From: an uncultured Bacteroidia bacterium
GTDB lineage: Bacteria; Bacteroidota; Bacteroidia; Bacteroidales; F082
Direction: 5' to 3'
Length of the DNA: 55,690 nt
NCBI GenBank assembly: GCA_902801625.1
Contig: CADCJI010000020.1
Span: 1-55,690 of the forward strand
The stretch's first letter is position 1. Each line of letters starts with the position of its first letter. Of this stretch, positions 1 to 55,690 are shown in pieces. The position numbers and the translations under genes are program-made. The notes below the pieces were generated by a model. That model made no database searches. It was not told the DNA's origin and was given only the letters and a program-made list of their open reading frames with translations.

Positions 1-1701
1 AAGCAGCTCAACAAATACTTCTTCGACACGCTGTTGTTCGAACTGCCCGAAGGCGCTTGCACCTGCAAGGTGAAGGAAGCCGCCGAGAAACACGGCATGA
101 ACTTCCGCATCATCGACAAGCAACACTTCGGCATCAGCCTCGATGAGACCACCGCTCGTGAGGACATCAACGAAATCGGCCAGGTCGTCGCTGAAGCCCT
201 TGGCAAGCAACACGAAGAGCTCGTCTGCGACCCGAACTGCCAGAAGTTCAGCGGCATCCCTGCTGAAATGCAGCGTACCTCCAAGTTCATGCAGGCTCCG
301 ATGTTCTTCAAGTACCGCAGTGAGACCGACATGATGCGTTACATGAAGAAACTCGAGAACCGCGACCTCAGCCTCAACCGCTGCATGATCCCGCTGGGCT
401 CCTGCACCATGAAGCTGAACCCCGCCACCTCGATGTATGCCCTCAGCTGGCCTGAGTTCGGCAACATCCACCCCTTCGTCCCCGCCGACCAAGTGGAAGG
501 CTACCTCGAACTCATCGCCAAAGGCATGAGCTTCATGCCTAACTCGGGTGCCAGCGGCGAATATGCCGGTCTGCTCACCATCCGTCGTTACCAAGAGGCC
601 AACGGTCAGGGTCACCGCAACATCTGCTTGATCCCTGCTTCGGCCCACGGCACCAATCCCGCATCAGCTGCCATGGCTGGCATGCAGGTGGTCGTAGTGA
701 AATGCGACGAAAACGGCAACATCGACCTCGAAGACGCCAAGGCCAAGGCCGAGCAATACAAGGACAACCTGGCTGCCTTCATGGTCACCTATCCCTCGAC
801 CCACGGCATCTATGAGGACGGCATCCGCACCCTCGTGAAGATTGTCCACGACAACGGCGGCCAAGTCTACATGGACGGTGCCAACATGAACGCCCAGGTC
901 GGTTTGACCAGCCCCGGTTACATTGGTGCCGACGTCTGCCACCTCAACCTGCACAAGACCTTTGCCATCCCGCACGGCGGTGGCGGTCCTGGCGTAGGTC
1001 CAATCGGCGTGGCCGAACACCTGAAGCCCTATCTGCCTTCACACATCCTGTTCCACTGCGGTGGCGAAAAGCAGGAAGGCGCTGTTTCAGCCGCTCCGTT
1101 CGGTAGTGCACAGATCCTCACCATCACCTACTGCTACATCAAGATGCTGGGCGGTGAAGGCTTGAAGAAAGCCACTATGGGTGCCATCATGAATGCCAAC
1201 TACCTGAAGGAAAGACTGAAGGACTACTACCCGATCCTGTATACCGGCAACCATGGCCATGTGGCTCACGAGATGATCCTCGACATCAACGGCATTAATA
1301 AGACTGTTGGTGTGGCCGCCATCGACATCGCCAAGCGTTTGATGGACTTCGGCTTCCACGCTCCTACCGTGGCCTTCCCGGTGCACGAGACCCTGATGGT
1401 AGAACCCACCGAGAGCGAACCTATCGCCGAGCTCGACCGCTTCGTCGAAGCCATGATCCAGATCCGCAAGGAAATCAAGGACATCGAGGACGGCAAGGCC
1501 GAGAAGGGCAACAACATCATCAGCCACGCTCCTTACACTGCCGAGATGCTGATGGCTGACAAGTGGGAATTCCCCTTCAGCCGTCAAGAGGCTGGCTTCC
1601 CGATGAAGAGCGACGTCCAAGATAAGTACTTCCCGCACGTCACGCGCATCGACGATGCCTACGGCGATAGAAATCTGGTCTGCAAGTTCTCTGCTGAATA
1701 A
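1..1701 (+). CDS. gcvP: Glycine dehydrogenase (glycine cleavage P protein), 3' part
   Basis: The reading frame is open from the first base, so the gene begins before the window and only the C-terminal 566 or so codons are present. P protein is the PLP-dependent glycine decarboxylase of the glycine cleavage system. The PLP-lysine context is clear in NLHKTFAIPHGGGGPG (Lys codon at 955-957), and the preceding substrate/cofactor region shows the SAHGTNPASAAMAG motif. The end of the protein (TRIDDAYGDRNLVC) is also typical of the family. The TAA stop at 1699 is followed by a repeat palindrome, not another gcv gene. Identity is very secure; the N-terminal half cannot be judged. Confidence 0.97.
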   Translation, partial: KQLNKYFFDTLLFELPEGACTCKVKEAAEKHGMNFRIIDKQHFGISLDETTAREDINEIGQVVAEALGKQHEELVCDPNCQKFSGIPAEMQRTSKFMQAPMFFKYRSETDMMRYMKKLENRDLSLNRCMIPLGSCTMKLNPATSMYALSWPEFGNIHPFVPADQVEGYLELIAKGMSFMPNSGASGEYAGLLTIRRYQEANGQGHRNICLIPASAHGTNPASAAMAGMQVVVVKCDENGNIDLEDAKAKAEQYKDNLAAFMVTYPSTHGIYEDGIRTLVKIVHDNGGQVYMDGANMNAQVGLTSPGYIGADVCHLNLHKTFAIPHGGGGPGVGPIGVAEHLKPYLPSHILFHCGGEKQEGAVSAAPFGSAQILTITYCYIKMLGGEGLKKATMGAIMNANYLKERLKDYYPILYTGNHGHVAHEMILDINGINKTVGVAAIDIAKRLMDFGFHAPTVAFPVHETLMVEPTESEPIAELDRFVEAMIQIRKEIKDIEDGKAEKGNNIISHAPYTAEMLMADKWEFPFSRQEAGFPMKSDVQDKYFPHVTRIDDAYGDRNLVCKFSAE

Positions 1702-1754
1702 GGAATTGTTTCACGCAGAATACGCAGAAATCGCAGATTCAACGTAGTCAATTG

Positions 1755-1786
1755 TAGAGACGTAGCGTGAACGCGCTACGTCTCTA
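1755..1786. repeat. Dispersed palindromic repeat, GTAGAGACG family
   Basis: Perfect 13-base inverted arms (1755-1767 and 1774-1786, TAGAGACGTAGCG) around a 6-base loop. It is preceded by an ACGTAGTCAATTGT segment that recurs at 20349-20362. It is followed by TTGTTTT, so it could also act as a terminator for gcvP. Related copies: 2858-2885, 20342-20409, 29395-29424. Confidence 0.75.
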
Positions 1787-1811
1787 TTGTTTTAATTGAA
1801 AGGAGAAAACA

Positions 1812-2855
1812 ATGAACGATTCAATGTCATTATCAGTTGATGAAAAGAAAAGACTGTGGGTTTTTATCGCAATAGCCTTCGGGATACCCCTATTGATGAG
1901 TATCCCCATGTACTTTGCCTTTAAACGTGGCATTAATTTGGACATTTTCGTTACCGCTCAAATGTATTATCCTGCATGTGGAGTAATCGTAGGCAAATTG
2001 TTGACAAGGAGAGAAAACGAAATGCTTCCTCTTACGGGCTACATTACCATTCTTGTAACAGCAGTAACGTTAATTGCATTATCATTTTGGTACACTTGTT
2101 CGGATTTCAAGACCATTGAAACGATTTCGAATATACTTATGGTAATATCGAGTATCATTGTTTATATCGTCTTTTGGGCTTGCGGACAAGAGAAAAGAGA
2201 GAATGCCGGAGTCACAAGAAAGAATATCAGGATGAGCTTTCTTTTAGTTGTTTTATTCATGATACTATATGTGTCAGGCATTGTCTTTAGCACATATTTA
2301 ACAGGTCTCCGAGACGGAGATATGGCCAGCCAGTTTGCCGAGCTGACCGATCCATTCAAAAAACCAATGACATGGGTGATACTCATTAGCACATTCATTT
2401 CATTCCCATTTGCAGTTTCAGCCTTCTTCGGAGAAGAATATGGGTGGAGGTATTATTTGCAACCCTTATTGCAGAAAAGATTTGGTCTTATAGGTGGGGT
2501 ACTCTTGCTGGGAGTCGTTTGGGGAATTTGGCATTTCAATATCGATTTGATGGGATACTATTCAAAAGACCCAGGAACGTCAGCCATAGCCTCACGAATT
2601 ATAACATGTGTGGCATTGGGAATCTTTTTTGCTTACGCTTATATGAAAACCCAGAATTTATGGGTCCCAATCATTATGCATTTTTTATTTAATGGTTTTG
2701 CTGGAGTATTAATAGGAGGCGATATGTCTGTTATGCAAGACCAAGTAAGCACTTGGAATGATATTCCAATTGAGTTGGTTTCCATGTTGGTATTTGCCAT
2801 ATTCATCTTTGCGCCGATATTCCGCAAAAGGAAGGAAGCCGAGCCAATCGAATAA
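1812..2855 (+). CDS. CPBP-family intramembrane metalloprotease
   Basis: A 347-residue polytopic membrane protein with about eight hydrophobic segments. The CPBP (Abi/CAAX protease-like) signature is complete: motif 1 EEYGWR around residue 206, motif 2 WGIWHFN around residue 238 and a third motif MHFLFN near residue 290. These residues form the metal-binding, glutamate-dependent active site within the membrane. The family includes CAAX-type proteases and bacteriocin self-immunity proteins; the substrate cannot be read from sequence. AGGAG at 1801-1805 is one of the few recognisable Shine-Dalgarno sites in the window and supports the ATG at 1812. The gene is more AT-rich than gcvP and yidC and is flanked by palindromic repeats, which may mean it was acquired separately. 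The family call is firm; the role is unknown. Confidence 0.88.
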   Translation: MNDSMSLSVDEKKRLWVFIAIAFGIPLLMSIPMYFAFKRGINLDIFVTAQMYYPACGVIVGKLLTRRENEMLPLTGYITILVTAVTLIALSFWYTCSDFKTIETISNILMVISSIIVYIVFWACGQEKRENAGVTRKNIRMSFLLVVLFMILYVSGIVFSTYLTGLRDGDMASQFAELTDPFKKPMTWVILISTFISFPFAVSAFFGEEYGWRYYLQPLLQKRFGLIGGVLLLGVVWGIWHFNIDLMGYYSKDPGTSAIASRIITCVALGIFFAYAYMKTQNLWVPIIMHFLFNGFAGVLIGGDMSVMQDQVSTWNDIPIELVSMLVFAIFIFAPIFRKRKEAEPIE

Positions 2856-2857
2856 TG

Positions 2858-2885
2858 TATAGACGTAGCACGCTACGTCTATACA
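2858..2885. repeat. Dispersed palindromic repeat, GTAGAGACG family
   Basis: A perfect palindrome with 13-base arms (GTATAGACGTAGC and its complement) separated by two bases, directly after the CPBP stop codon. Same family as 1755-1786. Confidence 0.7.
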
Positions 2886-2908
2886 TGTTTAACGAAAACG
2901 AAACGAAA

Positions 2909-2943
2909 AAACGCAGCCTCCAGTTAAAAAAGGCTGCGTTTTG
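2909..2943. terminator. Bidirectional intrinsic terminator (CPBP gene / yidC)
   Basis: Arms AAAACGCAGCCT (2909-2920) and AGGCTGCGTTTT (2932-2943) make a 12-bp stem with A/T tails on both sides. It lies between the convergent CPBP and yidC genes and can serve both. Confidence 0.85.
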
Positions 2944-2964
2944 CTGTATGATAGCCAACCATTA

Positions 2965-4902
2965 TCAGCGTTTTTTCTGTTGCTGTTGCAACTTGGCCTG
3001 CTGTTTCTGGGCCTCTTCGAGACGCTTCATGAAGCCCGACTTCTTCTGCGGCTTCTTCTTGTTCTTCTCGATGGTGGCACGCACCTTGTCCTCGTTGATC
3101 ATTTTGCGGAAGATGAACATCTGGATGAAGGTGATGATATTGACCAGCATGTAGTAGTAGCTCAAGCCAGCCGAGTAGTTGTTGAAGATAGCGAAGAACA
3201 TGATGGGCATCAAGTACATCATCCACTTCATAGGTTTCATCTGCGGATTACTCGAATAGTCCATCTGTTTGTTGTTCACGTAGGTATAGATGAGTGTAGT
3301 GATGGTCATCAAGATGGTGAACAAACTGAGGTGGTCCATACCGAGGAAACGCGGAAACTCCACGATGCTGTCGTAGGTCGAGAGGTCGTCTGCCCAAAGG
3401 AAGGGCTGCTGACGCAACTCGATACTGGCCGGGAAGAAACGGAAGATGGCGATAAGGATGGGGAACTGCAGCAAGGCAGGCAAGCAACCCGATGCAGGGC
3501 TCACACCAGCTTGGCGTTGCAGGTTCAACACGGCCTGTTGCTTCTTCATGGCATCTTCCTCTTTGGGATATTTCTCGTTGATGGCTTCCATCTCAGGCTT
3601 CAGCACACGGGTGATGGCCGACGACTTGTAAGACTTGAATGCCAAGGGGAACAGCAAAGTCTTGATGAGGATGGTCAAAACCAAGATAACGATACCGTAG
3701 TTCCAGCCGTAGCTGCTCAGCCAGTTGAACACCGCAATGACACCGTAGTTGATCCAACGGATGAGGAAGAAGTTACCCAAGTTGATTTGATCCTGCAAAC
3801 CGATGCCATAACTGCGCAAGGTCTTGAAGTGGTTGGGACCGAAATAGAGCTGCATCGGGATGGTGTTGGTCTCAGCTGTAACGTTGTAAGGCACTGAGAT
3901 GTTGGTCGCCATCGACTTGAGGTAACGTGGATTCTCAGACTTGCGCGTTCTCACAGTCATCTTGGCATTGAGAAACTCATCCTTAGTTACGATGGCATTG
4001 CAGAAGAAACGCTGCTTGAAAGAGATCCACTTCAACTTGTTATTGATGGTTTCATCATCATCCTTCATCACATCGAGGTGCTCTACCTTCTTGTCGGAGA
4101 GCGAGCGGTAGTACACCGACTCGTCAGCGAAACGGTCGTTGCTCTTTTCCTGTTTCATCAGGTCGACATTCCAATCCAAACTCAGGTAATCGGCATTGTT
4201 GGCGATGACATCTTTCAGGCCTACAGTGCGGATGTCGAAGTCGAGCATGTAATTGTTGTCGCGGATGGTGTAGACGTATTCGACATACTTCGCAGGGTCT
4301 TGTGTGAGCAGGCGCATGGCGAAAGTGACGCTGTCGCCCTCAGCCACAGTGATGTCGCCACCCGTGTAAGGCTTTCCGTTCAAGTAAGGCTTGAAATAGA
4401 ACTGCGAGGTATTGATGACGCGGTTTTGGGCAAAGAACGAAAGGTCGAACTTCGACGTGGCCGTGTCGAACGAAATCAGCGGCAGAGAGTCGTAGGTTTT
4501 GTATTCCTTCAACTCCACCTGTTTCAAGAAGCCGCCTTTGCTGCTGAAGGTCAGCTTTTGCAGTTTGTTTTCGACGGTCCAGGTCTGCTCCGCACCTTCA
4601 GCTGATGTTGCAAAGACACCATATTTTTCCGTCAATTCGTTGGCTTGTTTCTGAGCGAGCGTTGCCGAGTCCATCTCGGTCATCGCTATGGAATCCGCAA
4701 TTTGAGCCAAGGCAGCGGCTTGTTGCTGTTCTGCCTGCCGCAACGAATCCAAGGCCATCTGTTCCAGACGAGCGTGACGGATGGAGTCCTGAACCCGCTT
4801 TTGTTTCTCCAGTTCCTCCTTCGACGGCGACATGAAATACATCCACCCGAAGAGGATAGCCGCTATGAGGATAAAACCAATTAAAGTGTTCTTATTATTC
4901 AT
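2965..4902 (-). CDS. yidC: Membrane protein insertase YidC
   Basis: Inserts proteins into the inner membrane, alone or with SecYEG. The N-terminal transmembrane anchor (residues about 5-22, GFILIAAILFGW) is followed by a low-complexity Gln/Ala linker, a large periplasmic beta domain, and the conserved 60KD_IMP core with its hydrophobic segments in the last third. The C-terminus is basic and Gln/Lys-rich (KRLEEAQKQQAKLQ), as usual for ribosome contact. The length (645 residues) is normal for Bacteroidota. The frame also has an ATG at 4920, but a -7 box TATTTTTG lies at 4937-4930, so transcription would start near 4925 and leave almost no leader. The ATG at 4902 (MNNKNTLIGF) is preferred. Confidence 0.95.
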   Translation of the reverse strand: MNNKNTLIGFILIAAILFGWMYFMSPSKEELEKQKRVQDSIRHARLEQMALDSLRQAEQQQAAALAQIADSIAMTEMDSATLAQKQANELTEKYGVFATSAEGAEQTWTVENKLQKLTFSSKGGFLKQVELKEYKTYDSLPLISFDTATSKFDLSFFAQNRVINTSQFYFKPYLNGKPYTGGDITVAEGDSVTFAMRLLTQDPAKYVEYVYTIRDNNYMLDFDIRTVGLKDVIANNADYLSLDWNVDLMKQEKSNDRFADESVYYRSLSDKKVEHLDVMKDDDETINNKLKWISFKQRFFCNAIVTKDEFLNAKMTVRTRKSENPRYLKSMATNISVPYNVTAETNTIPMQLYFGPNHFKTLRSYGIGLQDQINLGNFFLIRWINYGVIAVFNWLSSYGWNYGIVILVLTILIKTLLFPLAFKSYKSSAITRVLKPEMEAINEKYPKEEDAMKKQQAVLNLQRQAGVSPASGCLPALLQFPILIAIFRFFPASIELRQQPFLWADDLSTYDSIVEFPRFLGMDHLSLFTILMTITTLIYTYVNNKQMDYSSNPQMKPMKWMMYLMPIMFFAIFNNYSAGLSYYYMLVNIITFIQMFIFRKMINEDKVRATIEKNKKKPQKKSGFMKRLEEAQKQQAKLQQQQKKR

Positions 4903-4929
4903 GTGATACTCTGTTTTCAATTAAGGCGG

Positions 4930-4937
4930 CAAAAATA
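4930..4937 (-). promoter_or_regulatory. Probable -7 box for yidC
   Basis: TATTTTTG on the minus strand matches the Bacteroidota -7 consensus TAnnTTTG, 28 bases before the chosen yidC start. No good -33 box is visible; the upstream sequence is the GAPDH terminator. Confidence 0.5.
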
Positions 4938-4941
4938 CAAA

Positions 4942-4967
4942 AAAAAGTGTCCCGAAGGACACTTTTT
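4942..4967 (-). terminator. Intrinsic terminator after the GAPDH gene
   Basis: An 11-bp stem (AAAAAGTGTCC with GGACACTTTTT) with a CGAA loop, just downstream of the GAPDH stop on the minus strand. Confidence 0.85.
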
Positions 4968-5004
4968 CATTTAGCAGTTCCACTTTTTCAGTGAAAGTAC
5001 GGCA

Positions 5005-6459
5005 TCAATAGTACCTGTAGCTCTTCACCTGGCCGATGTGGCGGGCGAGGCGGACCACCTGGTTGCTGTAGCCGAACTCGTTGTCATACCACAGATACAA
5101 GACCACGGTCTTGCCGTCTTCGCTGACCTTAGTGGCCGGAGCATCAAAGATGCAAGCGCAGCTGTCGCCGATACCGTCGCTCGAGACGAACTCGGTGTTG
5201 TTGCTGAAACGGATCTGCTCGATGAGGTTACCCTCCAAGCAGGCCTTGCGGAAGGCTTCGTTGACTTCCTCAACGGTGGTTTCGCGCTCAAGGTCGAGAG
5301 CGAGCACAGCCAAGGAGACATCAGGCGTAGGTACACGCACAGCATTGCTCGTCAGTTTGCCCTTCAGTTCAGGAATGGCTTTGGCTGCAGCCTTGCCAGC
5401 ACCCGTCTCGGTGATCACCATGTTCAACGGTGCCGAACGACCACGACGCTCTTTCTTGTGGTAGTTGTCCAGCAGGTTCTGGTCGTTGGTGTAACTGTGG
5501 ATGGTCTCGATGTGGCCCTTCACGATGCCAAAGTTCTTCAACATGACTTCCAAACCAGGAACGATGGCGTTGGTGGTGCAGCTGGCAGCCGAGAAAATGG
5601 TCTCATTGTCGAGGTCGAGCGTGTCTTGGTTGACACCATACACCACATTCGGGATGTCGCCCTTACCAGGAGCGGTGAGCAATACCTTAGCCACGCCCTT
5701 GGCTTGCAGGTGACGCGACAACGACTCTCTGTCACGGAAAGCACCCGTGTTGTCGATCAACAAGGCATCGTTGATGCCATATTGCGTGTAGTCGAGGTCC
5801 TCAGGGTTCTTGCTTTCGAGGAAGAGAATCTTCTGGCCGTTAACCATCATGGCGTTCTCACCAGGAATGGGCGTGCACACGCCATGGAAATAACGGTGCA
5901 CCGAGTCGGTGCGGAACAGGTTGATACGCTTCAGGATATCCTCTGGCGAGTTCTTGCGGGTGACGATAGCACGGACGCGGAGGGCATCGCCTCTTCCAGC
6001 CATCTCCGTCATCTCACGGCAGAGGATACGGCCGATACGACCAAAACCATAAAGGATAACATCTTGCACTTTGTTGCTACGCGGATTGGCGTCGATGATG
6101 TAGTTGAGCTTGTCGCGCACAAAGGCAGTCACATTGTTATTATACTTTTCTTTCTCATCCGTCCACTCAGAATTGAGACGACCAAGGTCGATACGGGCGG
6201 GAGCGAGATTCTCGGCAAGGAGAGCCTTGGCGATAAGCAGAGAATCCTGCACGCGGACCGGCTTGCCCAATACATTCTCGGCACGGAGGTGTTTGTTCAG
6301 GATCTTACCCGAACCACGGTTGACCAGCAGCGAACGCAACATGATGAGTTCTACTGACTTGTCATACCACAACCTACCAACAATATTAATAAGTTCGTTG
6401 GCAGCTTTTTCATTTTCATTCCATGCCTTCAAAGAGGTTTCGAAATTGTCGTTGTTCAT
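5005..6459 (-). CDS. Glyceraldehyde-3-phosphate dehydrogenase, long form
   Basis: Converts glyceraldehyde-3-phosphate to 1,3-bisphosphoglycerate in glycolysis/gluconeogenesis. The nucleotide-binding motif YGFGRIGR is near residue 136 and the catalytic motif SCTTN places the active-site Cys at 294. The C-terminal WYDNEFGYSNQVV is invariant in the family. At 484 residues it is about 150 longer than common GAPDH; the extra part is an N-terminal helical extension (residues 1-130), a known long subtype in Bacteroidota and some Proteobacteria. Cofactor preference and direction of flux cannot be decided by eye. A well-formed promoter lies about 85-110 bases upstream, giving a leader of about 77 bases that contains a decayed copy of the TTCGACAGGCTCA repeat. 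Confidence 0.94.
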   Translation of the reverse strand: MNNDNFETSLKAWNENEKAANELINIVGRLWYDKSVELIMLRSLLVNRGSGKILNKHLRAENVLGKPVRVQDSLLIAKALLAENLAPARIDLGRLNSEWTDEKEKYNNNVTAFVRDKLNYIIDANPRSNKVQDVILYGFGRIGRILCREMTEMAGRGDALRVRAIVTRKNSPEDILKRINLFRTDSVHRYFHGVCTPIPGENAMMVNGQKILFLESKNPEDLDYTQYGINDALLIDNTGAFRDRESLSRHLQAKGVAKVLLTAPGKGDIPNVVYGVNQDTLDLDNETIFSAASCTTNAIVPGLEVMLKNFGIVKGHIETIHSYTNDQNLLDNYHKKERRGRSAPLNMVITETGAGKAAAKAIPELKGKLTSNAVRVPTPDVSLAVLALDLERETTVEEVNEAFRKACLEGNLIEQIRFSNNTEFVSSDGIGDSCACIFDAPATKVSEDGKTVVLYLWYDNEFGYSNQVVRLARHIGQVKSYRYY

Positions 6460-6542
6460 ACTTGTAATTTTTATTCTACAATAGGTTTGGTGCTTCGATA
6501 CTTCGGCAGGCTCAATACTCAGAACCTGCTTTTATTTTTGGG

Positions 6543-6572
6543 CAAAGTTAGGCATTATTTTTATCCGTACAA
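6543..6572 (-). promoter_or_regulatory. GAPDH promoter
   Basis: On the minus strand TTG (6572-6570), 19 bases, then TAACTTTG (6550-6543): a full match to the Bacteroidota primary sigma promoter. Confidence 0.75.
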
Positions 6573-6592
6573 GCAAAAACACCTTTTTTTTG

Positions 6593-6600
6593 TATTTTTG
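6593..6600 (+). promoter_or_regulatory. -7 box for the cysteine desulfidase gene
   Basis: TATTTTTG, 17 bases before the ATG at 6618. It predicts a very short leader and argues against the in-frame TTG at 6609 as start. No clear -33 element. Confidence 0.55.
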
Positions 6601-6617
6601 CGGAAATTTTGGGAAAG

Positions 6618-7889
6618 ATGGAAAAAAGCGATTGTCTATACACCTCTTATTTGAGTATTCTTAAGGAAGAGCTAGTGCCCGCCATGGGCTGCACCGAACC
6701 GATTTGCTTGGCCTACGCCGCCGCGAAAGCCCATGAGATTTTGGGCACCATGCCCAAACGCGTGGAAATCAAGGCCAGCGGCAACATCATCAAGAATGTG
6801 AAAAGCGTCATCGTGCCCAACACCAAGGGCATGAAAGGTCTGAAAGCCTCGGTAGCAGCAGGTATCGTGGCCGGCAACCCCAAGAAAGCCCTTGAGGTCA
6901 TCGCCGAGGTGACACCCGAGCAGAAAAAGGCCATCGCCGAATTCCTCGACAACACCTTGATGACTGTGGTGCCGCTCAATATCATCGCGCAACTCGATGT
7001 CACGGTCACCTTATATACAGAAGAGCACTCCGCCAGCGTGCGCATCGCAGGCTTCCACACCAATATCGTGAAGATGGAAAAGGACGACCAAGTGCTGTTC
7101 GACGCTGGTTACACCGAGACAGGTGCCACCAAACTCACCGACCGCAGCTGTCTCTGCATGGAGAAAATCTACGAGTTTGCCAACAGTGCCGATTTGGAAG
7201 ACCTCAAGCCCATCATCAAGCCGCAAATTGAATGCAACAAGGCCATTTCAGAAGAAGGCTTGAAGAACAATTGGGGTGCTAACATTGGCAGCACCATCCT
7301 CAGTTTCGGCACTGATGTGAGGATCAAGGCCCGTGCCTGGGCAGCGGCAGGCAGCGACGCCCGAATGAGTGGCTGCGAGATGCCCGTCATCATCAACTCG
7401 GGTAGCGGCAACCAAGGCATGACCGTAAGTCTGCCTGTACTTGCTTACGCTGAGGAATATGGCATCGACGAAGACCGCACCATTCGTGCCGTGGCCCTGT
7501 CCAACCTTGTTGCCATCCACCAGAAGACCGGCATCGGTAGACTTTCAGCATATTGCGGTGCCGTCAGTGCAGGCTGCGCCTCGGGCTGTGGTATTGCCTA
7601 CCTCATGGGCGAACCGCTCAGCATCATCGAACACACCTTGGAGAATGCTTTGGGCATGGCAGCAGGCATCGTCTGCGACGGCGCCAAGCCCTCGTGTGCC
7701 GGCAAGATTGCCCTTTCCGTGGAGGCAGGCATCCTCGGTTATGAAATGAGCAAACAAGGCTGCAACCTCCTCGGCGGCGACGGCATCATCGGCAAGGACG
7801 TCGAAGAGACCATCGACCACATCGGCTGCCTCGGCCGCCTTGGCATGAAGGAGACCGATGTGGAGATCCTTAAGATTATGGTGGAATAA
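6618..7889 (+). CDS. L-cysteine desulfidase / serine dehydratase alpha-like (UPF0597, CyuA/YhaM family)
   Basis: A 423-residue protein of the UPF0597 family, whose characterised members (E. coli CyuA, formerly YhaM; archaeal L-cysteine desulfidase) break L-cysteine down to pyruvate, ammonia and sulfide using an iron-sulfur cluster. Visible hallmarks are the N-terminal MGCTEPICLAYAAAKA segment with its conserved Cys, the SGSGNQG motif in the middle, and the Cys-rich C-terminal half (CGAVSAGCASGCGIAY and CDGAKPSCAGK) that should supply the cluster ligands. The length is normal. It stands alone behind its own promoter, divergent from GAPDH, with the small membrane protein gene 14 bases downstream. 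The family call is strong; cysteine as substrate is inferred from relatives. Confidence 0.87.
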   Translation: MEKSDCLYTSYLSILKEELVPAMGCTEPICLAYAAAKAHEILGTMPKRVEIKASGNIIKNVKSVIVPNTKGMKGLKASVAAGIVAGNPKKALEVIAEVTPEQKKAIAEFLDNTLMTVVPLNIIAQLDVTVTLYTEEHSASVRIAGFHTNIVKMEKDDQVLFDAGYTETGATKLTDRSCLCMEKIYEFANSADLEDLKPIIKPQIECNKAISEEGLKNNWGANIGSTILSFGTDVRIKARAWAAAGSDARMSGCEMPVIINSGSGNQGMTVSLPVLAYAEEYGIDEDRTIRAVALSNLVAIHQKTGIGRLSAYCGAVSAGCASGCGIAYLMGEPLSIIEHTLENALGMAAGIVCDGAKPSCAGKIALSVEAGILGYEMSKQGCNLLGGDGIIGKDVEETIDHIGCLGRLGMKETDVEILKIMVE

Positions 7890-7903
7890 TCTTATTGGAA
7901 ACC

Positions 7904-8335
7904 ATGCAGAACTTTGGGATGTCCATGCTATGGTTCTGGGTGGCCTATTTCGTAGTGACCATCATCGGAATCATGCACACCATATTTAACATCGTGGTGT
8001 TGAAATACAGCTCGATGAAAGAAGGACCCGGCATGGGCGAAGGCTACGAGAAGACCAAGCCCTGGCATCCGCTTTACAACATCATTTTCTTTTCCTTGTT
8101 CGGTTGGCTCTATATGCGCGCCCTCCCCGACCCTACTATGGCCGAAGCCTTGGCTACAGGAGCCATCTGGGTCTCCATCTGTATCATCTTCGACCTCTTC
8201 GGATGGGTGCTTATCAAGCATCCTTGGAGCCTGACCTTCAAGCAGTTTTATGTGGAGTATCAGCCTTGGATTACTTTGGTTTATATTGCCATTTTCTTGG
8301 GGCCAGTGGTGGGATACGAATTATTGAAAGTGTGA
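7904..8335 (+). CDS. Small integral membrane protein, unknown
   Basis: A 143-residue protein with about four hydrophobic helices (around residues 5-28, 47-63, 76-96 and 117-138). I do not recognise a family. It follows the cysteine desulfidase gene by 14 bases and is probably cotranscribed with it. An in-frame TTG at 7895 is possible but the ATG at 7904 is more likely. The TGA stop at 8333-8335 lies inside the first, degenerate CRISPR repeat, so the array abuts or overlaps the gene end. The C-terminus may therefore have been altered when the array arrived. Confidence 0.6.
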   Translation: MQNFGMSMLWFWVAYFVVTIIGIMHTIFNIVVLKYSSMKEGPGMGEGYEKTKPWHPLYNIIFFSLFGWLYMRALPDPTMAEALATGAIWVSICIIFDLFGWVLIKHPWSLTFKQFYVEYQPWITLVYIAIFLGPVVGYELLKV

Positions 8336-10159
8336 ATTGCTAGCATTTATCTTGTATCTTTGAAACAACTCTAACACATAATCAGCCAAAGCTGAACAAG
8401 TTGTGAATTGCTTGTATTTATCTTGTATCTTTGCTCTTTGAAACAACAAAAAACCGTGATAAATCCTATCAAAATGTTGTGAATTGCTTGCATTTATCTA
8501 GTATCTTTGCTCTTTGAAACAACCGCCGTTTCGGTCGTACTTGTAGAGGAACAGTTGTGAATTGCTTGCATTTATCTTGTATCTTTGCTCTTTGAAACAA
8601 CACACGGAGAAATCACCGCCGAAGAGATGGGTTGTGAATTGCTTGCATTTATCTTGTATCTTTGCTCTTTGAAACAACTCATCCCGTTATACGAGCGTAG
8701 AGGGCTCAGTTGTGAATTGCTTGCATTTATCTTGTATCTTTGCTCTTTGAAACAACGAATCAAAACTTTGAGTAAAACCAAACGAAGTTGTGAATTGCTT
8801 GCATTTATCTTGTATCTTTGCTCTTTGAAACAACTGGTACGGTTTATTTAGGTTCGATTCCTAGTTGTGAATTGCTTGCATTTATCTTGTATCTTTGCTC
8901 TTTGAAACAACCATCGCTGGAATTAACTACACCGCGCCACAGTTGTGAATTGCTTGCATTTATCTTGTATCTTTGCTCTTTGAAACAACTGAGGCTACTC
9001 CAACAAGAATTGAAAAAACGTTGTGAATTGCTTGCATTTATCTTGTATCTTTGCTCTTTGAAACAACAACTGGAATAATACTATAAACAACCATAAAGTT
9101 GTGAATTGCTTGCATTTATCTTGTATCTTTGCTCTTTGAAACAACCTATAATTAGAAGCAACGGTATCAACAATAGTTGTGAATTGCTTGCATTTATCTT
9201 GTATCTTTGCTCTTTGAAACAACAAAATTAGAACGACAATCTTTATAACTGACGTTGTGAATTGCTTGCATTTATCTTGTATCTTTGCTCTTTGAAACAA
9301 CTTTGTCTTGCAACTTACCTAGATTAGCTTCGTTGTGAATTGCTTGCATTTATCTTGTATCTTTGCTCTTTGAAACAACAAAACCACCAGTGGTAATATG
9401 AGTAGAACTTGTTGTGAATTGCTTGCATTTATCTTGTATCTTTGCTCTTTGAAACAACAAAGGACCAACACTGGCAGAACTAGGAACACGTTGTGAATTG
9501 CTTGCATTTATCTTGTATCTTTGCTCTTTGAAACAACCACATACTTACAAGTCCATAAACGCGACGCGTTGTGAATTGCTTGCATTTATCTTGTATCTTT
9601 GCTCTTTGAAACAACAACAAGGAAAATCATCGGTCTTGTCTAGAAGTTGTGAATTGCTTGCATTTATCTTGTATCTTTGCTCTTTGAAACAACGCACTGA
9701 CTATCACCTAACCATGTCATGGAGTTGTGAATTGCTTGCATTTATCTTGTATCTTTGCTCTTTGAAACAACGTTAGTGCAATAAATGTAATTAATAATAT
9801 GTTGTGAATTGCTTGCATTTATCTTGTATCTTTGCTCTTTGAAACAACACCACGGAGATGAATGTCATACCTTATATCGTTGTGAATTGCTTGCATTTAT
9901 CTTGTATCTTTGCTCTTTGAAACAACATCCTCGCGGACGACCCTATCGGCGTGCCGTTGTGAATTGCTTGCATTTATCTTGTATCTTTGCTCTTTGAAAC
10001 AACGTGGTCGTGCATTGGGAATAACCAATACCAGTTGTGAATTGCTTGCATTTATCTTGTATCTTTGCTCTTTGAAACAACATGCTGAAAGAGAGTAGCT
10101 TACCGCAATGCGTTGTGAATTGCTTGCATTTATCTTGTATCTTTGCTCTTTGAAACAAC
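8331..10159 (+). CRISPR. Type II-C CRISPR array, 24 repeats and 23 spacers
   Basis: The repeat is 48 bases, starting GTTGTGAATTGCTTGCATTT and ending TATCTTTGCTCTTTGAAACAAC in short form GAAACAAC. Full repeats begin at 8400, 8476, 8554, 8631, 8709, 8787, 8864, 8942, 9020, 9098, 9176, 9254, 9332, 9411, 9490, 9568, 9646, 9724, 9801, 9879, 9956, 10034 and 10112. A degenerate repeat (8331-8369) lacks 7 bases. Spacers are 28-31 bases, mostly 30, and all differ. The repeats at 8400 and 8476 each carry one substitution; I see none from 8554 on. The left end is therefore the old end and the cas2-side end the young one. Pairing with the tracrRNA shows crRNAs are read on the plus strand as spacer then repeat. 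Each repeat carries a TATCTTTG promoter box at its positions 27-34. Confidence 0.98.
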
Positions 10160-10186
10160 AACAATTTAGATGTTGTTTCAGAAAAG

Positions 10187-10220
10187 AAAAATCCAGCTCA
10201 TTCGAGTTGGATTTTTCTTT
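10187..10220. terminator. Bidirectional terminator between CRISPR array and cas2
   Basis: Arms 10187-10199 (AAAAATCCAGCTC) and 10204-10216 form a 13-bp stem with one G-T pair, an ATTC loop and T-runs on both strands. It can end crRNA transcription on the plus strand and the cas operon on the minus strand. Confidence 0.85.
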
Positions 10221-10241
10221 GTTATGACCATTTTTTCCGAT

Positions 10242-11480
<1,239 letters not shown>

Positions 11481-11488
<8 letters not shown>

Positions 11489-12314
11489 CTGACTCTAATT
11501 CCAAAGTGTTTTGTGTTGGCAAATAGTTATTGGGGGTTGAAACACTGCGACCAAGCTCTTTTTCCGTTTCCTTTCTTGCCACGCCTGCCACATTTCCGCC
11601 TCGTTTTGCGATCTTTCGGCTCTCCTCAAAAGTCTCAGGATCTTCTTTTTGGGAGATTTCCGTTGTGACGCGTTCGCCAAGCATGGTGAAAATCAGTTCT
11701 AGGTCATCCATGTGGTCGCGGAGGTTCTGGTTCTTCTTGGTCAAGCCTTTGAACTCCTTATATTCAGAGGGTGTCATGCCAAAGGTGGCCTTGGAAATCT
11801 CTGCGGTAAGAATGGCATAATCCTGTTCCAAGGTAATGCCTCTTCTTTTCCATTCATCGGTCAGATTCTGGCGGATGGCCATACCACGAAGGCGTTTGTC
11901 GATCCAATCTTTTGGATAGCCTTTTTTTTCGTAGAGTTCCTTCATGCGCTCCTGTGCCAGTTCCGGGTTTTCGATTTCGAGCATACGCTCGTAACCCACC
12001 GTTGCCAACCATTGCTTGAAAGGTTCTGCCTTTGGCGATGGAATGGATTGAATGATTCGGAGTAAGCCTTTGATATTGGCGCAATCGGTATTATACTTCT
12101 TGCCATCCGTACTAGTCAATTTCAGTTGTACCCAAAATGGGTACGACTGATATTCCTTCAGGTCTCGGTCTTTCATTTTCCGCCAATATTGCCGAGGGTT
12201 TGGTGAATCAGTTAATGCCTCCACCACATCCACAACGGAGAAATACCATTGTTCCTCTTCTTCGTTCCATGCGGAACGGATTTTCTTGTCTTGGAAAAGT
12301 TTGATGTTGGTCAT
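11481..12314 (-). CDS. Bro-N domain protein (DinD/antirepressor-like) inside the cas operon
   Basis: A 277-residue protein of the Bro-N class found widely in Bacteroidota and phages. The N-terminal Bro domain is clear: WYFSVVDVVEALTDSPNPR around residues 23-41, then RIIQSIPSPKAEPFKQWLA and YERMLEIENPELAQERM. A helical C-terminal half follows with EYAILTAEI-like and ISKATFGMTPSEYKEFKG segments. Bro-N proteins include phage antirepressors and relatives of DNA-damage protein DinD; the biochemical role is not settled. It lies 14 bases after the cas9 stop (an in-frame TTG at 12332 would even overlap it) and overlaps cas1 by 8 bases, so it is expressed as part of the cas operon. The canonical II-C operon is cas9-cas1-cas2, so this gene is an addition. 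The domain call is secure; a role in CRISPR immunity is inference from position only. Confidence 0.85.
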
Positions 12315-12328
12315 AGCTAAGTATTTAT

Positions 12329-15300
12329 TCAATATTCTCCGATAGATACAATTTGGCCAATATGATTAATGCGAACTTTTACAATTCCACGAAGCCCTTC
12401 TGCATTTCTAACCCTTTTCCATGTAATATCCCTAAAAAGAGCATTTTCGTCCACAATTGTTTCAAGATGATGTCTAAAATAATAGTCTTTTGTCGCCATT
12501 TTCTGAACCCTATACAAATTAGGACTAATTAAAGCATAATTCTCGTGATTTTTATACCAAACCTCATCATAATCCAAAGGATTGAAAACCATATTGCCTT
12601 GCTCGTCATAACGAGGAAACACAAAATACTCATTTTGCTTCATGGTAAACATGAATTGCCAGCCCTCCTCTTTCTTGTATTCTTTGTCGACAATTGGAAA
12701 ACCTTGTATGGCTCGCGACGTGGCTTCATAGAACGACACGATTACTTCATCCAATTCAAATTGTGGCTCACCATTGCCGTCCAACAATTGCTGTCCATTC
12801 TTATCCAATTTAGGCTTATGGTAAATTGCCACATGATGGTTATTGCCCGTATTCACAAAGTCAACCGGTTGTGTTCTTCCATTTTCATCCAAAATCAATT
12901 GACCATCCTTATCTCGTTTGTCGTGAAGCGATTCAGCGTTGCTAATGCCTGTAATGGTCACTCGCTTAATGGCGATGCCTTTTTCTCTATTGAGCCAAAT
13001 GGGATTGTCGTCCAGGTTGGAGAATGCTTTCTTAGCATCGCCTCCAAAAGCACCCAAACGTTCCTGAAGAATTTGGCGGATATGAGCATCGACCACTTTT
13101 TCAATCTTCAAATCAGGTGTTATGTCCTTACGAATAGTATAAATAGTTTCAAAAGTCACAATCTTCACCTTTTCGGGGACTTGAATCGTATGCGAATCAT
13201 CCAACCAGATTGGATTCTTCTCCAATGAATTTTTCCCTGTAAAGGCCTTCTTGGCATCGCCGCCAAACTGCTGCAAACGGGCAAGAAGCGCTTCACGATA
13301 CCGCTTGTTAGCGATAGTATTGATTTTTTCAACATCAAAAGAAGCATTCACCTTTTCTTCTTTGGTGACATATCTTTTGCTGCTTCCAAATACTGTTTCC
13401 AAATGCAACTGCCCTCGAGGTGTAAGTTGAACCTTCTTGTATCTTCCGTTCTTGGTTTTGGACACATTTACGTTTTGTGTCACCACCTTGTTTTTCGCTT
13501 TAATTGATACCAAGATAGCTTCTAGTTGACGTTTCGCCTCAGCCCTAAACTCAGTCAAAGGCATTGGAGCATTAAACCGAAGCTTCCCATGACTATCACG
13601 ATGCAATTCTTTTCTTTCAATGGCATACACTGCTGCTGAACGCTGGTCATTGTCCAGCAAAGAGAGTTCAACCATATCCAAATCAATATAATCATCTACA
13701 CCTTTTTGAACCCTAGCATTAAGATTGTTCAAATATTGTATGAAACTACGCTTTGTAAAGGCAATTGTCAAGGCGTCCATGGCATGATGGCGATGGTCAT
13801 TACGCTTAGTCCAATCCTTGATTCGGCGAATACGCTGTCCGTCACGACCTTCAATGATTTCTGTAAGTCCTAATTGGTTGTACTTGTCCCAATTGAGTTC
13901 CTGCATGACATCAACCAACTGCCAATCCTCACGCAAGCGATCAGTAATACTGCCAGTTGTTGGCACAACAAAACGCACTATCTCCTCCAATATCTCGCGG
14001 GCTTTCTTGGCAATATATTGTGAATCGCGCAAGTCACGATTGATGAAGCCACTCGGAATATCGGCCTCTTTCATCAAGAGTTTGTCATGTTTTGTCTTAC
14101 TGATAACCTTTTTGTTATATAGGTTTTCGATTCTGGTCACATACTCCTCAGAGACTTGTGCTCCATATTTTTCATTCACAAAATCCATTGCCGTGGCATT
14201 GCCTTTGTCGAGATTGACCTGACGCACTTCTAGCGTCTTGTTTGAGAACGAATCATCAAACAACTTGGCTTGCGGGATAATATGCTCAATGTCAAATTCC
14301 TTGCTAAACAACTTCTCACGAGGAATGTAAGTGTTGGAATACAACGTCTTATATCCATTCATTTCAAGTTCCTCATAGAGTTTATATCTTATGATGTCAT
14401 TGCGGCTCACGTGCTCCAAGTTGAAAGGTTCTCCTTGCAAAACCTTTACATATCCTTCATTCAGCCTAGTTGTTTCATTGATTGATCTAGTCATTTCTTC
14501 GCGTTCCTTGGCCGACTTTTTCAATTCACGAGCCAATTCGATACGTATTTCATCAGGTTTCCCGTATTCATCAATGATGGCATTCACCACATTAACCATC
14601 TGGTTCAGAATCTTCTCCACTACTGGGTTTCGCAGGCTATTACGAGGCAATAGTTCCAATTTGTCTTTCAACACCTTATTTTCAATCTCCTCTTTAGTGA
14701 GTGAATTCTTCGAATGTCGATAACCAGCATATTCACAGGCTACACTATATTCAATTCCATCTTTCAAATGGGGAAGAATCTTTCGGATGGCTTTACTACT
14801 TAAGCTGCCATAATCATCTGGGAAAACCACTCCCGCCAAAATGGTTGCAGAATCTTTGTCAAAGCCAAACTGGTCATGCAATTTTTGGATGAGGTTTGCA
14901 TTACCCAACTCCGACTTGTCGCCCTCAAACGAGTACAACAGATGCCATAATTTGAACATAGGTTGCAGTTCTATGGCATGGCCTTCAAGACTTGAATCAA
15001 AATACAATATTCCTGTATTGATTCCCAATCCAGCAAACACTTCACCAATCTTCTCAATGGTTTTCGCCGTTGACATTTTTGAAAAATCAAGCCCATCATG
15101 ACCGCTCATTTCGATGATTGTTTTATAGGCCGCCATCAACTCTGCTTGCGTCTGATTGCCTTCCAGATCTTTATAATTAAGGTCGTATTCCTTTTGACTA
15201 CCAAATAATAACTTCAAAGCTTCAGCCTTTGATAGTTTCTCGCAGTAATTAAGTTCAGCAAATAGCATTTCCTTCTCTTCTTGGAACAAGAAACGCTTTG

Positions 15301-16588
15301 GCATTTTTTTGCCCCACACTTGAACGTTATTCAAGACCTGCCAAATCTTGAATTCTTGGAACAAAGGAGAAGATTTAGGACACACACGCAAACCTATCGT
15401 CTTTGTCTTCTTTTTGCCATCAATCTCAACTTCAATTTGACGACTTTCAAACTCACAAAACGAAATCAATCCTTTTTGTGACTTCAGTGGCCTCTGATAA
15501 AAAATGACGATATCACGTATTTCTTTTTTCAGTTCCGGGGTCAATTCTTTATGAAATTTCGCTTGTGTCTCCCAAATAGTCTCAAACTCATTAAGATAAT
15601 CTTGCCTATAGAACACTTGGTTCTTCAAACTAAAATTTGGATTCTTCTCCAACTGAGCCATTTGATATTGACCAACAGTTTGATGATTGAAATACAAAGC
15701 TTTACTTCTATCGCTAATGTCACCAAGATAACCGCTGGCATTACTGATTTGACCATTAACCTCCTGAAGTACAACCATCAATTCTTCCAAACCCAGTTGT
15801 TGCGTAAGCGCATCAACCCGCAATTGGTAGTTTTCTATCTTCAAATCTTGACCTTTTGTAGAGCGTTTCACTCCTTCAATTTTGAACAATCCCGCACAAA
15901 TAGACCAAGTCTGTTTCTTATTCTTCCCGATCAATTCATCAAACAATTGGTCAGAGAGCAATTCAGGATAATATTTATTTTGACTAACCCAAATTCTTTC
16001 AAACTCAGCTTGAAGGTCTGAACGATAGAATTCAGGCAAATAGCGTTTACCAATTTTTAGCAATTGCAAAGAAAGTTGTCCTGGCGTTAGGTTCTCTTCA
16101 TACAACTTTTTGGCTATCTCCATCCCATCGATTAGTTGCCCTTCTTCTGTAGACTTGGCTTTGCGGCTGCTTTTGTAACCTCTTTTCTTATTTATCATCA
16201 ATAAAACACGGGCGAATTCTTCCATAGAAATCTCTTTGGTAGCAGCTTTAGCCCTCAAACGATAGGTTTCAAAAGTAGTTTTGTTTCCATTTTCCGACAG
16301 CACAGTCTCATCATCGATGAAACCATTTTCTTTCAAAACCTCTATCAAATTCTCACGACGCAATTTGTACCTTTGTAGATTGCGGCGCATACTACGTTTG
16401 AGCGTGCGAGTTGCATTAGTTGTGATAGGTTTTCCTTTTTCAAAATTGGTTTGCTCATCTACTGTCAAAGGATTAACCCTAACTCCCAATTTGATGATTG
16501 ATGATTTTTCAGCTTCACTTTCAGCCTCATTCACCACCGCCCAGCCGATGCTGTTGGTTCCTAAGTCAAGTCCTAATATTTTCTTCAT
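12329..16588 (-). CDS. cas9: CRISPR-associated endonuclease Cas9, type II-C
   Basis: A 1419-residue dual-RNA-guided DNA endonuclease. RuvC-I: ILGLDLGTNSIGWAV with Asp8. Arg-rich bridge helix: RTLKRSMRRNLQRYKLRREN, near residues 60-80. RuvC-II: IRIELARE with Glu684. HNH: DIEHIIP with His769, then FSNKTL and LDKGNATA, matching the conserved Asn positions. RuvC-III: DHRHHAMDAL with Asp938. All catalytic residues are present, so the protein should be active. The C-terminal region contains an internal duplication (about residues 1098-1130 and 1171-1201) sharing FGGDAKKAF and NPIWL. The size matches other Bacteroidota Cas9 proteins. The gene is more AT-rich than the flanking core genes. A TAATTTTG box lies 43-50 bases upstream of the ATG (16638-16631, minus strand) without a good -33 box. 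Confidence 0.97.
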   Translation of the reverse strand: MKKILGLDLGTNSIGWAVVNEAESEAEKSSIIKLGVRVNPLTVDEQTNFEKGKPITTNATRTLKRSMRRNLQRYKLRRENLIEVLKENGFIDDETVLSENGNKTTFETYRLRAKAATKEISMEEFARVLLMINKKRGYKSSRKAKSTEEGQLIDGMEIAKKLYEENLTPGQLSLQLLKIGKRYLPEFYRSDLQAEFERIWVSQNKYYPELLSDQLFDELIGKNKKQTWSICAGLFKIEGVKRSTKGQDLKIENYQLRVDALTQQLGLEELMVVLQEVNGQISNASGYLGDISDRSKALYFNHQTVGQYQMAQLEKNPNFSLKNQVFYRQDYLNEFETIWETQAKFHKELTPELKKEIRDIVIFYQRPLKSQKGLISFCEFESRQIEVEIDGKKKTKTIGLRVCPKSSPLFQEFKIWQVLNNVQVWGKKMPKRFLFQEEKEMLFAELNYCEKLSKAEALKLLFGSQKEYDLNYKDLEGNQTQAELMAAYKTIIEMSGHDGLDFSKMSTAKTIEKIGEVFAGLGINTGILYFDSSLEGHAIELQPMFKLWHLLYSFEGDKSELGNANLIQKLHDQFGFDKDSATILAGVVFPDDYGSLSSKAIRKILPHLKDGIEYSVACEYAGYRHSKNSLTKEEIENKVLKDKLELLPRNSLRNPVVEKILNQMVNVVNAIIDEYGKPDEIRIELARELKKSAKEREEMTRSINETTRLNEGYVKVLQGEPFNLEHVSRNDIIRYKLYEELEMNGYKTLYSNTYIPREKLFSKEFDIEHIIPQAKLFDDSFSNKTLEVRQVNLDKGNATAMDFVNEKYGAQVSEEYVTRIENLYNKKVISKTKHDKLLMKEADIPSGFINRDLRDSQYIAKKAREILEEIVRFVVPTTGSITDRLREDWQLVDVMQELNWDKYNQLGLTEIIEGRDGQRIRRIKDWTKRNDHRHHAMDALTIAFTKRSFIQYLNNLNARVQKGVDDYIDLDMVELSLLDNDQRSAAVYAIERKELHRDSHGKLRFNAPMPLTEFRAEAKRQLEAILVSIKAKNKVVTQNVNVSKTKNGRYKKVQLTPRGQLHLETVFGSSKRYVTKEEKVNASFDVEKINTIANKRYREALLARLQQFGGDAKKAFTGKNSLEKNPIWLDDSHTIQVPEKVKIVTFETIYTIRKDITPDLKIEKVVDAHIRQILQERLGAFGGDAKKAFSNLDDNPIWLNREKGIAIKRVTITGISNAESLHDKRDKDGQLILDENGRTQPVDFVNTGNNHHVAIYHKPKLDKNGQQLLDGNGEPQFELDEVIVSFYEATSRAIQGFPIVDKEYKKEEGWQFMFTMKQNEYFVFPRYDEQGNMVFNPLDYDEVWYKNHENYALISPNLYRVQKMATKDYYFRHHLETIVDENALFRDITWKRVRNAEGLRGIVKVRINHIGQIVSIGEY

Positions 16589-16658
16589 GGTATCATTATT
16601 ATTCTTTCTTTAATCGAATCAAAATTTTGTCAAAATTACTATTTTTTTCAAAAAACTC

Positions 16659-16687
16659 TTGCAGTATTGGAAAAATACCTATTTTTG
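16659..16687 (+). promoter_or_regulatory. tracrRNA promoter
   Basis: TTG (16659-16661), 18 bases, TATTTTTG (16680-16687). Transcription should start within a few bases of the anti-repeat at 16693. Confidence 0.7.
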
Positions 16688-16690
16688 CAG

Positions 16691-16776
16691 CACAAGATAT
16701 GCAGCAATTCACAATAAGGATTATTCCGTTGTGAAAACATCAAGTTCGGGGCGGTTTCGGTCGCCTCGTCTTTTTT
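16691..16776 (+). ncRNA. tracrRNA of the type II-C system
   Basis: The anti-repeat consists of three blocks, CAAGAT (16693-16698), ATGCA (16699-16703) and GCAATTCACAA (16704-16714). They pair perfectly and in order with the 5' half of the CRISPR repeat, leaving only a T bulge and a TT bulge on the repeat side. A short nexus hairpin GGATTATTCC (16718-16727) follows, then a GC-rich hairpin (arms GGGCG and CGCCT, about 16749-16766) and a T-run at 16771-16776 as terminator. It is transcribed opposite to cas9 from the region upstream of it. The pairing fixes crRNA orientation as plus strand. Exact ends are estimates. Confidence 0.9.
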
Positions 16777-16837
16777 ATCCATATCTGACTGCTTTTTCAT
16801 CCTATTTACTATTATCCGTGCCAAAAATACAACTTCA

Positions 16838-16858
16838 CTGTTTCAAAACATGAAACAG
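16838..16858. promoter_or_regulatory. Palindromic operator candidate before the WYL gene
   Basis: Perfect 7-base inverted repeat CTGTTTC / GAAACAG with a 7-base centre. It overlaps the expected -33 region of the promoter whose -7 box TATTTTTG is at 16874-16881. Position and symmetry suggest autoregulation by the WYL protein; not proven. Confidence 0.5.
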
Positions 16859-16873
16859 GATAAAACTAATTTG

Positions 16874-16881
16874 TATTTTTG
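16874..16881 (+). promoter_or_regulatory. -7 box of the WYL regulator gene
   Basis: TATTTTTG, 18 bases before the ATG at 16900. It implies a leader of about a dozen bases and decides against the in-frame TTG at 16879, which lies within the box itself. Confidence 0.55.
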
Positions 16882-16899
16882 CTGAAAAAAAAGAAACAA

Positions 16900-17802
16900 A
16901 TGAGAGTTTCTAACATCTTTCGACAATACATTTGGCTCATTAACACCATTCGGAGGGCAAGGAGGGTCAGTTATGATGACATCAATAAACTTTGGCTCGC
17001 CAATGACCTGAATGAAGGCCGTCCCCTCTCCCGCACCACCTTCTACCGCATTCGCCAAGCCATCGACGACATGTTTGGCATCCGCATAGAATGCGACAAA
17101 CGACACCAATACTTCATAGCCAATCCCGAGGCACTCCGCGACAATTCCACCCAAAACTGGATGCTACGCACACTCACCGTCAACAACATCCTCCTCGATG
17201 GTTTGTCCATCAAGGACCAACTCCTGCTTGAAGATGTCCCCGCTGGCCTCGAACACCTCGAAACCATCATCAACGCCATTAAATGCCACCACACCCTTCA
17301 AATGGGCTACCAGAAATTCAACGACTCCGAACCCTACACGACCTCCATCGAACCCTATTGCCTGAAACTTTTCCACCAACGCTGGTACCTACTTGGAAAA
17401 AGCGAAAGGAAAAACGGCGCATTAGCCATCTATGCCCTCGACCGCATGACCAATCTTACCGAAACAGAGGCACAATACGAGTTAGCCGCCGATTTTGACG
17501 CCGAATCTTATTTCAAAAACTACTTCGGCGTGTTCATCGGTGAAGAAATCCCGACACAACGCATTGTTCTACGAGCCTATTGCAATATGCCTAACCTACT
17601 GCGCACGCTCCCCTTGCATCACTCGCAAAAAGAAATATGCAAAAACGACACATACGCAGATTTTGAGTACTATCTTGCCCCAACTTTCGATTTCCGACAA
17701 GCCATCCTTAAAGAAGGCCACGAATTGGAAGTCATCGAACCACTTCCATTAAAAGAAAAGATTCATGCCGAATTGATTTCAGCATTGAAAAGATATGAAT
17801 AG
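16900..17802 (+). CDS. WYL-domain transcriptional regulator
   Basis: A 300-residue protein with an N-terminal winged-helix region (residues about 1-75, including DDINKLWLANDLNEGRPLSR, then TTFYRIRQAIDDMFG) and a WYL domain in the middle. The WYL hallmark is visible as FHQRWYLLGKSERK followed by LAIYALDRM near residues 160-190. WYL domains bind nucleic acid or nucleotide ligands, and such proteins regulate several defence systems, including some CRISPR-Cas loci and BREX (BrxR). This gene is divergent from cas9 and reads in the same direction as the tracrRNA just upstream. It ends 3 bases from the convergent threonine aldolase gene. Regulation of the CRISPR locus is a reasonable inference, not shown by sequence alone. 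Confidence 0.88.
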   Translation: MRVSNIFRQYIWLINTIRRARRVSYDDINKLWLANDLNEGRPLSRTTFYRIRQAIDDMFGIRIECDKRHQYFIANPEALRDNSTQNWMLRTLTVNNILLDGLSIKDQLLLEDVPAGLEHLETIINAIKCHHTLQMGYQKFNDSEPYTTSIEPYCLKLFHQRWYLLGKSERKNGALAIYALDRMTNLTETEAQYELAADFDAESYFKNYFGVFIGEEIPTQRIVLRAYCNMPNLLRTLPLHHSQKEICKNDTYADFEYYLAPTFDFRQAILKEGHELEVIEPLPLKEKIHAELISALKRYE

Positions 17803-17805
17803 CTA

Positions 17806-18834
17806 TTAACCTTTCATCATCTCCTTCAGCATCCCCACAAACTTTTCAATATCCTCCTCCGTCGTGTCAAACGCGCACATCCAGCGGACCACATCGGCAT
17901 CTTCATCCCAGTCGTAGAAGAAATAGTGGTTCTGCAACTCCTTCCAAACTTTGCGAGGCAGCTGGGCAAATACACCGTTGGCCTGCACAGGATAGACGAC
18001 CTTCACGCCAGGGATGTCTTTCACCGCCTTGTAGAGCAACTGCGCCATGTGGTTGCTGTGTTCTGCATTACGCTTCCATAGGTCGTTCTCGAAGTAGGCA
18101 TCGAATTGTGCGGCAATGAAGCGCATCTTGGAGCAGAGCTGCATGGCTTGCTTGCGACGGTACTTGAATTCGGGACAAATGTCGGGATTGAGAAGCACTA
18201 CCGCCTCCCCCATCATCAGGCCATTCTTAGTGCCACCAAAGGAAACGGCATCCACACCAAGATCAGTGGTCATCTCCTTGAAGGTGCAACCCAAGGCCAC
18301 AGCGGCGTTGCCCAAACGGGCACCGTCAATGTGCACATACATATTGTAATCCCTTGCCAAGCCAACGATGGCTTTAATTTCATCCAAGGTGTACAATGTC
18401 CCCAACTCAGTCGGCTGGGTGATTGAAATCACCTTAGGCTGTGAATGATGCTCGAAGCCGAAGCCGTGCAGTCGAGTCTTGATCAAAGCAGGTGTCAACT
18501 TGCCGTCAGGGGTGTCCACCGTCAACAGACGGCAGCCCACGATGCGTTGGGGTGCACCGCATTCATCCACATTGATATGGGCGGTCTCGGCACATACCAC
18601 AGCCTCATGTGAGTTGGCCATAGCATCGATACACAAGGTGTTGCATCCCGTGCCGTTGAAGGCGAAAAAGACACGCGCTTGCTCGCCAAACTGTTCACGG
18701 AACTTCGCTTCCGTGGCGGCACAATATTCATCATCGCCGTAGGCCACCGCATGATCCTTGTTTACACGGGCGATGGCTTCCAAAACCTCGGGGCATACGC
18801 CCGAATGGTTGTCGCTTCCAAATCCTCGTTTCAT
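17806..18834 (-). CDS. ltaE: Low-specificity L-threonine aldolase
   Basis: A PLP enzyme of fold type I (beta-eliminating lyase family) that cleaves L-threonine/allo-threonine to glycine and acetaldehyde. The N-terminus RGFGSDNHSGVCPEVLEAI and the cofactor-binding region FAFNGTGCNTLC match the family. The VHIDGARLGNAAVALG segment carries the conserved Asp for the PLP ring nitrogen, and the Schiff-base Lys is in SFGGTKNGLMMG. The length of 342 is normal. The ATG at 18834 gives the usual N-terminus. It is convergent with the WYL gene. Whether it acts on threonine or a related hydroxy amino acid is not certain. Confidence 0.9.
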   Translation of the reverse strand: MKRGFGSDNHSGVCPEVLEAIARVNKDHAVAYGDDEYCAATEAKFREQFGEQARVFFAFNGTGCNTLCIDAMANSHEAVVCAETAHINVDECGAPQRIVGCRLLTVDTPDGKLTPALIKTRLHGFGFEHHSQPKVISITQPTELGTLYTLDEIKAIVGLARDYNMYVHIDGARLGNAAVALGCTFKEMTTDLGVDAVSFGGTKNGLMMGEAVVLLNPDICPEFKYRRKQAMQLCSKMRFIAAQFDAYFENDLWKRNAEHSNHMAQLLYKAVKDIPGVKVVYPVQANGVFAQLPRKVWKELQNHYFFYDWDEDADVVRWMCAFDTTEEDIEKFVGMLKEMMKG

Positions 18835-18857
18835 AGCATTAACTATTAGTACGGCCC

Positions 18858-18907
18858 TTCGACAGGCTCAGGGACCTGCAAAAGCCAAGGTCGTTGAGCC
18901 TGTCGAA
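18858..18907. repeat. TTCGACAGGCTCA palindromic repeat, full copy
   Basis: Arms TTCGACAGGCTCA (18858-18870) and TGAGCCTGTCGAA (18895-18907) with shorter GGGACC/GGTC pairing inside. It fills most of the gap between glmM and ltaE. Half copies occur in frame in pglX and brxL, and a decayed one upstream of the GAPDH gene near 6495-6525. Confidence 0.75.
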
Positions 18908-18918
18908 ACGCCGATTTA

Positions 18919-20304
18919 TTATACCATCTTTTTCGCTTCTTCCAAAATCATATTGGCGAAACGCTCTGCTTCAGCCTCGGTCTTGCCTTCCGAATAGATA
19001 CGAATAATCGGCTCGGTGTTCGACTTGCGCAAATGCACCCAGCCTTCCTCAAAGTCAATCTTCACACCATCGATGGTTGTCACTTGCTCGTTCTTGAACT
19101 TCTCGGCAAACTTGGCCAGAATGCCATCCACATCAGTCGTAGGCGTAAGTTGAATCTTATTCTTCGACATCACATACAGCGGATAGGTTTGCTTCAACTC
19201 GGAGCATTTCACCTTCTTCTCGGCCAGTTGGGTCAGGAACAAAGCCGTGCCGACAAGGGCATCGCGACCATAGTGCAACTCAGGATAGATGACTCCTCCG
19301 TTGCCTTCGCCGCCGATGACAGCACCCACTTCTTTCATTTTTTCCACCACATTGACCTCACCTACGGCAGCAGCATAATATTGCTGTCCATGCTTTTGAG
19401 TGACATCACGCAAAGCTCTAGTCGATGACAAGTTGCTCACCGTCGGGCCAGGTGTGTGCTTCAGGATGAAATCGGCTACCGAGACCAAGGTGTATTCCTC
19501 GCCAAACAGTTCTCCGTCCTCCTTGACGAAAACAAGACGGTCCACATCGGGGTCAACGACCACGCCGAAATCACAACCCTGCTCTTTGACATAGCGGCAG
19601 ATGTCGGTGAGGTTTTGTGCCAAAGGTTCGGGTGTATGGGCAAACTTACCCGTAGGCTCGCAGTTGAGTTCGAGCACTTCCTTCACACCCAAAGCGCGCA
19701 GCATCTTCGGGATGGCAATGCCGCCTGTCGAGTTGACCGCATCCACGGCCACCTTGAAGTTGGCCTTCGCAATCACCTCTTTGTTGACCAAAGGCAGCTG
19801 GCACACCATGTCGACATGCTTGTCCATCCAGCCGTCAATCTGTTGATAGCTACCGATTTCCTCAATCGGGACAAAATCGAAATCATCCTTGGCGGCCACA
19901 TCGAGCAGCCAAGCGCCTTCGGCGGCAGAGATGAACTCGCCCTTTTCGTTGAGGAGCTTCAAAGCGTTCCACTGGGCGGGGTTATGGCTGGCCGTGAGGA
20001 TGATACCTGCATCGGCTTTCAGGCCTGTCACGGCGATTTCGGTCGTAGGCGTGGTGCTCAACCCGATGTCAAGCACATCGGCGCCCATGGCTTGCAAGGT
20101 ACCGCAAACTACCTGATTCACAAGGAAGCCTGAGAGGCGGGCATCGCGGCCCACCACGACCTTGGGATGTTTCATCCCTTTATGGTGTTGCACGAATTTG
20201 ACAAATGCAGCGGTGAATTTCACCATGTCGATTGGCGTGAGATTGTCGCCCGGCTGGCCGCCAATGGTGCCACGAATGCCGGATATGGATTTGATAAGTG
20301 TCAT
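18919..20304 (-). CDS. glmM: Phosphoglucosamine mutase / phosphohexomutase
   Basis: Interconverts glucosamine-6-phosphate and glucosamine-1-phosphate on the way to UDP-GlcNAc, or a related hexose phosphate. The alpha-D-phosphohexomutase domains are in order. SGIRGTIGG at the N-terminus is followed by the phosphoserine motif TASHNPAQWNALKL, the Mg-binding loop DPDVDRLVF, the sugar-specificity loop GEGNGGVIYPELHYGRDA and the phosphate-binding loop RKSNTEPIIRIY. The length is 461. The GEGNGG loop and Bacteroidota context favour glmM, but phosphomannomutase-type activity cannot be excluded. A 117-base gap with palindromic repeats separates it from the upstream gene. Confidence 0.88.
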   Translation of the reverse strand: MTLIKSISGIRGTIGGQPGDNLTPIDMVKFTAAFVKFVQHHKGMKHPKVVVGRDARLSGFLVNQVVCGTLQAMGADVLDIGLSTTPTTEIAVTGLKADAGIILTASHNPAQWNALKLLNEKGEFISAAEGAWLLDVAAKDDFDFVPIEEIGSYQQIDGWMDKHVDMVCQLPLVNKEVIAKANFKVAVDAVNSTGGIAIPKMLRALGVKEVLELNCEPTGKFAHTPEPLAQNLTDICRYVKEQGCDFGVVVDPDVDRLVFVKEDGELFGEEYTLVSVADFILKHTPGPTVSNLSSTRALRDVTQKHGQQYYAAAVGEVNVVEKMKEVGAVIGGEGNGGVIYPELHYGRDALVGTALFLTQLAEKKVKCSELKQTYPLYVMSKNKIQLTPTTDVDGILAKFAEKFKNEQVTTIDGVKIDFEEGWVHLRKSNTEPIIRIYSEGKTEAEAERFANMILEEAKKMV

Positions 20305-20341
20305 TTATGTTGATTGTTTAATTGTTTATTCGTTGAAATGA

Positions 20342-20409
20342 TAATTCGACGTAGTCAATTGTTGAATTGAAGAATCGATGTTAGTAGAGACGCCGATTTA
20401 TCGCGTCTC
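20342..20409. repeat. Dispersed repeat, GTAGAGACG family
   Basis: Contains ACGTAGTCAATTGT, as before the copy at 1755, and a GAGACGC/GCGTCTC stem (20387-20393 and 20403-20409). Confidence 0.6.
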
Positions 20410-20421
20410 ACAATTATTTGT

Positions 20422-21537
20422 TTATTTGTTTATTGCAAAATCCAAAATAATCGGATAATGATCCGATGCCTTGTATTTATACCGCTCAAAATCAAGAGGT
20501 TTAACACCTTCATTAGCCCAAACATAGTCAATACGCAGCAAAGGCAATTTGCCTGCGTATGTTGGTTTGATGCCAAATCCCACCTTGGTGAAAGTGTCAA
20601 CAAAACCTGCCTTTTGCATCTGCCGATAGTTATAGGATAGCGGCGGCTCATTGAAATCGCCACAGACGATAATCGGTCCGTCAACGGGAGGCATCCCGTC
20701 CAGGACCTTTTTAAGCTCATCACTACGCCTCTGAAAAGCATAATTCAACTTGTGCAGCACCTTCTTTCCTATCGTATCCAGATTGTTTTTCCGTTCAGAA
20801 GTGTTCGTCAAAATATCAATCTCATTGTCCGTAATCATATAAGAAAGCAAATGCACATTGGCGACATGGAACTTGCCCTTCTCTCCAGCGTCAACCGAAA
20901 CCATCACACCGTATGTATTCTCCTGACCGAACCCCGAATCCTCAGCAACCTTGGCAATTGGATACTTAGAAAAGATGACATTGCCCGCATAATTGCTCTT
21001 ACGATTGTAATAAACATATTGGAAGCCAACATTCTCTGCAAAAGCTTCAATCCCTTTCGGACGCGTCTTACCCGTTTTGAAATACCCAAATTCTTGACAG
21101 CACAAAATATCAGGAGACTGTTCGCGAACCATGTCCATCAAACGATTAGTAAGTTGTTCCTTATCCATCTCTTTATTAACCGTAATAAATTGATGCACAT
21201 TGTAGCTCATGATCCTGATGCTGTTATCAGCCTTTTCCTTCGAACCGAAAGAAAACGACTTACTAATGCCTGGAATAGCGATAAGCAAAGCCAAAACCGA
21301 AATCCAAATCTTGTTTGACCAAAGCAATAGCAAGAAAAAGAAAACCACCACATTAAAGATAAGAATCACCCAAAATGCCAAGCCAAAGACCGTGGTCCAA
21401 ATGAAATGCTGCGGATTGATATAGGCATTGATGACACTCAAGGCCATGGCCACCAGTCCCAAGAAGGCCAAAACCGCAAATATGAAGACCAACAACTTCC
21501 CCAAAAAACTTCTATTCTTTTTCTCTTTTTGCTCCAT
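20422..21537 (-). CDS. Endonuclease/exonuclease/phosphatase (EEP) family protein, membrane-anchored
   Basis: A 371-residue protein with three N-terminal hydrophobic helices (about residues 12-32, 42-70 and 74-92) and an EEP domain after them. EEP motifs: IRIMSYNVHQF (metal-binding Asn), DILCCQEFG (Glu), ICGDFNEPP (Asp, Asn), RIDYVW and the terminal SDHYPIILDF (Asp-His pair). The catalytic set is complete, so hydrolysis of a phosphodiester or phosphomonoester is expected. The substrate is unknown; membrane-anchored members in Bacteroidota are usually left unnamed. It follows the rhomboid gene by one base and belongs to the mutL-rhomboid-rhomboid-EEP run on the minus strand. Confidence 0.87.
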   Translation of the reverse strand: MEQKEKKNRSFLGKLLVFIFAVLAFLGLVAMALSVINAYINPQHFIWTTVFGLAFWVILIFNVVVFFFLLLLWSNKIWISVLALLIAIPGISKSFSFGSKEKADNSIRIMSYNVHQFITVNKEMDKEQLTNRLMDMVREQSPDILCCQEFGYFKTGKTRPKGIEAFAENVGFQYVYYNRKSNYAGNVIFSKYPIAKVAEDSGFGQENTYGVMVSVDAGEKGKFHVANVHLLSYMITDNEIDILTNTSERKNNLDTIGKKVLHKLNYAFQRRSDELKKVLDGMPPVDGPIIVCGDFNEPPLSYNYRQMQKAGFVDTFTKVGFGIKPTYAGKLPLLRIDYVWANEGVKPLDFERYKYKASDHYPIILDFAINK

Positions 21538-21538
21538 A

Positions 21539-22450
21539 TCATCTGCTGTTTTTAAATAAAAACTCCTTTTCCTCCGCTGTCAAACTAGCGTAGCCATCCT
21601 TGGCAATCTTATCCAAAATAGCATCCACATCACGCTCTCTTTCAGCCTTTTGATGGTTGTATTCCTCATCAGAACGAGGCACTTGTGGCTCGTCGTGGAT
21701 TTCCTCATAAGGCGTATATTCCATTTTGGGCTTGCGTCTTTTTCGCTTAGGCTCAGAAGGTTGTCCGAGGCTTTTTCTAAGTATTAGTCCATATACAAAG
21801 CCAAACACAGCACCGCCCAAATGCGCAATATGACCACCAGGATTCTCCGCCGAGATGCTCAGCAAGTCAATGACCACAAAGGCAATCGCCAGCCACTTGA
21901 ATTTCAGTTGGCCGAACAACAAGAGGTTGAGCCCATAGTCAGGTTTGTAGGTCGCAGCCGCCACTAAAATGGCGAGCACCGAAGCTGAGGCACCCATGGC
22001 AACAGCGGTATACTTCACCATTTCAAAAACAGGGAATAAGTTGTAAGCCAAGACAAAAAACAAAGCTCCCACAAGGCCACCCAAACCATAAGTCAAAGCC
22101 AACTGTTTTTGAGACAAGAAACGCGTGAAGATCATTCCGCCAAACCAAAGCATCCACACATTAAAAAACAGGTGCCAGAACCGCTCATGAAGGAACATAT
22201 AAGTGATTACAGTCCATGGCCTTCTAATGAGCTCCGTCCAATCGGCGGGCACCGAAAGCCACCGCACCAAAAGGTTGGTTCCTGGCGACTTGTAGAGCCA
22301 AAGGAAAAGATTAGCGAAGGCCACCATAATCCAGATGCCCACATTGACCAGGAGGAGCCATTTCAGCACAGGATTCTCCTTGAACAAGTCCTTCGTCACG
22401 CCACCGAAATTCGGTCGCTGATAACCATATCCATTAGAAAATCTGGTCAC
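21539..22450 (-). CDS. Rhomboid-family intramembrane serine protease (second of two)
   Basis: A 303-residue polytopic protein. It shows the rhomboid pattern: FLHERFWHLFFNVWMLWFGG (HxxxN-type motif in the second core helix), AMGASASVLAIL with the nucleophilic Ser, and HIAHLGGAVFGF with the catalytic His. A 70-residue charged cytosolic tail follows the last helix (KRKRRKPKMEYTPYEE onward). The nucleophile motif is GASAS rather than the more usual GxSG. The only fitting start is GTG at 22450, overlapping the previous gene by 17 bases, because that gene's stop blocks upstream ATGs. Translational coupling is likely. Confidence 0.88.
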   Translation of the reverse strand: MTRFSNGYGYQRPNFGGVTKDLFKENPVLKWLLLVNVGIWIMVAFANLFLWLYKSPGTNLLVRWLSVPADWTELIRRPWTVITYMFLHERFWHLFFNVWMLWFGGMIFTRFLSQKQLALTYGLGGLVGALFFVLAYNLFPVFEMVKYTAVAMGASASVLAILVAAATYKPDYGLNLLLFGQLKFKWLAIAFVVIDLLSISAENPGGHIAHLGGAVFGFVYGLILRKSLGQPSEPKRKRRKPKMEYTPYEEIHDEPQVPRSDEEYNHQKAERERDVDAILDKIAKDGYASLTAEEKEFLFKNSR

Positions 22451-23138
22451 CGTAAAGTCTTCCTTTCTTTTTCCAAACCAAAATCAGAATCAAGCCAAAC
22501 AACATGCCGCCCAAGTGAGCAAAGTGCGCCACATTGCCACCTCCGATAAAGCCGCTCACCAACTCGATGACCGCATACCCAATGACAAACCACTTAGCCT
22601 TGATTGGGACAAAGAAGTACAAGTAAATCATCGAATTAGGAAACATCATGCCGAATGCGAGCAACAAACCATAGATGGCACCTGAGGCACCTACCGTGTT
22701 CAACATGTTCAAATAGTTCGCCATGGAAATCACTTGACCGCCACCAAAATTGACACTGTCATATTGGGCTAATGTGGTAGTATATTGTATGTATTGCACC
22801 ACCTCTTGGCACAATCCCGCACCAATACCACATAGCATATAAAACCACAAGAAACGCTTTGAGCCCCAAATGTTCTCAAGCGTATTACCAAACATCCACA
22901 AGGCAAACATGTTGAAAAACAAATGTTCAAAATTGCCATGCATGAACATGTAGGTAATCAACTGATAGGCTCTAAAATCGCTGGCCTTGAAAAAATGAAG
23001 TCCCAAATAATCGGTCAAGTCAATTTGGAACCGATTCATGGTAAAGGTGGCCAAATAAAGCAAAACATTGATAATCAGCAAATGTTTCACAACGGGTGGC
23101 AGTACTCTAAAACCCGTTGGACTGTATTGTTCACTCAT
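22434..23138 (-). CDS. Rhomboid-family intramembrane serine protease (first of two)
   Basis: A 234-residue rhomboid with about six membrane helices. It has MHGNFEHLFFNMFALWMFG in the second core helix, the nucleophile motif VGASGAIYGLL and NVAHFAHLGGMLFG carrying the catalytic His. It overlaps the end of mutL by 4 bases (ATGA) and its neighbour rhomboid by 17. The two rhomboids are diverged, so this is not a recent duplication. Substrates are unknown. Confidence 0.92.
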   Translation of the reverse strand: MSEQYSPTGFRVLPPVVKHLLIINVLLYLATFTMNRFQIDLTDYLGLHFFKASDFRAYQLITYMFMHGNFEHLFFNMFALWMFGNTLENIWGSKRFLWFYMLCGIGAGLCQEVVQYIQYTTTLAQYDSVNFGGGQVISMANYLNMLNTVGASGAIYGLLLAFGMMFPNSMIYLYFFVPIKAKWFVIGYAVIELVSGFIGGGNVAHFAHLGGMLFGLILILVWKKKGRLYGDQIF

Positions 23139-24946
23139 TTAAAATAGTCCTCCATATTTAAAATCACATAAATTTTCTTTCCGTTGGGCGCAATCTCAGC
23201 CACATTGCAGGCAAACAATTGGTCCACAAGGTTCTGCATCTCCATCTCCGACAGTCTTGTCTGCGCCTTGATGGAGAGCTGCGCCGCCATGGTCTTGGCG
23301 AGGTTCAATTTCCGATCCAATTGCAAATCGGTGCGGTTGATTTTATAGTTGTCCAAAACCTGCTCCAGCAAGGCCACCGCGTCGCAACCCGAAGCATCGG
23401 ATGGTGTGCCATTTATCATAAAGGTGGTTGGATTGGCCTGCTCCAACACAAAGCCGAGATTCTCCAACTCGGGCAGCATTTCCTTCAGCAAAGAAGCGTC
23501 ATTCACATTGAGTGACAGCGCCTGTGGGAATAGCTCTTGCTGCGAGGCACCGCTATGGTTCTCCAGCTCTTTCAGGTATTTCTCAAAGAGTATCCTCGAA
23601 TGTGCCAAATTTTGGTCGATGACGATCAAGCCCGACTTCACAGGCGTGACGATATAGGACTGATTCACTTGCAGATACTGACAATTCGGCTTGGCTTCCT
23701 CTTTCTGCACCAAAGTCTCAGAAGGCAAATCCGTTCGTTCACCATAGAGCAAACGCCAGTCACCTACAGGTTCTTTCCTCTGCGGCTGGTAAGAGCCTTC
23801 CCAGTGAGACTCACGCGGTGCAGATTCCTTTCTGAAAGGATTGAAATTAGGGTCGATAGGAATATTGGGAATAGCCAAAGGCGATGCCATGCCCATAGCC
23901 TTGCCAAAGTCGTTGTTCAACTCGGCCGACTCCTCAAAGTCAATCATCGGCGAGAGATTGTGCTGGCCAATAGCTTTACGCACAGCCGCATGAAGAATGG
24001 CATACACCAGCTTGACATCCAAGAAGTTGACCTCGGTCTTGGTCGGGTGGATGTTGATGTCGATGTCGGCAGGATCCACCTCAATATTCAGGAAATAGCC
24101 AGGGAAACTGTCCTTGGGAATCATCTCCATAAACGCGTTTTCAATGGCATGATGCAGATAGGCATGCTTGATAAAGCGCTTATTCACAAAGAAATACTGC
24201 TCGCCACGAGTCTTCTTCGCATATTCCGCCTTGACAATATAGCCATCAATGCGCACACGTTCGGCCTCTTGACGGACGGGCAACAGTTTTTCCTCATAGT
24301 TGCTCCCAAACAAGCCCATGATGCGTTGCTTGAGGTTGCCTGGATACAAATGATAGACTTCCTTGCCGTCGCTATTGAGTGTAAAGCCGATTTCCGGATG
24401 CATCAATGTGACCCGAGTGAATTCCTCAATAATATGCCGCATCTCAGCTTGAGGCGATTTGAGGAAGTTGCGTCGAGCAGGCACATTGAAAAACAGGTTC
24501 TTCACCGTGAAGGTAGTACCAGACTGCATTGGCACGAGCGTCTGTTCCTTGACGACCGAGCCCTCGTTGACAATCTTCACCCCCACTTCATCCTCCTTGC
24601 GCTTCGTTTTCAGCTCCACCTGGGCGATAGCCGCAATACTGGCCAAGGCCTCGCCACGGAAGCCCATAGTGCGGATAGCGAACAAGTCTTCTGCTTTGCT
24701 GATTTTGGAAGTGGCGTGCCGCTCGAAGCACAGGCGGGCATCGGTTTCCGACATACCACAACCATTGTCGACAACCATGATCATCGACTTACCAGCGTCT
24801 TTCACCACCAAATCAATCTGGGTGGCACCGGCGTCCAAAGCGTTCTCCATCAGCTCCTTGACGGCTGATGCAGGACGCTGGATTACCTCGCCCGCCGCAA
24901 TCTGGTTGGCGACACTGTCGGGCAGCAACTTGATGACATCCAACAT
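23135..24946 (-). CDS. mutL: DNA mismatch repair protein MutL
   Basis: Couples MutS mismatch recognition to downstream repair. The GHKL ATPase motifs are complete: ELMENALDAG, DNGCGM, RHATSKI and GFRGEALASIAA. The transducer domain with DINIHPTKTEVNF is also normal. The C-terminal dimerisation domain is present, but the endonuclease motif normally read as DQHA(x)2E(x)4E appears here as DQNLAHSRILFE, lacking the His and first Glu. The late CPHGRP-type motif is APNGKK. Nicking activity is therefore doubtful unless this lineage uses other ligands. The length of 603 is normal. It is followed 4 bases later in the operon by the rhomboid pair. Confidence 0.95.
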   Translation of the reverse strand: MLDVIKLLPDSVANQIAAGEVIQRPASAVKELMENALDAGATQIDLVVKDAGKSMIMVVDNGCGMSETDARLCFERHATSKISKAEDLFAIRTMGFRGEALASIAAIAQVELKTKRKEDEVGVKIVNEGSVVKEQTLVPMQSGTTFTVKNLFFNVPARRNFLKSPQAEMRHIIEEFTRVTLMHPEIGFTLNSDGKEVYHLYPGNLKQRIMGLFGSNYEEKLLPVRQEAERVRIDGYIVKAEYAKKTRGEQYFFVNKRFIKHAYLHHAIENAFMEMIPKDSFPGYFLNIEVDPADIDINIHPTKTEVNFLDVKLVYAILHAAVRKAIGQHNLSPMIDFEESAELNNDFGKAMGMASPLAIPNIPIDPNFNPFRKESAPRESHWEGSYQPQRKEPVGDWRLLYGERTDLPSETLVQKEEAKPNCQYLQVNQSYIVTPVKSGLIVIDQNLAHSRILFEKYLKELENHSGASQQELFPQALSLNVNDASLLKEMLPELENLGFVLEQANPTTFMINGTPSDASGCDAVALLEQVLDNYKINRTDLQLDRKLNLAKTMAAQLSIKAQTRLSEMEMQNLVDQLFACNVAEIAPNGKKIYVILNMEDYFK

Positions 24947-24949
24947 ACC

Positions 24950-25258
24950 TTATTTTCCCATCAGACCACCGACAATCGTTTGCATCAGCGGTGTACAGAA
25001 GACAAAATAGAACAGAAGCACCACAAATACCCCCAACACGATTCTTCGAATCAATTTAGCTCGTTGCTCTTCTTTGGTCTCCTCATCCTTCTTGGCGCCC
25101 CATTTACTCCGCATCTGGGCACGGAGCTGTTCCTCATGGGTCAACTTGGAATCGAGACCGGCAGCAGCCTTTTTCTCTTCCCAAGCCTGTTCTTCAGGAT
25201 TGTAATAGCGCGGTATGTAGTTGAATTTCTTTGGATTATGTCGATAAAAGAAAGCCAT
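24950..25258 (-). CDS. Small single-pass membrane protein, unknown
   Basis: A 102-residue protein: a short basic N-terminus (MAFFYRHNPKKFNYIPRYYN), a highly charged middle, and a C-terminal hydrophobic helix (about residues 74-96, RRIVLGVFVVLLFYFVF). The frame continues upstream to 25291 but the MAFF start resembles a real N-terminus. It sits 3 bases ahead of mutL and is probably cotranscribed with it. I know no function for it. Confidence 0.7.
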   Translation of the reverse strand: MAFFYRHNPKKFNYIPRYYNPEEQAWEEKKAAAGLDSKLTHEEQLRAQMRSKWGAKKDEETKEEQRAKLIRRIVLGVFVVLLFYFVFCTPLMQTIVGGLMGK

Positions 25259-25314
25259 AACGGTAGTATTTTGATAATGCAAAGATAGCAAAAAAGTTCA
25301 ACTTACAACACATA

Positions 25315-25686
25315 CTAATCGAAGTCGCCGACTTCCTCACCCGAGGTGTCGAGAACATCGCTAGAAATGACCTCCTCACAATTGAGCGAAGCCCATTTGC
25401 CTCTCCATGTGGCATCTAGTTTGTCAATCATGTCGTCCAGCTGTCCGATTTCCGTGTCGGTCATCTCCGATTCCGGATCCTGACGGTAGTTGTCCATATC
25501 GGAGCGCAGGCCGAGGATGGCGATGTTCATCATTTGAAGTTCATCGCAATCCTCAATGGTATTAATTTGGTTTTCAATGGATGAGATTTCCTCTTCCATA
25601 GCCTTGTACTGCTTCGAGACAGTGTCATCACAAGCAGTAAAACAAATCATGGCGGCCAACATGGCAAATATTGCAATCCTTCTCAT
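25315..25686 (-). CDS. Small putative lipoprotein
   Basis: A 123-residue protein with a lipoprotein signal: MRRIAIFAMLAAMICFTAC, lipobox Cys at residue 19. The mature part is acidic and predicted helical, with heptad-like EEEISSIENQINTIEDC and a Trp-containing segment near residue 93. It is probably attached to the cell envelope. No family recognised. A 56-base gap separates it from the next gene. Confidence 0.65.
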   Translation of the reverse strand: MRRIAIFAMLAAMICFTACDDTVSKQYKAMEEEISSIENQINTIEDCDELQMMNIAILGLRSDMDNYRQDPESEMTDTEIGQLDDMIDKLDATWRGKWASLNCEEVISSDVLDTSGEEVGDFD

Positions 25687-25895
25687 GGTAGTTTTTAGTT
25701 TGGGGCTTCAAAAATAGTGAAAAAAAATGAAACCACCTGAAAGTCGAGCCAATATTATAAATAAGGTGTAAAATGAACCCCGGGAAATCGTTTTAGATTT
25801 TCTTTCAATCCCATCATAATCAAAGGATTATAAGTAATGAACAAACCTTGTTGATTTCTTTTCAAAAAAATCGAAAAATGTTTGGGAAAGATTGG

Positions 25896-25926
25896 TTTGG
25901 CAATTCAAAGGAATGCCTTATCTTTG
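25896..25926 (+). promoter_or_regulatory. Strong promoter of the TonB-dependent receptor
   Basis: TTTG (25896-25899), 19 bases, TATCTTTG (25919-25926): perfect Bacteroidota consensus. It leaves a leader of about 80 bases before the ATG at 26012. The rest of the 325-base gap (25687-26011) shows nothing else I can name. Confidence 0.85.
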
Positions 25927-26011
25927 CACGGTCTTATGGAGTGGACAAAATGAAAACGAGTTTTGAAACACGAATACAATCAACTTAATTATTAACATTA
26001 AATCATTATCT

Positions 26012-29000
26012 ATGAAAAAGTTACTTACTTTTTTCCTGGCTATGATTGCCTCCGTTGCAATGATGGCACAAGTGACAACTTCTAGTATCAGTGGTAAGAT
26101 TGTTGACGAAAAGGGCCCCCTTCCGGGTGCTACCGTCATTGCTACCCACATCCCATCCGGTAGCTCTTATTTTACCATCTCTAACAGTGAAGGCCGCTAC
26201 ACCATGCAAGGCATGAGAGTCGGTGGTCCTTACACTATCGAGGTCCGCTATGTGGGCTACGCCACTTCAAAGTCTGAAAATGTCACTTTGAAGTTGGGTG
26301 AAACCTATCGTGCTGACTTCACGCTTGATAGCAAGGCGAATGAGCTTGGCGAGATTGTTGTTTCAGGCGAAGCTGAAAAACCTGTTTACAACTCCACCTC
26401 AACAACTGTTAATTCAGAGGAAATCGCCGTTCTGCCTACTATCACCCGCAGCATCGTTGATGTTGTCAAAGTGTCGCCATACGCAAACAATATGAGCTTT
26501 GCCGGTAGCGACGGTCGTTCCACCAACTTCACCGTTGATGGTGCCAACTTCAACAACAACTTCGGTCTGAGCAGCAACCTCCCCGGTGGCGGCACCCCCA
26601 TTTCCGTGGATGCTATTGAAGAAGTCCAGGTCGTGGTTGCACCTTTCGACGTCCGTCAATCCAACTTCGTCGGTGGCGGCATCAACGCCATCACCAAGTC
26701 AGGTACCAACCAATTCCATGGTTCGGCTTATACTTACTACACCAACCAAACCTTCCGTGGCAACAGACTGTTGGGTGAAAACCTCGGCGTTCGTCCAGAA
26801 GAAAGCACTTGGACCTATGGTGCTACTGTCGGTGGTCCCATCGTGAAAGACAAATTGTTCTTCTTCCTCAACGCTGAAAGAACAGAAGAGCCTTCAGAAG
26901 TCATCAAATATCGTCCTGACAATGCCAGTGCTTCTGTCCTCGACGAGATTTACGACAAGCTGAAAAACGACTATGGTTATGATGCAGGTTCCTACACCGA
27001 CTATCCTGGTGGTAACAACAACCTGAAACTCTTGGCTCGTATTGACTGGAATATCAACGACAACAACAAATTGATGTTCCGTTTCAACAAGACGGGCAAC
27101 ACCCAATGGAATGCACCGAACGGCAACTCCTGCGATGACAACTTCCGCAACAGAGCATTCAACCGTTCTGGCGAAAATGCTTTCCCCTTCTCGAACAACA
27201 TGTATTCCATGCGCAACGATGTGATGTCTTTCGCCACTGAATTGAACAGCCGCTTCTCGACACAAGTGAGCAACCAGTTCATCTTCACCTATACGGACAT
27301 CAACGACCAACGCGGTTCCAACTCAAAGCTTTTCCCCCACATCGACATCATGAGTGGCTACGAAGACTTTGAAGCAACTGGCAACTTCATTCCTTTCACT
27401 AGCTTTGGTTACGAGCTGTTCAGCTACAACAACGGTGTGAAGAACAAGGTGTTCAATGCCACCGACAACGTGACCTACTACACTGGCAACCACAAGATCA
27501 CTGCCGGTGTCAACTGGGAACGCCAAACTGCAAGCAACTCTTACATGCGTAATGGTACGGGTTACTATCGTTTCGCTAGCGCAGAAGACTTCCTGAATGG
27601 TGAGATGCCTCTGAGCTTTGCCCTATGCGTCGGTAACAACGGCGAGGCCAACCCTCGCGGTGAGATCACCTACAACCAATTCGGCGCCTATGCACAGGAC
27701 GATTGGAACATCACCGACAACTTCAAGCTGAACTTCGGTGTTCGTGCCGATGCCATGCTCTTCGACAACTCACAATTGATGACCAACAATGCCATCCTTG
27801 AGTACAACATGGGCGGCAATGTCGTTAACACCGGTAAATGGCCCACCAACCGCGTTCAGGTTTCACCTCGTATCGGTTTCAACTGGGATGTTGTTGATGG
27901 TTTCACCATCCGTGGTGGTAGCGGTCTCTTCCAAGGCCGTCTGCCTCTCGTATTCTTCACTAACATGCCTCAACAAGCTGGCATGATCCAAACCCTCTTC
28001 AGCAAGAACGGATTCAGCGGCAGCATCGGCCAGGATCCTGAAGGAGGTTATGTCGTCAACTATACCGATGAGACTATAGCTCATTTGCAAGCATTGATGA
28101 AGCCTGATGGCACATACATCACCAATGTCAATGATATGGTCAGCGCCCTTGGTCTCAACACCACTGTCACTCCTGAAGACGGTCAACTCAGTGGCGACAT
28201 CAACGGTGTCGATCCTAATTTCAGAATGCCTCAAATCTGGAAGTCAATGTTGGGTATCGACTGGGACGTCCCGGTTTCGTTCCCCTTGACCTTCACCGTG
28301 GAAGGTATGTTCAACAAGACCATCTATGGTGTCCGCCTTGTTGACTGGAACCTCAAATATGACATGATTGCCAATGCTGGTGACAACGTTCGTTTCAACG
28401 GTCCCGACAAGCGCGTCAACTACGCCCTCCTCGTTGATGAAGAAGGCAACTCGAACTATACCTACGGTTCACATTCCGCATACGTTCTGACCAACTCAAG
28501 AGAAGGCTACGGCTACACCGTCAACGCCGCTGTCAGCGCCACTCCGTTCAAGAACTTTGACATTCGTGCCGCCTACACGCACACTGAGAGCAAGGAAATC
28601 TCTGGCATGCCCGGCAGCGCCGCCACATCTGCCTACTCTGGCCTCTACAGCATCGATGGTCCTACCTTCGTCGGCCTGCAACGCAGCCAATATGTCATTC
28701 CTGACAAGGTCACCGCTTCTGTCGGTTACATGTTCCCAGCCCTCTTCGATGGCGACGGCGTCAGAATCAACTTGTTCTACACTGCCTTCTCGGCTGGTGC
28801 TTATAGCTACTTCTACTCCAACGACATGAACGGCGACGGTCTCGCCACCGATCTCATGTATATTCCTAAAGATGTCAACGACCTCAAGTGGGCAAGCGTT
28901 GAAGACATGAATGCCTTCAAGACCTTCATGGATAACGACCCGTATCTGAGCACCCACAAAGGACAATATGCCGAGGCTTACGCTGGCCGTTCACCTTGGG

Positions 29001-29323
29001 CTCATCTCCTCGATGCTCGTATCGCCAAGACCTTCAAGAAGACCTATGGCAAGACCACACATTGCTTCGAACTCAGCGTCAACGCCGGTAATGTCCTCAA
29101 CATGATTAACTCTTCATGGGGTCTCAACAGATACAGCTGCTACGGTGCCTTCGATGCCTACGCTGTTACTCCTCTGAAGGTTGACCGCATTGAAGACAAT
29201 ACTCCTGTGTTCTCGATGAACAAGGTCGATGGTGAATATCCCACCTCCACCTATGACAGATACAACGAAACCAACACCAACCAATGCTGGTCTCTGATGT
29301 TCGGTCTGAAGTATAGCTTCTAA
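26012..29323 (+). CDS. TonB-dependent receptor, Oar-like, with carboxypeptidase-regulatory domain
   Basis: An outer-membrane beta-barrel of 1103 residues. The signal peptide MKKLLTFFLAMIASVAMMAQ is followed by a CarboxypepD_reg domain (about residues 25-108, with GKIVDEKGPLPGATV and VRYVGYATS), a plug domain (TITRSIVDVVKVSPYA, DAIEEVQVVVAPFDVRQSNF) and a long barrel ending in the aromatic LKYSF. The sequence is rich in Asn, Tyr and Gly as usual for barrels. No SusD-like lipoprotein follows, so this is not a typical polysaccharide locus. It resembles Oar proteins, some of which move proteins or peptides. Ligand unknown. It has its own strong promoter and terminator and is therefore monocistronic. 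Confidence 0.92.
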   Translation: MKKLLTFFLAMIASVAMMAQVTTSSISGKIVDEKGPLPGATVIATHIPSGSSYFTISNSEGRYTMQGMRVGGPYTIEVRYVGYATSKSENVTLKLGETYRADFTLDSKANELGEIVVSGEAEKPVYNSTSTTVNSEEIAVLPTITRSIVDVVKVSPYANNMSFAGSDGRSTNFTVDGANFNNNFGLSSNLPGGGTPISVDAIEEVQVVVAPFDVRQSNFVGGGINAITKSGTNQFHGSAYTYYTNQTFRGNRLLGENLGVRPEESTWTYGATVGGPIVKDKLFFFLNAERTEEPSEVIKYRPDNASASVLDEIYDKLKNDYGYDAGSYTDYPGGNNNLKLLARIDWNINDNNKLMFRFNKTGNTQWNAPNGNSCDDNFRNRAFNRSGENAFPFSNNMYSMRNDVMSFATELNSRFSTQVSNQFIFTYTDINDQRGSNSKLFPHIDIMSGYEDFEATGNFIPFTSFGYELFSYNNGVKNKVFNATDNVTYYTGNHKITAGVNWERQTASNSYMRNGTGYYRFASAEDFLNGEMPLSFALCVGNNGEANPRGEITYNQFGAYAQDDWNITDNFKLNFGVRADAMLFDNSQLMTNNAILEYNMGGNVVNTGKWPTNRVQVSPRIGFNWDVVDGFTIRGGSGLFQGRLPLVFFTNMPQQAGMIQTLFSKNGFSGSIGQDPEGGYVVNYTDETIAHLQALMKPDGTYITNVNDMVSALGLNTTVTPEDGQLSGDINGVDPNFRMPQIWKSMLGIDWDVPVSFPLTFTVEGMFNKTIYGVRLVDWNLKYDMIANAGDNVRFNGPDKRVNYALLVDEEGNSNYTYGSHSAYVLTNSREGYGYTVNAAVSATPFKNFDIRAAYTHTESKEISGMPGSAATSAYSGLYSIDGPTFVGLQRSQYVIPDKVTASVGYMFPALFDGDGVRINLFYTAFSAGAYSYFYSNDMNGDGLATDLMYIPKDVNDLKWASVEDMNAFKTFMDNDPYLSTHKGQYAEAYAGRSPWAHLLDARIAKTFKKTYGKTTHCFELSVNAGNVLNMINSSWGLNRYSCYGAFDAYAVTPLKVDRIEDNTPVFSMNKVDGEYPTSTYDRYNETNTNQCWSLMFGLKYSF

Positions 29324-29347
29324 TACAACGTTGATTCGTACAACGAA

Positions 29348-29373
29348 AAAAAGAGGTCGTTTGACCTCTTTTT
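29348..29373 (+). terminator. Terminator after the TonB-dependent receptor
   Basis: Stem AAAGAGGTC / GACCTCTTT with a GTTT loop followed by a run of T. Confidence 0.85.
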
Positions 29374-29394
29374 TTTCGTTATTACACCTGGATT

Positions 29395-29424
29395 TGTAGA
29401 GATGGCATGCACACCGTCTCTACA
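29395..29424. repeat. Dispersed palindromic repeat, GTAGAGACG family
   Basis: Arms TGTAGAGATGG and CCGTCTCTACA, imperfect, between two terminators. Confidence 0.55.
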
Positions 29425-29438
29425 GCAGAGCACATAAA

Positions 29439-29466
29439 AAAAGCACCTCGGATTGAGGTGCTTTTC
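29439..29466. terminator. Terminator for the DUF349 gene
   Basis: An 11-bp stem (AAAAGCACCTC with GAGGTGCTTTT) and a 5-base loop, 20 bases from the DUF349 stop; it works in both directions. Confidence 0.85.
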
Positions 29467-29485
29467 TTTGCTTAATGGCTAGGGA

Positions 29486-31474
29486 TCATTCCTCAGCAAT
29501 CTTCAGCTTGGCTTCAAGAACCTTGAGGTCTTCCTTGGCCTTGTTGATTTTCTTCTCGTACTCGGCACGCATCAGCTCTGAGTTCTTGCTGTTGGAGAAG
29601 AAACCGATGTTGTTCTCCATGGCAGCGATTTCATCGCGCAGCTTCTGGATGCGGGTCTGCAAGGTGTTGCGCTCGCGGCGCACACGGTCGTTGGCGTTCG
29701 GGTCGTCCCTCCAGCCTTCCATCATCTCGCGGAACTCGTTGGTCGAAGCCTCATTCTGGTTCTTGCGCATTGTGTCGAAGAAACCGTCGATGAGTTCACG
29801 ATACTCCTTGTTGATGGAATCCTTGTACTTCATCGGCACATAGCCGATTTCAATCCAACGCTTCTGGAAGGCCTTGATGGCTTCCATGTTCTCGTTGCGG
29901 CTCGGGCCGATTTCAAATGCCTTGATTTCCTCAATCAAAGCCTTCTTGGCAGCAAGATTGGCTTCCTCTTCGGTGCGGCGACCGCTGAAGTGTTCATTCT
30001 TGCGGTTGAAGAAGGTGTCGCAAGCGGCGCGGAAACGTTTCCAAATCTTGTCGGTGTGACGCTTCGGCACGGGACCGATGGTCTTCCACTCTTCTTGCAG
30101 CTTCTTGATCTGCTCGGTGGCGTTCTTCCAATCGGTCGACTCCATCAAAGCCTCAGCCTCGATGCAGAGTTGGGTCTTGCGCTCGAGGTTTTCGGTCTGC
30201 CTGTCCTTCAACGTAGCGAAGAATTCCTTCTTCTTGGCAAAGAAAGCATCCATCGTGCCACGGAAGCGTTGCCAAATCTCCTCGTTGTCTTTCTTGCTGG
30301 CAGGACCAATGGTCTTCCAAACACCGAAAATCTCGGAGAGCTCATCCGACTTCTTCTGCCAAGCGTTGACGCTCGTGTAGTCTTCGGCAATCAACTCCTC
30401 AGCCTTTTCGCACAAAGCCTTCTTGGCTTCGAGGTTACCCGTTTGTTCTTCCTCAATCTGGGCATAATGCTCACGGCGAATTTGGTTGATCTTGTCAGTA
30501 GCAGCCTTGAAGCGCTCCCAAATCTCATCCTTCTTGTCTTGAGGCACGGGACCTACTTCCTTCCAATCCTCATGAAGTTTCTGCAAAGCCTTGAAAGCCT
30601 TGGTGATGGACTTCTCGTCAAGCAGTTCCTCTGCTTTCTCGCAGAGTTCGATCTTGGCGTCGAGGTTCTTCTTCATGTCGAGGTCACGTAGTTCGCGGCC
30701 GATTCTGACCTTGTCGAAGAACTTTTCCACCAGGAAGTGGTAGTTGTTCCAAAGGTTGGAGTTCTCGGCAGCCGGAACAGGGCCAATCTCCTTCCAACGG
30801 TCTTGCAAGGCGCGGAAGTCATCGTAGGTCTTCTTCAGTGAGTCATCTGAAGCGATGATTTCCTTCAGCTCATCGAGGATGGCTTGCTTTTTGGCCAGGT
30901 TCTCAACCTTTTGCTTCTCCATGTCCTCGTTTTGCTTGGCACGGTTGGCCTTGAAGATGCCAAAGGCAGCATTGAAACGCTGTTCAATGGGGTCTTCAAC
31001 ATGTTGGAAGCTCTCGGCTTCACCACCGCCTTGGAGGAATTGGTCGAGTTCGTTGTCCATGTCTTCCTTGTTCAACTTATTGAAATGGAGACGAATAGCC
31101 GCAACTTTGTCCTTGATGTTTTGGACATCGGAGTCTTGCACGAGTTCCTCGAGCATCTCCACAAGTTGCAGTTTGTTGAGACCGTCCAAGTCGGCATTGT
31201 CTTCCACCAGTTCATCCTCATCAGGTTCGGCAGCATCCACCATCTCGGGCATCACCTCGTCGGCCACAGGGGCTGTCTCGGCAATCATTTCAGCCACGAG
31301 GGTGTTCACCTCGACCTTCACCTTGCCAGGCAAGATACTGGGCTGGATCAGTTTGACAATCTTCTTTTTCTCGTTACCATCAATGGCTTTCGTTGCGGCC
31401 TTTGATGTGGTCGTTTCATTCTCAATTCCTCCCTCAATGGCAGGGTTTTGAGTTAGTTGTTCGTTGTTTTCCAT
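29486..31474 (-). CDS. DUF349 repeat protein
   Basis: A 662-residue, mostly helical, acidic protein. At least five DUF349 units can be seen, each with a W-K-x-I/V-G-P-V/A-P core followed by W-x-R-F: WKEIGPVPAAENSNLW, WKEVGPVPQDKKDEIW, WKTIGPASKKDNEEIW, WKTIGPVPKRHTDKIW and WIEIGYVPMKYKDSIN. A coiled-coil C-terminus ends the protein. The open frame extends to 31693, but the upstream part has no family character and the ATG at 31474 (MENNEQLTQ) is the likely start. A -7 box lies 59-66 bases ahead. The function of DUF349 proteins is not established. Confidence 0.88.
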   Translation of the reverse strand: MENNEQLTQNPAIEGGIENETTTSKAATKAIDGNEKKKIVKLIQPSILPGKVKVEVNTLVAEMIAETAPVADEVMPEMVDAAEPDEDELVEDNADLDGLNKLQLVEMLEELVQDSDVQNIKDKVAAIRLHFNKLNKEDMDNELDQFLQGGGEAESFQHVEDPIEQRFNAAFGIFKANRAKQNEDMEKQKVENLAKKQAILDELKEIIASDDSLKKTYDDFRALQDRWKEIGPVPAAENSNLWNNYHFLVEKFFDKVRIGRELRDLDMKKNLDAKIELCEKAEELLDEKSITKAFKALQKLHEDWKEVGPVPQDKKDEIWERFKAATDKINQIRREHYAQIEEEQTGNLEAKKALCEKAEELIAEDYTSVNAWQKKSDELSEIFGVWKTIGPASKKDNEEIWQRFRGTMDAFFAKKKEFFATLKDRQTENLERKTQLCIEAEALMESTDWKNATEQIKKLQEEWKTIGPVPKRHTDKIWKRFRAACDTFFNRKNEHFSGRRTEEEANLAAKKALIEEIKAFEIGPSRNENMEAIKAFQKRWIEIGYVPMKYKDSINKEYRELIDGFFDTMRKNQNEASTNEFREMMEGWRDDPNANDRVRRERNTLQTRIQKLRDEIAAMENNIGFFSNSKNSELMRAEYEKKINKAKEDLKVLEAKLKIAEE

Positions 31475-31532
31475 TTCAATTCGTTTTATGGCCAAGGAAT
31501 AGCCCTTGATACCTATTTTACAATTAAGCTTG

Positions 31533-31540
31533 CAAATATA
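31533..31540 (-). promoter_or_regulatory. -7 box of the DUF349 gene
   Basis: TATATTTG on the minus strand, 59 bases ahead of the ATG at 31474; no convincing -33 box. Confidence 0.45.
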
Positions 31541-31633
31541 GGAATTATTATGGAAGACATGGCTATTTTTTTCGATATTTTTCAAAGAATCATGAAAATT
31601 TGCGTGCAAATGGAGTGCAAATTTTGATTTTTG

Positions 31634-31672
31634 CCAAAAAAAAAGGGAGTCACGAATCTTCGTAACTCCCTC
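31634..31672 (-). terminator. Terminator of the truncated tRNA-Pro gene
   Basis: GGGAGT-ACGAA / TTCGT-ACTCCC stem with one mismatch, followed on the minus strand by nine T. It lies directly behind the tRNA 3' end. Confidence 0.8.
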
Positions 31673-31684
31673 GTTTTCAGTTTG

Positions 31685-31729
31685 TCGGGGCAAAAGGATT
31701 CGAACCTTCGACCCCCTGCTCCCAAAGCA
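31685..31729 (-). tRNA. tRNA-Pro(UGG) 3' fragment, integration end of the element
   Basis: Read on the minus strand: anticodon loop TTTGGGA (anticodon TGG), 3' anticodon stem GCAGG, variable loop, T-arm GAAGG-TTCGAAT-CCTTT, acceptor 3' strand TGCCCCG and discriminator A. The D-arm and the 5' acceptor strand (CGGGGCA expected) are missing; the sequence upstream is unrelated and AT-rich. The recombinase gene starts 127 bases away on the other side. This is what remains when an element integrates into the 3' half of a tRNA gene; the rebuilt complete gene should lie at the far end, outside the window. It is not a working tRNA. Confidence 0.85.
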
Positions 31730-31796
31730 TAAAAACGCACTTTTCCCACATTATCAACCACTTACATTTTTCTTTAATTATTTCTTTATCAAACAC

Positions 31797-31827
31797 TTGC
31801 ATATATCATCATTTATATGTATTTTTG
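31797..31827 (+). promoter_or_regulatory. Integrase promoter
   Basis: TTG (31797-31799), 20 bases, TATTTTTG (31820-31827). Confidence 0.65.
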
Positions 31828-31844
31828 CATGTATTTTTAATCAC

Positions 31845-31887
31845 ATGGGCAAATCATGGGCAAATTTCAACCCATCCCATGGGCAAA
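31845..31887 (+). repeat. Three direct copies of ATGGGCAAA at the integrase start
   Basis: Copies begin at 31845, 31856 and 31879. The second forms the proposed start codon. They could be arm-type integrase binding sites near the attachment site; this is a guess from position. Confidence 0.5.
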
Positions 31888-33265
31888 AAATACAAAGCAA
31901 CGCATAGATAACCAAATTGTTAGAAAAATGAAAATTAACCCCTCTGCCTATGAGCCGATGCTCAAAAATGCTTCGGAGCAAGTTTACCTCCGCGCTTTCC
32001 TCGATATCAGGCGCCAAAAAAAGGACGGTACTTACCCCATTTACATCCGTGTAACCTACCAAGGCGAAAAGTGGCTCCACGCAACTGGAGTCTGCGTTTC
32101 CGACGACGACTATGCCAAAATCTTCACCCTCAAAAACGGCTCTTCACCGCTCCACAAGGCCAAAAGTCAGGTCACAAAGGCCTTCACCAAAATCTATGAT
32201 GCCGTCGTCGCTCTCAATGTCGAGAAGAAATTCACCTTCGAGAATCTCAAAAAGGCCATCGCCAACCCTGAGACCAAGACACCGGAAGCCCCCACGCTCC
32301 TCGAATACTGGATCCAGTTCGGCGAGAGCAAGAACACCGAAAAGACCCGCCTTCAGTACAGCACAGCCCTCAAGAGCTTCTATCGTTTCCTTGGCTGTTC
32401 CATCACAAGCCTCACCAAGAAACGCACCAAGGAGAAATCGCTTGTCGTCAAAGGCAAGAAATCCAAGGTCGCCCCGTCTTTCGTTGACGAGAACGTCATC
32501 AAGCAATGGACAGCCTCGATGGATGAGGCCGGCCTGTCCGACTCCACCAAGAGCATCTATCTCCGTGCCCTCCGTGCCGTCATGAACAGCCTGGGCGAAA
32601 AGAAGATCATCGGCGAGGTGCCCAAGTTCTCCATCAAGCAAGGCACCCGTCGCAAAGAGGACTACATCCCCGTCACCGACATCGTGAAGATTCGCGATTA
32701 TAAAGGCCCCGGGAGAAAAGCCGCCGACTGGTGGCTCATCCTCTATCTCTGCAACGGCAGCAATCTGAAGGACCTGTCCACCCTCGTATGGAACGACGAC
32801 TATTTCTATAATAAGGAGTTGTCCTACATTCGTGGCAAGATAGCCGACAAGGTGAAGGTCACCGTCCGTATTCCCGTCACGGAACCATTGGAGAAGCTGC
32901 TCGGCAAATACGCCAGCAAGCCCGTGAAAGGCAAGCTCGTATTCCCGCAGATTCTCCGTGATGCCAAGTATGAGCCGGAAATGGAAAGCCGCACCCACGA
33001 CTTCAACCGCCAAATCCGCAAAGGCATGAAAGGCGTTTGTGAAAAGCTCGGCATCCGTCCCGTCACCGCTTCCACCGCTCGTAATTCCTACATCACCACG
33101 CTAACCTGGCATGGCATCTCCGATGCCTTCATCGACTCCATGGTCGGCCACGTCGATTCCAAGAACGTCCTCCGAGGCTATCAAGGCACCATCAGCCCAA
33201 AGAAGCGATTGAAGGTCAACAACCTCCTCTTCATCGATCCAGAGATTGACGAAGACGAAGAATGA
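31856..33265 (+). CDS. Site-specific tyrosine recombinase (integrase) of the island
   Basis: A 469-residue integrase with an N-terminal arm-binding domain (VYLRAFLDIRRQKKDGTYP), a SAM-like core-binding domain (TLLEYWIQFGESKNTEKTR) and a catalytic domain. Visible catalytic residues: Arg409 in TARNSYI, His432 in MVGHVDS and the nucleophile Tyr442 in LRGYQG. The first catalytic Arg is replaced: the expected G-x-R-x-x-E/D box reads GSNLKDL (Asn303). Loss of this Arg is also known from IntDOT of Bacteroides conjugative transposons. The later ATG at 31928 (MKINPS) is an alternative start. It lies next to the tRNA-Pro fragment, as expected for the element's own integrase. Confidence 0.92.
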   Translation: MGKFQPIPWAKNTKQRIDNQIVRKMKINPSAYEPMLKNASEQVYLRAFLDIRRQKKDGTYPIYIRVTYQGEKWLHATGVCVSDDDYAKIFTLKNGSSPLHKAKSQVTKAFTKIYDAVVALNVEKKFTFENLKKAIANPETKTPEAPTLLEYWIQFGESKNTEKTRLQYSTALKSFYRFLGCSITSLTKKRTKEKSLVVKGKKSKVAPSFVDENVIKQWTASMDEAGLSDSTKSIYLRALRAVMNSLGEKKIIGEVPKFSIKQGTRRKEDYIPVTDIVKIRDYKGPGRKAADWWLILYLCNGSNLKDLSTLVWNDDYFYNKELSYIRGKIADKVKVTVRIPVTEPLEKLLGKYASKPVKGKLVFPQILRDAKYEPEMESRTHDFNRQIRKGMKGVCEKLGIRPVTASTARNSYITTLTWHGISDAFIDSMVGHVDSKNVLRGYQGTISPKKRLKVNNLLFIDPEIDEDEE

Positions 33266-33268
33266 ATC

Positions 33269-33295
33269 AAAAGCCCGGCGCTCCGCTGGGCTTTT
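33269..33295 (+). terminator. Integrase terminator
   Basis: Stem AAAAGCCC-G-GCG / CGC-T-GGGCTTTT with a CTC loop, 4 bases after the integrase stop. Confidence 0.8.
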
Positions 33296-33349
33296 TCTAT
33301 ATCTTCGCCGCACCTTTATTATATAGGCATTCATCAAACTCCATTAAAT

Positions 33350-34423
33350 ATGACAGCATCAATAATGTTTAAAATCCACGCCGATTTGGACGGCTATCTC
33401 GAAGACCCCGTTTTCGGGCCACTCAATGAAAAAATCTATGCGGCCATCTTGGATGTCAGCGAACCCAACTACGCTGATGGCCGACTCTACCGCTTGACCC
33501 GCACGCCCTTCTTAGTGATGCGCGATGCCTATAGGCAGCTCAATAAAATCGTCCTCGAACGTCATCCCGAAGAGTCCTTCAAAGCCAAGTACCTTCGGCC
33601 ACTCAAAGACGAGTACGAGGACTCCCACTACGCCCAGCTCGTTTTCTCCGTGGTCTATGTCGTTTTCTCCATTCTAGGCACCAAGCAAAGCGAGCGCATG
33701 ATGATGGCCATCGAACGCTCCATGGCGGCTGAGTCAAACTATTTCCCCATCTTCAAGCGGCTTGCCAGTGAGCTTGCCAGCTCTGGCTTCGCCATCGATG
33801 TCAACGCCAAGTCACCCATGCCGCCCGACTGGCATTTTGAATACATCAAGCTGAATGAAAGATACAACGCGCTGCAGCACGACTATGAAGAGCTGCAAAT
33901 GGCCGCTTTCAAGGATAAAGACAACCAGCTAAGCTTTGGCTTCTCCAATGCGCCTGACGGCTCTGATATCCCACGCGACAGCATCATTCAGGTCGTTGAC
34001 CTGCTTAATTCCACATTGGAGGCCAAAACCTCGAATGTCTTCAAGCTGCTGCGCTATATCTTCTCCAAGACACAAGGCGACCTCGTTGAGTTGGTGAAGT
34101 TCAAGGAGGAAATGTTTGATGCCAATACCGTCACATCCTACACCTCCAACCTGGCCTTCAATAGGGAGTTCTCAAAAATCGACCTTATTCGTGTTTTTCG
34201 TGCCATCTATGATTTGCGTATGATCATCTCTCGCGACGGTCAAGACCTCTCGCTCGATGAGTATTTCAACACCCTTGGCGACCTGCTTGATTACAAGCTC
34301 TCCGATGCCAATAAATACTTCAGCAACTCCATCGGTGAAGGCTGCTCCGAAGCTACTATCACAGCCATTTTCGATACCCTCGCACAAGCACTTATAAATA
34401 AGTCAGTTAGGAAAATAGGATGA
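33350..34423 (+). CDS. Hypothetical protein of the integrated element
   Basis: A 357-residue soluble, mainly helical protein without membrane segments or a signal. I recognise no domain. Features include an aromatic/basic N-terminal half (KAKYLRPLKDEYEDSHYAQL), a central HFEYIKLNERYNALQHDYEEL helix likely to form a coiled coil, and a C-terminal helical region. Its place just after the integrase, ahead of two HTH genes, resembles the regulatory position held by RteC-like genes in other Bacteroidota elements, but I cannot see RteC similarity. A second ATG at 33365 is possible. Confidence 0.65.
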   Translation: MTASIMFKIHADLDGYLEDPVFGPLNEKIYAAILDVSEPNYADGRLYRLTRTPFLVMRDAYRQLNKIVLERHPEESFKAKYLRPLKDEYEDSHYAQLVFSVVYVVFSILGTKQSERMMMAIERSMAAESNYFPIFKRLASELASSGFAIDVNAKSPMPPDWHFEYIKLNERYNALQHDYEELQMAAFKDKDNQLSFGFSNAPDGSDIPRDSIIQVVDLLNSTLEAKTSNVFKLLRYIFSKTQGDLVELVKFKEEMFDANTVTSYTSNLAFNREFSKIDLIRVFRAIYDLRMIISRDGQDLSLDEYFNTLGDLLDYKLSDANKYFSNSIGEGCSEATITAIFDTLAQALINKSVRKIG

Positions 34424-34460
34424 AAAAATCATCCATGAATCATATATGACTCCTGCATCC

Positions 34461-34513
34461 ACGTGATTGTTTACCCGTTTCTTCGCCGACGGATAACCCT
34501 AAAACAATCACGT
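34461..34513. promoter_or_regulatory. Long inverted repeat touching the start of the first HTH gene
   Basis: Perfect 12-base arms ACGTGATTGTTT (34461-34472) and AAACAATCACGT (34502-34513) around 29 bases that contain a weaker CCGT/ACGG stem. The right arm ends one base before the ATG at 34515. It could be an operator for a DNA-binding protein or an RNA stem that hides the start codon. Confidence 0.6.
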
Positions 34514-34514
34514 C

Positions 34515-34880
34515 ATGTATCAACCTAACGAAACTGTGACTTTCGACAGCCTTCCTGATGCCGTCTCTAAGCTGATGAAGGATGTTGGCGAAATGAAGTC
34601 CATGCTGCAAACCATCGCCGAGCGCGATGGCCAGCCCCAAAAAGAATGGATGAGCGTCGAAGACCTCATCATCTACCTTCCTGGCAAGCCCGCCCGTCAG
34701 ACCATTTATTCGTGGGTCTGGAAAAAGGCCATCCCTTACCACAAAGCCGGAGCCAAGCTCCAATTTCTTAAATCCGAAATTGATGCCTGGATCCTTGGTG
34801 AGGATTTCACCGTCAACGACGATGAAACCATCACCGTGCCCCTAAAGGCTCGCAAGGCCACGAAAGGAGGCCGTCAATGA
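34515..34880 (+). CDS. Helix-turn-helix DNA-binding protein, excisionase-like
   Basis: A 121-residue protein. The C-terminal two-thirds hold a MerR/excisionase-type HTH: MSVEDLIIYLPGKPARQTIY, then WVWKKAIPYHKAGAKLQFLK and an EIDAWILG end. The N-terminal 40 residues form a helix (DAVSKLMKDVGEMKSMLQTI) probably used for dimerisation. Such genes near an integrase usually encode recombination directionality factors or repressors. The stop overlaps the next HTH gene by 4 bases (ATGA). The inverted repeat directly before its ATG may be its own target. Confidence 0.82.
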   Translation: MYQPNETVTFDSLPDAVSKLMKDVGEMKSMLQTIAERDGQPQKEWMSVEDLIIYLPGKPARQTIYSWVWKKAIPYHKAGAKLQFLKSEIDAWILGEDFTVNDDETITVPLKARKATKGGRQ

Positions 34881-35125
34881 ACAATCCCAAAGGTTTTGTC
34901 AAAAAAGAGGATGTCGTCTTGACCCATCCCGACCTCTCCAAGCTATGGCTCGACTCTGGCGATGTCCTCCGCTTGCTCCATTGCTCGATGCGCACCCTCT
35001 GCAAGCTCCGCGCCAAAGGCTTGCCTTATTACAAGGTTCACACCCATTATTGCCTCTACAAGCTCGATGAGATCATTGCCTTCATCGAAAACCAAAAGAG
35101 AAAGGAGGGCGACGATGAGCAGTGA
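34877..35125 (+). CDS. Small helix-turn-helix protein
   Basis: An 82-residue protein with one excisionase-type HTH: SGDVLRLLHCSMRTLCKLRA followed by KGLPYYKVHTHYCLYKLDEI. The ATG overlaps the stop of the preceding HTH gene, and its own end overlaps the next gene by 11 bases, so four genes (34515-37522) are coupled. A DNA-binding accessory role in excision or replication of the element is likely but not shown. Confidence 0.8.
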   Translation: MNNPKGFVKKEDVVLTHPDLSKLWLDSGDVLRLLHCSMRTLCKLRAKGLPYYKVHTHYCLYKLDEIIAFIENQKRKEGDDEQ

Positions 35126-35708
35126 TTTCCTCGATTTCTTGCCCCGTTTCTCTTACTTCAGCAGACCAATCACCAACACCCAGCCATCCATGGAATACAC
35201 CCTTCTGGATGCCTATCACTACATCATTGGAGGCGTTTCTGAGTTGGCCACCGAAACCTGCCGCTCGTTGCCTGAAGACCGCCGCAAAGTCTTCAAGAAG
35301 ACCCATTTCGACTACTGCACTTTCTCAGGCATCTTCACAGGGCGCAACTCGGAAAACCTCGTTCGCCATTCCATGCTGTTCTGCTTCGACTTCGACCACC
35401 TTCAGGATGTCGAAGCCACCTTTGGCCAGCTCATCAACGACCGCTACTTTGAGACCATGCTGCTCTTCCGTAGTCCTTCAGGCGATGGCCTCAAATGGGT
35501 CGTGTCGATGGAGCAAAACTACTTGCGCCGTGAGAAGTATTTCCCCGATGACACACCAGCCAAATATCACCCCATCTTCTTCGAGGCTGTCAAACAATAC
35601 TTGTTTTCCACCTACCAGCTCGAAGCTGATGGCAAATGCAAAGATGTCGCCCGCGCCTGTTTCCTACCATACGACCCGCAGGCCTATATCAATCCCAAAC
35701 TGTCATGA
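35115..35708 (+). CDS. VirE N-terminal domain protein (BT4734-like)
   Basis: A 197-residue protein matching the BT4734/VirE_N type of domain common in Bacteroidota mobile elements. Visible segments are FSYFSRPITNTQP, a central HSMLFCFDFDHLQDVE with the acidic cluster of primase-like folds, and SGDGLKWVVSM. The ATG at 35115 lies within the end of the HTH gene; earlier codons in this frame are shadow. Its TGA overlaps the ATG of the DUF3987 gene. In many elements the two parts are fused, so they probably act together in replication initiation or priming. Confidence 0.82.
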   Translation: MSSDFLDFLPRFSYFSRPITNTQPSMEYTLLDAYHYIIGGVSELATETCRSLPEDRRKVFKKTHFDYCTFSGIFTGRNSENLVRHSMLFCFDFDHLQDVEATFGQLINDRYFETMLLFRSPSGDGLKWVVSMEQNYLRREKYFPDDTPAKYHPIFFEAVKQYLFSTYQLEADGKCKDVARACFLPYDPQAYINPKLS

Positions 35709-37522
35709 CCGCTCCGCTCAACATTTCCTCATCCTATTCCTCCGTCGAGGCCCTGACAGTCCTGATTGAACGGTCGGGCATCGACATCACCGCCGATTAT
35801 GGCGACTGGTGCAGCATCGGCTTCGCCCTCGCTTACGAGTTCGGTGCCGATGGTGAGCACTTTTTCCACAGAATTTCGGCTTTTTACCCCAATTATGACT
35901 ACAAAACAGCCTCAAAACAATACGCTTCTTGCGTCCGTCACAAGGTGCCGTCCGGCAAGGCTCCCGTCACCATCGCCACCCTCTTCCATATCGCTAAATC
36001 CCACGGAATCAACTTGCCAGCACCATCTTCCGATGGTCTTGGCTCGTTGCTCCGTCCTGACTCCATTGCGGGCTGTGCCCCGCAATCTCACCCATTTTCC
36101 TCACGAAATCCGAATGAGGAAATGAGGAATGAGGAAAACCCCGGGCTTGCGGACGGCTCGTCCGCACAACCCGTACCCCTTCCAACCTTCTCCCAGGCAG
36201 TCAAAAAAGACCTCCCCACCATCATGCAGCGCATCATCGCCGACTCGGTTTCGGATGTCGATGCCGACATCCTCATCCTCGGCTCTCTGACAGTCTTTTC
36301 GGCCTGCATCCCGAATGTCTATGGCATGTATGACTGTCGCGAAGTCTTCGCCAATCTCTTCCTCTTTGTCACGGCACGAGCATCGGCTGGCAAAGGACGG
36401 CTCTCTCTGTGCCGTCATCTCGCTGCGCCGTTGCATCAGGCGCTCCGCGACAAATACCGCAAGCAGCTGAAGAAGTTTGAAGCTGCCCAAGTGGCCTATG
36501 CCATCAACCGCAAAAACTCTCTTGAAGTGCCTCCCAAAGAACCGCCGTTCCTCACTTTGTTCGTCCCAGCCAACAGCACGGCCACTGTCGTCTATCAAAC
36601 CCTCGCCCAAAACAACGGTGTCGGCCTTCTGTTCGAGACAGAAGGCGACACCTTGGCCAACGCCTTCAATTCCGACCTTGGCAACTATTCTGACGGTTTC
36701 AGGAAAGCGTTTCACCACGAAACGATTTCCTATCTCCGCAAGAAAGATCATGAATACGTCGAGATTGTGAAGCCCAAATTCTCCGCTGTCCTGTCAGGCA
36801 CACCGCAGCAAATCTTCAATCTCATCCCTGATGCTGAAAACGGCTTGTTCAGCCGTTTCATCTTCTATGTCATGGAAACCGAACTGGTCTGGCACAACAT
36901 GTTTGCCTCCCATGGTGGTACCACCGCCGATGAGAAGTTCAAGGAAATTGGCCGCGACTTCTTCACCTTCCTGAAGAAGTTCCCCAAGCGGCCAGTCCAG
37001 TTCACTCTCAGCCTCTCCCAAATGGACCAGTTCAACGACTTCTTTGAAGCCACGCAGCTTCGCTTCGCTCAGCTGCTCGGCGACGAAATCGTGGCCACCG
37101 TTCGTCGCCTCGGCCTCATCCTCTTTCGCTTCGCGATGATCCTCAGCGTCCTTCGCCTCATCGATAAGGCACCAGGCAAAAGCCTGAAAGACATAAAGCG
37201 GCTGGTCTGCTCCGATGCCGACTTCGACACTGCCTTGGCCATGGTCAAAGTCCTGCTGCAGCACTCGGCAGCTGTCTTTCAGGCGCTGCCTCGCAACGCC
37301 AAGGCACCTGTCTTGAAAGGCCGTCAGGTTATCGCAGCCGAAACCCGCGAAAAGTTCCTGGCAGCATTGCCTGAAACTTTCGACCGCCCAACCTACCTCA
37401 ATACCGCCGCTTCGCTCAACATCACCGAGAAAACCGCTGAGCGATACCTACAATTCTTCATCAAGTCTGGCCAGTTGGCGCATCCCGCCAACGGCCAATA
37501 CCTCAAAACCAACGCACTATGA
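35705..37522 (+). CDS. PriCT-2/DUF3987 protein, replication-type
   Basis: A 605-residue protein. The N-terminal 110 residues look like a primase C-terminal PriCT_2 domain (DYGDWCSIGFALAYEFG, then YKTASKQYASC). The DUF3987 region (about residues 160-500) follows, with ILGSLTVFSACIPNVYGMYD and RASAGKGRLSL as a P-loop-like segment. It ends in a winged-helix-like tail (TYLNTAASLNITEKTAERYL). Such proteins pair with VirE_N proteins in Bacteroidota elements and probably act as helicase or primase. Residues 121-154 between the two domains come from three repeats (36065-36166). The ATG at 35705 overlaps the preceding stop; the earlier ATG at 35636 is a shadow. Confidence 0.82.
   Translation: MTAPLNISSSYSSVEALTVLIERSGIDITADYGDWCSIGFALAYEFGADGEHFFHRISAFYPNYDYKTASKQYASCVRHKVPSGKAPVTIATLFHIAKSHGINLPAPSSDGLGSLLRPDSIAGCAPQSHPFSSRNPNEEMRNEENPGLADGSSAQPVPLPTFSQAVKKDLPTIMQRIIADSVSDVDADILILGSLTVFSACIPNVYGMYDCREVFANLFLFVTARASAGKGRLSLCRHLAAPLHQALRDKYRKQLKKFEAAQVAYAINRKNSLEVPPKEPPFLTLFVPANSTATVVYQTLAQNNGVGLLFETEGDTLANAFNSDLGNYSDGFRKAFHHETISYLRKKDHEYVEIVKPKFSAVLSGTPQQIFNLIPDAENGLFSRFIFYVMETELVWHNMFASHGGTTADEKFKEIGRDFFTFLKKFPKRPVQFTLSLSQMDQFNDFFEATQLRFAQLLGDEIVATVRRLGLILFRFAMILSVLRLIDKAPGKSLKDIKRLVCSDADFDTALAMVKVLLQHSAAVFQALPRNAKAPVLKGRQVIAAETREKFLAALPETFDRPTYLNTAASLNITEKTAERYLQFFIKSGQLAHPANGQYLKTNAL
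36065..36166. repeat. Cluster of palindromic repeats inside the DUF3987 gene
   Basis: Three elements in a row: ATTGCGGG/CCCGCAAT (36065-36072, 36079-36086), a TTCCTCACGAAA...GAGGAAATGAGGAATGAGG unit (36097-36135, the inverse of the copies at 38121 and 38572), and GCGGACG/CGTCCGC (36149-36165). All are read through in frame. Confidence 0.7.
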
Positions 37523-37761
37523 ACTACACAATACAAATCGAAACCCACTCCATAAATGCCTATGCAGCCATCCATGCCATCATGATGAAATCCAATGTCG
37601 TCAAACGCCTTTGGCGTTTTTTCTGCTATTCAGCCACCATCAGAACGCGCAAAGGGCCTCAAACATACGAGGCCATCAAAACCGCTTTACAAAAAGCCGG
37701 CATCCGCGAGTCAGCCTACAAACTGACCATCGACCCACCAATCCCAACCCCGAAGGGGTGA
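37519..37761 (+). CDS. Small protein, paralogue of the next gene
   Basis: An 80-residue protein starting MNYTIQIETHSINAYAAIHA. The start overlaps the DUF3987 stop by 4 bases. It shares the pattern M-x-x-x-I-x-IET-x-x-x-AY-x-AI with the product of 37833-38081 and ends with a comparable AGIRESAYKLT segment. Its last codons and stop come from a repeat (37749-37793). Unknown function. Confidence 0.6.
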   Translation: MNYTIQIETHSINAYAAIHAIMMKSNVVKRLWRFFCYSATIRTRKGPQTYEAIKTALQKAGIRESAYKLTIDPPIPTPKG

Positions 37762-37793
37762 CACGACCACAACCAAGGGCGCAGCCCTTGGGC
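37749..37793. repeat. GCGACCC-type palindromic repeat, copy A
   Basis: Segment GACACGACCACAACC followed by the hairpin CCAAGGGC-GCA-GCCCTTGG (37773-37791). It overlaps the end of the preceding small gene. Related copies: 44909-44952 and 51272-51320. Confidence 0.65.
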
Positions 37794-37832
37794 ATCCACA
37801 TCAGTCACATCAGTCCTATAACTCCTATCACA

Positions 37833-38081
37833 ATGAAAGCAATCATCCACATCGAAACCTACACCAAAGCCGCCTACCGCGCCATCCGTCCTGCCGTGGT
37901 GGCCACAAACCTCGGCTTCTTTGGTGTGTGTGGCCTCACCATTTCGGCCACCATCAAACAATCCGATTACGCCTATCTCGTCGATGTCGTCAACCACGCC
38001 GCACAAAGCGCAGGTGTACACCGCACAGAGTACGCCATCATCAACCTGCAAAACATACTAAAACCACAAGGAAATGATTGA
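37833..38081 (+). CDS. Small protein, paralogue of the previous gene
   Basis: An 82-residue protein starting MKAIIHIETYTKAAYRAIRP, with a hydrophobic LGFFGVCGLTISATI stretch and an AGVHRTEYAIINLQNIL end. Tandem relative of 37519-37761, separated by a repeat. The ATG at 37833 is chosen because upstream codons lie in the repeat. Followed by a terminator, so it closes the 34515-38081 transcription unit. Unknown function. Confidence 0.6.
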   Translation: MKAIIHIETYTKAAYRAIRPAVVATNLGFFGVCGLTISATIKQSDYAYLVDVVNHAAQSAGVHRTEYAIINLQNILKPQGND

Positions 38082-38086
38082 AAAAT

Positions 38087-38120
38087 AGCCCCGCCATCTT
38101 GCGATGCGCGGGGCTTTTTT
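38087..38120 (+). terminator. Terminator of the replication gene cluster
   Basis: AGCCCCGC (38087-38094) pairs with GCGGGGCT (38108-38115), followed by seven T. Confidence 0.85.
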
Positions 38121-38160
38121 TCCTCATTTCCTCATTCCTCACTCACTTTTTTCGTGAGGA
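38121..38160. repeat. TTCCTCATT repeat, copy 1
   Basis: TCCTCATTTCCTCATTCCTC followed by ACTCACTTTTTTCGTGAGGAA. A second, nearly identical copy is at 38572-38622 and an inverted relative within the DUF3987 gene. Confidence 0.65.
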
Positions 38161-38162
38161 AA

Positions 38163-38522
38163 TCAGCTATTATCTGCCTCCAAATCCTCCAAATCAATCT
38201 GACACTGTGCTTCGCCATCCCTGACAACCCAACACACGGAGACAACCCTGCCTAAAGTATCAAAACACAATCCCTTCCATAATTGCTCCTTCGTTGGCTT
38301 GGGTTGCGTCTTTTGTTTTTCAGGATTTAAATACCATTCGGCCAACTCGCTTGGCAGATACTCCCAATAATCAAACAGGTCGTCGTTCTCTATGATGGCT
38401 TTCTTGACAGGATCCCAATCTGCCGTCACAATGTCCCCAATTCTTGGTGCGCATGGGAACTCTGCTTCAAGATGGTAACGGAAAGAACAGCATTGGTTCC
38501 TAATGAACATCTTAACTTTCAT
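38163..38522 (-). CDS. Hypothetical protein
   Basis: A 119-residue soluble acidic protein starting MKVKMFIRNQCCSFRYHLEA. Segments of note are PRIGDIVTADWDP and DYWEYLPSELAEWYL. No family recognised. The frame runs on to 38576, but the ATG at 38522 gives the better N-terminus. It is flanked on both sides by the TTCCTCATT repeats and is transcribed against the replication cluster. Confidence 0.55.
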   Translation of the reverse strand: MKVKMFIRNQCCSFRYHLEAEFPCAPRIGDIVTADWDPVKKAIIENDDLFDYWEYLPSELAEWYLNPEKQKTQPKPTKEQLWKGLCFDTLGRVVSVCWVVRDGEAQCQIDLEDLEADNS

Positions 38523-38571
38523 ATCGCTGATTTTTCGACAAAAATACAACAATTTCGGAATCCTCAAATTC

Positions 38572-38622
38572 CTCATTTCCTCATTTCCTCATTCCTCACT
38601 CACTTTTTTCGTGAGGAATTTC
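38572..38622. repeat. TTCCTCATT repeat, copy 2
   Basis: Three TTCCTCATTTCC-like units followed by ACTCACTTTTTTCGTGAGGAA. It supplies the last codons (SSRKK) and the stop of the minus-strand gene 38600-38812. Confidence 0.65.
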
Positions 38623-38812
38623 CCTGCAAACGGTCTATTTCAGCCATTATGTCGGCAGCTTCCTGATGAAGCCTTACAACCTCTTTCAGCGCGTCGGCTT
38701 GGCTTTGCAGGTCATCTTCATCCACATCATTAAGGCTATCCAAAAGCGATTGTGCAGCCTTCAATTTAGCCTTGATGTCTGCGTACCGCTGTTTTATGTC
38801 CTCCCTGGTCAT
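38600..38812 (-). CDS. Small coiled-coil protein
   Basis: A 70-residue protein, entirely helical and charged, with heptad spacing in IKAKLKAAQSLLDSL and LKEVVRLHQEAADIMAEID. Its final residues are encoded by the repeat at 38572-38622. No family recognised. Lies beside the folded region 38839-39005. Could be a small structural or regulatory partner; unknown. Confidence 0.55.
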   Translation of the reverse strand: MTREDIKQRYADIKAKLKAAQSLLDSLNDVDEDDLQSQADALKEVVRLHQEAADIMAEIDRLQGNSSRKK

Positions 38813-38838
38813 ATTGTGTGATTTTCAGCCCTCGCTCA

Positions 38839-39005
38839 GTCTCGCGCAAAGAAAGAGGCGTGAGACAATCCGCACCATTTCCAACGGGCTCTGGAAAACC
38901 ACTTGTAGAATGGATACGAAAAGCTCACGCCTGAAGGCGCAAGCTTCATCGTCCCGCTTCCTCTACAAGTGTTAGTTGAAATTTTCCAGATTTCGTTGGA
39001 AGGAA
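38839..39005. other. Strongly folded non-coding region (oriT, origin or ncRNA candidate)
   Basis: No gene fits in 38813-39132. First hairpin: GTCTCGCGC (38839-38847) with GCGTGAGAC (38858-38866). Second, a long interrupted stem: TTCCAACG/CGTTGGAA (38879-38886, 38994-39001), TCTGGAAAA/TTTTCCAGA (38890-38898, 38982-38990) and ACTTGTAGA/TCTACAAGT (38901-38909, 38962-38970). It is capped by AAGCT/AGCTT (38921-38925, 38942-38946) and CGCC-TGAA-GGCG (38928-38939). Every tier is perfectly complementary, so the structure is selected. The region lies between small divergent genes of a mobile element, so a transfer or replication origin, or a structured RNA, are the main options. The remaining bases to 39132 are AT-rich and unremarkable. 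Confidence 0.7.
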
Positions 39006-39132
39006 ACAGAGCGAAAAGCTCTATTATTTATGTCGTTTTAGGCTGCAAATATAGCCTTTTTTGGATTATTATCAATCGTCGATGCCGTATTTCCCTTTTC
39101 CTATTTCCTCAACATGTTTTCATAGAAAACAA

Positions 39133-39735
39133 TCACTCATCCATCGATTCTTCTGTTTCTCTCCCTTCAAGAAACAACCAATCAATATATTCTCCAATCC
39201 CCATATCATGCTCCATTGCTTGCTCTTTGATTCGGCTTACAGTGTCTTCTCTTAGGTTTAAATGACATCCCACTTTCCCCTTGGTATTGGGTGCATCTAT
39301 GATATCGTATGGTAGTGTGTTTCGCTGCACCAACACATCTGGAAAAAACTCTGAAAGCCATTTCCCTACATCTATTATCGCTTTTTCTGCAACTTCAGGG
39401 TCTGGCATTTCCCTTCCAGTAAGTGACCACACACTTTGTCCTTTGTTATACTGGCCTCGTCTGAACTCAACCCTAACTCCAGCACTAATATGATCAACGT
39501 AGCAATACTTTTTTGAAACACATGTTAGGTAAAAGTTTCTGTCTTCTGGTCGATAGATAACGGGCTTTATTTCTGTTTCAGTGATATATTCCCCTTCGTG
39601 CTTTTCAATAAAGCTTTTGTACTCTTCCGTTTTCTTTGCTAAATCAAGCACATAACTCTTTCGATGTGCTTTTACCGTTGTGACTACTTCATCTCCGCCA
39701 CTAAACTTGATGGTTACAGTATATTTACTTGACAT
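39133..39735 (-). CDS. Hypothetical protein with possible C-terminal ribbon-helix-helix
   Basis: A 200-residue protein. The first part is beta-rich (YTVTIKFSGGDEVVTTVKAH). The last 45 residues (GCHLNLREDTVSRIKEQAME, then YIDWLFLEGRE) have the strand-helix-helix pattern of RHH DNA-binding proteins, though this is only a pattern judgement. It lies between the folded region and the BREX operon and is transcribed away from BREX. It may regulate the element or the operon; no homologue recognised. Confidence 0.6.
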   Translation of the reverse strand: MSSKYTVTIKFSGGDEVVTTVKAHRKSYVLDLAKKTEEYKSFIEKHEGEYITETEIKPVIYRPEDRNFYLTCVSKKYCYVDHISAGVRVEFRRGQYNKGQSVWSLTGREMPDPEVAEKAIIDVGKWLSEFFPDVLVQRNTLPYDIIDAPNTKGKVGCHLNLREDTVSRIKEQAMEHDMGIGEYIDWLFLEGRETEESMDE

Positions 39736-39755
39736 TTCACTTGCTTTTTAATTGG

Positions 39756-39884
39756 TTATCTCGCTAAAACCCAAATCAGCAACCCCGCAACAATCGCCAA
39801 ACCCACAGCCAGCCAAACTATCGTCCGTTTTCGCTCGTTCAGCTTGTTGGCCATCCACGCCACTTTATTCTTCATGTTGGTCAT
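39756..39884 (-). CDS. Very small membrane protein
   Basis: A 42-residue frame starting MTNMKNKVAWMANKLNERKR followed by one hydrophobic helix (TIVWLAVGLAIVAGLLIWVL) and AR. A basic stretch before a clean 20-residue transmembrane helix is typical of real small membrane proteins. It is 20 bases upstream of the 39133-39735 gene on the same strand and probably cotranscribed. Role unknown. Confidence 0.5.
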   Translation of the reverse strand: MTNMKNKVAWMANKLNERKRTIVWLAVGLAIVAGLLIWVLAR

Positions 39885-39995
39885 CTCTTCCACGTCGCGC
39901 TTCTCTCGTTCGTTTCTTCGCTCATTTGTATCTGTTTACGCCCGCAAAAATACACTTTTTCCCAACAGCCAAATCCCAAAACTTACAACTCTCCA

Positions 39996-40023
39996 CAACT
40001 CTAAACTCTCAACTCTAAACTCT
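39996..40023. repeat. Tandem 14-base repeat
   Basis: CAACTCTAAACTCT twice in a row, with partial further copies on both sides, in the gap before brxA. I see no gene in 39885-40119; it holds this repeat and the brxA promoter box. Confidence 0.6.
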
Positions 40024-40084
40024 CAACTTACATCTTTTTACACCTATTTATAAAAATACCCCTCCAAATTCACCATTTTTTACA

Positions 40085-40092
40085 TAAATTTG
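40085..40092 (+). promoter_or_regulatory. -7 box of the BREX operon
   Basis: TAAATTTG, 28 bases before the brxA ATG. No clear -33 box, which may mean the promoter needs an activator. Confidence 0.5.
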
Positions 40093-40119
40093 CACCCTCT
40101 ATACCCAAACGCAATTTAG

Positions 40120-40752
40120 ATGAAAAACAATAGTCCTTACAGCGCGGCAATAACAGGATGCGGCTTCATGATCAACGAAATGACAGCCGTCCTGCCTCTC
40201 CTCATGAGCGACGATGCCGATACGCTGCTGAAAGATGAAATCATAAACAACAACCTTCTTAAAATCAATACTGAGACCACTCGTCGCCGTGCCGTCGCCG
40301 AGTTCGTCCGTCGCTATAAAGCTATGCCTGTCTCGTTCTGGAACGACTATTTGGCCATGTCCGAGGATGAGCAGCGCATCGCCATGTTTTTCGTAATACT
40401 CAAAACCTACCGCATTTGTTTCGATTTCCAAATCAACGTGGTGCTGAAGAACTGGCGTTCCGTCTCACAAACTGTCTCAAGGGCTGATTTGTTGATGTGC
40501 ATTGACGACATCGCCGCTCAGGATGCCTTTGTGGATAGCTGGTCTGAAAAGACCTATGTCAAAATCGCTGCCGCTTATATGGGCATCCTTCGTCATGCTG
40601 GCTTCGTCGAACGTGATGGCCACCAAATCAAGCGCGTCACCCTTCCGGCATCCAGCTGGCAATACTACCTTCGCATTGGTGAAGCCTGGTTCCTCGATGC
40701 TTGCCTGCTGCCACCCTATGAAATCGAATCCATCAAAAACGCTGCCCTATGA
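40120..40752 (+). CDS. brxA: BREX protein BrxA (DUF1819)
   Basis: A 210-residue DUF1819 protein, first gene of type 1 BREX operons. The N-terminus YSAAITGCGFMINEMTAVLP and the RRRAVAEFVRRYKAMP segment match the family. It is a small, helical, winged-helix-containing protein reported to bind DNA and needed for full defence in type 1 systems. The order brxA-brxB-brxC-pglX-pglZ-brxL that follows is the canonical one. Its TGA overlaps the brxB ATG (ATGA). Confidence 0.9.
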   Translation: MKNNSPYSAAITGCGFMINEMTAVLPLLMSDDADTLLKDEIINNNLLKINTETTRRRAVAEFVRRYKAMPVSFWNDYLAMSEDEQRIAMFFVILKTYRICFDFQINVVLKNWRSVSQTVSRADLLMCIDDIAAQDAFVDSWSEKTYVKIAAAYMGILRHAGFVERDGHQIKRVTLPASSWQYYLRIGEAWFLDACLLPPYEIESIKNAAL

Positions 40753-41351
40753 CACCAATGACCATCCCACAGCTTTGCGAAAAGCTCACTTCCGAGCCTT
40801 TCCAAAACCCGCGCAATATCGTCTACTACAACTATTATATTTTCCTTTATGACCCTGCCAAGGAATACGAAATCCGTCAGCAGATCCACGACATGAAGGA
40901 CAGCCTCAAACGGCCTGCCAACTTCATCGATATTCCAGCTTTAAACCTTTTCGATGAGTTCTGCCGTTTCCTCGATAAGCAGCCCTTTGGCAAGTTCGAC
41001 AGCTCCTATCTTCATTATATGCTGGAGAACGAAACGCCAGAATACTCTCGCATCCTCACCATCAAGGCAGGAAGTAAGGAGTTTATGAGTTATATCCAGC
41101 AACGCATCAACGAGGAAATCGACAAAGCGGATGAATACATTCATCCTTATGTCTTCATTTATGGCATCGGCTCCATGTACCCTTATCTCCGTGCCAATGA
41201 CTTCCTCACCAAATACGAGGGCTACAACGACCCCAGCCGCTACAAAATCATCCTGTTCTATCCAGGCTCCATCGATGGCAATTCTTACAGCCTCTTCAAT
41301 CGGCTGCACGACCAGCACGGCTATCGCTCTATCAACCTAATCAACAAGTGA
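40749..41351 (+). CDS. brxB: BREX protein BrxB (DUF1788)
   Basis: A 200-residue DUF1788 protein. Typical segments are YYNYYIFLYDPAKEYEIRQQ and FIYGIGSMYPYLRANDFL, and the C-terminal KIILFYPGSIDGNSYSLF. It is required for methylation and defence in characterised type 1 BREX, probably as a structural part of the complex. It is coupled to brxA by a 4-base overlap; brxC follows after 22 bases. Confidence 0.92.
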   Translation: MTPMTIPQLCEKLTSEPFQNPRNIVYYNYYIFLYDPAKEYEIRQQIHDMKDSLKRPANFIDIPALNLFDEFCRFLDKQPFGKFDSSYLHYMLENETPEYSRILTIKAGSKEFMSYIQQRINEEIDKADEYIHPYVFIYGIGSMYPYLRANDFLTKYEGYNDPSRYKIILFYPGSIDGNSYSLFNRLHDQHGYRSINLINK

Positions 41352-41373
41352 AATACAAAAACAACGTCGAGAT

Positions 41374-44300
41374 ATGAAACTTCAACAAATCTACAAGAAA
41401 GACATTACCCGTAATGTGAACCCAGCCGTTTATATGGAGGACATCAACCCTGAAACGGCTCGTGTCGAAATCAAGGAATATGTGTTCACCGACGACATCA
41501 TCAAGCAGATGTACGAGGTGCTTTCTGCCATCAAAGAGAAGAAATACAGTCAGGATGGCATTTGGGTGTCCGGCTATTTCGGCTCGGGTAAGTCTCACTT
41601 CCTGAAATATATCAGCTATTGCCTGCATAAGGACTACCAAAACGAAGCCTTGCAACGCCTCGAAGAGGAAACCGTCGCTCGCGACCCTCTGGAGCATCCC
41701 GAAAGCACCATCGGCATTGAGCCATCCGAAATACGCGACCTGTGCAACTGGTTCAAGGCCGCTGAGGTTGAGACGCTGCGCTTTAACCTGGGCAAACGCG
41801 CCAACGAAGACGAGGACGAACATCAAAAGGCCAAGTCCTTTGTGTCGCTCTTCTGGAACGCCTTCAATGGCCACCTTGGTTACAACCACTACAACATCCA
41901 CATGGCCATGCTCCTCGAACGACTCCTCGACAAGCGCGGAGTCTATGAGCAATTCAAGGAGAAAATCTCCGAAAAGACGGGCATGGATTGGCTCGAAGAG
42001 TCCGAAACCATCATCATCGCCTTGCCAAGCTTCATCGCCGAAACCGTCAAGGAACTGGCTCCCGATTTGAATGTGGATGACATCCTGGCCAACATCAAGG
42101 CCAATGGCCTAACCATTTCCGTCGATACCTTCGCCACCATGCTGAAAAACCACCTCGCCACCAAGTCCGACAACTACCGTTTGCTCTTCATCGCCGACGA
42201 GGTTTCCATGTTCATAGCCAACAACCAGCAGTTGCTCCTTCAGCTGCAGAGCATCGTGGAGGAAATGCACACCGCTTGTGGCGATAAGATTTGGGTCGCT
42301 TGCTCCGCTCAGCAGGAACTCACCGAAATCCTCGACAACTGCCAAATCAATAAGCAGAATCCCAACTATGGCCAAATCACTGGCCGTTTCCCTGTCAAAG
42401 TCTCTCTGAAGAGTACCAAGCTCGAATATATCACCCAGCAGCGCATCCTCGAAAAGGAAGCCAACGCTCAGGCCGAATTGGGTAGACTCTACGACGAAAA
42501 GCAGCTGGCCATCACCGAGCAGTTCAATTCACTGCCCAAGGGCTACAGCAAGTTTGCCGACCGTCAAAACTTCATCGACTTCTATCCCTTCGTTCCTTAC
42601 CAGTTTGCCTTGGTCACCAAGGTCTTCGACGCCTTCCAAAACAAGGAATTTATCGAAGTCGAAGTCAAGGGAAACCAGCGTTCCGTGCTTCGTGTCACTC
42701 ATGCCACGGCACAGAACACGAAAGACCAGCCTGTGGGCAGCTTCATCTCCTTCGACCAGTTCTATAAGCCGATGTTCGCGCAGCTCACCAACAAAGGCAC
42801 CAACGCCATTTCCAATGCCGAGAGCGTCATCCAAACTTATTCCGATACGGAGTTTGGCCTTCGCGTGGTGCGTGTTCTGTTTATGATCTGCAACCTCAAC
42901 GAGTCCGATAGGGCTGTGTTCGGTGCCACCGCTGCCAATGTCGTCACCCTGCTCATGCAGAATGTCGACACACAGAAGCAAGTCCTCGTCGATAAGGTCA
43001 ACGATGTCCTGAGCTATCTGGTCGACAATAATGTGCTTCAAGAAATCACTTCTCAAACCAAGGCCACCATCTATCAGTTCTACACCGACGATGAGCGTGA
43101 AGTCGTCACGGCCATCAAGCACCAGCAAATCGACAACAACTTTATGGCCACCATGCTCGAAGGCATCTTCCGTAAGTATTCTGGCATCAATCCGCGTGAA
43201 AACTATATGACGGGTAGCTTCAATATCGCGGCCAACATCATGAACAAGAATTTCTGGACCAACACCAACGCGCCTGTGTCCGTCGAGTTTGTCCTTGAAA
43301 ACAACTATCCTGATATGGCCAGCTTTATGTTCAACAATCCCAATAACAAACTCGTTTTCTTCTTGGCCGACCTTTACGCCGCCAACAAGAATCTGAAGAA
43401 CGAGTTCTATTGGTATTGCCAGGTGTCGAAATACCTCAGCGAAAACATGGCCAACTCAACCGAACGCGAAGCCACCAACAACCTCTTCCGCAACAAGTCC
43501 AACAACACCTTCCAGCAAACCATCCTTCCCATGTTCCACAAGATGTTCGACGATTGTCCTGTCATCAGTGGCCAACACGAAGTGATGATGGGTGCTGATA
43601 AAGGCGATAAGCGTTACAAGTTCGCTATCCAAAACCATTTCAGCAACATCTTTACCTACGCTTCTCTGGTCAACAGCCCTTCCGTGCCTCGCGATTCCAA
43701 GGCGCTCTATGCTCGCATCATCGCGCCCAAGAAAACCAACGAGTACGAAATGATGCCGCTATCACCAGCCGAAGAGGAAGTCAGCCGCTACCTCGACAAG
43801 CAAGGTGCCAACCCTGTTTCCATCAAGGATGTCGTCGAAAAATTCGCCGCCATCCCTTACGGCTGGAACGAAATCTGCACCATCTTCATCATGAATGAGC
43901 TGGTGCGCCGCAATCTCCGTTCCTTCTCTTATAAGAACACTCCCAATGCCGAGCGCGTCCTTGTGGCCGACAAAATCATGTCCAACAAGGCCGATTTCAC
44001 CATCTGCCCGGCTCAAACCATCCCTGCCGAGCTGGTCAACAGCTTCACCAAGGCGTGGAAATCGGTGTTCAATGATATGAATATCGATAACATGTCCGAC
44101 CCCGAAGAGCTGAAGCAATATGCTCAGGGCTTCATCAAAAATATCCTTGATGCCATCGACAACTTCTACAAGGAAAAGAACATTGGCACCAGCCCGTTCG
44201 CCAAGCACATCGATGCGGCTCAAAACTTGTTGAAGCCTTGGCACATGGAGCGCGACACTGCCACTTTCTTCAATGCGGTCATCAACCAAGAGGAAGAAGC

Positions 44301-44901
44301 CAAGCAGATCCTCGACAACTATAAGACCGTCTCGGCCTTCATCAACCGCGCCGACCGCTTCGATATCTATAAGTCGTTTGTCCGTTTCGTCCACGACAAC
44401 GAAGAAAACTGGCAGTACATCCCTGAAGAGAAGGAAACCGTGGATAACCTCCGCGCCATCCTCACCGACGACAACCCGATGCGTAATCTGGCCACCTATA
44501 AGGCCCTGAAGGAACGCTTGGAGCAAGCCTTGAACAAAGTCAAGGAAGACCTCCGCGAGCGCATCCGCGTGGCCTACACCCAAGAGGACGAACGCCTTTG
44601 CAGCATCGCCGCTGAACAAGGCGTAACCTACCACAGCCGCGTCGATGTCCGCATCCAACAGAAAACCCAATCCAACAATATCGCCGTCTTGCAGAACAAC
44701 ATCAATACCGACGAGTTCTTCCAAGAAGAATCCGCAAAGCTGTTGTCTGCTAAGACAGGCAAGACTCCACCCACCGTCAAAATCCAAACACGCTCCAAGT
44801 CCACCTTGAAGACTGTCGAGGATGTCGACAAATACTTGGCCGGACTACGCAAACAAATCATGCCCTACATCGACAAAGGCGATGAAATCATAATCCTATA
44901 A
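41374..44901 (+). CDS. brxC: BREX P-loop ATPase BrxC
   Basis: A 1175-residue STAND/AAA-like ATPase, the large ATP-driven component of BREX. Walker A is GYFGSGKS at residues 67-74 in the context WVSGYFGSGKSHFLKYIS. Walker B is LLFIADEVSMF, near residue 275. The start MKLQQIYKKDITRNVNPAV is typical of BrxC, and the length matches type 1 members. The C-terminal third is helical and coiled. The frame is intact over 3.5 kb. A repeat of the GCGACCC type separates it from pglX. Confidence 0.95.
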   Translation: MKLQQIYKKDITRNVNPAVYMEDINPETARVEIKEYVFTDDIIKQMYEVLSAIKEKKYSQDGIWVSGYFGSGKSHFLKYISYCLHKDYQNEALQRLEEETVARDPLEHPESTIGIEPSEIRDLCNWFKAAEVETLRFNLGKRANEDEDEHQKAKSFVSLFWNAFNGHLGYNHYNIHMAMLLERLLDKRGVYEQFKEKISEKTGMDWLEESETIIIALPSFIAETVKELAPDLNVDDILANIKANGLTISVDTFATMLKNHLATKSDNYRLLFIADEVSMFIANNQQLLLQLQSIVEEMHTACGDKIWVACSAQQELTEILDNCQINKQNPNYGQITGRFPVKVSLKSTKLEYITQQRILEKEANAQAELGRLYDEKQLAITEQFNSLPKGYSKFADRQNFIDFYPFVPYQFALVTKVFDAFQNKEFIEVEVKGNQRSVLRVTHATAQNTKDQPVGSFISFDQFYKPMFAQLTNKGTNAISNAESVIQTYSDTEFGLRVVRVLFMICNLNESDRAVFGATAANVVTLLMQNVDTQKQVLVDKVNDVLSYLVDNNVLQEITSQTKATIYQFYTDDEREVVTAIKHQQIDNNFMATMLEGIFRKYSGINPRENYMTGSFNIAANIMNKNFWTNTNAPVSVEFVLENNYPDMASFMFNNPNNKLVFFLADLYAANKNLKNEFYWYCQVSKYLSENMANSTEREATNNLFRNKSNNTFQQTILPMFHKMFDDCPVISGQHEVMMGADKGDKRYKFAIQNHFSNIFTYASLVNSPSVPRDSKALYARIIAPKKTNEYEMMPLSPAEEEVSRYLDKQGANPVSIKDVVEKFAAIPYGWNEICTIFIMNELVRRNLRSFSYKNTPNAERVLVADKIMSNKADFTICPAQTIPAELVNSFTKAWKSVFNDMNIDNMSDPEELKQYAQGFIKNILDAIDNFYKEKNIGTSPFAKHIDAAQNLLKPWHMERDTATFFNAVINQEEEAKQILDNYKTVSAFINRADRFDIYKSFVRFVHDNEENWQYIPEEKETVDNLRAILTDDNPMRNLATYKALKERLEQALNKVKEDLRERIRVAYTQEDERLCSIAAEQGVTYHSRVDVRIQQKTQSNNIAVLQNNINTDEFFQEESAKLLSAKTGKTPPTVKIQTRSKSTLKTVEDVDKYLAGLRKQIMPYIDKGDEIIIL

Positions 44902-44908
44902 AGCCCTG

Positions 44909-44952
44909 TAAAGGCGACCCAACCCTAACCAGGGGTTTCAACCCCTGGGCAT
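44909..44952. repeat. GCGACCC-type palindromic repeat, copy B
   Basis: AAGGCGACCCAACCCTAACC leads into the hairpin CCAGGGGTT-TC-AACCCCTGG (44929-44948). It fills the brxC-pglX gap and could cause partial termination or RNA stabilisation within the operon. Confidence 0.7.
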
Positions 44953-44965
44953 AACGAAACAACCC

Positions 44966-47900
44966 ATGAACACCAACCAAATACAACGCTTCGCCACCCA
45001 AGCCCGTAACATCCTCCTCGCGGGTGTCAATGCAAAACTTAATCTCCTTGGATTCAATGCTGATGGCTCCGACAATAATGTCACCCCACCAAGCCGCTAT
45101 TCCGACAGCACCGTCTTCCAAGGCCGTGTCATTCCTGGCACTCGTTTCTTCGAACAATGGATGGAACTATATAACCGCATCAAACTTATAGGTTTTGATG
45201 ATGTCTGTGAGGAAGCCGCCTACACCTGGTTCAACCGTCTTGTGGCTTTGCGCATCCTTCAAAAGAACGGCATCATTCAGCCTGTCATCGAATACGACAA
45301 CCCTGCTGTCAAGGTGCCTCGCATCGTCAACGATGCGCGTCGCGGCAAATACGATTTCCTTATGCCCTCCGACCGCCAGCAGCTTAATGAAGTCATTGAT
45401 GACGACACCCGACTCTTCGAGCAGTTCCAAGTCCTTATCACAGCCTATTGCCACAACCATCCCATCCTGAAGGCTTGTTTCGGCGGCATCACTGGCTACA
45501 CCGAATTGCTCCTGCCAAACAACATCCTCGTCGATGGCAATTTCATCGACCTGCTCAACAATACCGACTATCTCACTGATGACGACTACCGCCAGTCAGA
45601 ATTGATTGGCTGGCTCTATCAGTTCTATATATCGGAGAAGAAAGACGAAGTTTTTGCTTCCTTCAAAGACGGCAACAAAGCTGAAGCCGACCAAATCCCA
45701 GCGGCCACTCAAATCTTCACGCCCAACTGGATTGTGAAATACATGGTGCAAAACACCGCTGGCCGCATCTACCTCGACAACCATCCCAACAGTCCCCTAA
45801 AAGACTCATGGAAATACCTCGTCGAGGCCCCTGAGCCTGTCGAAGGGTCCCCCTCTGAGAGGGGGCAAGGGGGAGTCTTACAACTCTCTTCTCTCGAAGA
45901 CTTAACCTGCGCCGACCTCTCCTGTGGCTCTGGCCACATCCTCGGCGAGTTCTTCGACCTGCTTTATCAAATCTACGATGATGAGCTGTACGACCCTCGC
46001 GATGCCGTTGAGAAAATCCTGACCCACAACATCCTTGGCATCGACCTCGACACCCGCGCCAAGCAGCTCTCCATGTTCGCTTTACTCCTGAAGGCCTGCC
46101 AGAAGGACATCAGCTTCGCCGATGCCCACTGTCTGCCTCGTGTGCTCGATATGCCCAAGCCTATAATGCATCGCAAAGATGGTGTCGCCATTGGTGACGA
46201 AGCCAATTTTAGCGACTATGATGGCTACTTAATTGCGTCACAATTCCTTGACAAATTCTTCTCCGGCACAGCCTCTGAAGAAACGAAAACTCTAATTTTG
46301 CAAAACATCGCATTGATGGCCGATGCCAACAATCTCGGCTCCATTATGCGTTTCGATATAACGCCTGAAGTCCGCTATTCCATCACTCAGGCCATCAAAT
46401 ACTGGAAAACCAAGGATGAAGTCCCTGTCGAGGTTCAAAACATCATGCCATCCATCCAGCTCCTTCTTGCATTGACAGACAAATATGCCGCAGTGGTGAT
46501 GAATCCGCCGTATATGGGCAGTGGCAATATGAATCCTGATTTAGCTAAATATGTAAAAGACAACTATGAAAAGGGCAAGGCTGACCTCTGCACAGTCTTT
46601 ATGCTATTGCAAGCCGAGCGTACCCTAGAAGGTGGTTATTACGCGAACATCGTGCCTCCCTCATGGATGTTCCTTTCCACCTTTGAGGCATTGCGTCGCT
46701 ATATCATCGACAACCAAGCCATCAATTCCTTGCTCCACCTCAGCCGTGGTGTGTTTGGAGCTGACTTTGGCAGCGTTTCCACAGTTATACGAAACTGTAA
46801 AGAGGATAATGCAAATGGAGTATATTTTAGACTTATTGAACGAACCTTCCAAGAATTTGATCAAAAGCACTTGAAGCTGCTTTTTGAAAAAACACTGAAG
46901 AACCATGAGTTTCGCTACTATTTTGCAGACTACTCAAAAGAAGTCAGCGATATAGTATATTCGGAAAAAGGAGCAAAAATACTATATCCCCAAATTGCTC
47001 AAAATAACTTTAAGAAAATACCTGGATGTCCTATGGGATATTGGGTTAGTGAAGCTTTCTTGTCAATTATGGATTCGCCTAAAATGAATACAGAAATCTT
47101 TGCTGATGGTCAAATCCTCACAGGCGACAATAATAGATTTCTAAGGCTATTTTGGGAAGTTGATGGAAGAAAAACAGGGAAAGGCAAGCATTGGCCAATT
47201 ATGACAAAAGGAGGAGGTTTTAGAAGATGGTATGGCAATATGCAACATGTTGTTAATTTTTCAGAAGAAGCAATCAGTTATTATAGAAATGATAAATCAG
47301 CAAGACTATTAGATGAAAAATACTGGTATAGAGAAGCTGTCTCTTGGAGTGTTATAGCTGTTGGAAAACCAGCTTTCAGGTATTTACCCAATGGAACTTT
47401 ATTTAATAAAGTTGCATATTCCATGTTCTTTAAAGACTCTGAAAACAAACAGTATATTGTTGGCTTATTAAATTCTAATTTCACAGAACACTATTTAAAA
47501 ACTATCAATCCAACTTTAACAACTACAATAAATGATGTTTCAGGAATTCCATATAAAGCGACGAGCAAAGAAATAAAGAACCAAATATCACAATTAGTAG
47601 AACAAAACATAATCATTTCAAAACTAGATTGGGACGCTCACGAAACCTCATGGGATTTCCAAGAGAACGAACTGATACGCTTGTTCAAACAAGGCTTGGG
47701 AACAATCAAAGTCGGTTTTGAGAATGCTCCCAAAAACAACTTTGTTGCACTGGATTTGTTGGTGGAAGAGTATAAGGCCTATTGGATGGATAAATTCAAC
47801 CAGCTTCACCATAACGAAGAAGAGCTTAACCGTCAGTTTATCGAAATCTACGGCCTTCAAGACGAGCTTTCACCCAATGTGCCTTTAGAGGAAGTCACTA

Positions 47901-48709
47901 TCCTCCAGCAAGGCGAGCTGATGTTTATTCCCGCTCCTGGCTCTGAAAATTGGAAGACTCCAATTTGGTGTGAAGACAACATCATCCAGCAATTCATTAG
48001 CTACGCCATCGGCTGCTACATGGGTCGCTACCGCTTAGACCGTCCCGGTCTCCACATCGCCCATCCCAATCCCACCGCCGAAGAGCTAGCCCCCTACGAG
48101 GTCCCTGAGCTTGTCGAAGGGTCGTGTCTCGCGTCTCGCAGCCCCGAGTCCTTCTCCATCGATGAAGATGCCATCATCCCTATCCTTCCCATCGATGCGC
48201 CTTTCCCCGACAACGCCGCCAACCGCATCACCAACTTCGTGAAACTCGTCTTTGGCACCGACAACATCAACGAAAACATGAATTTCATTCAGGATGCCTT
48301 GGGTATGTCCGTTGCCGACTATATGACCAAGAATTTCTATGCCGACCATAAGAAGCGATATCAGAACCGCCCCATCTATTGGCTCTTCTCTTCAAAGAAA
48401 GGCGCGTTCCAGTGCCTGGTCTACATGCACCGCATGAACCGCTTCACCGTTGGCCGCATCCGCGATAATTACCTGTTGCCCTACATCCAGCACCTCGAAA
48501 CCAAGCTGTCTGAATTAAATGTAAATGCCGCTTTGCTCTCTTCTGCCGAACGCAAGGAGCAAAAGCGTAAGCTGGCCATCCTTCAGGAGTGCCGCGAATA
48601 CGACAACATCCTTCACCTTTATGCCGACCGCCAAATTGATTTCGATTTGGACGACGGCGTGCTTCACAATTATAGCATCTTCAAGGACATCCTTGCCAAA
48701 CTCAAATAG
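44966..48709 (+). CDS. pglX: BREX adenine-specific DNA methyltransferase PglX
   Basis: A 1247-residue N6-adenine methyltransferase that marks host DNA so that BREX spares it. The SAM-binding motif I is ADLSCGSGHILGEF, near residues 315-328. The catalytic motif IV is NPPY at residues 513-516 (MNPPYMGSGNMNP). The target-recognition part (about residues 660-890; bases 46950-47640) is clearly more AT-rich than the rest, suggesting exchange of this segment. Two in-frame insertions derived from palindromic repeats occur at 45826-45878 (just before motif I) and 48099-48140. No homopolymer tract that could drive phase variation was seen. The frame is intact. pglZ follows after 3 bases. Confidence 0.95.
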   Translation: MNTNQIQRFATQARNILLAGVNAKLNLLGFNADGSDNNVTPPSRYSDSTVFQGRVIPGTRFFEQWMELYNRIKLIGFDDVCEEAAYTWFNRLVALRILQKNGIIQPVIEYDNPAVKVPRIVNDARRGKYDFLMPSDRQQLNEVIDDDTRLFEQFQVLITAYCHNHPILKACFGGITGYTELLLPNNILVDGNFIDLLNNTDYLTDDDYRQSELIGWLYQFYISEKKDEVFASFKDGNKAEADQIPAATQIFTPNWIVKYMVQNTAGRIYLDNHPNSPLKDSWKYLVEAPEPVEGSPSERGQGGVLQLSSLEDLTCADLSCGSGHILGEFFDLLYQIYDDELYDPRDAVEKILTHNILGIDLDTRAKQLSMFALLLKACQKDISFADAHCLPRVLDMPKPIMHRKDGVAIGDEANFSDYDGYLIASQFLDKFFSGTASEETKTLILQNIALMADANNLGSIMRFDITPEVRYSITQAIKYWKTKDEVPVEVQNIMPSIQLLLALTDKYAAVVMNPPYMGSGNMNPDLAKYVKDNYEKGKADLCTVFMLLQAERTLEGGYYANIVPPSWMFLSTFEALRRYIIDNQAINSLLHLSRGVFGADFGSVSTVIRNCKEDNANGVYFRLIERTFQEFDQKHLKLLFEKTLKNHEFRYYFADYSKEVSDIVYSEKGAKILYPQIAQNNFKKIPGCPMGYWVSEAFLSIMDSPKMNTEIFADGQILTGDNNRFLRLFWEVDGRKTGKGKHWPIMTKGGGFRRWYGNMQHVVNFSEEAISYYRNDKSARLLDEKYWYREAVSWSVIAVGKPAFRYLPNGTLFNKVAYSMFFKDSENKQYIVGLLNSNFTEHYLKTINPTLTTTINDVSGIPYKATSKEIKNQISQLVEQNIIISKLDWDAHETSWDFQENELIRLFKQGLGTIKVGFENAPKNNFVALDLLVEEYKAYWMDKFNQLHHNEEELNRQFIEIYGLQDELSPNVPLEEVTILQQGELMFIPAPGSENWKTPIWCEDNIIQQFISYAIGCYMGRYRLDRPGLHIAHPNPTAEELAPYEVPELVEGSCLASRSPESFSIDEDAIIPILPIDAPFPDNAANRITNFVKLVFGTDNINENMNFIQDALGMSVADYMTKNFYADHKKRYQNRPIYWLFSSKKGAFQCLVYMHRMNRFTVGRIRDNYLLPYIQHLETKLSELNVNAALLSSAERKEQKRKLAILQECREYDNILHLYADRQIDFDLDDGVLHNYSIFKDILAKLK
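45826..45878. repeat. In-frame palindromic repeat insertion in pglX (first)
   Basis: TGAGCCTGTCGAAGGG followed by CCCCCTCTGAGAGGGGG and a GGGGGAGT end. It is translated as PEPVEGSPSERGQGG and lies between conserved parts of the methyltransferase. A multiple of three bases and free of stops in this frame. Confidence 0.75.
48099..48140. repeat. In-frame palindromic repeat insertion in pglX (second)
   Basis: GAGGTCCCTGAGCTTGTCGA followed by AGGGTCGTGTCTCGCGTCTCG. It is translated as VPELVEGSCLASRSP. It is a half copy of the element seen complete at 18858-18907. Confidence 0.7.
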
Positions 48710-48712
48710 CCT

Positions 48713-51265
48713 ATGGACATCCAACAAAATATATTTCAATACTTCAATAGCAACCCCAACCTGCATATCCTTTTCGTCTTCAACAATATGTTTGTTCTCG
48801 ACGATTTGGCCTCCATGCAGTGGCCAGAAGACTATGAGTTTGTCATATTCGACGGCAAGTATTTCGAGACGAAATACCGCCTCGAAAATGAGCTGGCCAA
48901 CAAGCGCGTCATCCTTTGCTTCCCCGATTTGCCAAGCCCTATGGGGAACATCAGCAAAGAGACTTTCCCTTTGTTGGATCTGCTTTGTGCCAACATGGAG
49001 TATATGACTGATGCCGCTGCTTCATATATTCAGCAGCGTCGTGTCCCGTCATTGTTTGAGCCGTTTGTCCGCAAACACATCGAGATGCTTCCCACTTCTC
49101 GCTTCGCTTCGCTCATCGAGGCCGTGTTTGCCGCCCCCGATGCTTCTATCGAAATGGCCAACCGTGCTTTGCTGTCCGGCTTCCTTGGCGAAAGCCATAC
49201 GCTGTCCTGGCACGAAATCTTCCTCAGCCTCATTTTGCTCGAAAGCGATAACGCATCCTCCAAGAGGAATGCTTTCTATCGCTTGCTTCACAGCCCCCAG
49301 AATGTCGACATCTTGCAGGCCCTTCAAGCCAAATGGCACAGCATCTTCAATTTCGATTACAATCCCAACTCAGAGAGTAGGATTGAAGACCTGGCTTGCT
49401 CGTTGAAGTACAACTCCATCACCCAGCAGCTCACCAAGTCGCCTATAGACCCCTATGCGCAAAAGTTCAAAGTAGATAGTTCAGTCGCTCTGGATGAAAT
49501 CAACCACATCATGGAGCTTTCCAATGGTCTTGTGGCTAACAAAAAGACAGCATTCCAGCAAACCTTCAAGAAGCTGTCTGAGAAAATCCGCGATAAGAGC
49601 ATTCTGCAAGCCTACGGCTTTGCCGACTACTTCTATTACACGCCCGAGCTGACGATGGCCATCGTCAGCAACTTGCTCGAATCAGTTACCTCACAATACG
49701 ACGATGCTATTGTCCGTCTGTCTGCACTAAATAGCACTTTCTACCTCGAAGAAAACATCCACACCTTGGTTGGCTTTGCCTTACACTTGGCTTATTATTA
49801 TCGCGCCAAGGCCAACATAGGAAAGCTGAAACTCAATAAACCCGAGGAATACATATTACAATACACCACAAAATACTATTTGCTGGATACTGAGTACCGT
49901 CTAACCCTGCAATGCTTCAATAATCTTCCAGCCGAGCTGCCGAATATGGATGATTGCATCAAAGCCAAGTCCAATCTCGATTTGGACTACGCCCAAATCT
50001 CCAACCAGCTCAATATCGAATGGGTGCATTGCCTTCAGGAAAGCGGTCAGTCGCTTAACGACCTCTCTATGCCTCATCAGCAAGACTTCTACAAAGCAGT
50101 CATCGGTCAAACTACCAAGCACGTTGTCATCGTTTCCGATGCCTTCCGTTATGAGCTTGCCAAACAATTATTGGAAGAAATAACAGAGCTAAAGCATACA
50201 TGCTCCCTCAGCTTCGCTTTAGCTCAGCTGCCGTCAGAAACCAAGTTCTGTATCCCTACGCTGTTGCCGCATGACACGATGCGTTTGGTCACCAGCGATG
50301 CCAAGCCCGATATTACCTTAAACGAAAAAGTCCGCAACTCTAAAGAGCTGCGGACAGAACTGCTGCAGCAATACAATCCCGACGCACAATGCTACACATA
50401 TAACGAATTGAAAAGTATTGGCTCAAAGGCACTGACTGAAACACTGAAAAGACCTTTGTCATACATATTCCACAATGTAGTTGATAGCCTTGGCCACGAT
50501 GGTAGTTCTGTGCCTTTGCCTCAGGCTTGCGACACAGCAATAAAAGAGTTGAAAGCTTTTATCAAAACATTGCTTGGCTCCGCCAACATCACCAATGTTT
50601 ACCTCACCGCCGACCATGGTTTCATCTACAACAACATCCGTTTCGAGGAAAGGGATAAGTTCCGCGTCGATGAGGAGAACATGGAAAAGACCTCACGCTA
50701 CTACCTTACCAAATCCGATACACCTGTTTTGGGCATCGCCAAGTTCCCGTTCGCATCCGCTCACGGTGCTGATGATGCTTCAGGTGTTTTCGTTGCCGTT
50801 CCTGATGGTACCAACCGCCTTGCCAACCAAGGCACAAACTATCAGTTTGCCCATGGTGGCGCAGCTCTTCAGGAGTTGGTCATCCCCGTGCTCCATGCGA
50901 AGCATGTCGATAAGGAAGGCCGCGAGCCTGTCGGCCTCGAATTACTCACCAAAGATATCAAGATGGTGTCAGGTCGTGCTCGTTTCGACCTCTACCAAAC
51001 CGACCCCATTTCTGATGAGTTCCGTGAGCGCAAGATTACGGTCGCCATCTACGATGGCTCCCGCCCCTTGACCGCCATCAAGCAGATGGAGTTGGATAAG
51101 ACATCAGGCAACCCTGGCGAACGCATCTTCACAGTAGATTTGATGCTCACCGCCGAAAACGCCCCCAATCTGATGCAGCTCCGCATCTTCGACATCGAAG
51201 ACCCCCTTAACCCACTAAAGACGGCATCCGTCACCAACAACACCCTAATAGAACGCGACTTCTAA
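48713..51265 (+). CDS. pglZ: BREX alkaline-phosphatase-like protein PglZ
   Basis: An 850-residue PglZ, defined by the alkaline phosphatase superfamily domain in its second half. VVIVSDAFRYELAKQ carries the metal-binding Asp476, and YLTADHGFIYNN has Asp634 and His635. The first half is helical and lacks a recognisable catalytic motif. PglZ is present in every BREX type and works with PglX; nuclease activity has been reported for some members. The length fits type A PglZ of type 1 systems. It starts 3 bases after the pglX stop, and a 94-base gap with a repeat precedes brxL. Confidence 0.94.
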   Translation: MDIQQNIFQYFNSNPNLHILFVFNNMFVLDDLASMQWPEDYEFVIFDGKYFETKYRLENELANKRVILCFPDLPSPMGNISKETFPLLDLLCANMEYMTDAAASYIQQRRVPSLFEPFVRKHIEMLPTSRFASLIEAVFAAPDASIEMANRALLSGFLGESHTLSWHEIFLSLILLESDNASSKRNAFYRLLHSPQNVDILQALQAKWHSIFNFDYNPNSESRIEDLACSLKYNSITQQLTKSPIDPYAQKFKVDSSVALDEINHIMELSNGLVANKKTAFQQTFKKLSEKIRDKSILQAYGFADYFYYTPELTMAIVSNLLESVTSQYDDAIVRLSALNSTFYLEENIHTLVGFALHLAYYYRAKANIGKLKLNKPEEYILQYTTKYYLLDTEYRLTLQCFNNLPAELPNMDDCIKAKSNLDLDYAQISNQLNIEWVHCLQESGQSLNDLSMPHQQDFYKAVIGQTTKHVVIVSDAFRYELAKQLLEEITELKHTCSLSFALAQLPSETKFCIPTLLPHDTMRLVTSDAKPDITLNEKVRNSKELRTELLQQYNPDAQCYTYNELKSIGSKALTETLKRPLSYIFHNVVDSLGHDGSSVPLPQACDTAIKELKAFIKTLLGSANITNVYLTADHGFIYNNIRFEERDKFRVDEENMEKTSRYYLTKSDTPVLGIAKFPFASAHGADDASGVFVAVPDGTNRLANQGTNYQFAHGGAALQELVIPVLHAKHVDKEGREPVGLELLTKDIKMVSGRARFDLYQTDPISDEFRERKITVAIYDGSRPLTAIKQMELDKTSGNPGERIFTVDLMLTAENAPNLMQLRIFDIEDPLNPLKTASVTNNTLIERDF

Positions 51266-51271
51266 CAGCCC

Positions 51272-51320
51272 TCAAAGGGCGACCCGACCACAACCGTAGG
51301 CGAAACCTACGGTCGTTAGC
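51272..51320. repeat. GCGACCC-type palindromic repeat, copy C
   Basis: AAAGGGCGACCCGACCACAA followed by hairpin CCGTAGG-CGAAA-CCTACGG (51294-51312), in the pglZ-brxL gap. Confidence 0.7.
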
Positions 51321-51359
51321 ACGAAAGAACGAATAACGATAGAACGCAAAAAACGAAAT

Positions 51360-53372
51360 ATGGACTTACAACATAAAATACTAGACCAATTCATCGGCAA
51401 GGTCGTCCGAAAAGACCTGGCCTTCCAAGTCAAGGGCAACCTTCCTGTGCCCACCTATGTCCTCGAATATCTCCTTGGCCAGTATTGCGCCACTGATGAC
51501 CCAGAGGCCATCGAGGAAGGCTTGGAGAAAACCAAGCAAATCATCCGCACCAACTATGTCCACCGTGCCGAGGCCGAAGAGGTGAAAGGCAAAATCCGTG
51601 AGGCTGGCCGCTACCGCATCATTGACAAAATCTCCGTTTTGCTCAATGACAAGGCCGACCAATACGAAGCCACCTTTGCCAATCTCACCCTCGCCAACAT
51701 TCCCATCGGCACTGAATATGTCCGAAAGAACCCAAAGCTTCTTTCGGGCAATGGTGTTTGGTGCATCGTCGATGTCGGCTACATCCCCGGGGAGGATGTC
51801 AAAGTCCGCTGGGAGATTCAGAACCTCAAACCCATCCAAATCTCCAACATCGACTTGAACGACTACATCAACAAGCGGCAGGAGTTCACCACTGATGAAT
51901 GGATCGATTTCCTCATCCACACCGTAGGACTCAATCCCGACAACCTCAACCGCCGTGAAAAGTTCATCGTCCTTTCACGCCTCTTGCCACATGTCGAAAA
52001 CAACTACAACTTCATGGAACTGGGCCCGAAGGGCACAGGCAAATCCCATGTGTTTCAGGAACTGTCCCCCTATGGTGTCCTCGTCAGTGGTGGTGATGTC
52101 ACCTCAGCCCGCTTGTTCGTCAAGATGTCAGGCAACAAGGAAATTCTTGGCCTCGTAGGTTATTGGGATGTAGTCGCATGGGATGAGTTCGAGCAGCAAA
52201 AGGGCAAGCAGATAGATTCCGTCATGATTGACACCATGCAGAACTATCTGGCCAACAAGTCCTTCAATCGTGGCAAAGCCACTCATGAAGCCACCGCATC
52301 GATGAGCTTTGTGGGCAACACCAAACACACTGTGCCTTACATGCTCAAAAACTCACACCTCTTCGAGTCCATACCCACGGCATTCCAGAAAGGAGCCTTC
52401 TTAGACCGCATCCACCTCTACAACCCAGGCTGGGAAATCAAGATGCTGAAGAAAGACTCCTTCAGCAAGAGTTATGGCCTCATCACCGACTATGTGGCCG
52501 CTGTGCTGCACGAGCTTCGCAAGTTCGACTACTCAGCCGACTTAAAGAAATACGTCACCTTCAGCACCACGCTATCCGAGCGCGACCACAACGCCATTCG
52601 CAAAACCTTCTCCGGCTTGGTCAAGCTGCTCTATCCCGATGGCAACTACACCCAAGAGGAAGCCCTTGAAATCATCGACTTTGCAGCCGAGAGCCGCAAG
52701 CGCGTCAAAGACCAGCTCTATGTCGTCGATGAAACCTTCAAGGCCGAGCCAGCAGTCTTTGAGTACACCAAAGTTTTCGACGGCACAAAAGTCCAAGTCG
52801 AAACCTTAGAGCGTGTCGGCCTCTTCGGAATGCCGTCGGTCTCTGAGCCTGTCGAAGAGCCGACCACGGTAGAACCAACTGGTGGTCAGCCTGCCAAGCA
52901 GCTTGCCGCCAAGTCCATCGAAATCCGCCTCAACCAAACAGGCGTTTCCTACAAGACCCTCTTTGCAGACTATCTGCAAACCGCCCACACTGTCGAAGTC
53001 ATCGACCCCTTCATCCGCTTGCCGTACCAGGTCTATAACCTGATAGACTTCATCCAGATGCTCAAAGAAACCAACGATGCCCCTGAAGAGTTGAAGGTCA
53101 TCCTTCACACCAACGCCGACAGCGATGAGGCTGTACCCGAAATGATAGACATCTTCGACAGCCTCCAAGATGATCTGCGTTCCTTCAGCATCGATTTCGA
53201 GTACGACTTCACCGCCGACCACGACCGCAAAATCATCGCTGATAACGGCTGGTCAATCTACCTTGGCCGTGGCCTCGACATCTTCGAGCCATATCCCAAG
53301 TTCACCATGGGCTGCGCCGCCCAAGAAAACCGCCGCTGCCGTGCCTTCTCCGTAACCTACACCAATCAGTAA
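51360..53372 (+). CDS. brxL: BREX Lon-like AAA+ protein BrxL
   Basis: A 670-residue BrxL. Walker A is GPKGTGKSH at residues 222-230 in MELGPKGTGKSHVFQEL, Walker B lies near residue 275 (VVAWDEFEQ), and the N-terminal MDLQHKILDQFIGKVVRKDL is typical. The family was first called Lon-like; structural work describes a DNA-binding AAA+ ring. A linker around residues 490-510 contains the in-frame repeat SEPVEEPTT. The last part (residues about 520-660) is a Lon-like C-terminal domain. It closes the canonical BREX operon; the next gene follows after 5 bases. Confidence 0.94.
   Translation: MDLQHKILDQFIGKVVRKDLAFQVKGNLPVPTYVLEYLLGQYCATDDPEAIEEGLEKTKQIIRTNYVHRAEAEEVKGKIREAGRYRIIDKISVLLNDKADQYEATFANLTLANIPIGTEYVRKNPKLLSGNGVWCIVDVGYIPGEDVKVRWEIQNLKPIQISNIDLNDYINKRQEFTTDEWIDFLIHTVGLNPDNLNRREKFIVLSRLLPHVENNYNFMELGPKGTGKSHVFQELSPYGVLVSGGDVTSARLFVKMSGNKEILGLVGYWDVVAWDEFEQQKGKQIDSVMIDTMQNYLANKSFNRGKATHEATASMSFVGNTKHTVPYMLKNSHLFESIPTAFQKGAFLDRIHLYNPGWEIKMLKKDSFSKSYGLITDYVAAVLHELRKFDYSADLKKYVTFSTTLSERDHNAIRKTFSGLVKLLYPDGNYTQEEALEIIDFAAESRKRVKDQLYVVDETFKAEPAVFEYTKVFDGTKVQVETLERVGLFGMPSVSEPVEEPTTVEPTGGQPAKQLAAKSIEIRLNQTGVSYKTLFADYLQTAHTVEVIDPFIRLPYQVYNLIDFIQMLKETNDAPEELKVILHTNADSDEAVPEMIDIFDSLQDDLRSFSIDFEYDFTADHDRKIIADNGWSIYLGRGLDIFEPYPKFTMGCAAQENRRCRAFSVTYTNQ
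52838..52870. repeat. In-frame palindromic repeat in brxL
   Basis: GGTCTCTGAGCCTGTCGAAG leads into AGCCGACCACGG, translated as VSEPVEEPTT in the linker before the C-terminal domain. Same half element as in pglX. Confidence 0.65.
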
Positions 53373-53377
53373 GAACT

Positions 53378-53746
53378 ATGAAAAAAGCTATATTACTCAT
53401 GGCTGCGGTTTTTGCTTTTGCTGTAGCATCATTTGCTCAGACAAAAGTCTATGCCGAAATCATTGGTGACGAGTACGATGTCGCAGGTAAAGTTTCCGTA
53501 AAAGTGGAGTTCGGTAAGAACAGCCAAAAATACGCCTACATGCTCAAAGGTAATGACGGCAAAAAGTTGTACTTCAACAAAATGGTTGATGCCATGAACC
53601 AGCTGGCCAAATTCGGCTGGCAAATCGAAAACACCTATGTAGTCGTCGATGGCGATTACGACCGCATTTCATCGGAATATCATTGGATAATCTCCAGAGA
53701 AGAAGAGCCAGTCGAAAAGCCCGAGGAATCAACCAATCAGCAGTGA
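53378..53746 (+). CDS. Small secreted protein, unknown
   Basis: A 122-residue protein with a classical signal peptide MKKAILLMAAVFAFAVASFA (cleavage after AFA/Q expected) and a mature part of about 100 residues containing VKVEFGKNSQKYAYML and MNQLAKFGWQIENTYVV. It ends in an acidic Glu/Pro-rich tail. Similar short exported proteins are common in Bacteroidota and mostly unnamed. It begins 5 bases after brxL, so it is cotranscribed, yet a periplasmic product is unexpected in a BREX operon. Confidence 0.7.
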   Translation: MKKAILLMAAVFAFAVASFAQTKVYAEIIGDEYDVAGKVSVKVEFGKNSQKYAYMLKGNDGKKLYFNKMVDAMNQLAKFGWQIENTYVVVDGDYDRISSEYHWIISREEEPVEKPEESTNQQ

Positions 53747-53750
53747 ATCT

Positions 53751-54299
53751 ATGCCTCAAACAGCCCTCAATACCGTTGCTGAATTGATATACTGGTCATA
53801 CGCCAATCTTGCGATGGCGCACGATGGCATCAACCGCGGCATCCCGACCTACGACAGGACATCGTTCATGATTCGCAGTCGTCTCTATAATGGTTTGCTA
53901 ACAGGCAAGTACCAAATAGGCACTTTGTTCGATGATGAGCGTTGGAAGATGGAAAACGGTGCCAGGTGTGTATACTGTGGGGCAAAAGAGCTGCTATCCG
54001 TTGACCATCTGTTTCCACGCTTCAAAGGAGGGGAGGATGACCCTGAGAATCTAATTTGCTGCTGTAAGTCCTGCAACAGCTCAAAGAGAGAGAAAGACCT
54101 GATGCAATGGCATAAGGAACGCGGTCAGTTCCCTTCCGTCATGGTGCTCCGTCGTTTTCTCAAACTGGTGTATAAGTATTGTCAGACACAAGGCATCATG
54201 GAGCAACCTTGGAGAGAAGTCGACGATAGTGCGTTCCCCTTCAAACTCTCAGAAATACCAGTTGACTATCCCAAATGCTCCGAAATGAGATTGATGTAA
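53751..54299 (+). CDS. HNH endonuclease
   Basis: A 182-residue protein with a compact HNH domain at residues about 68-105. CVYCGAKELLSVDHLFPRF supplies the first Cys pair and the catalytic Asp-His. GGEDDPENLICCCKSCNSSK has the Asn and the second Cys pair that bind zinc. The N-terminal 60 residues are helical. It follows the secreted protein by 4 bases. HNH nucleases near BREX often act as extra restriction factors; whether this one is part of the system or independent is unknown. Confidence 0.88.
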   Translation: MPQTALNTVAELIYWSYANLAMAHDGINRGIPTYDRTSFMIRSRLYNGLLTGKYQIGTLFDDERWKMENGARCVYCGAKELLSVDHLFPRFKGGEDDPENLICCCKSCNSSKREKDLMQWHKERGQFPSVMVLRRFLKLVYKYCQTQGIMEQPWREVDDSAFPFKLSEIPVDYPKCSEMRLM

Positions 54300-54321
54300 A
54301 ACATCCAAAACCTTAAGAAAC

Positions 54322-54528
54322 ATGGAAGATGATTTATTTGTAGAAGACATGGACGATGTGTTTTTGGGCACACCTGAAGAATACGACGACCCTAATACCT
54401 GGACACGTCAGGAAGCCTACCTCGCATATCGAGAGGCTTGCGAAGAATACGAAGCCAACTGGATAGGAACCCCTTGGTACGAGCGCACCGAAGACCCGCC
54501 CCAATGGGAAGACTTCTGGCAAGATTAA
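54322..54528 (+). CDS. Small acidic protein
   Basis: A 68-residue, very acidic protein (MEDDLFVEDMDDVFLGTPEE) rich in Trp and Tyr. It lies between two nuclease genes, 22 bases after the HNH gene. Strong acidity and position would suit an inhibitor or DNA mimic, but nothing else supports this. No family recognised. Confidence 0.55.
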   Translation: MEDDLFVEDMDDVFLGTPEEYDDPNTWTRQEAYLAYREACEEYEANWIGTPWYERTEDPPQWEDFWQD

Positions 54529-54606
54529 CAACAACCTTATCGATGTATGTTTGATAGTAAGTCAACTTGCAGTTCGTTATCAATTAACTAAAAGCTTTTC
54601 TTTAGG

Positions 54607-55584
54607 ATGAATTACAAACAATCTCAATATCTGCGTCAAATCAATGTTTTGGCAAGCCATCCAGAGTTGTTTGATTATGACAAAGGGAATGGCTATTTTA
54701 GAAATAAAAAGTATCCTTTCGTTCTCTCTAAAGGTATCAACAATCTATTTGAGCCTATCAGAGACAAAGCATTAAAGTATTTCAAGGCCAACGGTATTTC
54801 ATGGTGGGGTGGTTACAAGCCTTCAGGTCACATGCTTTCTTCGCAGATGGCATGTCTAAATCACCTGTTTTTCATAAGGGAAGATGATAATGCAGTCTTG
54901 GAATTGATAAACAATATCCGTCCTGGCTTGCATTTTACAAAAGTGTTACCGTTGACACTTGACAAAGATCAAAAGTACATTGCTTTTGAGGCTGTCAGCA
55001 AATATGACCACATGAATGAGGATGGTCCAACTCGTGGTGCCAATTGCACGTCTATTGACGCATTGATAGCCGCAGTATCTGACAATGGTGAACGCTGGTT
55101 AATTCCTATTGAGTGGAAATACACCGAATCATATCCTCCAACAGACAAATCACAAGAAGACAATCCTGATAAACCCAAAGGAAATAAACTCAGAGGAGAA
55201 AAGAGGCTAAAGAATTATAGTGGTTTGATAAATAGTTCAAAATATCTGCTCCCATATGATGATTATGTTGAGAAACCTTATTTCTACGAACCTTTTTATC
55301 AATTGATGAGGCAGACCCTTTGGGCTGAGCAGATGATTGAGCACAAGGATATTGAATGGATTAAGGCTAACCATTTCCTTCATATTCATGTAATTCCTTC
55401 TGCAAATTCAAGTTTGTTAAACAAGAAGTACAAATGCACAGATAAACAGATGGAAGAGAGTTGGAAGAGTCACCTTCTCTTAGACTGTTATCAAACCATT
55501 ACACCTGAAAAGCTGTTGTCACCGCTAAAAGGCAACGATGATTATTCTGAATTGATCAACTATCTGCAAATTCGCTACTGGTAA
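54607..55584 (+). CDS. Putative restriction endonuclease, PD-(D/E)xK type
   Basis: A 325-residue protein. The nuclease core is seen as Asp151 (SIDALIAAV), then 17 residues later Glu169 and Lys171 in LIPIEWKYTES, the D-x(n)-ExK pattern. Upstream HMLSSQMACLNHLFFIRED and the C-terminal half look like the PGN_0703-type putative restriction endonucleases of Bacteroidota. The gene is distinctly more AT-rich than the BREX genes and has a 78-base gap in front, so it was likely added separately. It is probably defence cargo of the island. The nuclease fold is a motif-based call. Confidence 0.72.
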   Translation: MNYKQSQYLRQINVLASHPELFDYDKGNGYFRNKKYPFVLSKGINNLFEPIRDKALKYFKANGISWWGGYKPSGHMLSSQMACLNHLFFIREDDNAVLELINNIRPGLHFTKVLPLTLDKDQKYIAFEAVSKYDHMNEDGPTRGANCTSIDALIAAVSDNGERWLIPIEWKYTESYPPTDKSQEDNPDKPKGNKLRGEKRLKNYSGLINSSKYLLPYDDYVEKPYFYEPFYQLMRQTLWAEQMIEHKDIEWIKANHFLHIHVIPSANSSLLNKKYKCTDKQMEESWKSHLLLDCYQTITPEKLLSPLKGNDDYSELINYLQIRYW

Positions 55585-55636
55585 TTCTTCTTATCCTTAA
55601 TTCCGCAACACTATTACAAATATAACTTTTTAAGTA

Positions 55637-55661
55637 CCTGAGCAACAAAAAGTTGCCCAGG
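55637..55661 (+). terminator. Possible terminator after the nuclease gene
   Basis: Arms CCTGAGCAAC and GTTGCCCAGG with one mismatch and an AAAAA loop; the following T-run is weak. Nothing else is seen to the end of the window. Confidence 0.5.
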
Positions 55662-55690
55662 ATTTTGCCATGTCGAAGAATTCACTTATC

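Follow-up and report, generated by a model that had tools for sequence, protein, structure and literature searches.

A Bro-N gene of CRISPR-Cas operons carries a palindrome in its own coding sequence and may act as a self-contained operon controller

Restriction-modification controller (C) proteins are small single-domain helix-turn-helix proteins with boxes upstream of their gene. In phage lambda, the origin lies inside the O gene, where the O protein acts at iterons and starts replication, and in E. coli the dinD gene is under LexA control. Bro-N domains, for their part, are common in phage antirepressors. Closest in position to the gene described here are the RhuM-domain ORFs that, in the portions of PMC5704556 (2017) considered here, are placed between cas1 and cas9 in the majority of 40 II-C strains of B. 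fragilis; a figure legend of the same paper instead puts two extra genes between cas2 and cas1, and RhuM is also described there beside restriction genes. The occurrence of RhuM between cas9 and cas1 in B. fragilis is thus already known, whereas those portions of the paper mention neither a Bro-N gene at this place nor a palindrome. Among open-licence papers, a body of literature that leaves most subscription journals outside, we found no report of a Bro-N gene in CRISPR operons and none of an in-gene palindrome for Bro-N or RhuM. Closest in predicted fold is DdrC of Deinococcus radiodurans, which is described in PMC5436757 as binding DNA without sequence or shape specificity.

The window operon and its Bro-N gene

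The window, the whole stretch of 55,690 nucleotides that was analysed, comes from an uncultured Bacteroidia bacterium and carries, in this order and all on the minus strand, cas9 (12329..16588; 1419 aa), the Bro-N gene (11481..12314; 277 aa, ATG start), type II cas1 (10574..11488; TIGR03639) and cas2 (10242..10577; Pfam CRISPR_Cas2 and TIGR01573, with the start set at the first Met of MMDRF), cas9 and cas1 being assigned by Pfam/NCBIfam. A CRISPR array of 23 repeat copies with a spacing of ~78 bp is found at 8394..10167; with cas9, cas1, cas2 and an array, and no extra cas gene between cas2 and the array, the locus is of type II-C. The cas9 stop and the Bro-N start are separated by 14 bases (12315-12328), and the end of the Bro-N gene shares 8 bases (11481-11488) with the beginning of cas1. 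Re-reading of the open reading frames reproduced exactly the placement and tight operon coupling given in the initial annotation, a reading of the sequence alone; the palindrome, the cassette swapping and the type V-A and I-C loci reported below go beyond it.

The Pfam Bro-N profile (PF02498) matches residues 11-104 only (45.9 bits; cut-off 25.6). The protein matches the PADLOC-DB candidate PDC-S13 (PDLC04920) over residues 2-270 (E 8e-121; the database displays no curated cut-off) and phrog_15286 over nearly its full length (E 7e-99), entries listed only as a defence candidate and as a family without known function, respectively. Two domains are predicted in the structure model, namely a winged helix and a conserved helical C-terminal part, the latter comprising codons 88-265 (11520..12053, minus strand) according to sequence comparison and the model. 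The best solved-structure match of the model, over nearly its whole length, is DdrC, and a DdrC-like two-domain fold is predicted on this basis. DdrC differs from the window protein in its reported non-specific DNA binding (PMC5436757) and in sequence, a profile search of PDB sequences having returned a single unrelated hit (E 0.17) and no DdrC sequence match.

Recurrence, selection and loss of the gene

A scan of genome_contigs returned 322 relatives, the best 80 of which were kept, a set biased to close kin. Among these best 80 of 322, 48 lie in CRISPR operons, to which one doubtful case (L100) may be added. According to tblastn and profiles, 39 are in type II loci, mostly between cas9 and cas1, seven of the 39 being assigned through cas1 and cas2, as their effector belongs to another class or lies beyond the contig. 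Eight loci carry Cas12a (type V-A), with the Bro-N gene behind cas12a; L100 is the doubtful ninth, its genome having given no Cas12a profile match. One is a type I-C locus (L082 = G084) with the Bro-N gene at the operon head, and 31 showed no cas gene, some of them being close to the end of a contig. The slot between cas9 and cas1 is thus a recurrent one. The chance insertion that the initial annotation had reserved for the case in which loci with closely related Cas9 lack the gene and its nearest relatives are prophage genes is ruled out by the 48-49 CRISPR operons among the best 80 of 322 loci.

Spacing is tight throughout. Across the 49 cas-operon loci the gap from the upstream gene to the Bro-N gene has a median of 9 bp (at most 60 bp in 40 of the 44 measurable), and the gap from Bro-N to a type II cas1 a median of 3 bp (at most 60 bp in 35 of 38 measurable, 11 of them overlapping). 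Profile searches verified Cas12a in L081, L094, L106, L109 and L114 and in the genomes of L097, L113 and L115. Profiles give the order cas12a, Bro-N, cas4, cas1 in L081, and tblastn found counterparts of its cas4 and cas1 in L097, L106, L109, L113 and L115 as well. An effect on adaptation had been among the roles first proposed; a role in adaptation alone is unlikely, because the gene is kept behind cas9 or cas12a with no cas1 downstream in L071 and L094 and heads an entire type I-C operon at L082:8937-18224, where a divergent WYL-domain gene stands on its other side.

Taxonomic draws give the frequency of the association. In the Bacteroidales family of the window (173 genomes), type II cas1 occurs in 47 genomes, 31 of which belong to its own genus, and a Bro-N gene of at least 82% identity in 11 including the window's own, directly before cas1 in nine of the 11. 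Of the other two, G084 is the genome with the type I-C operon, and G122 (L079) has its Bro-N gene outside CRISPR, flanked on one side by a divergently oriented signal peptidase gene. A truncated copy persists in G113. Among 393 Bacteroidales genomes drawn, 141 contain cas1 and 30 contain Bro-N at E <= 1e-95 (36 matches), the context having been read for few of the 31 matches at 57-71% identity; Bro-N lies beside cas1 in G000, G067 and G388, behind cas9 in G444 and behind cas12a in G330, no cas1 following in either of the last two. Common in its own genus and rare in the order, the gene is therefore optional. In the Treponema family of L115, 23 of the 195 drawn genomes carry Cas12a; a Bro-N gene of at least 74% identity was found in four genomes, by cas12a in all four, at a distance of 31 to 494 bp; the Bro-N matches ranking next are 54-55% identical.

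Outside CRISPR, Bro-N neighbours include HsdS and HsdM (L124), HsdS (L130), HsdR-like proteins (L129, L132), MmeI (L108), RhuM (L127), a helicase (L125) and ordinary genes such as a glycosidase (L117). Copy number also varies: L120:8820-10819 holds two tandem Bro-N copies, the first shortened, and one genome (G103) holds seven family copies (L251-L257).

Relative to L062, L063, L073 and L078, the window Bro-N protein is 84-94% and Cas1 91-96% identical, whereas Cas9 (12329-16588) reaches only ~34-35% in the best-matching tblastn stretch; the effector has therefore been exchanged around a near-constant Bro-N-cas1-cas2 block. For L066 and L074, identity to the window is 87-90% in Bro-N, 73-78% in Cas9 (again the best-matching tblastn stretch, not the full length) and only 58-60% in Cas1. 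For unsaturated pairs with the window, Bro-N dN/dS is 0.03-0.06 in seven of nine and 0.08 and 0.11 in the other two, cas1 giving 0.03-0.04 in its five unsaturated pairs; judged from these substitution ratios, the Bro-N gene is under strong purifying selection. A Treponema pair (L106/L113) has a Bro-N dN/dS of 0.25, consistent with cassette replacement there. In a tree built from the conserved C-terminal part, the CRISPR loci cluster strongly (7 changes versus 28 shuffled), and one group of 43 rows contains 38 CRISPR rows (support 96/95). Coupling to a single Cas9 lineage was not seen, Cas9 classes being intermingled on the Bro-N tree: class IICa takes 12 changes, compared with an average of 13.3 after shuffling, and 77 of 500 shuffles gave a count as low.

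Of the 22 genus cas1 loci without a full Bro-N gene, 16 were fetched and 13 junctions were read base by base. L193, whose Cas9 and Cas1 are 94% and 96% identical to those of the window, retains the first Bro-N codons and then a stop; L204 has kept both ends of the gene and lost the middle, and L208 holds a decayed gene. A locus with closely related Cas9 and no intact gene, as envisaged for a chance insertion, does exist in L193, but this locus carries a decayed Bro-N start and the nearest relatives of the gene are not prophage genes. At five junctions (L189, L190, L191, L194, L195) the sole remnant is a piece of 28-29 bp matching the palindrome of a Bro-N gene, the best at 27 of 29 bases (none of 200 shuffles equalled this). 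No Bro-N trace was found at six cas9-cas1 junctions (L192, L196, L197, L198, L200, L201). Between L189 and L194 the stand-alone palindrome looks as if flipped: the L194 copy, read as its reverse complement, shows 1 difference in 23 from the L189 copy, versus 4 in direct orientation.

The in-gene palindrome and the exchanged cassette

Around residue 60 of the window protein, where the recognition helix meets the wing, the gene holds a palindrome of 23-27 bp with arms of ~11 bp and, in most family genes, a one-base centre. In the window it occupies 12123..12149 and reads CAGTCGTACCCATTTTGGGTACAACTG on the gene strand, with its centre in codon 60. The best palindrome of the entire coding sequence is centred at this residue in 98 of 101 family genes, a set that excludes L003-L012 (the same genes as named loci), L116 (broken frame) and the second copies L072b and L120b. 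Synonymous resampling with the protein held fixed reduced pairing from 10.51 of 12 positions to 6.93 across the 101 genes, all of which exceeded their own null mean, 99 of them at p <= 0.05. Among 64 unique sites, 87.5% of positions are paired, compared with 57% (maximum 60.5%) when partners are shuffled and 24-33% when they are slid. The arms covary, offsets 4-7 and 9-11 each showing three or four kinds of Watson-Crick pair. The palindrome differs between lineages while staying palindromic.

A new set of 43 genes from 15 genomes, of which one was too short and two (L274, L277) were identical to L022 and L020 of the first set, had its best palindrome at residues 58-62 in 37 of 40, and two of the three misses (L255, L269) bear a palindrome at codon 60 of their own gene. 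By comparison, of 616 other genes in these loci, 13 reached 12-13 of 13 pairs, versus 43 of 101 Bro-N family genes; those 13 comprise two Bro-N copies or fragments (L072, L120), one RhuM gene at the RhuM site (L110), two genes with the palindrome at the gene end, and others with scattered positions.

The palindrome lies in the most variable part of the gene. Six pairs of proteins that are 98-100% identical at residues 88-265 fall to 19-38% identity at residues 45-86, and it is the predicted winged-helix segment, codons 36-86 (12057..12209, minus strand; delimited by the swap comparison and the structure model), that these alignments mark as having been exchanged as a cassette between otherwise near-identical proteins. 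In the model, helix 40-51 and strands 61-67 and 73-79 flank or hold the palindrome codons. Palindrome similarity tracks the adjacent cassette residues (rho 0.59) and neither the C-terminal part (-0.02) nor residues 1-33 (0.04), a correlation that would also be expected from physical linkage alone. Site-specific recombination at a conserved core is unlikely, the palindrome being the most variable part.

The two site classes examined are nearly restricted to these genes and their remnants. The window palindrome is present as a single copy in its own genome (84% complete), which excludes a repeat element. In 98 genus genomes, the window palindrome was found within three mismatches at 12 places: five in Bro-N genes (one truncated), one in a decayed Bro-N gene, five at cas9-cas1 junctions without Bro-N, and one in an unrelated ORF; a reversed-pattern control gave two matches. 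A second site class was found at six places within two mismatches, of which four are exact and all in Bro-N genes, one is in a Bro-N remnant and one is unexplained. One of the 12 and one of the six are thus unexplained or due to chance. Two patterns, the first of them one base off the window variant, had no exact match in a viral contig collection, and a phage-borne target was discarded for these patterns. Avoidance of equal palindromes within one genome is unsupported, near-identical palindromes (at most 2 differences in 25) making up 1 of 63 within-genome and 57 of 1113 between-genome pairs. Two of the seven copies in G103 (L255, L256) share the same 25-bp palindrome, their proteins being 48% identical.

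A candidate operon controller and competing readings

Self-binding is the simplest reading of a site that is hardly found outside these genes, falls within the recognition-domain codons and is inherited with that domain. We propose, with a confidence just short of even, that the Bro-N protein is a DdrC-like DNA-binding protein acting at its own in-gene palindrome, and so a self-contained controller of its own mobile defence operon. The two-domain protein, probably as a dimer, would occupy the palindrome of 23-27 bp within its coding sequence and thereby stop or hamper transcription of that gene and of those downstream, which would constitute negative feedback. The genes under control would be cas1-cas2 in type II loci, cas4-cas1-cas2 in type V-A, the whole cas operon in type I-C and restriction genes elsewhere. 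The conserved C-terminal part may detect a DNA break or a partner and so free the protein from its site. Specificity could be exchanged as a single cassette, since site and recognition domain share one stretch of ~150 bp; we infer the sign of the regulation, its signal and the reason for the diversification of the cassettes. The proposed role resembles that of C proteins in the self-regulation of a mobile defence operon; the Bro-N protein differs from these in its 277 aa and two domains, and in a site that lies inside the gene as a single genomic copy, and does not count as a C protein. As with lambda O, the proposed binding site lies within the gene of the very protein that would bind it; lambda O differs in having iterons and starting replication. 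The five Bro-N-less junctions, which keep the palindrome without the gene, speak against the controller reading, as does the non-specific DNA binding described for DdrC, the best fold match.

The main rival, which we rate as rather unlikely and which may coexist with self-binding, is that the protein handles DNA ends or breaks in the manner of DdrC or DinD, holding or shielding the ends that Cas9, Cas12a, Cas3 or restriction enzymes leave and altering repair or prespacer supply, with the palindrome as a secondary feature such as a nucleation site. Its kinship with DdrC is the predicted fold; it leaves unexplained why a covarying, class-specific palindrome is found at a fixed codon and why the recognition half is swapped. 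That the gene is a selfish passenger, spreading into well expressed mobile defence operons and regulating itself alone through the palindrome, is improbable. A full gene beside cas1 in just nine of the 31 genus genomes with cas1, its decay in L193, L204 and L208, its many unrelated hosts among the best 80 of 322 relatives and, in L066 and L074, a history unlike that of cas1 would all suit such an element, but the low dN/dS (0.03-0.06 in seven of nine unsaturated pairs with the window) and the occupation of the same slot across many type II and V-A operons are unexpected from random insertion.

Inverted repeats also fold in RNA, and the palindrome is transcribed in every case, so an mRNA hairpin controlling translation or transcript stability was weighed and is considered quite improbable. 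Coding-strand mismatches are slightly more often G-T (25) than A-C (18), a bias so small that it speaks for a DNA site; the window copy itself has a C.A mismatch on the coding strand, and the one-base centre of most genes is too small for an RNA loop. The initial annotation had further suggested a captured phage gene acting as a switch, or an anti-CRISPR, and we give this hardly any credence. The frequency of Bro-N domains in phage antirepressors and weak PHROG antirepressor matches are in its favour. However, phage carriage amounts to one relative in IMG/VR, in a scan reaching close relatives only, and four unannotated phage records with relatives at 46-55% identity, versus the 322 relatives in genome_contigs; the close relatives sit in cas operons and not, as would be expected of a phage antirepressor, in phages or prophages. 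Nor was evidence of anti-CRISPR function seen: dN/dS is low, and the gene is embedded and conserved in the very operon it would inhibit.

The controller reading can be set beside two related families. In RhuM (PF13310), the best palindrome lies at one equivalent codon in 25 of 31 genes, at the start of the strand that corresponds to the wing in a RhuM model (pLDDT 77), which also matches DdrC first, weakly (E 1.8e-3); covariation in RhuM was computed on genes with their best palindrome at the site only and is biased upward. RhuM, a separate family by sequence, resembles Bro-N in its in-gene palindrome, its predicted helix and strand order, its restriction neighbours (PMC5704556) and its slot, a RhuM gene being found between cas9 and cas1 in G034.

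In E. coli K-12, dinD (L210:3761-4585) carries TGACCATTTCGAGGAGATCCTCGATATGGTCA at codon 63 with 14 of 15 positions paired. Among 4668 E. coli genomes with a dinD match, 1421 match at 99% or more, 511 at 95-99%, 2732 at 80-90% and four lower. Three alleles from the 80-90% band (L246, L247, L248) differ from K-12 mainly in residues 10-83, the N-terminal domain being replaced and the C-terminal part nearly that of K-12; their palindrome is in the same place and weaker (10/13), which counts against the controller reading. E. coli dinD stands between yicC and yicG with no defence gene after it, and downstream control is therefore not the palindrome's universal purpose. The kinship to DinD and DNA damage proteins first suggested for the window protein thus holds at the level of fold, through DdrC, and of the shared in-gene palindrome and N-terminal variation; it fails at the DinD equivalog NF008573, of which the protein, at 19 bits and far under the cut-off of 242, is not a member.

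A broader and more tentative possibility is that Bro-N/PDC-S13, RhuM and DinD belong to a superfamily of defence-operon controllers, with the operator in the recognition-domain codons and swappable orthogonal regulator-site pairs that serve both restriction systems and CRISPR types I, II and V. If true, this would account for the role of the Bro-N, RhuM and DinD genes, which are frequent in defence operons yet lack an explanation, place one shared control layer across types I-C, II-C and V-A and restriction systems, bear on the restraint of cas gene expression and offer a source of self-encoded regulator-operator pairs. The palindrome of E. coli K-12 dinD makes the idea directly testable. As a separate observation, the II-C locus of G034 (L242, contig C23) holds, between cas9 and cas1, the RhuM gene, a RhuM remnant and a transposase-like ORF of 153 aa, and between cas1 and cas2 an ORF of 124 aa.
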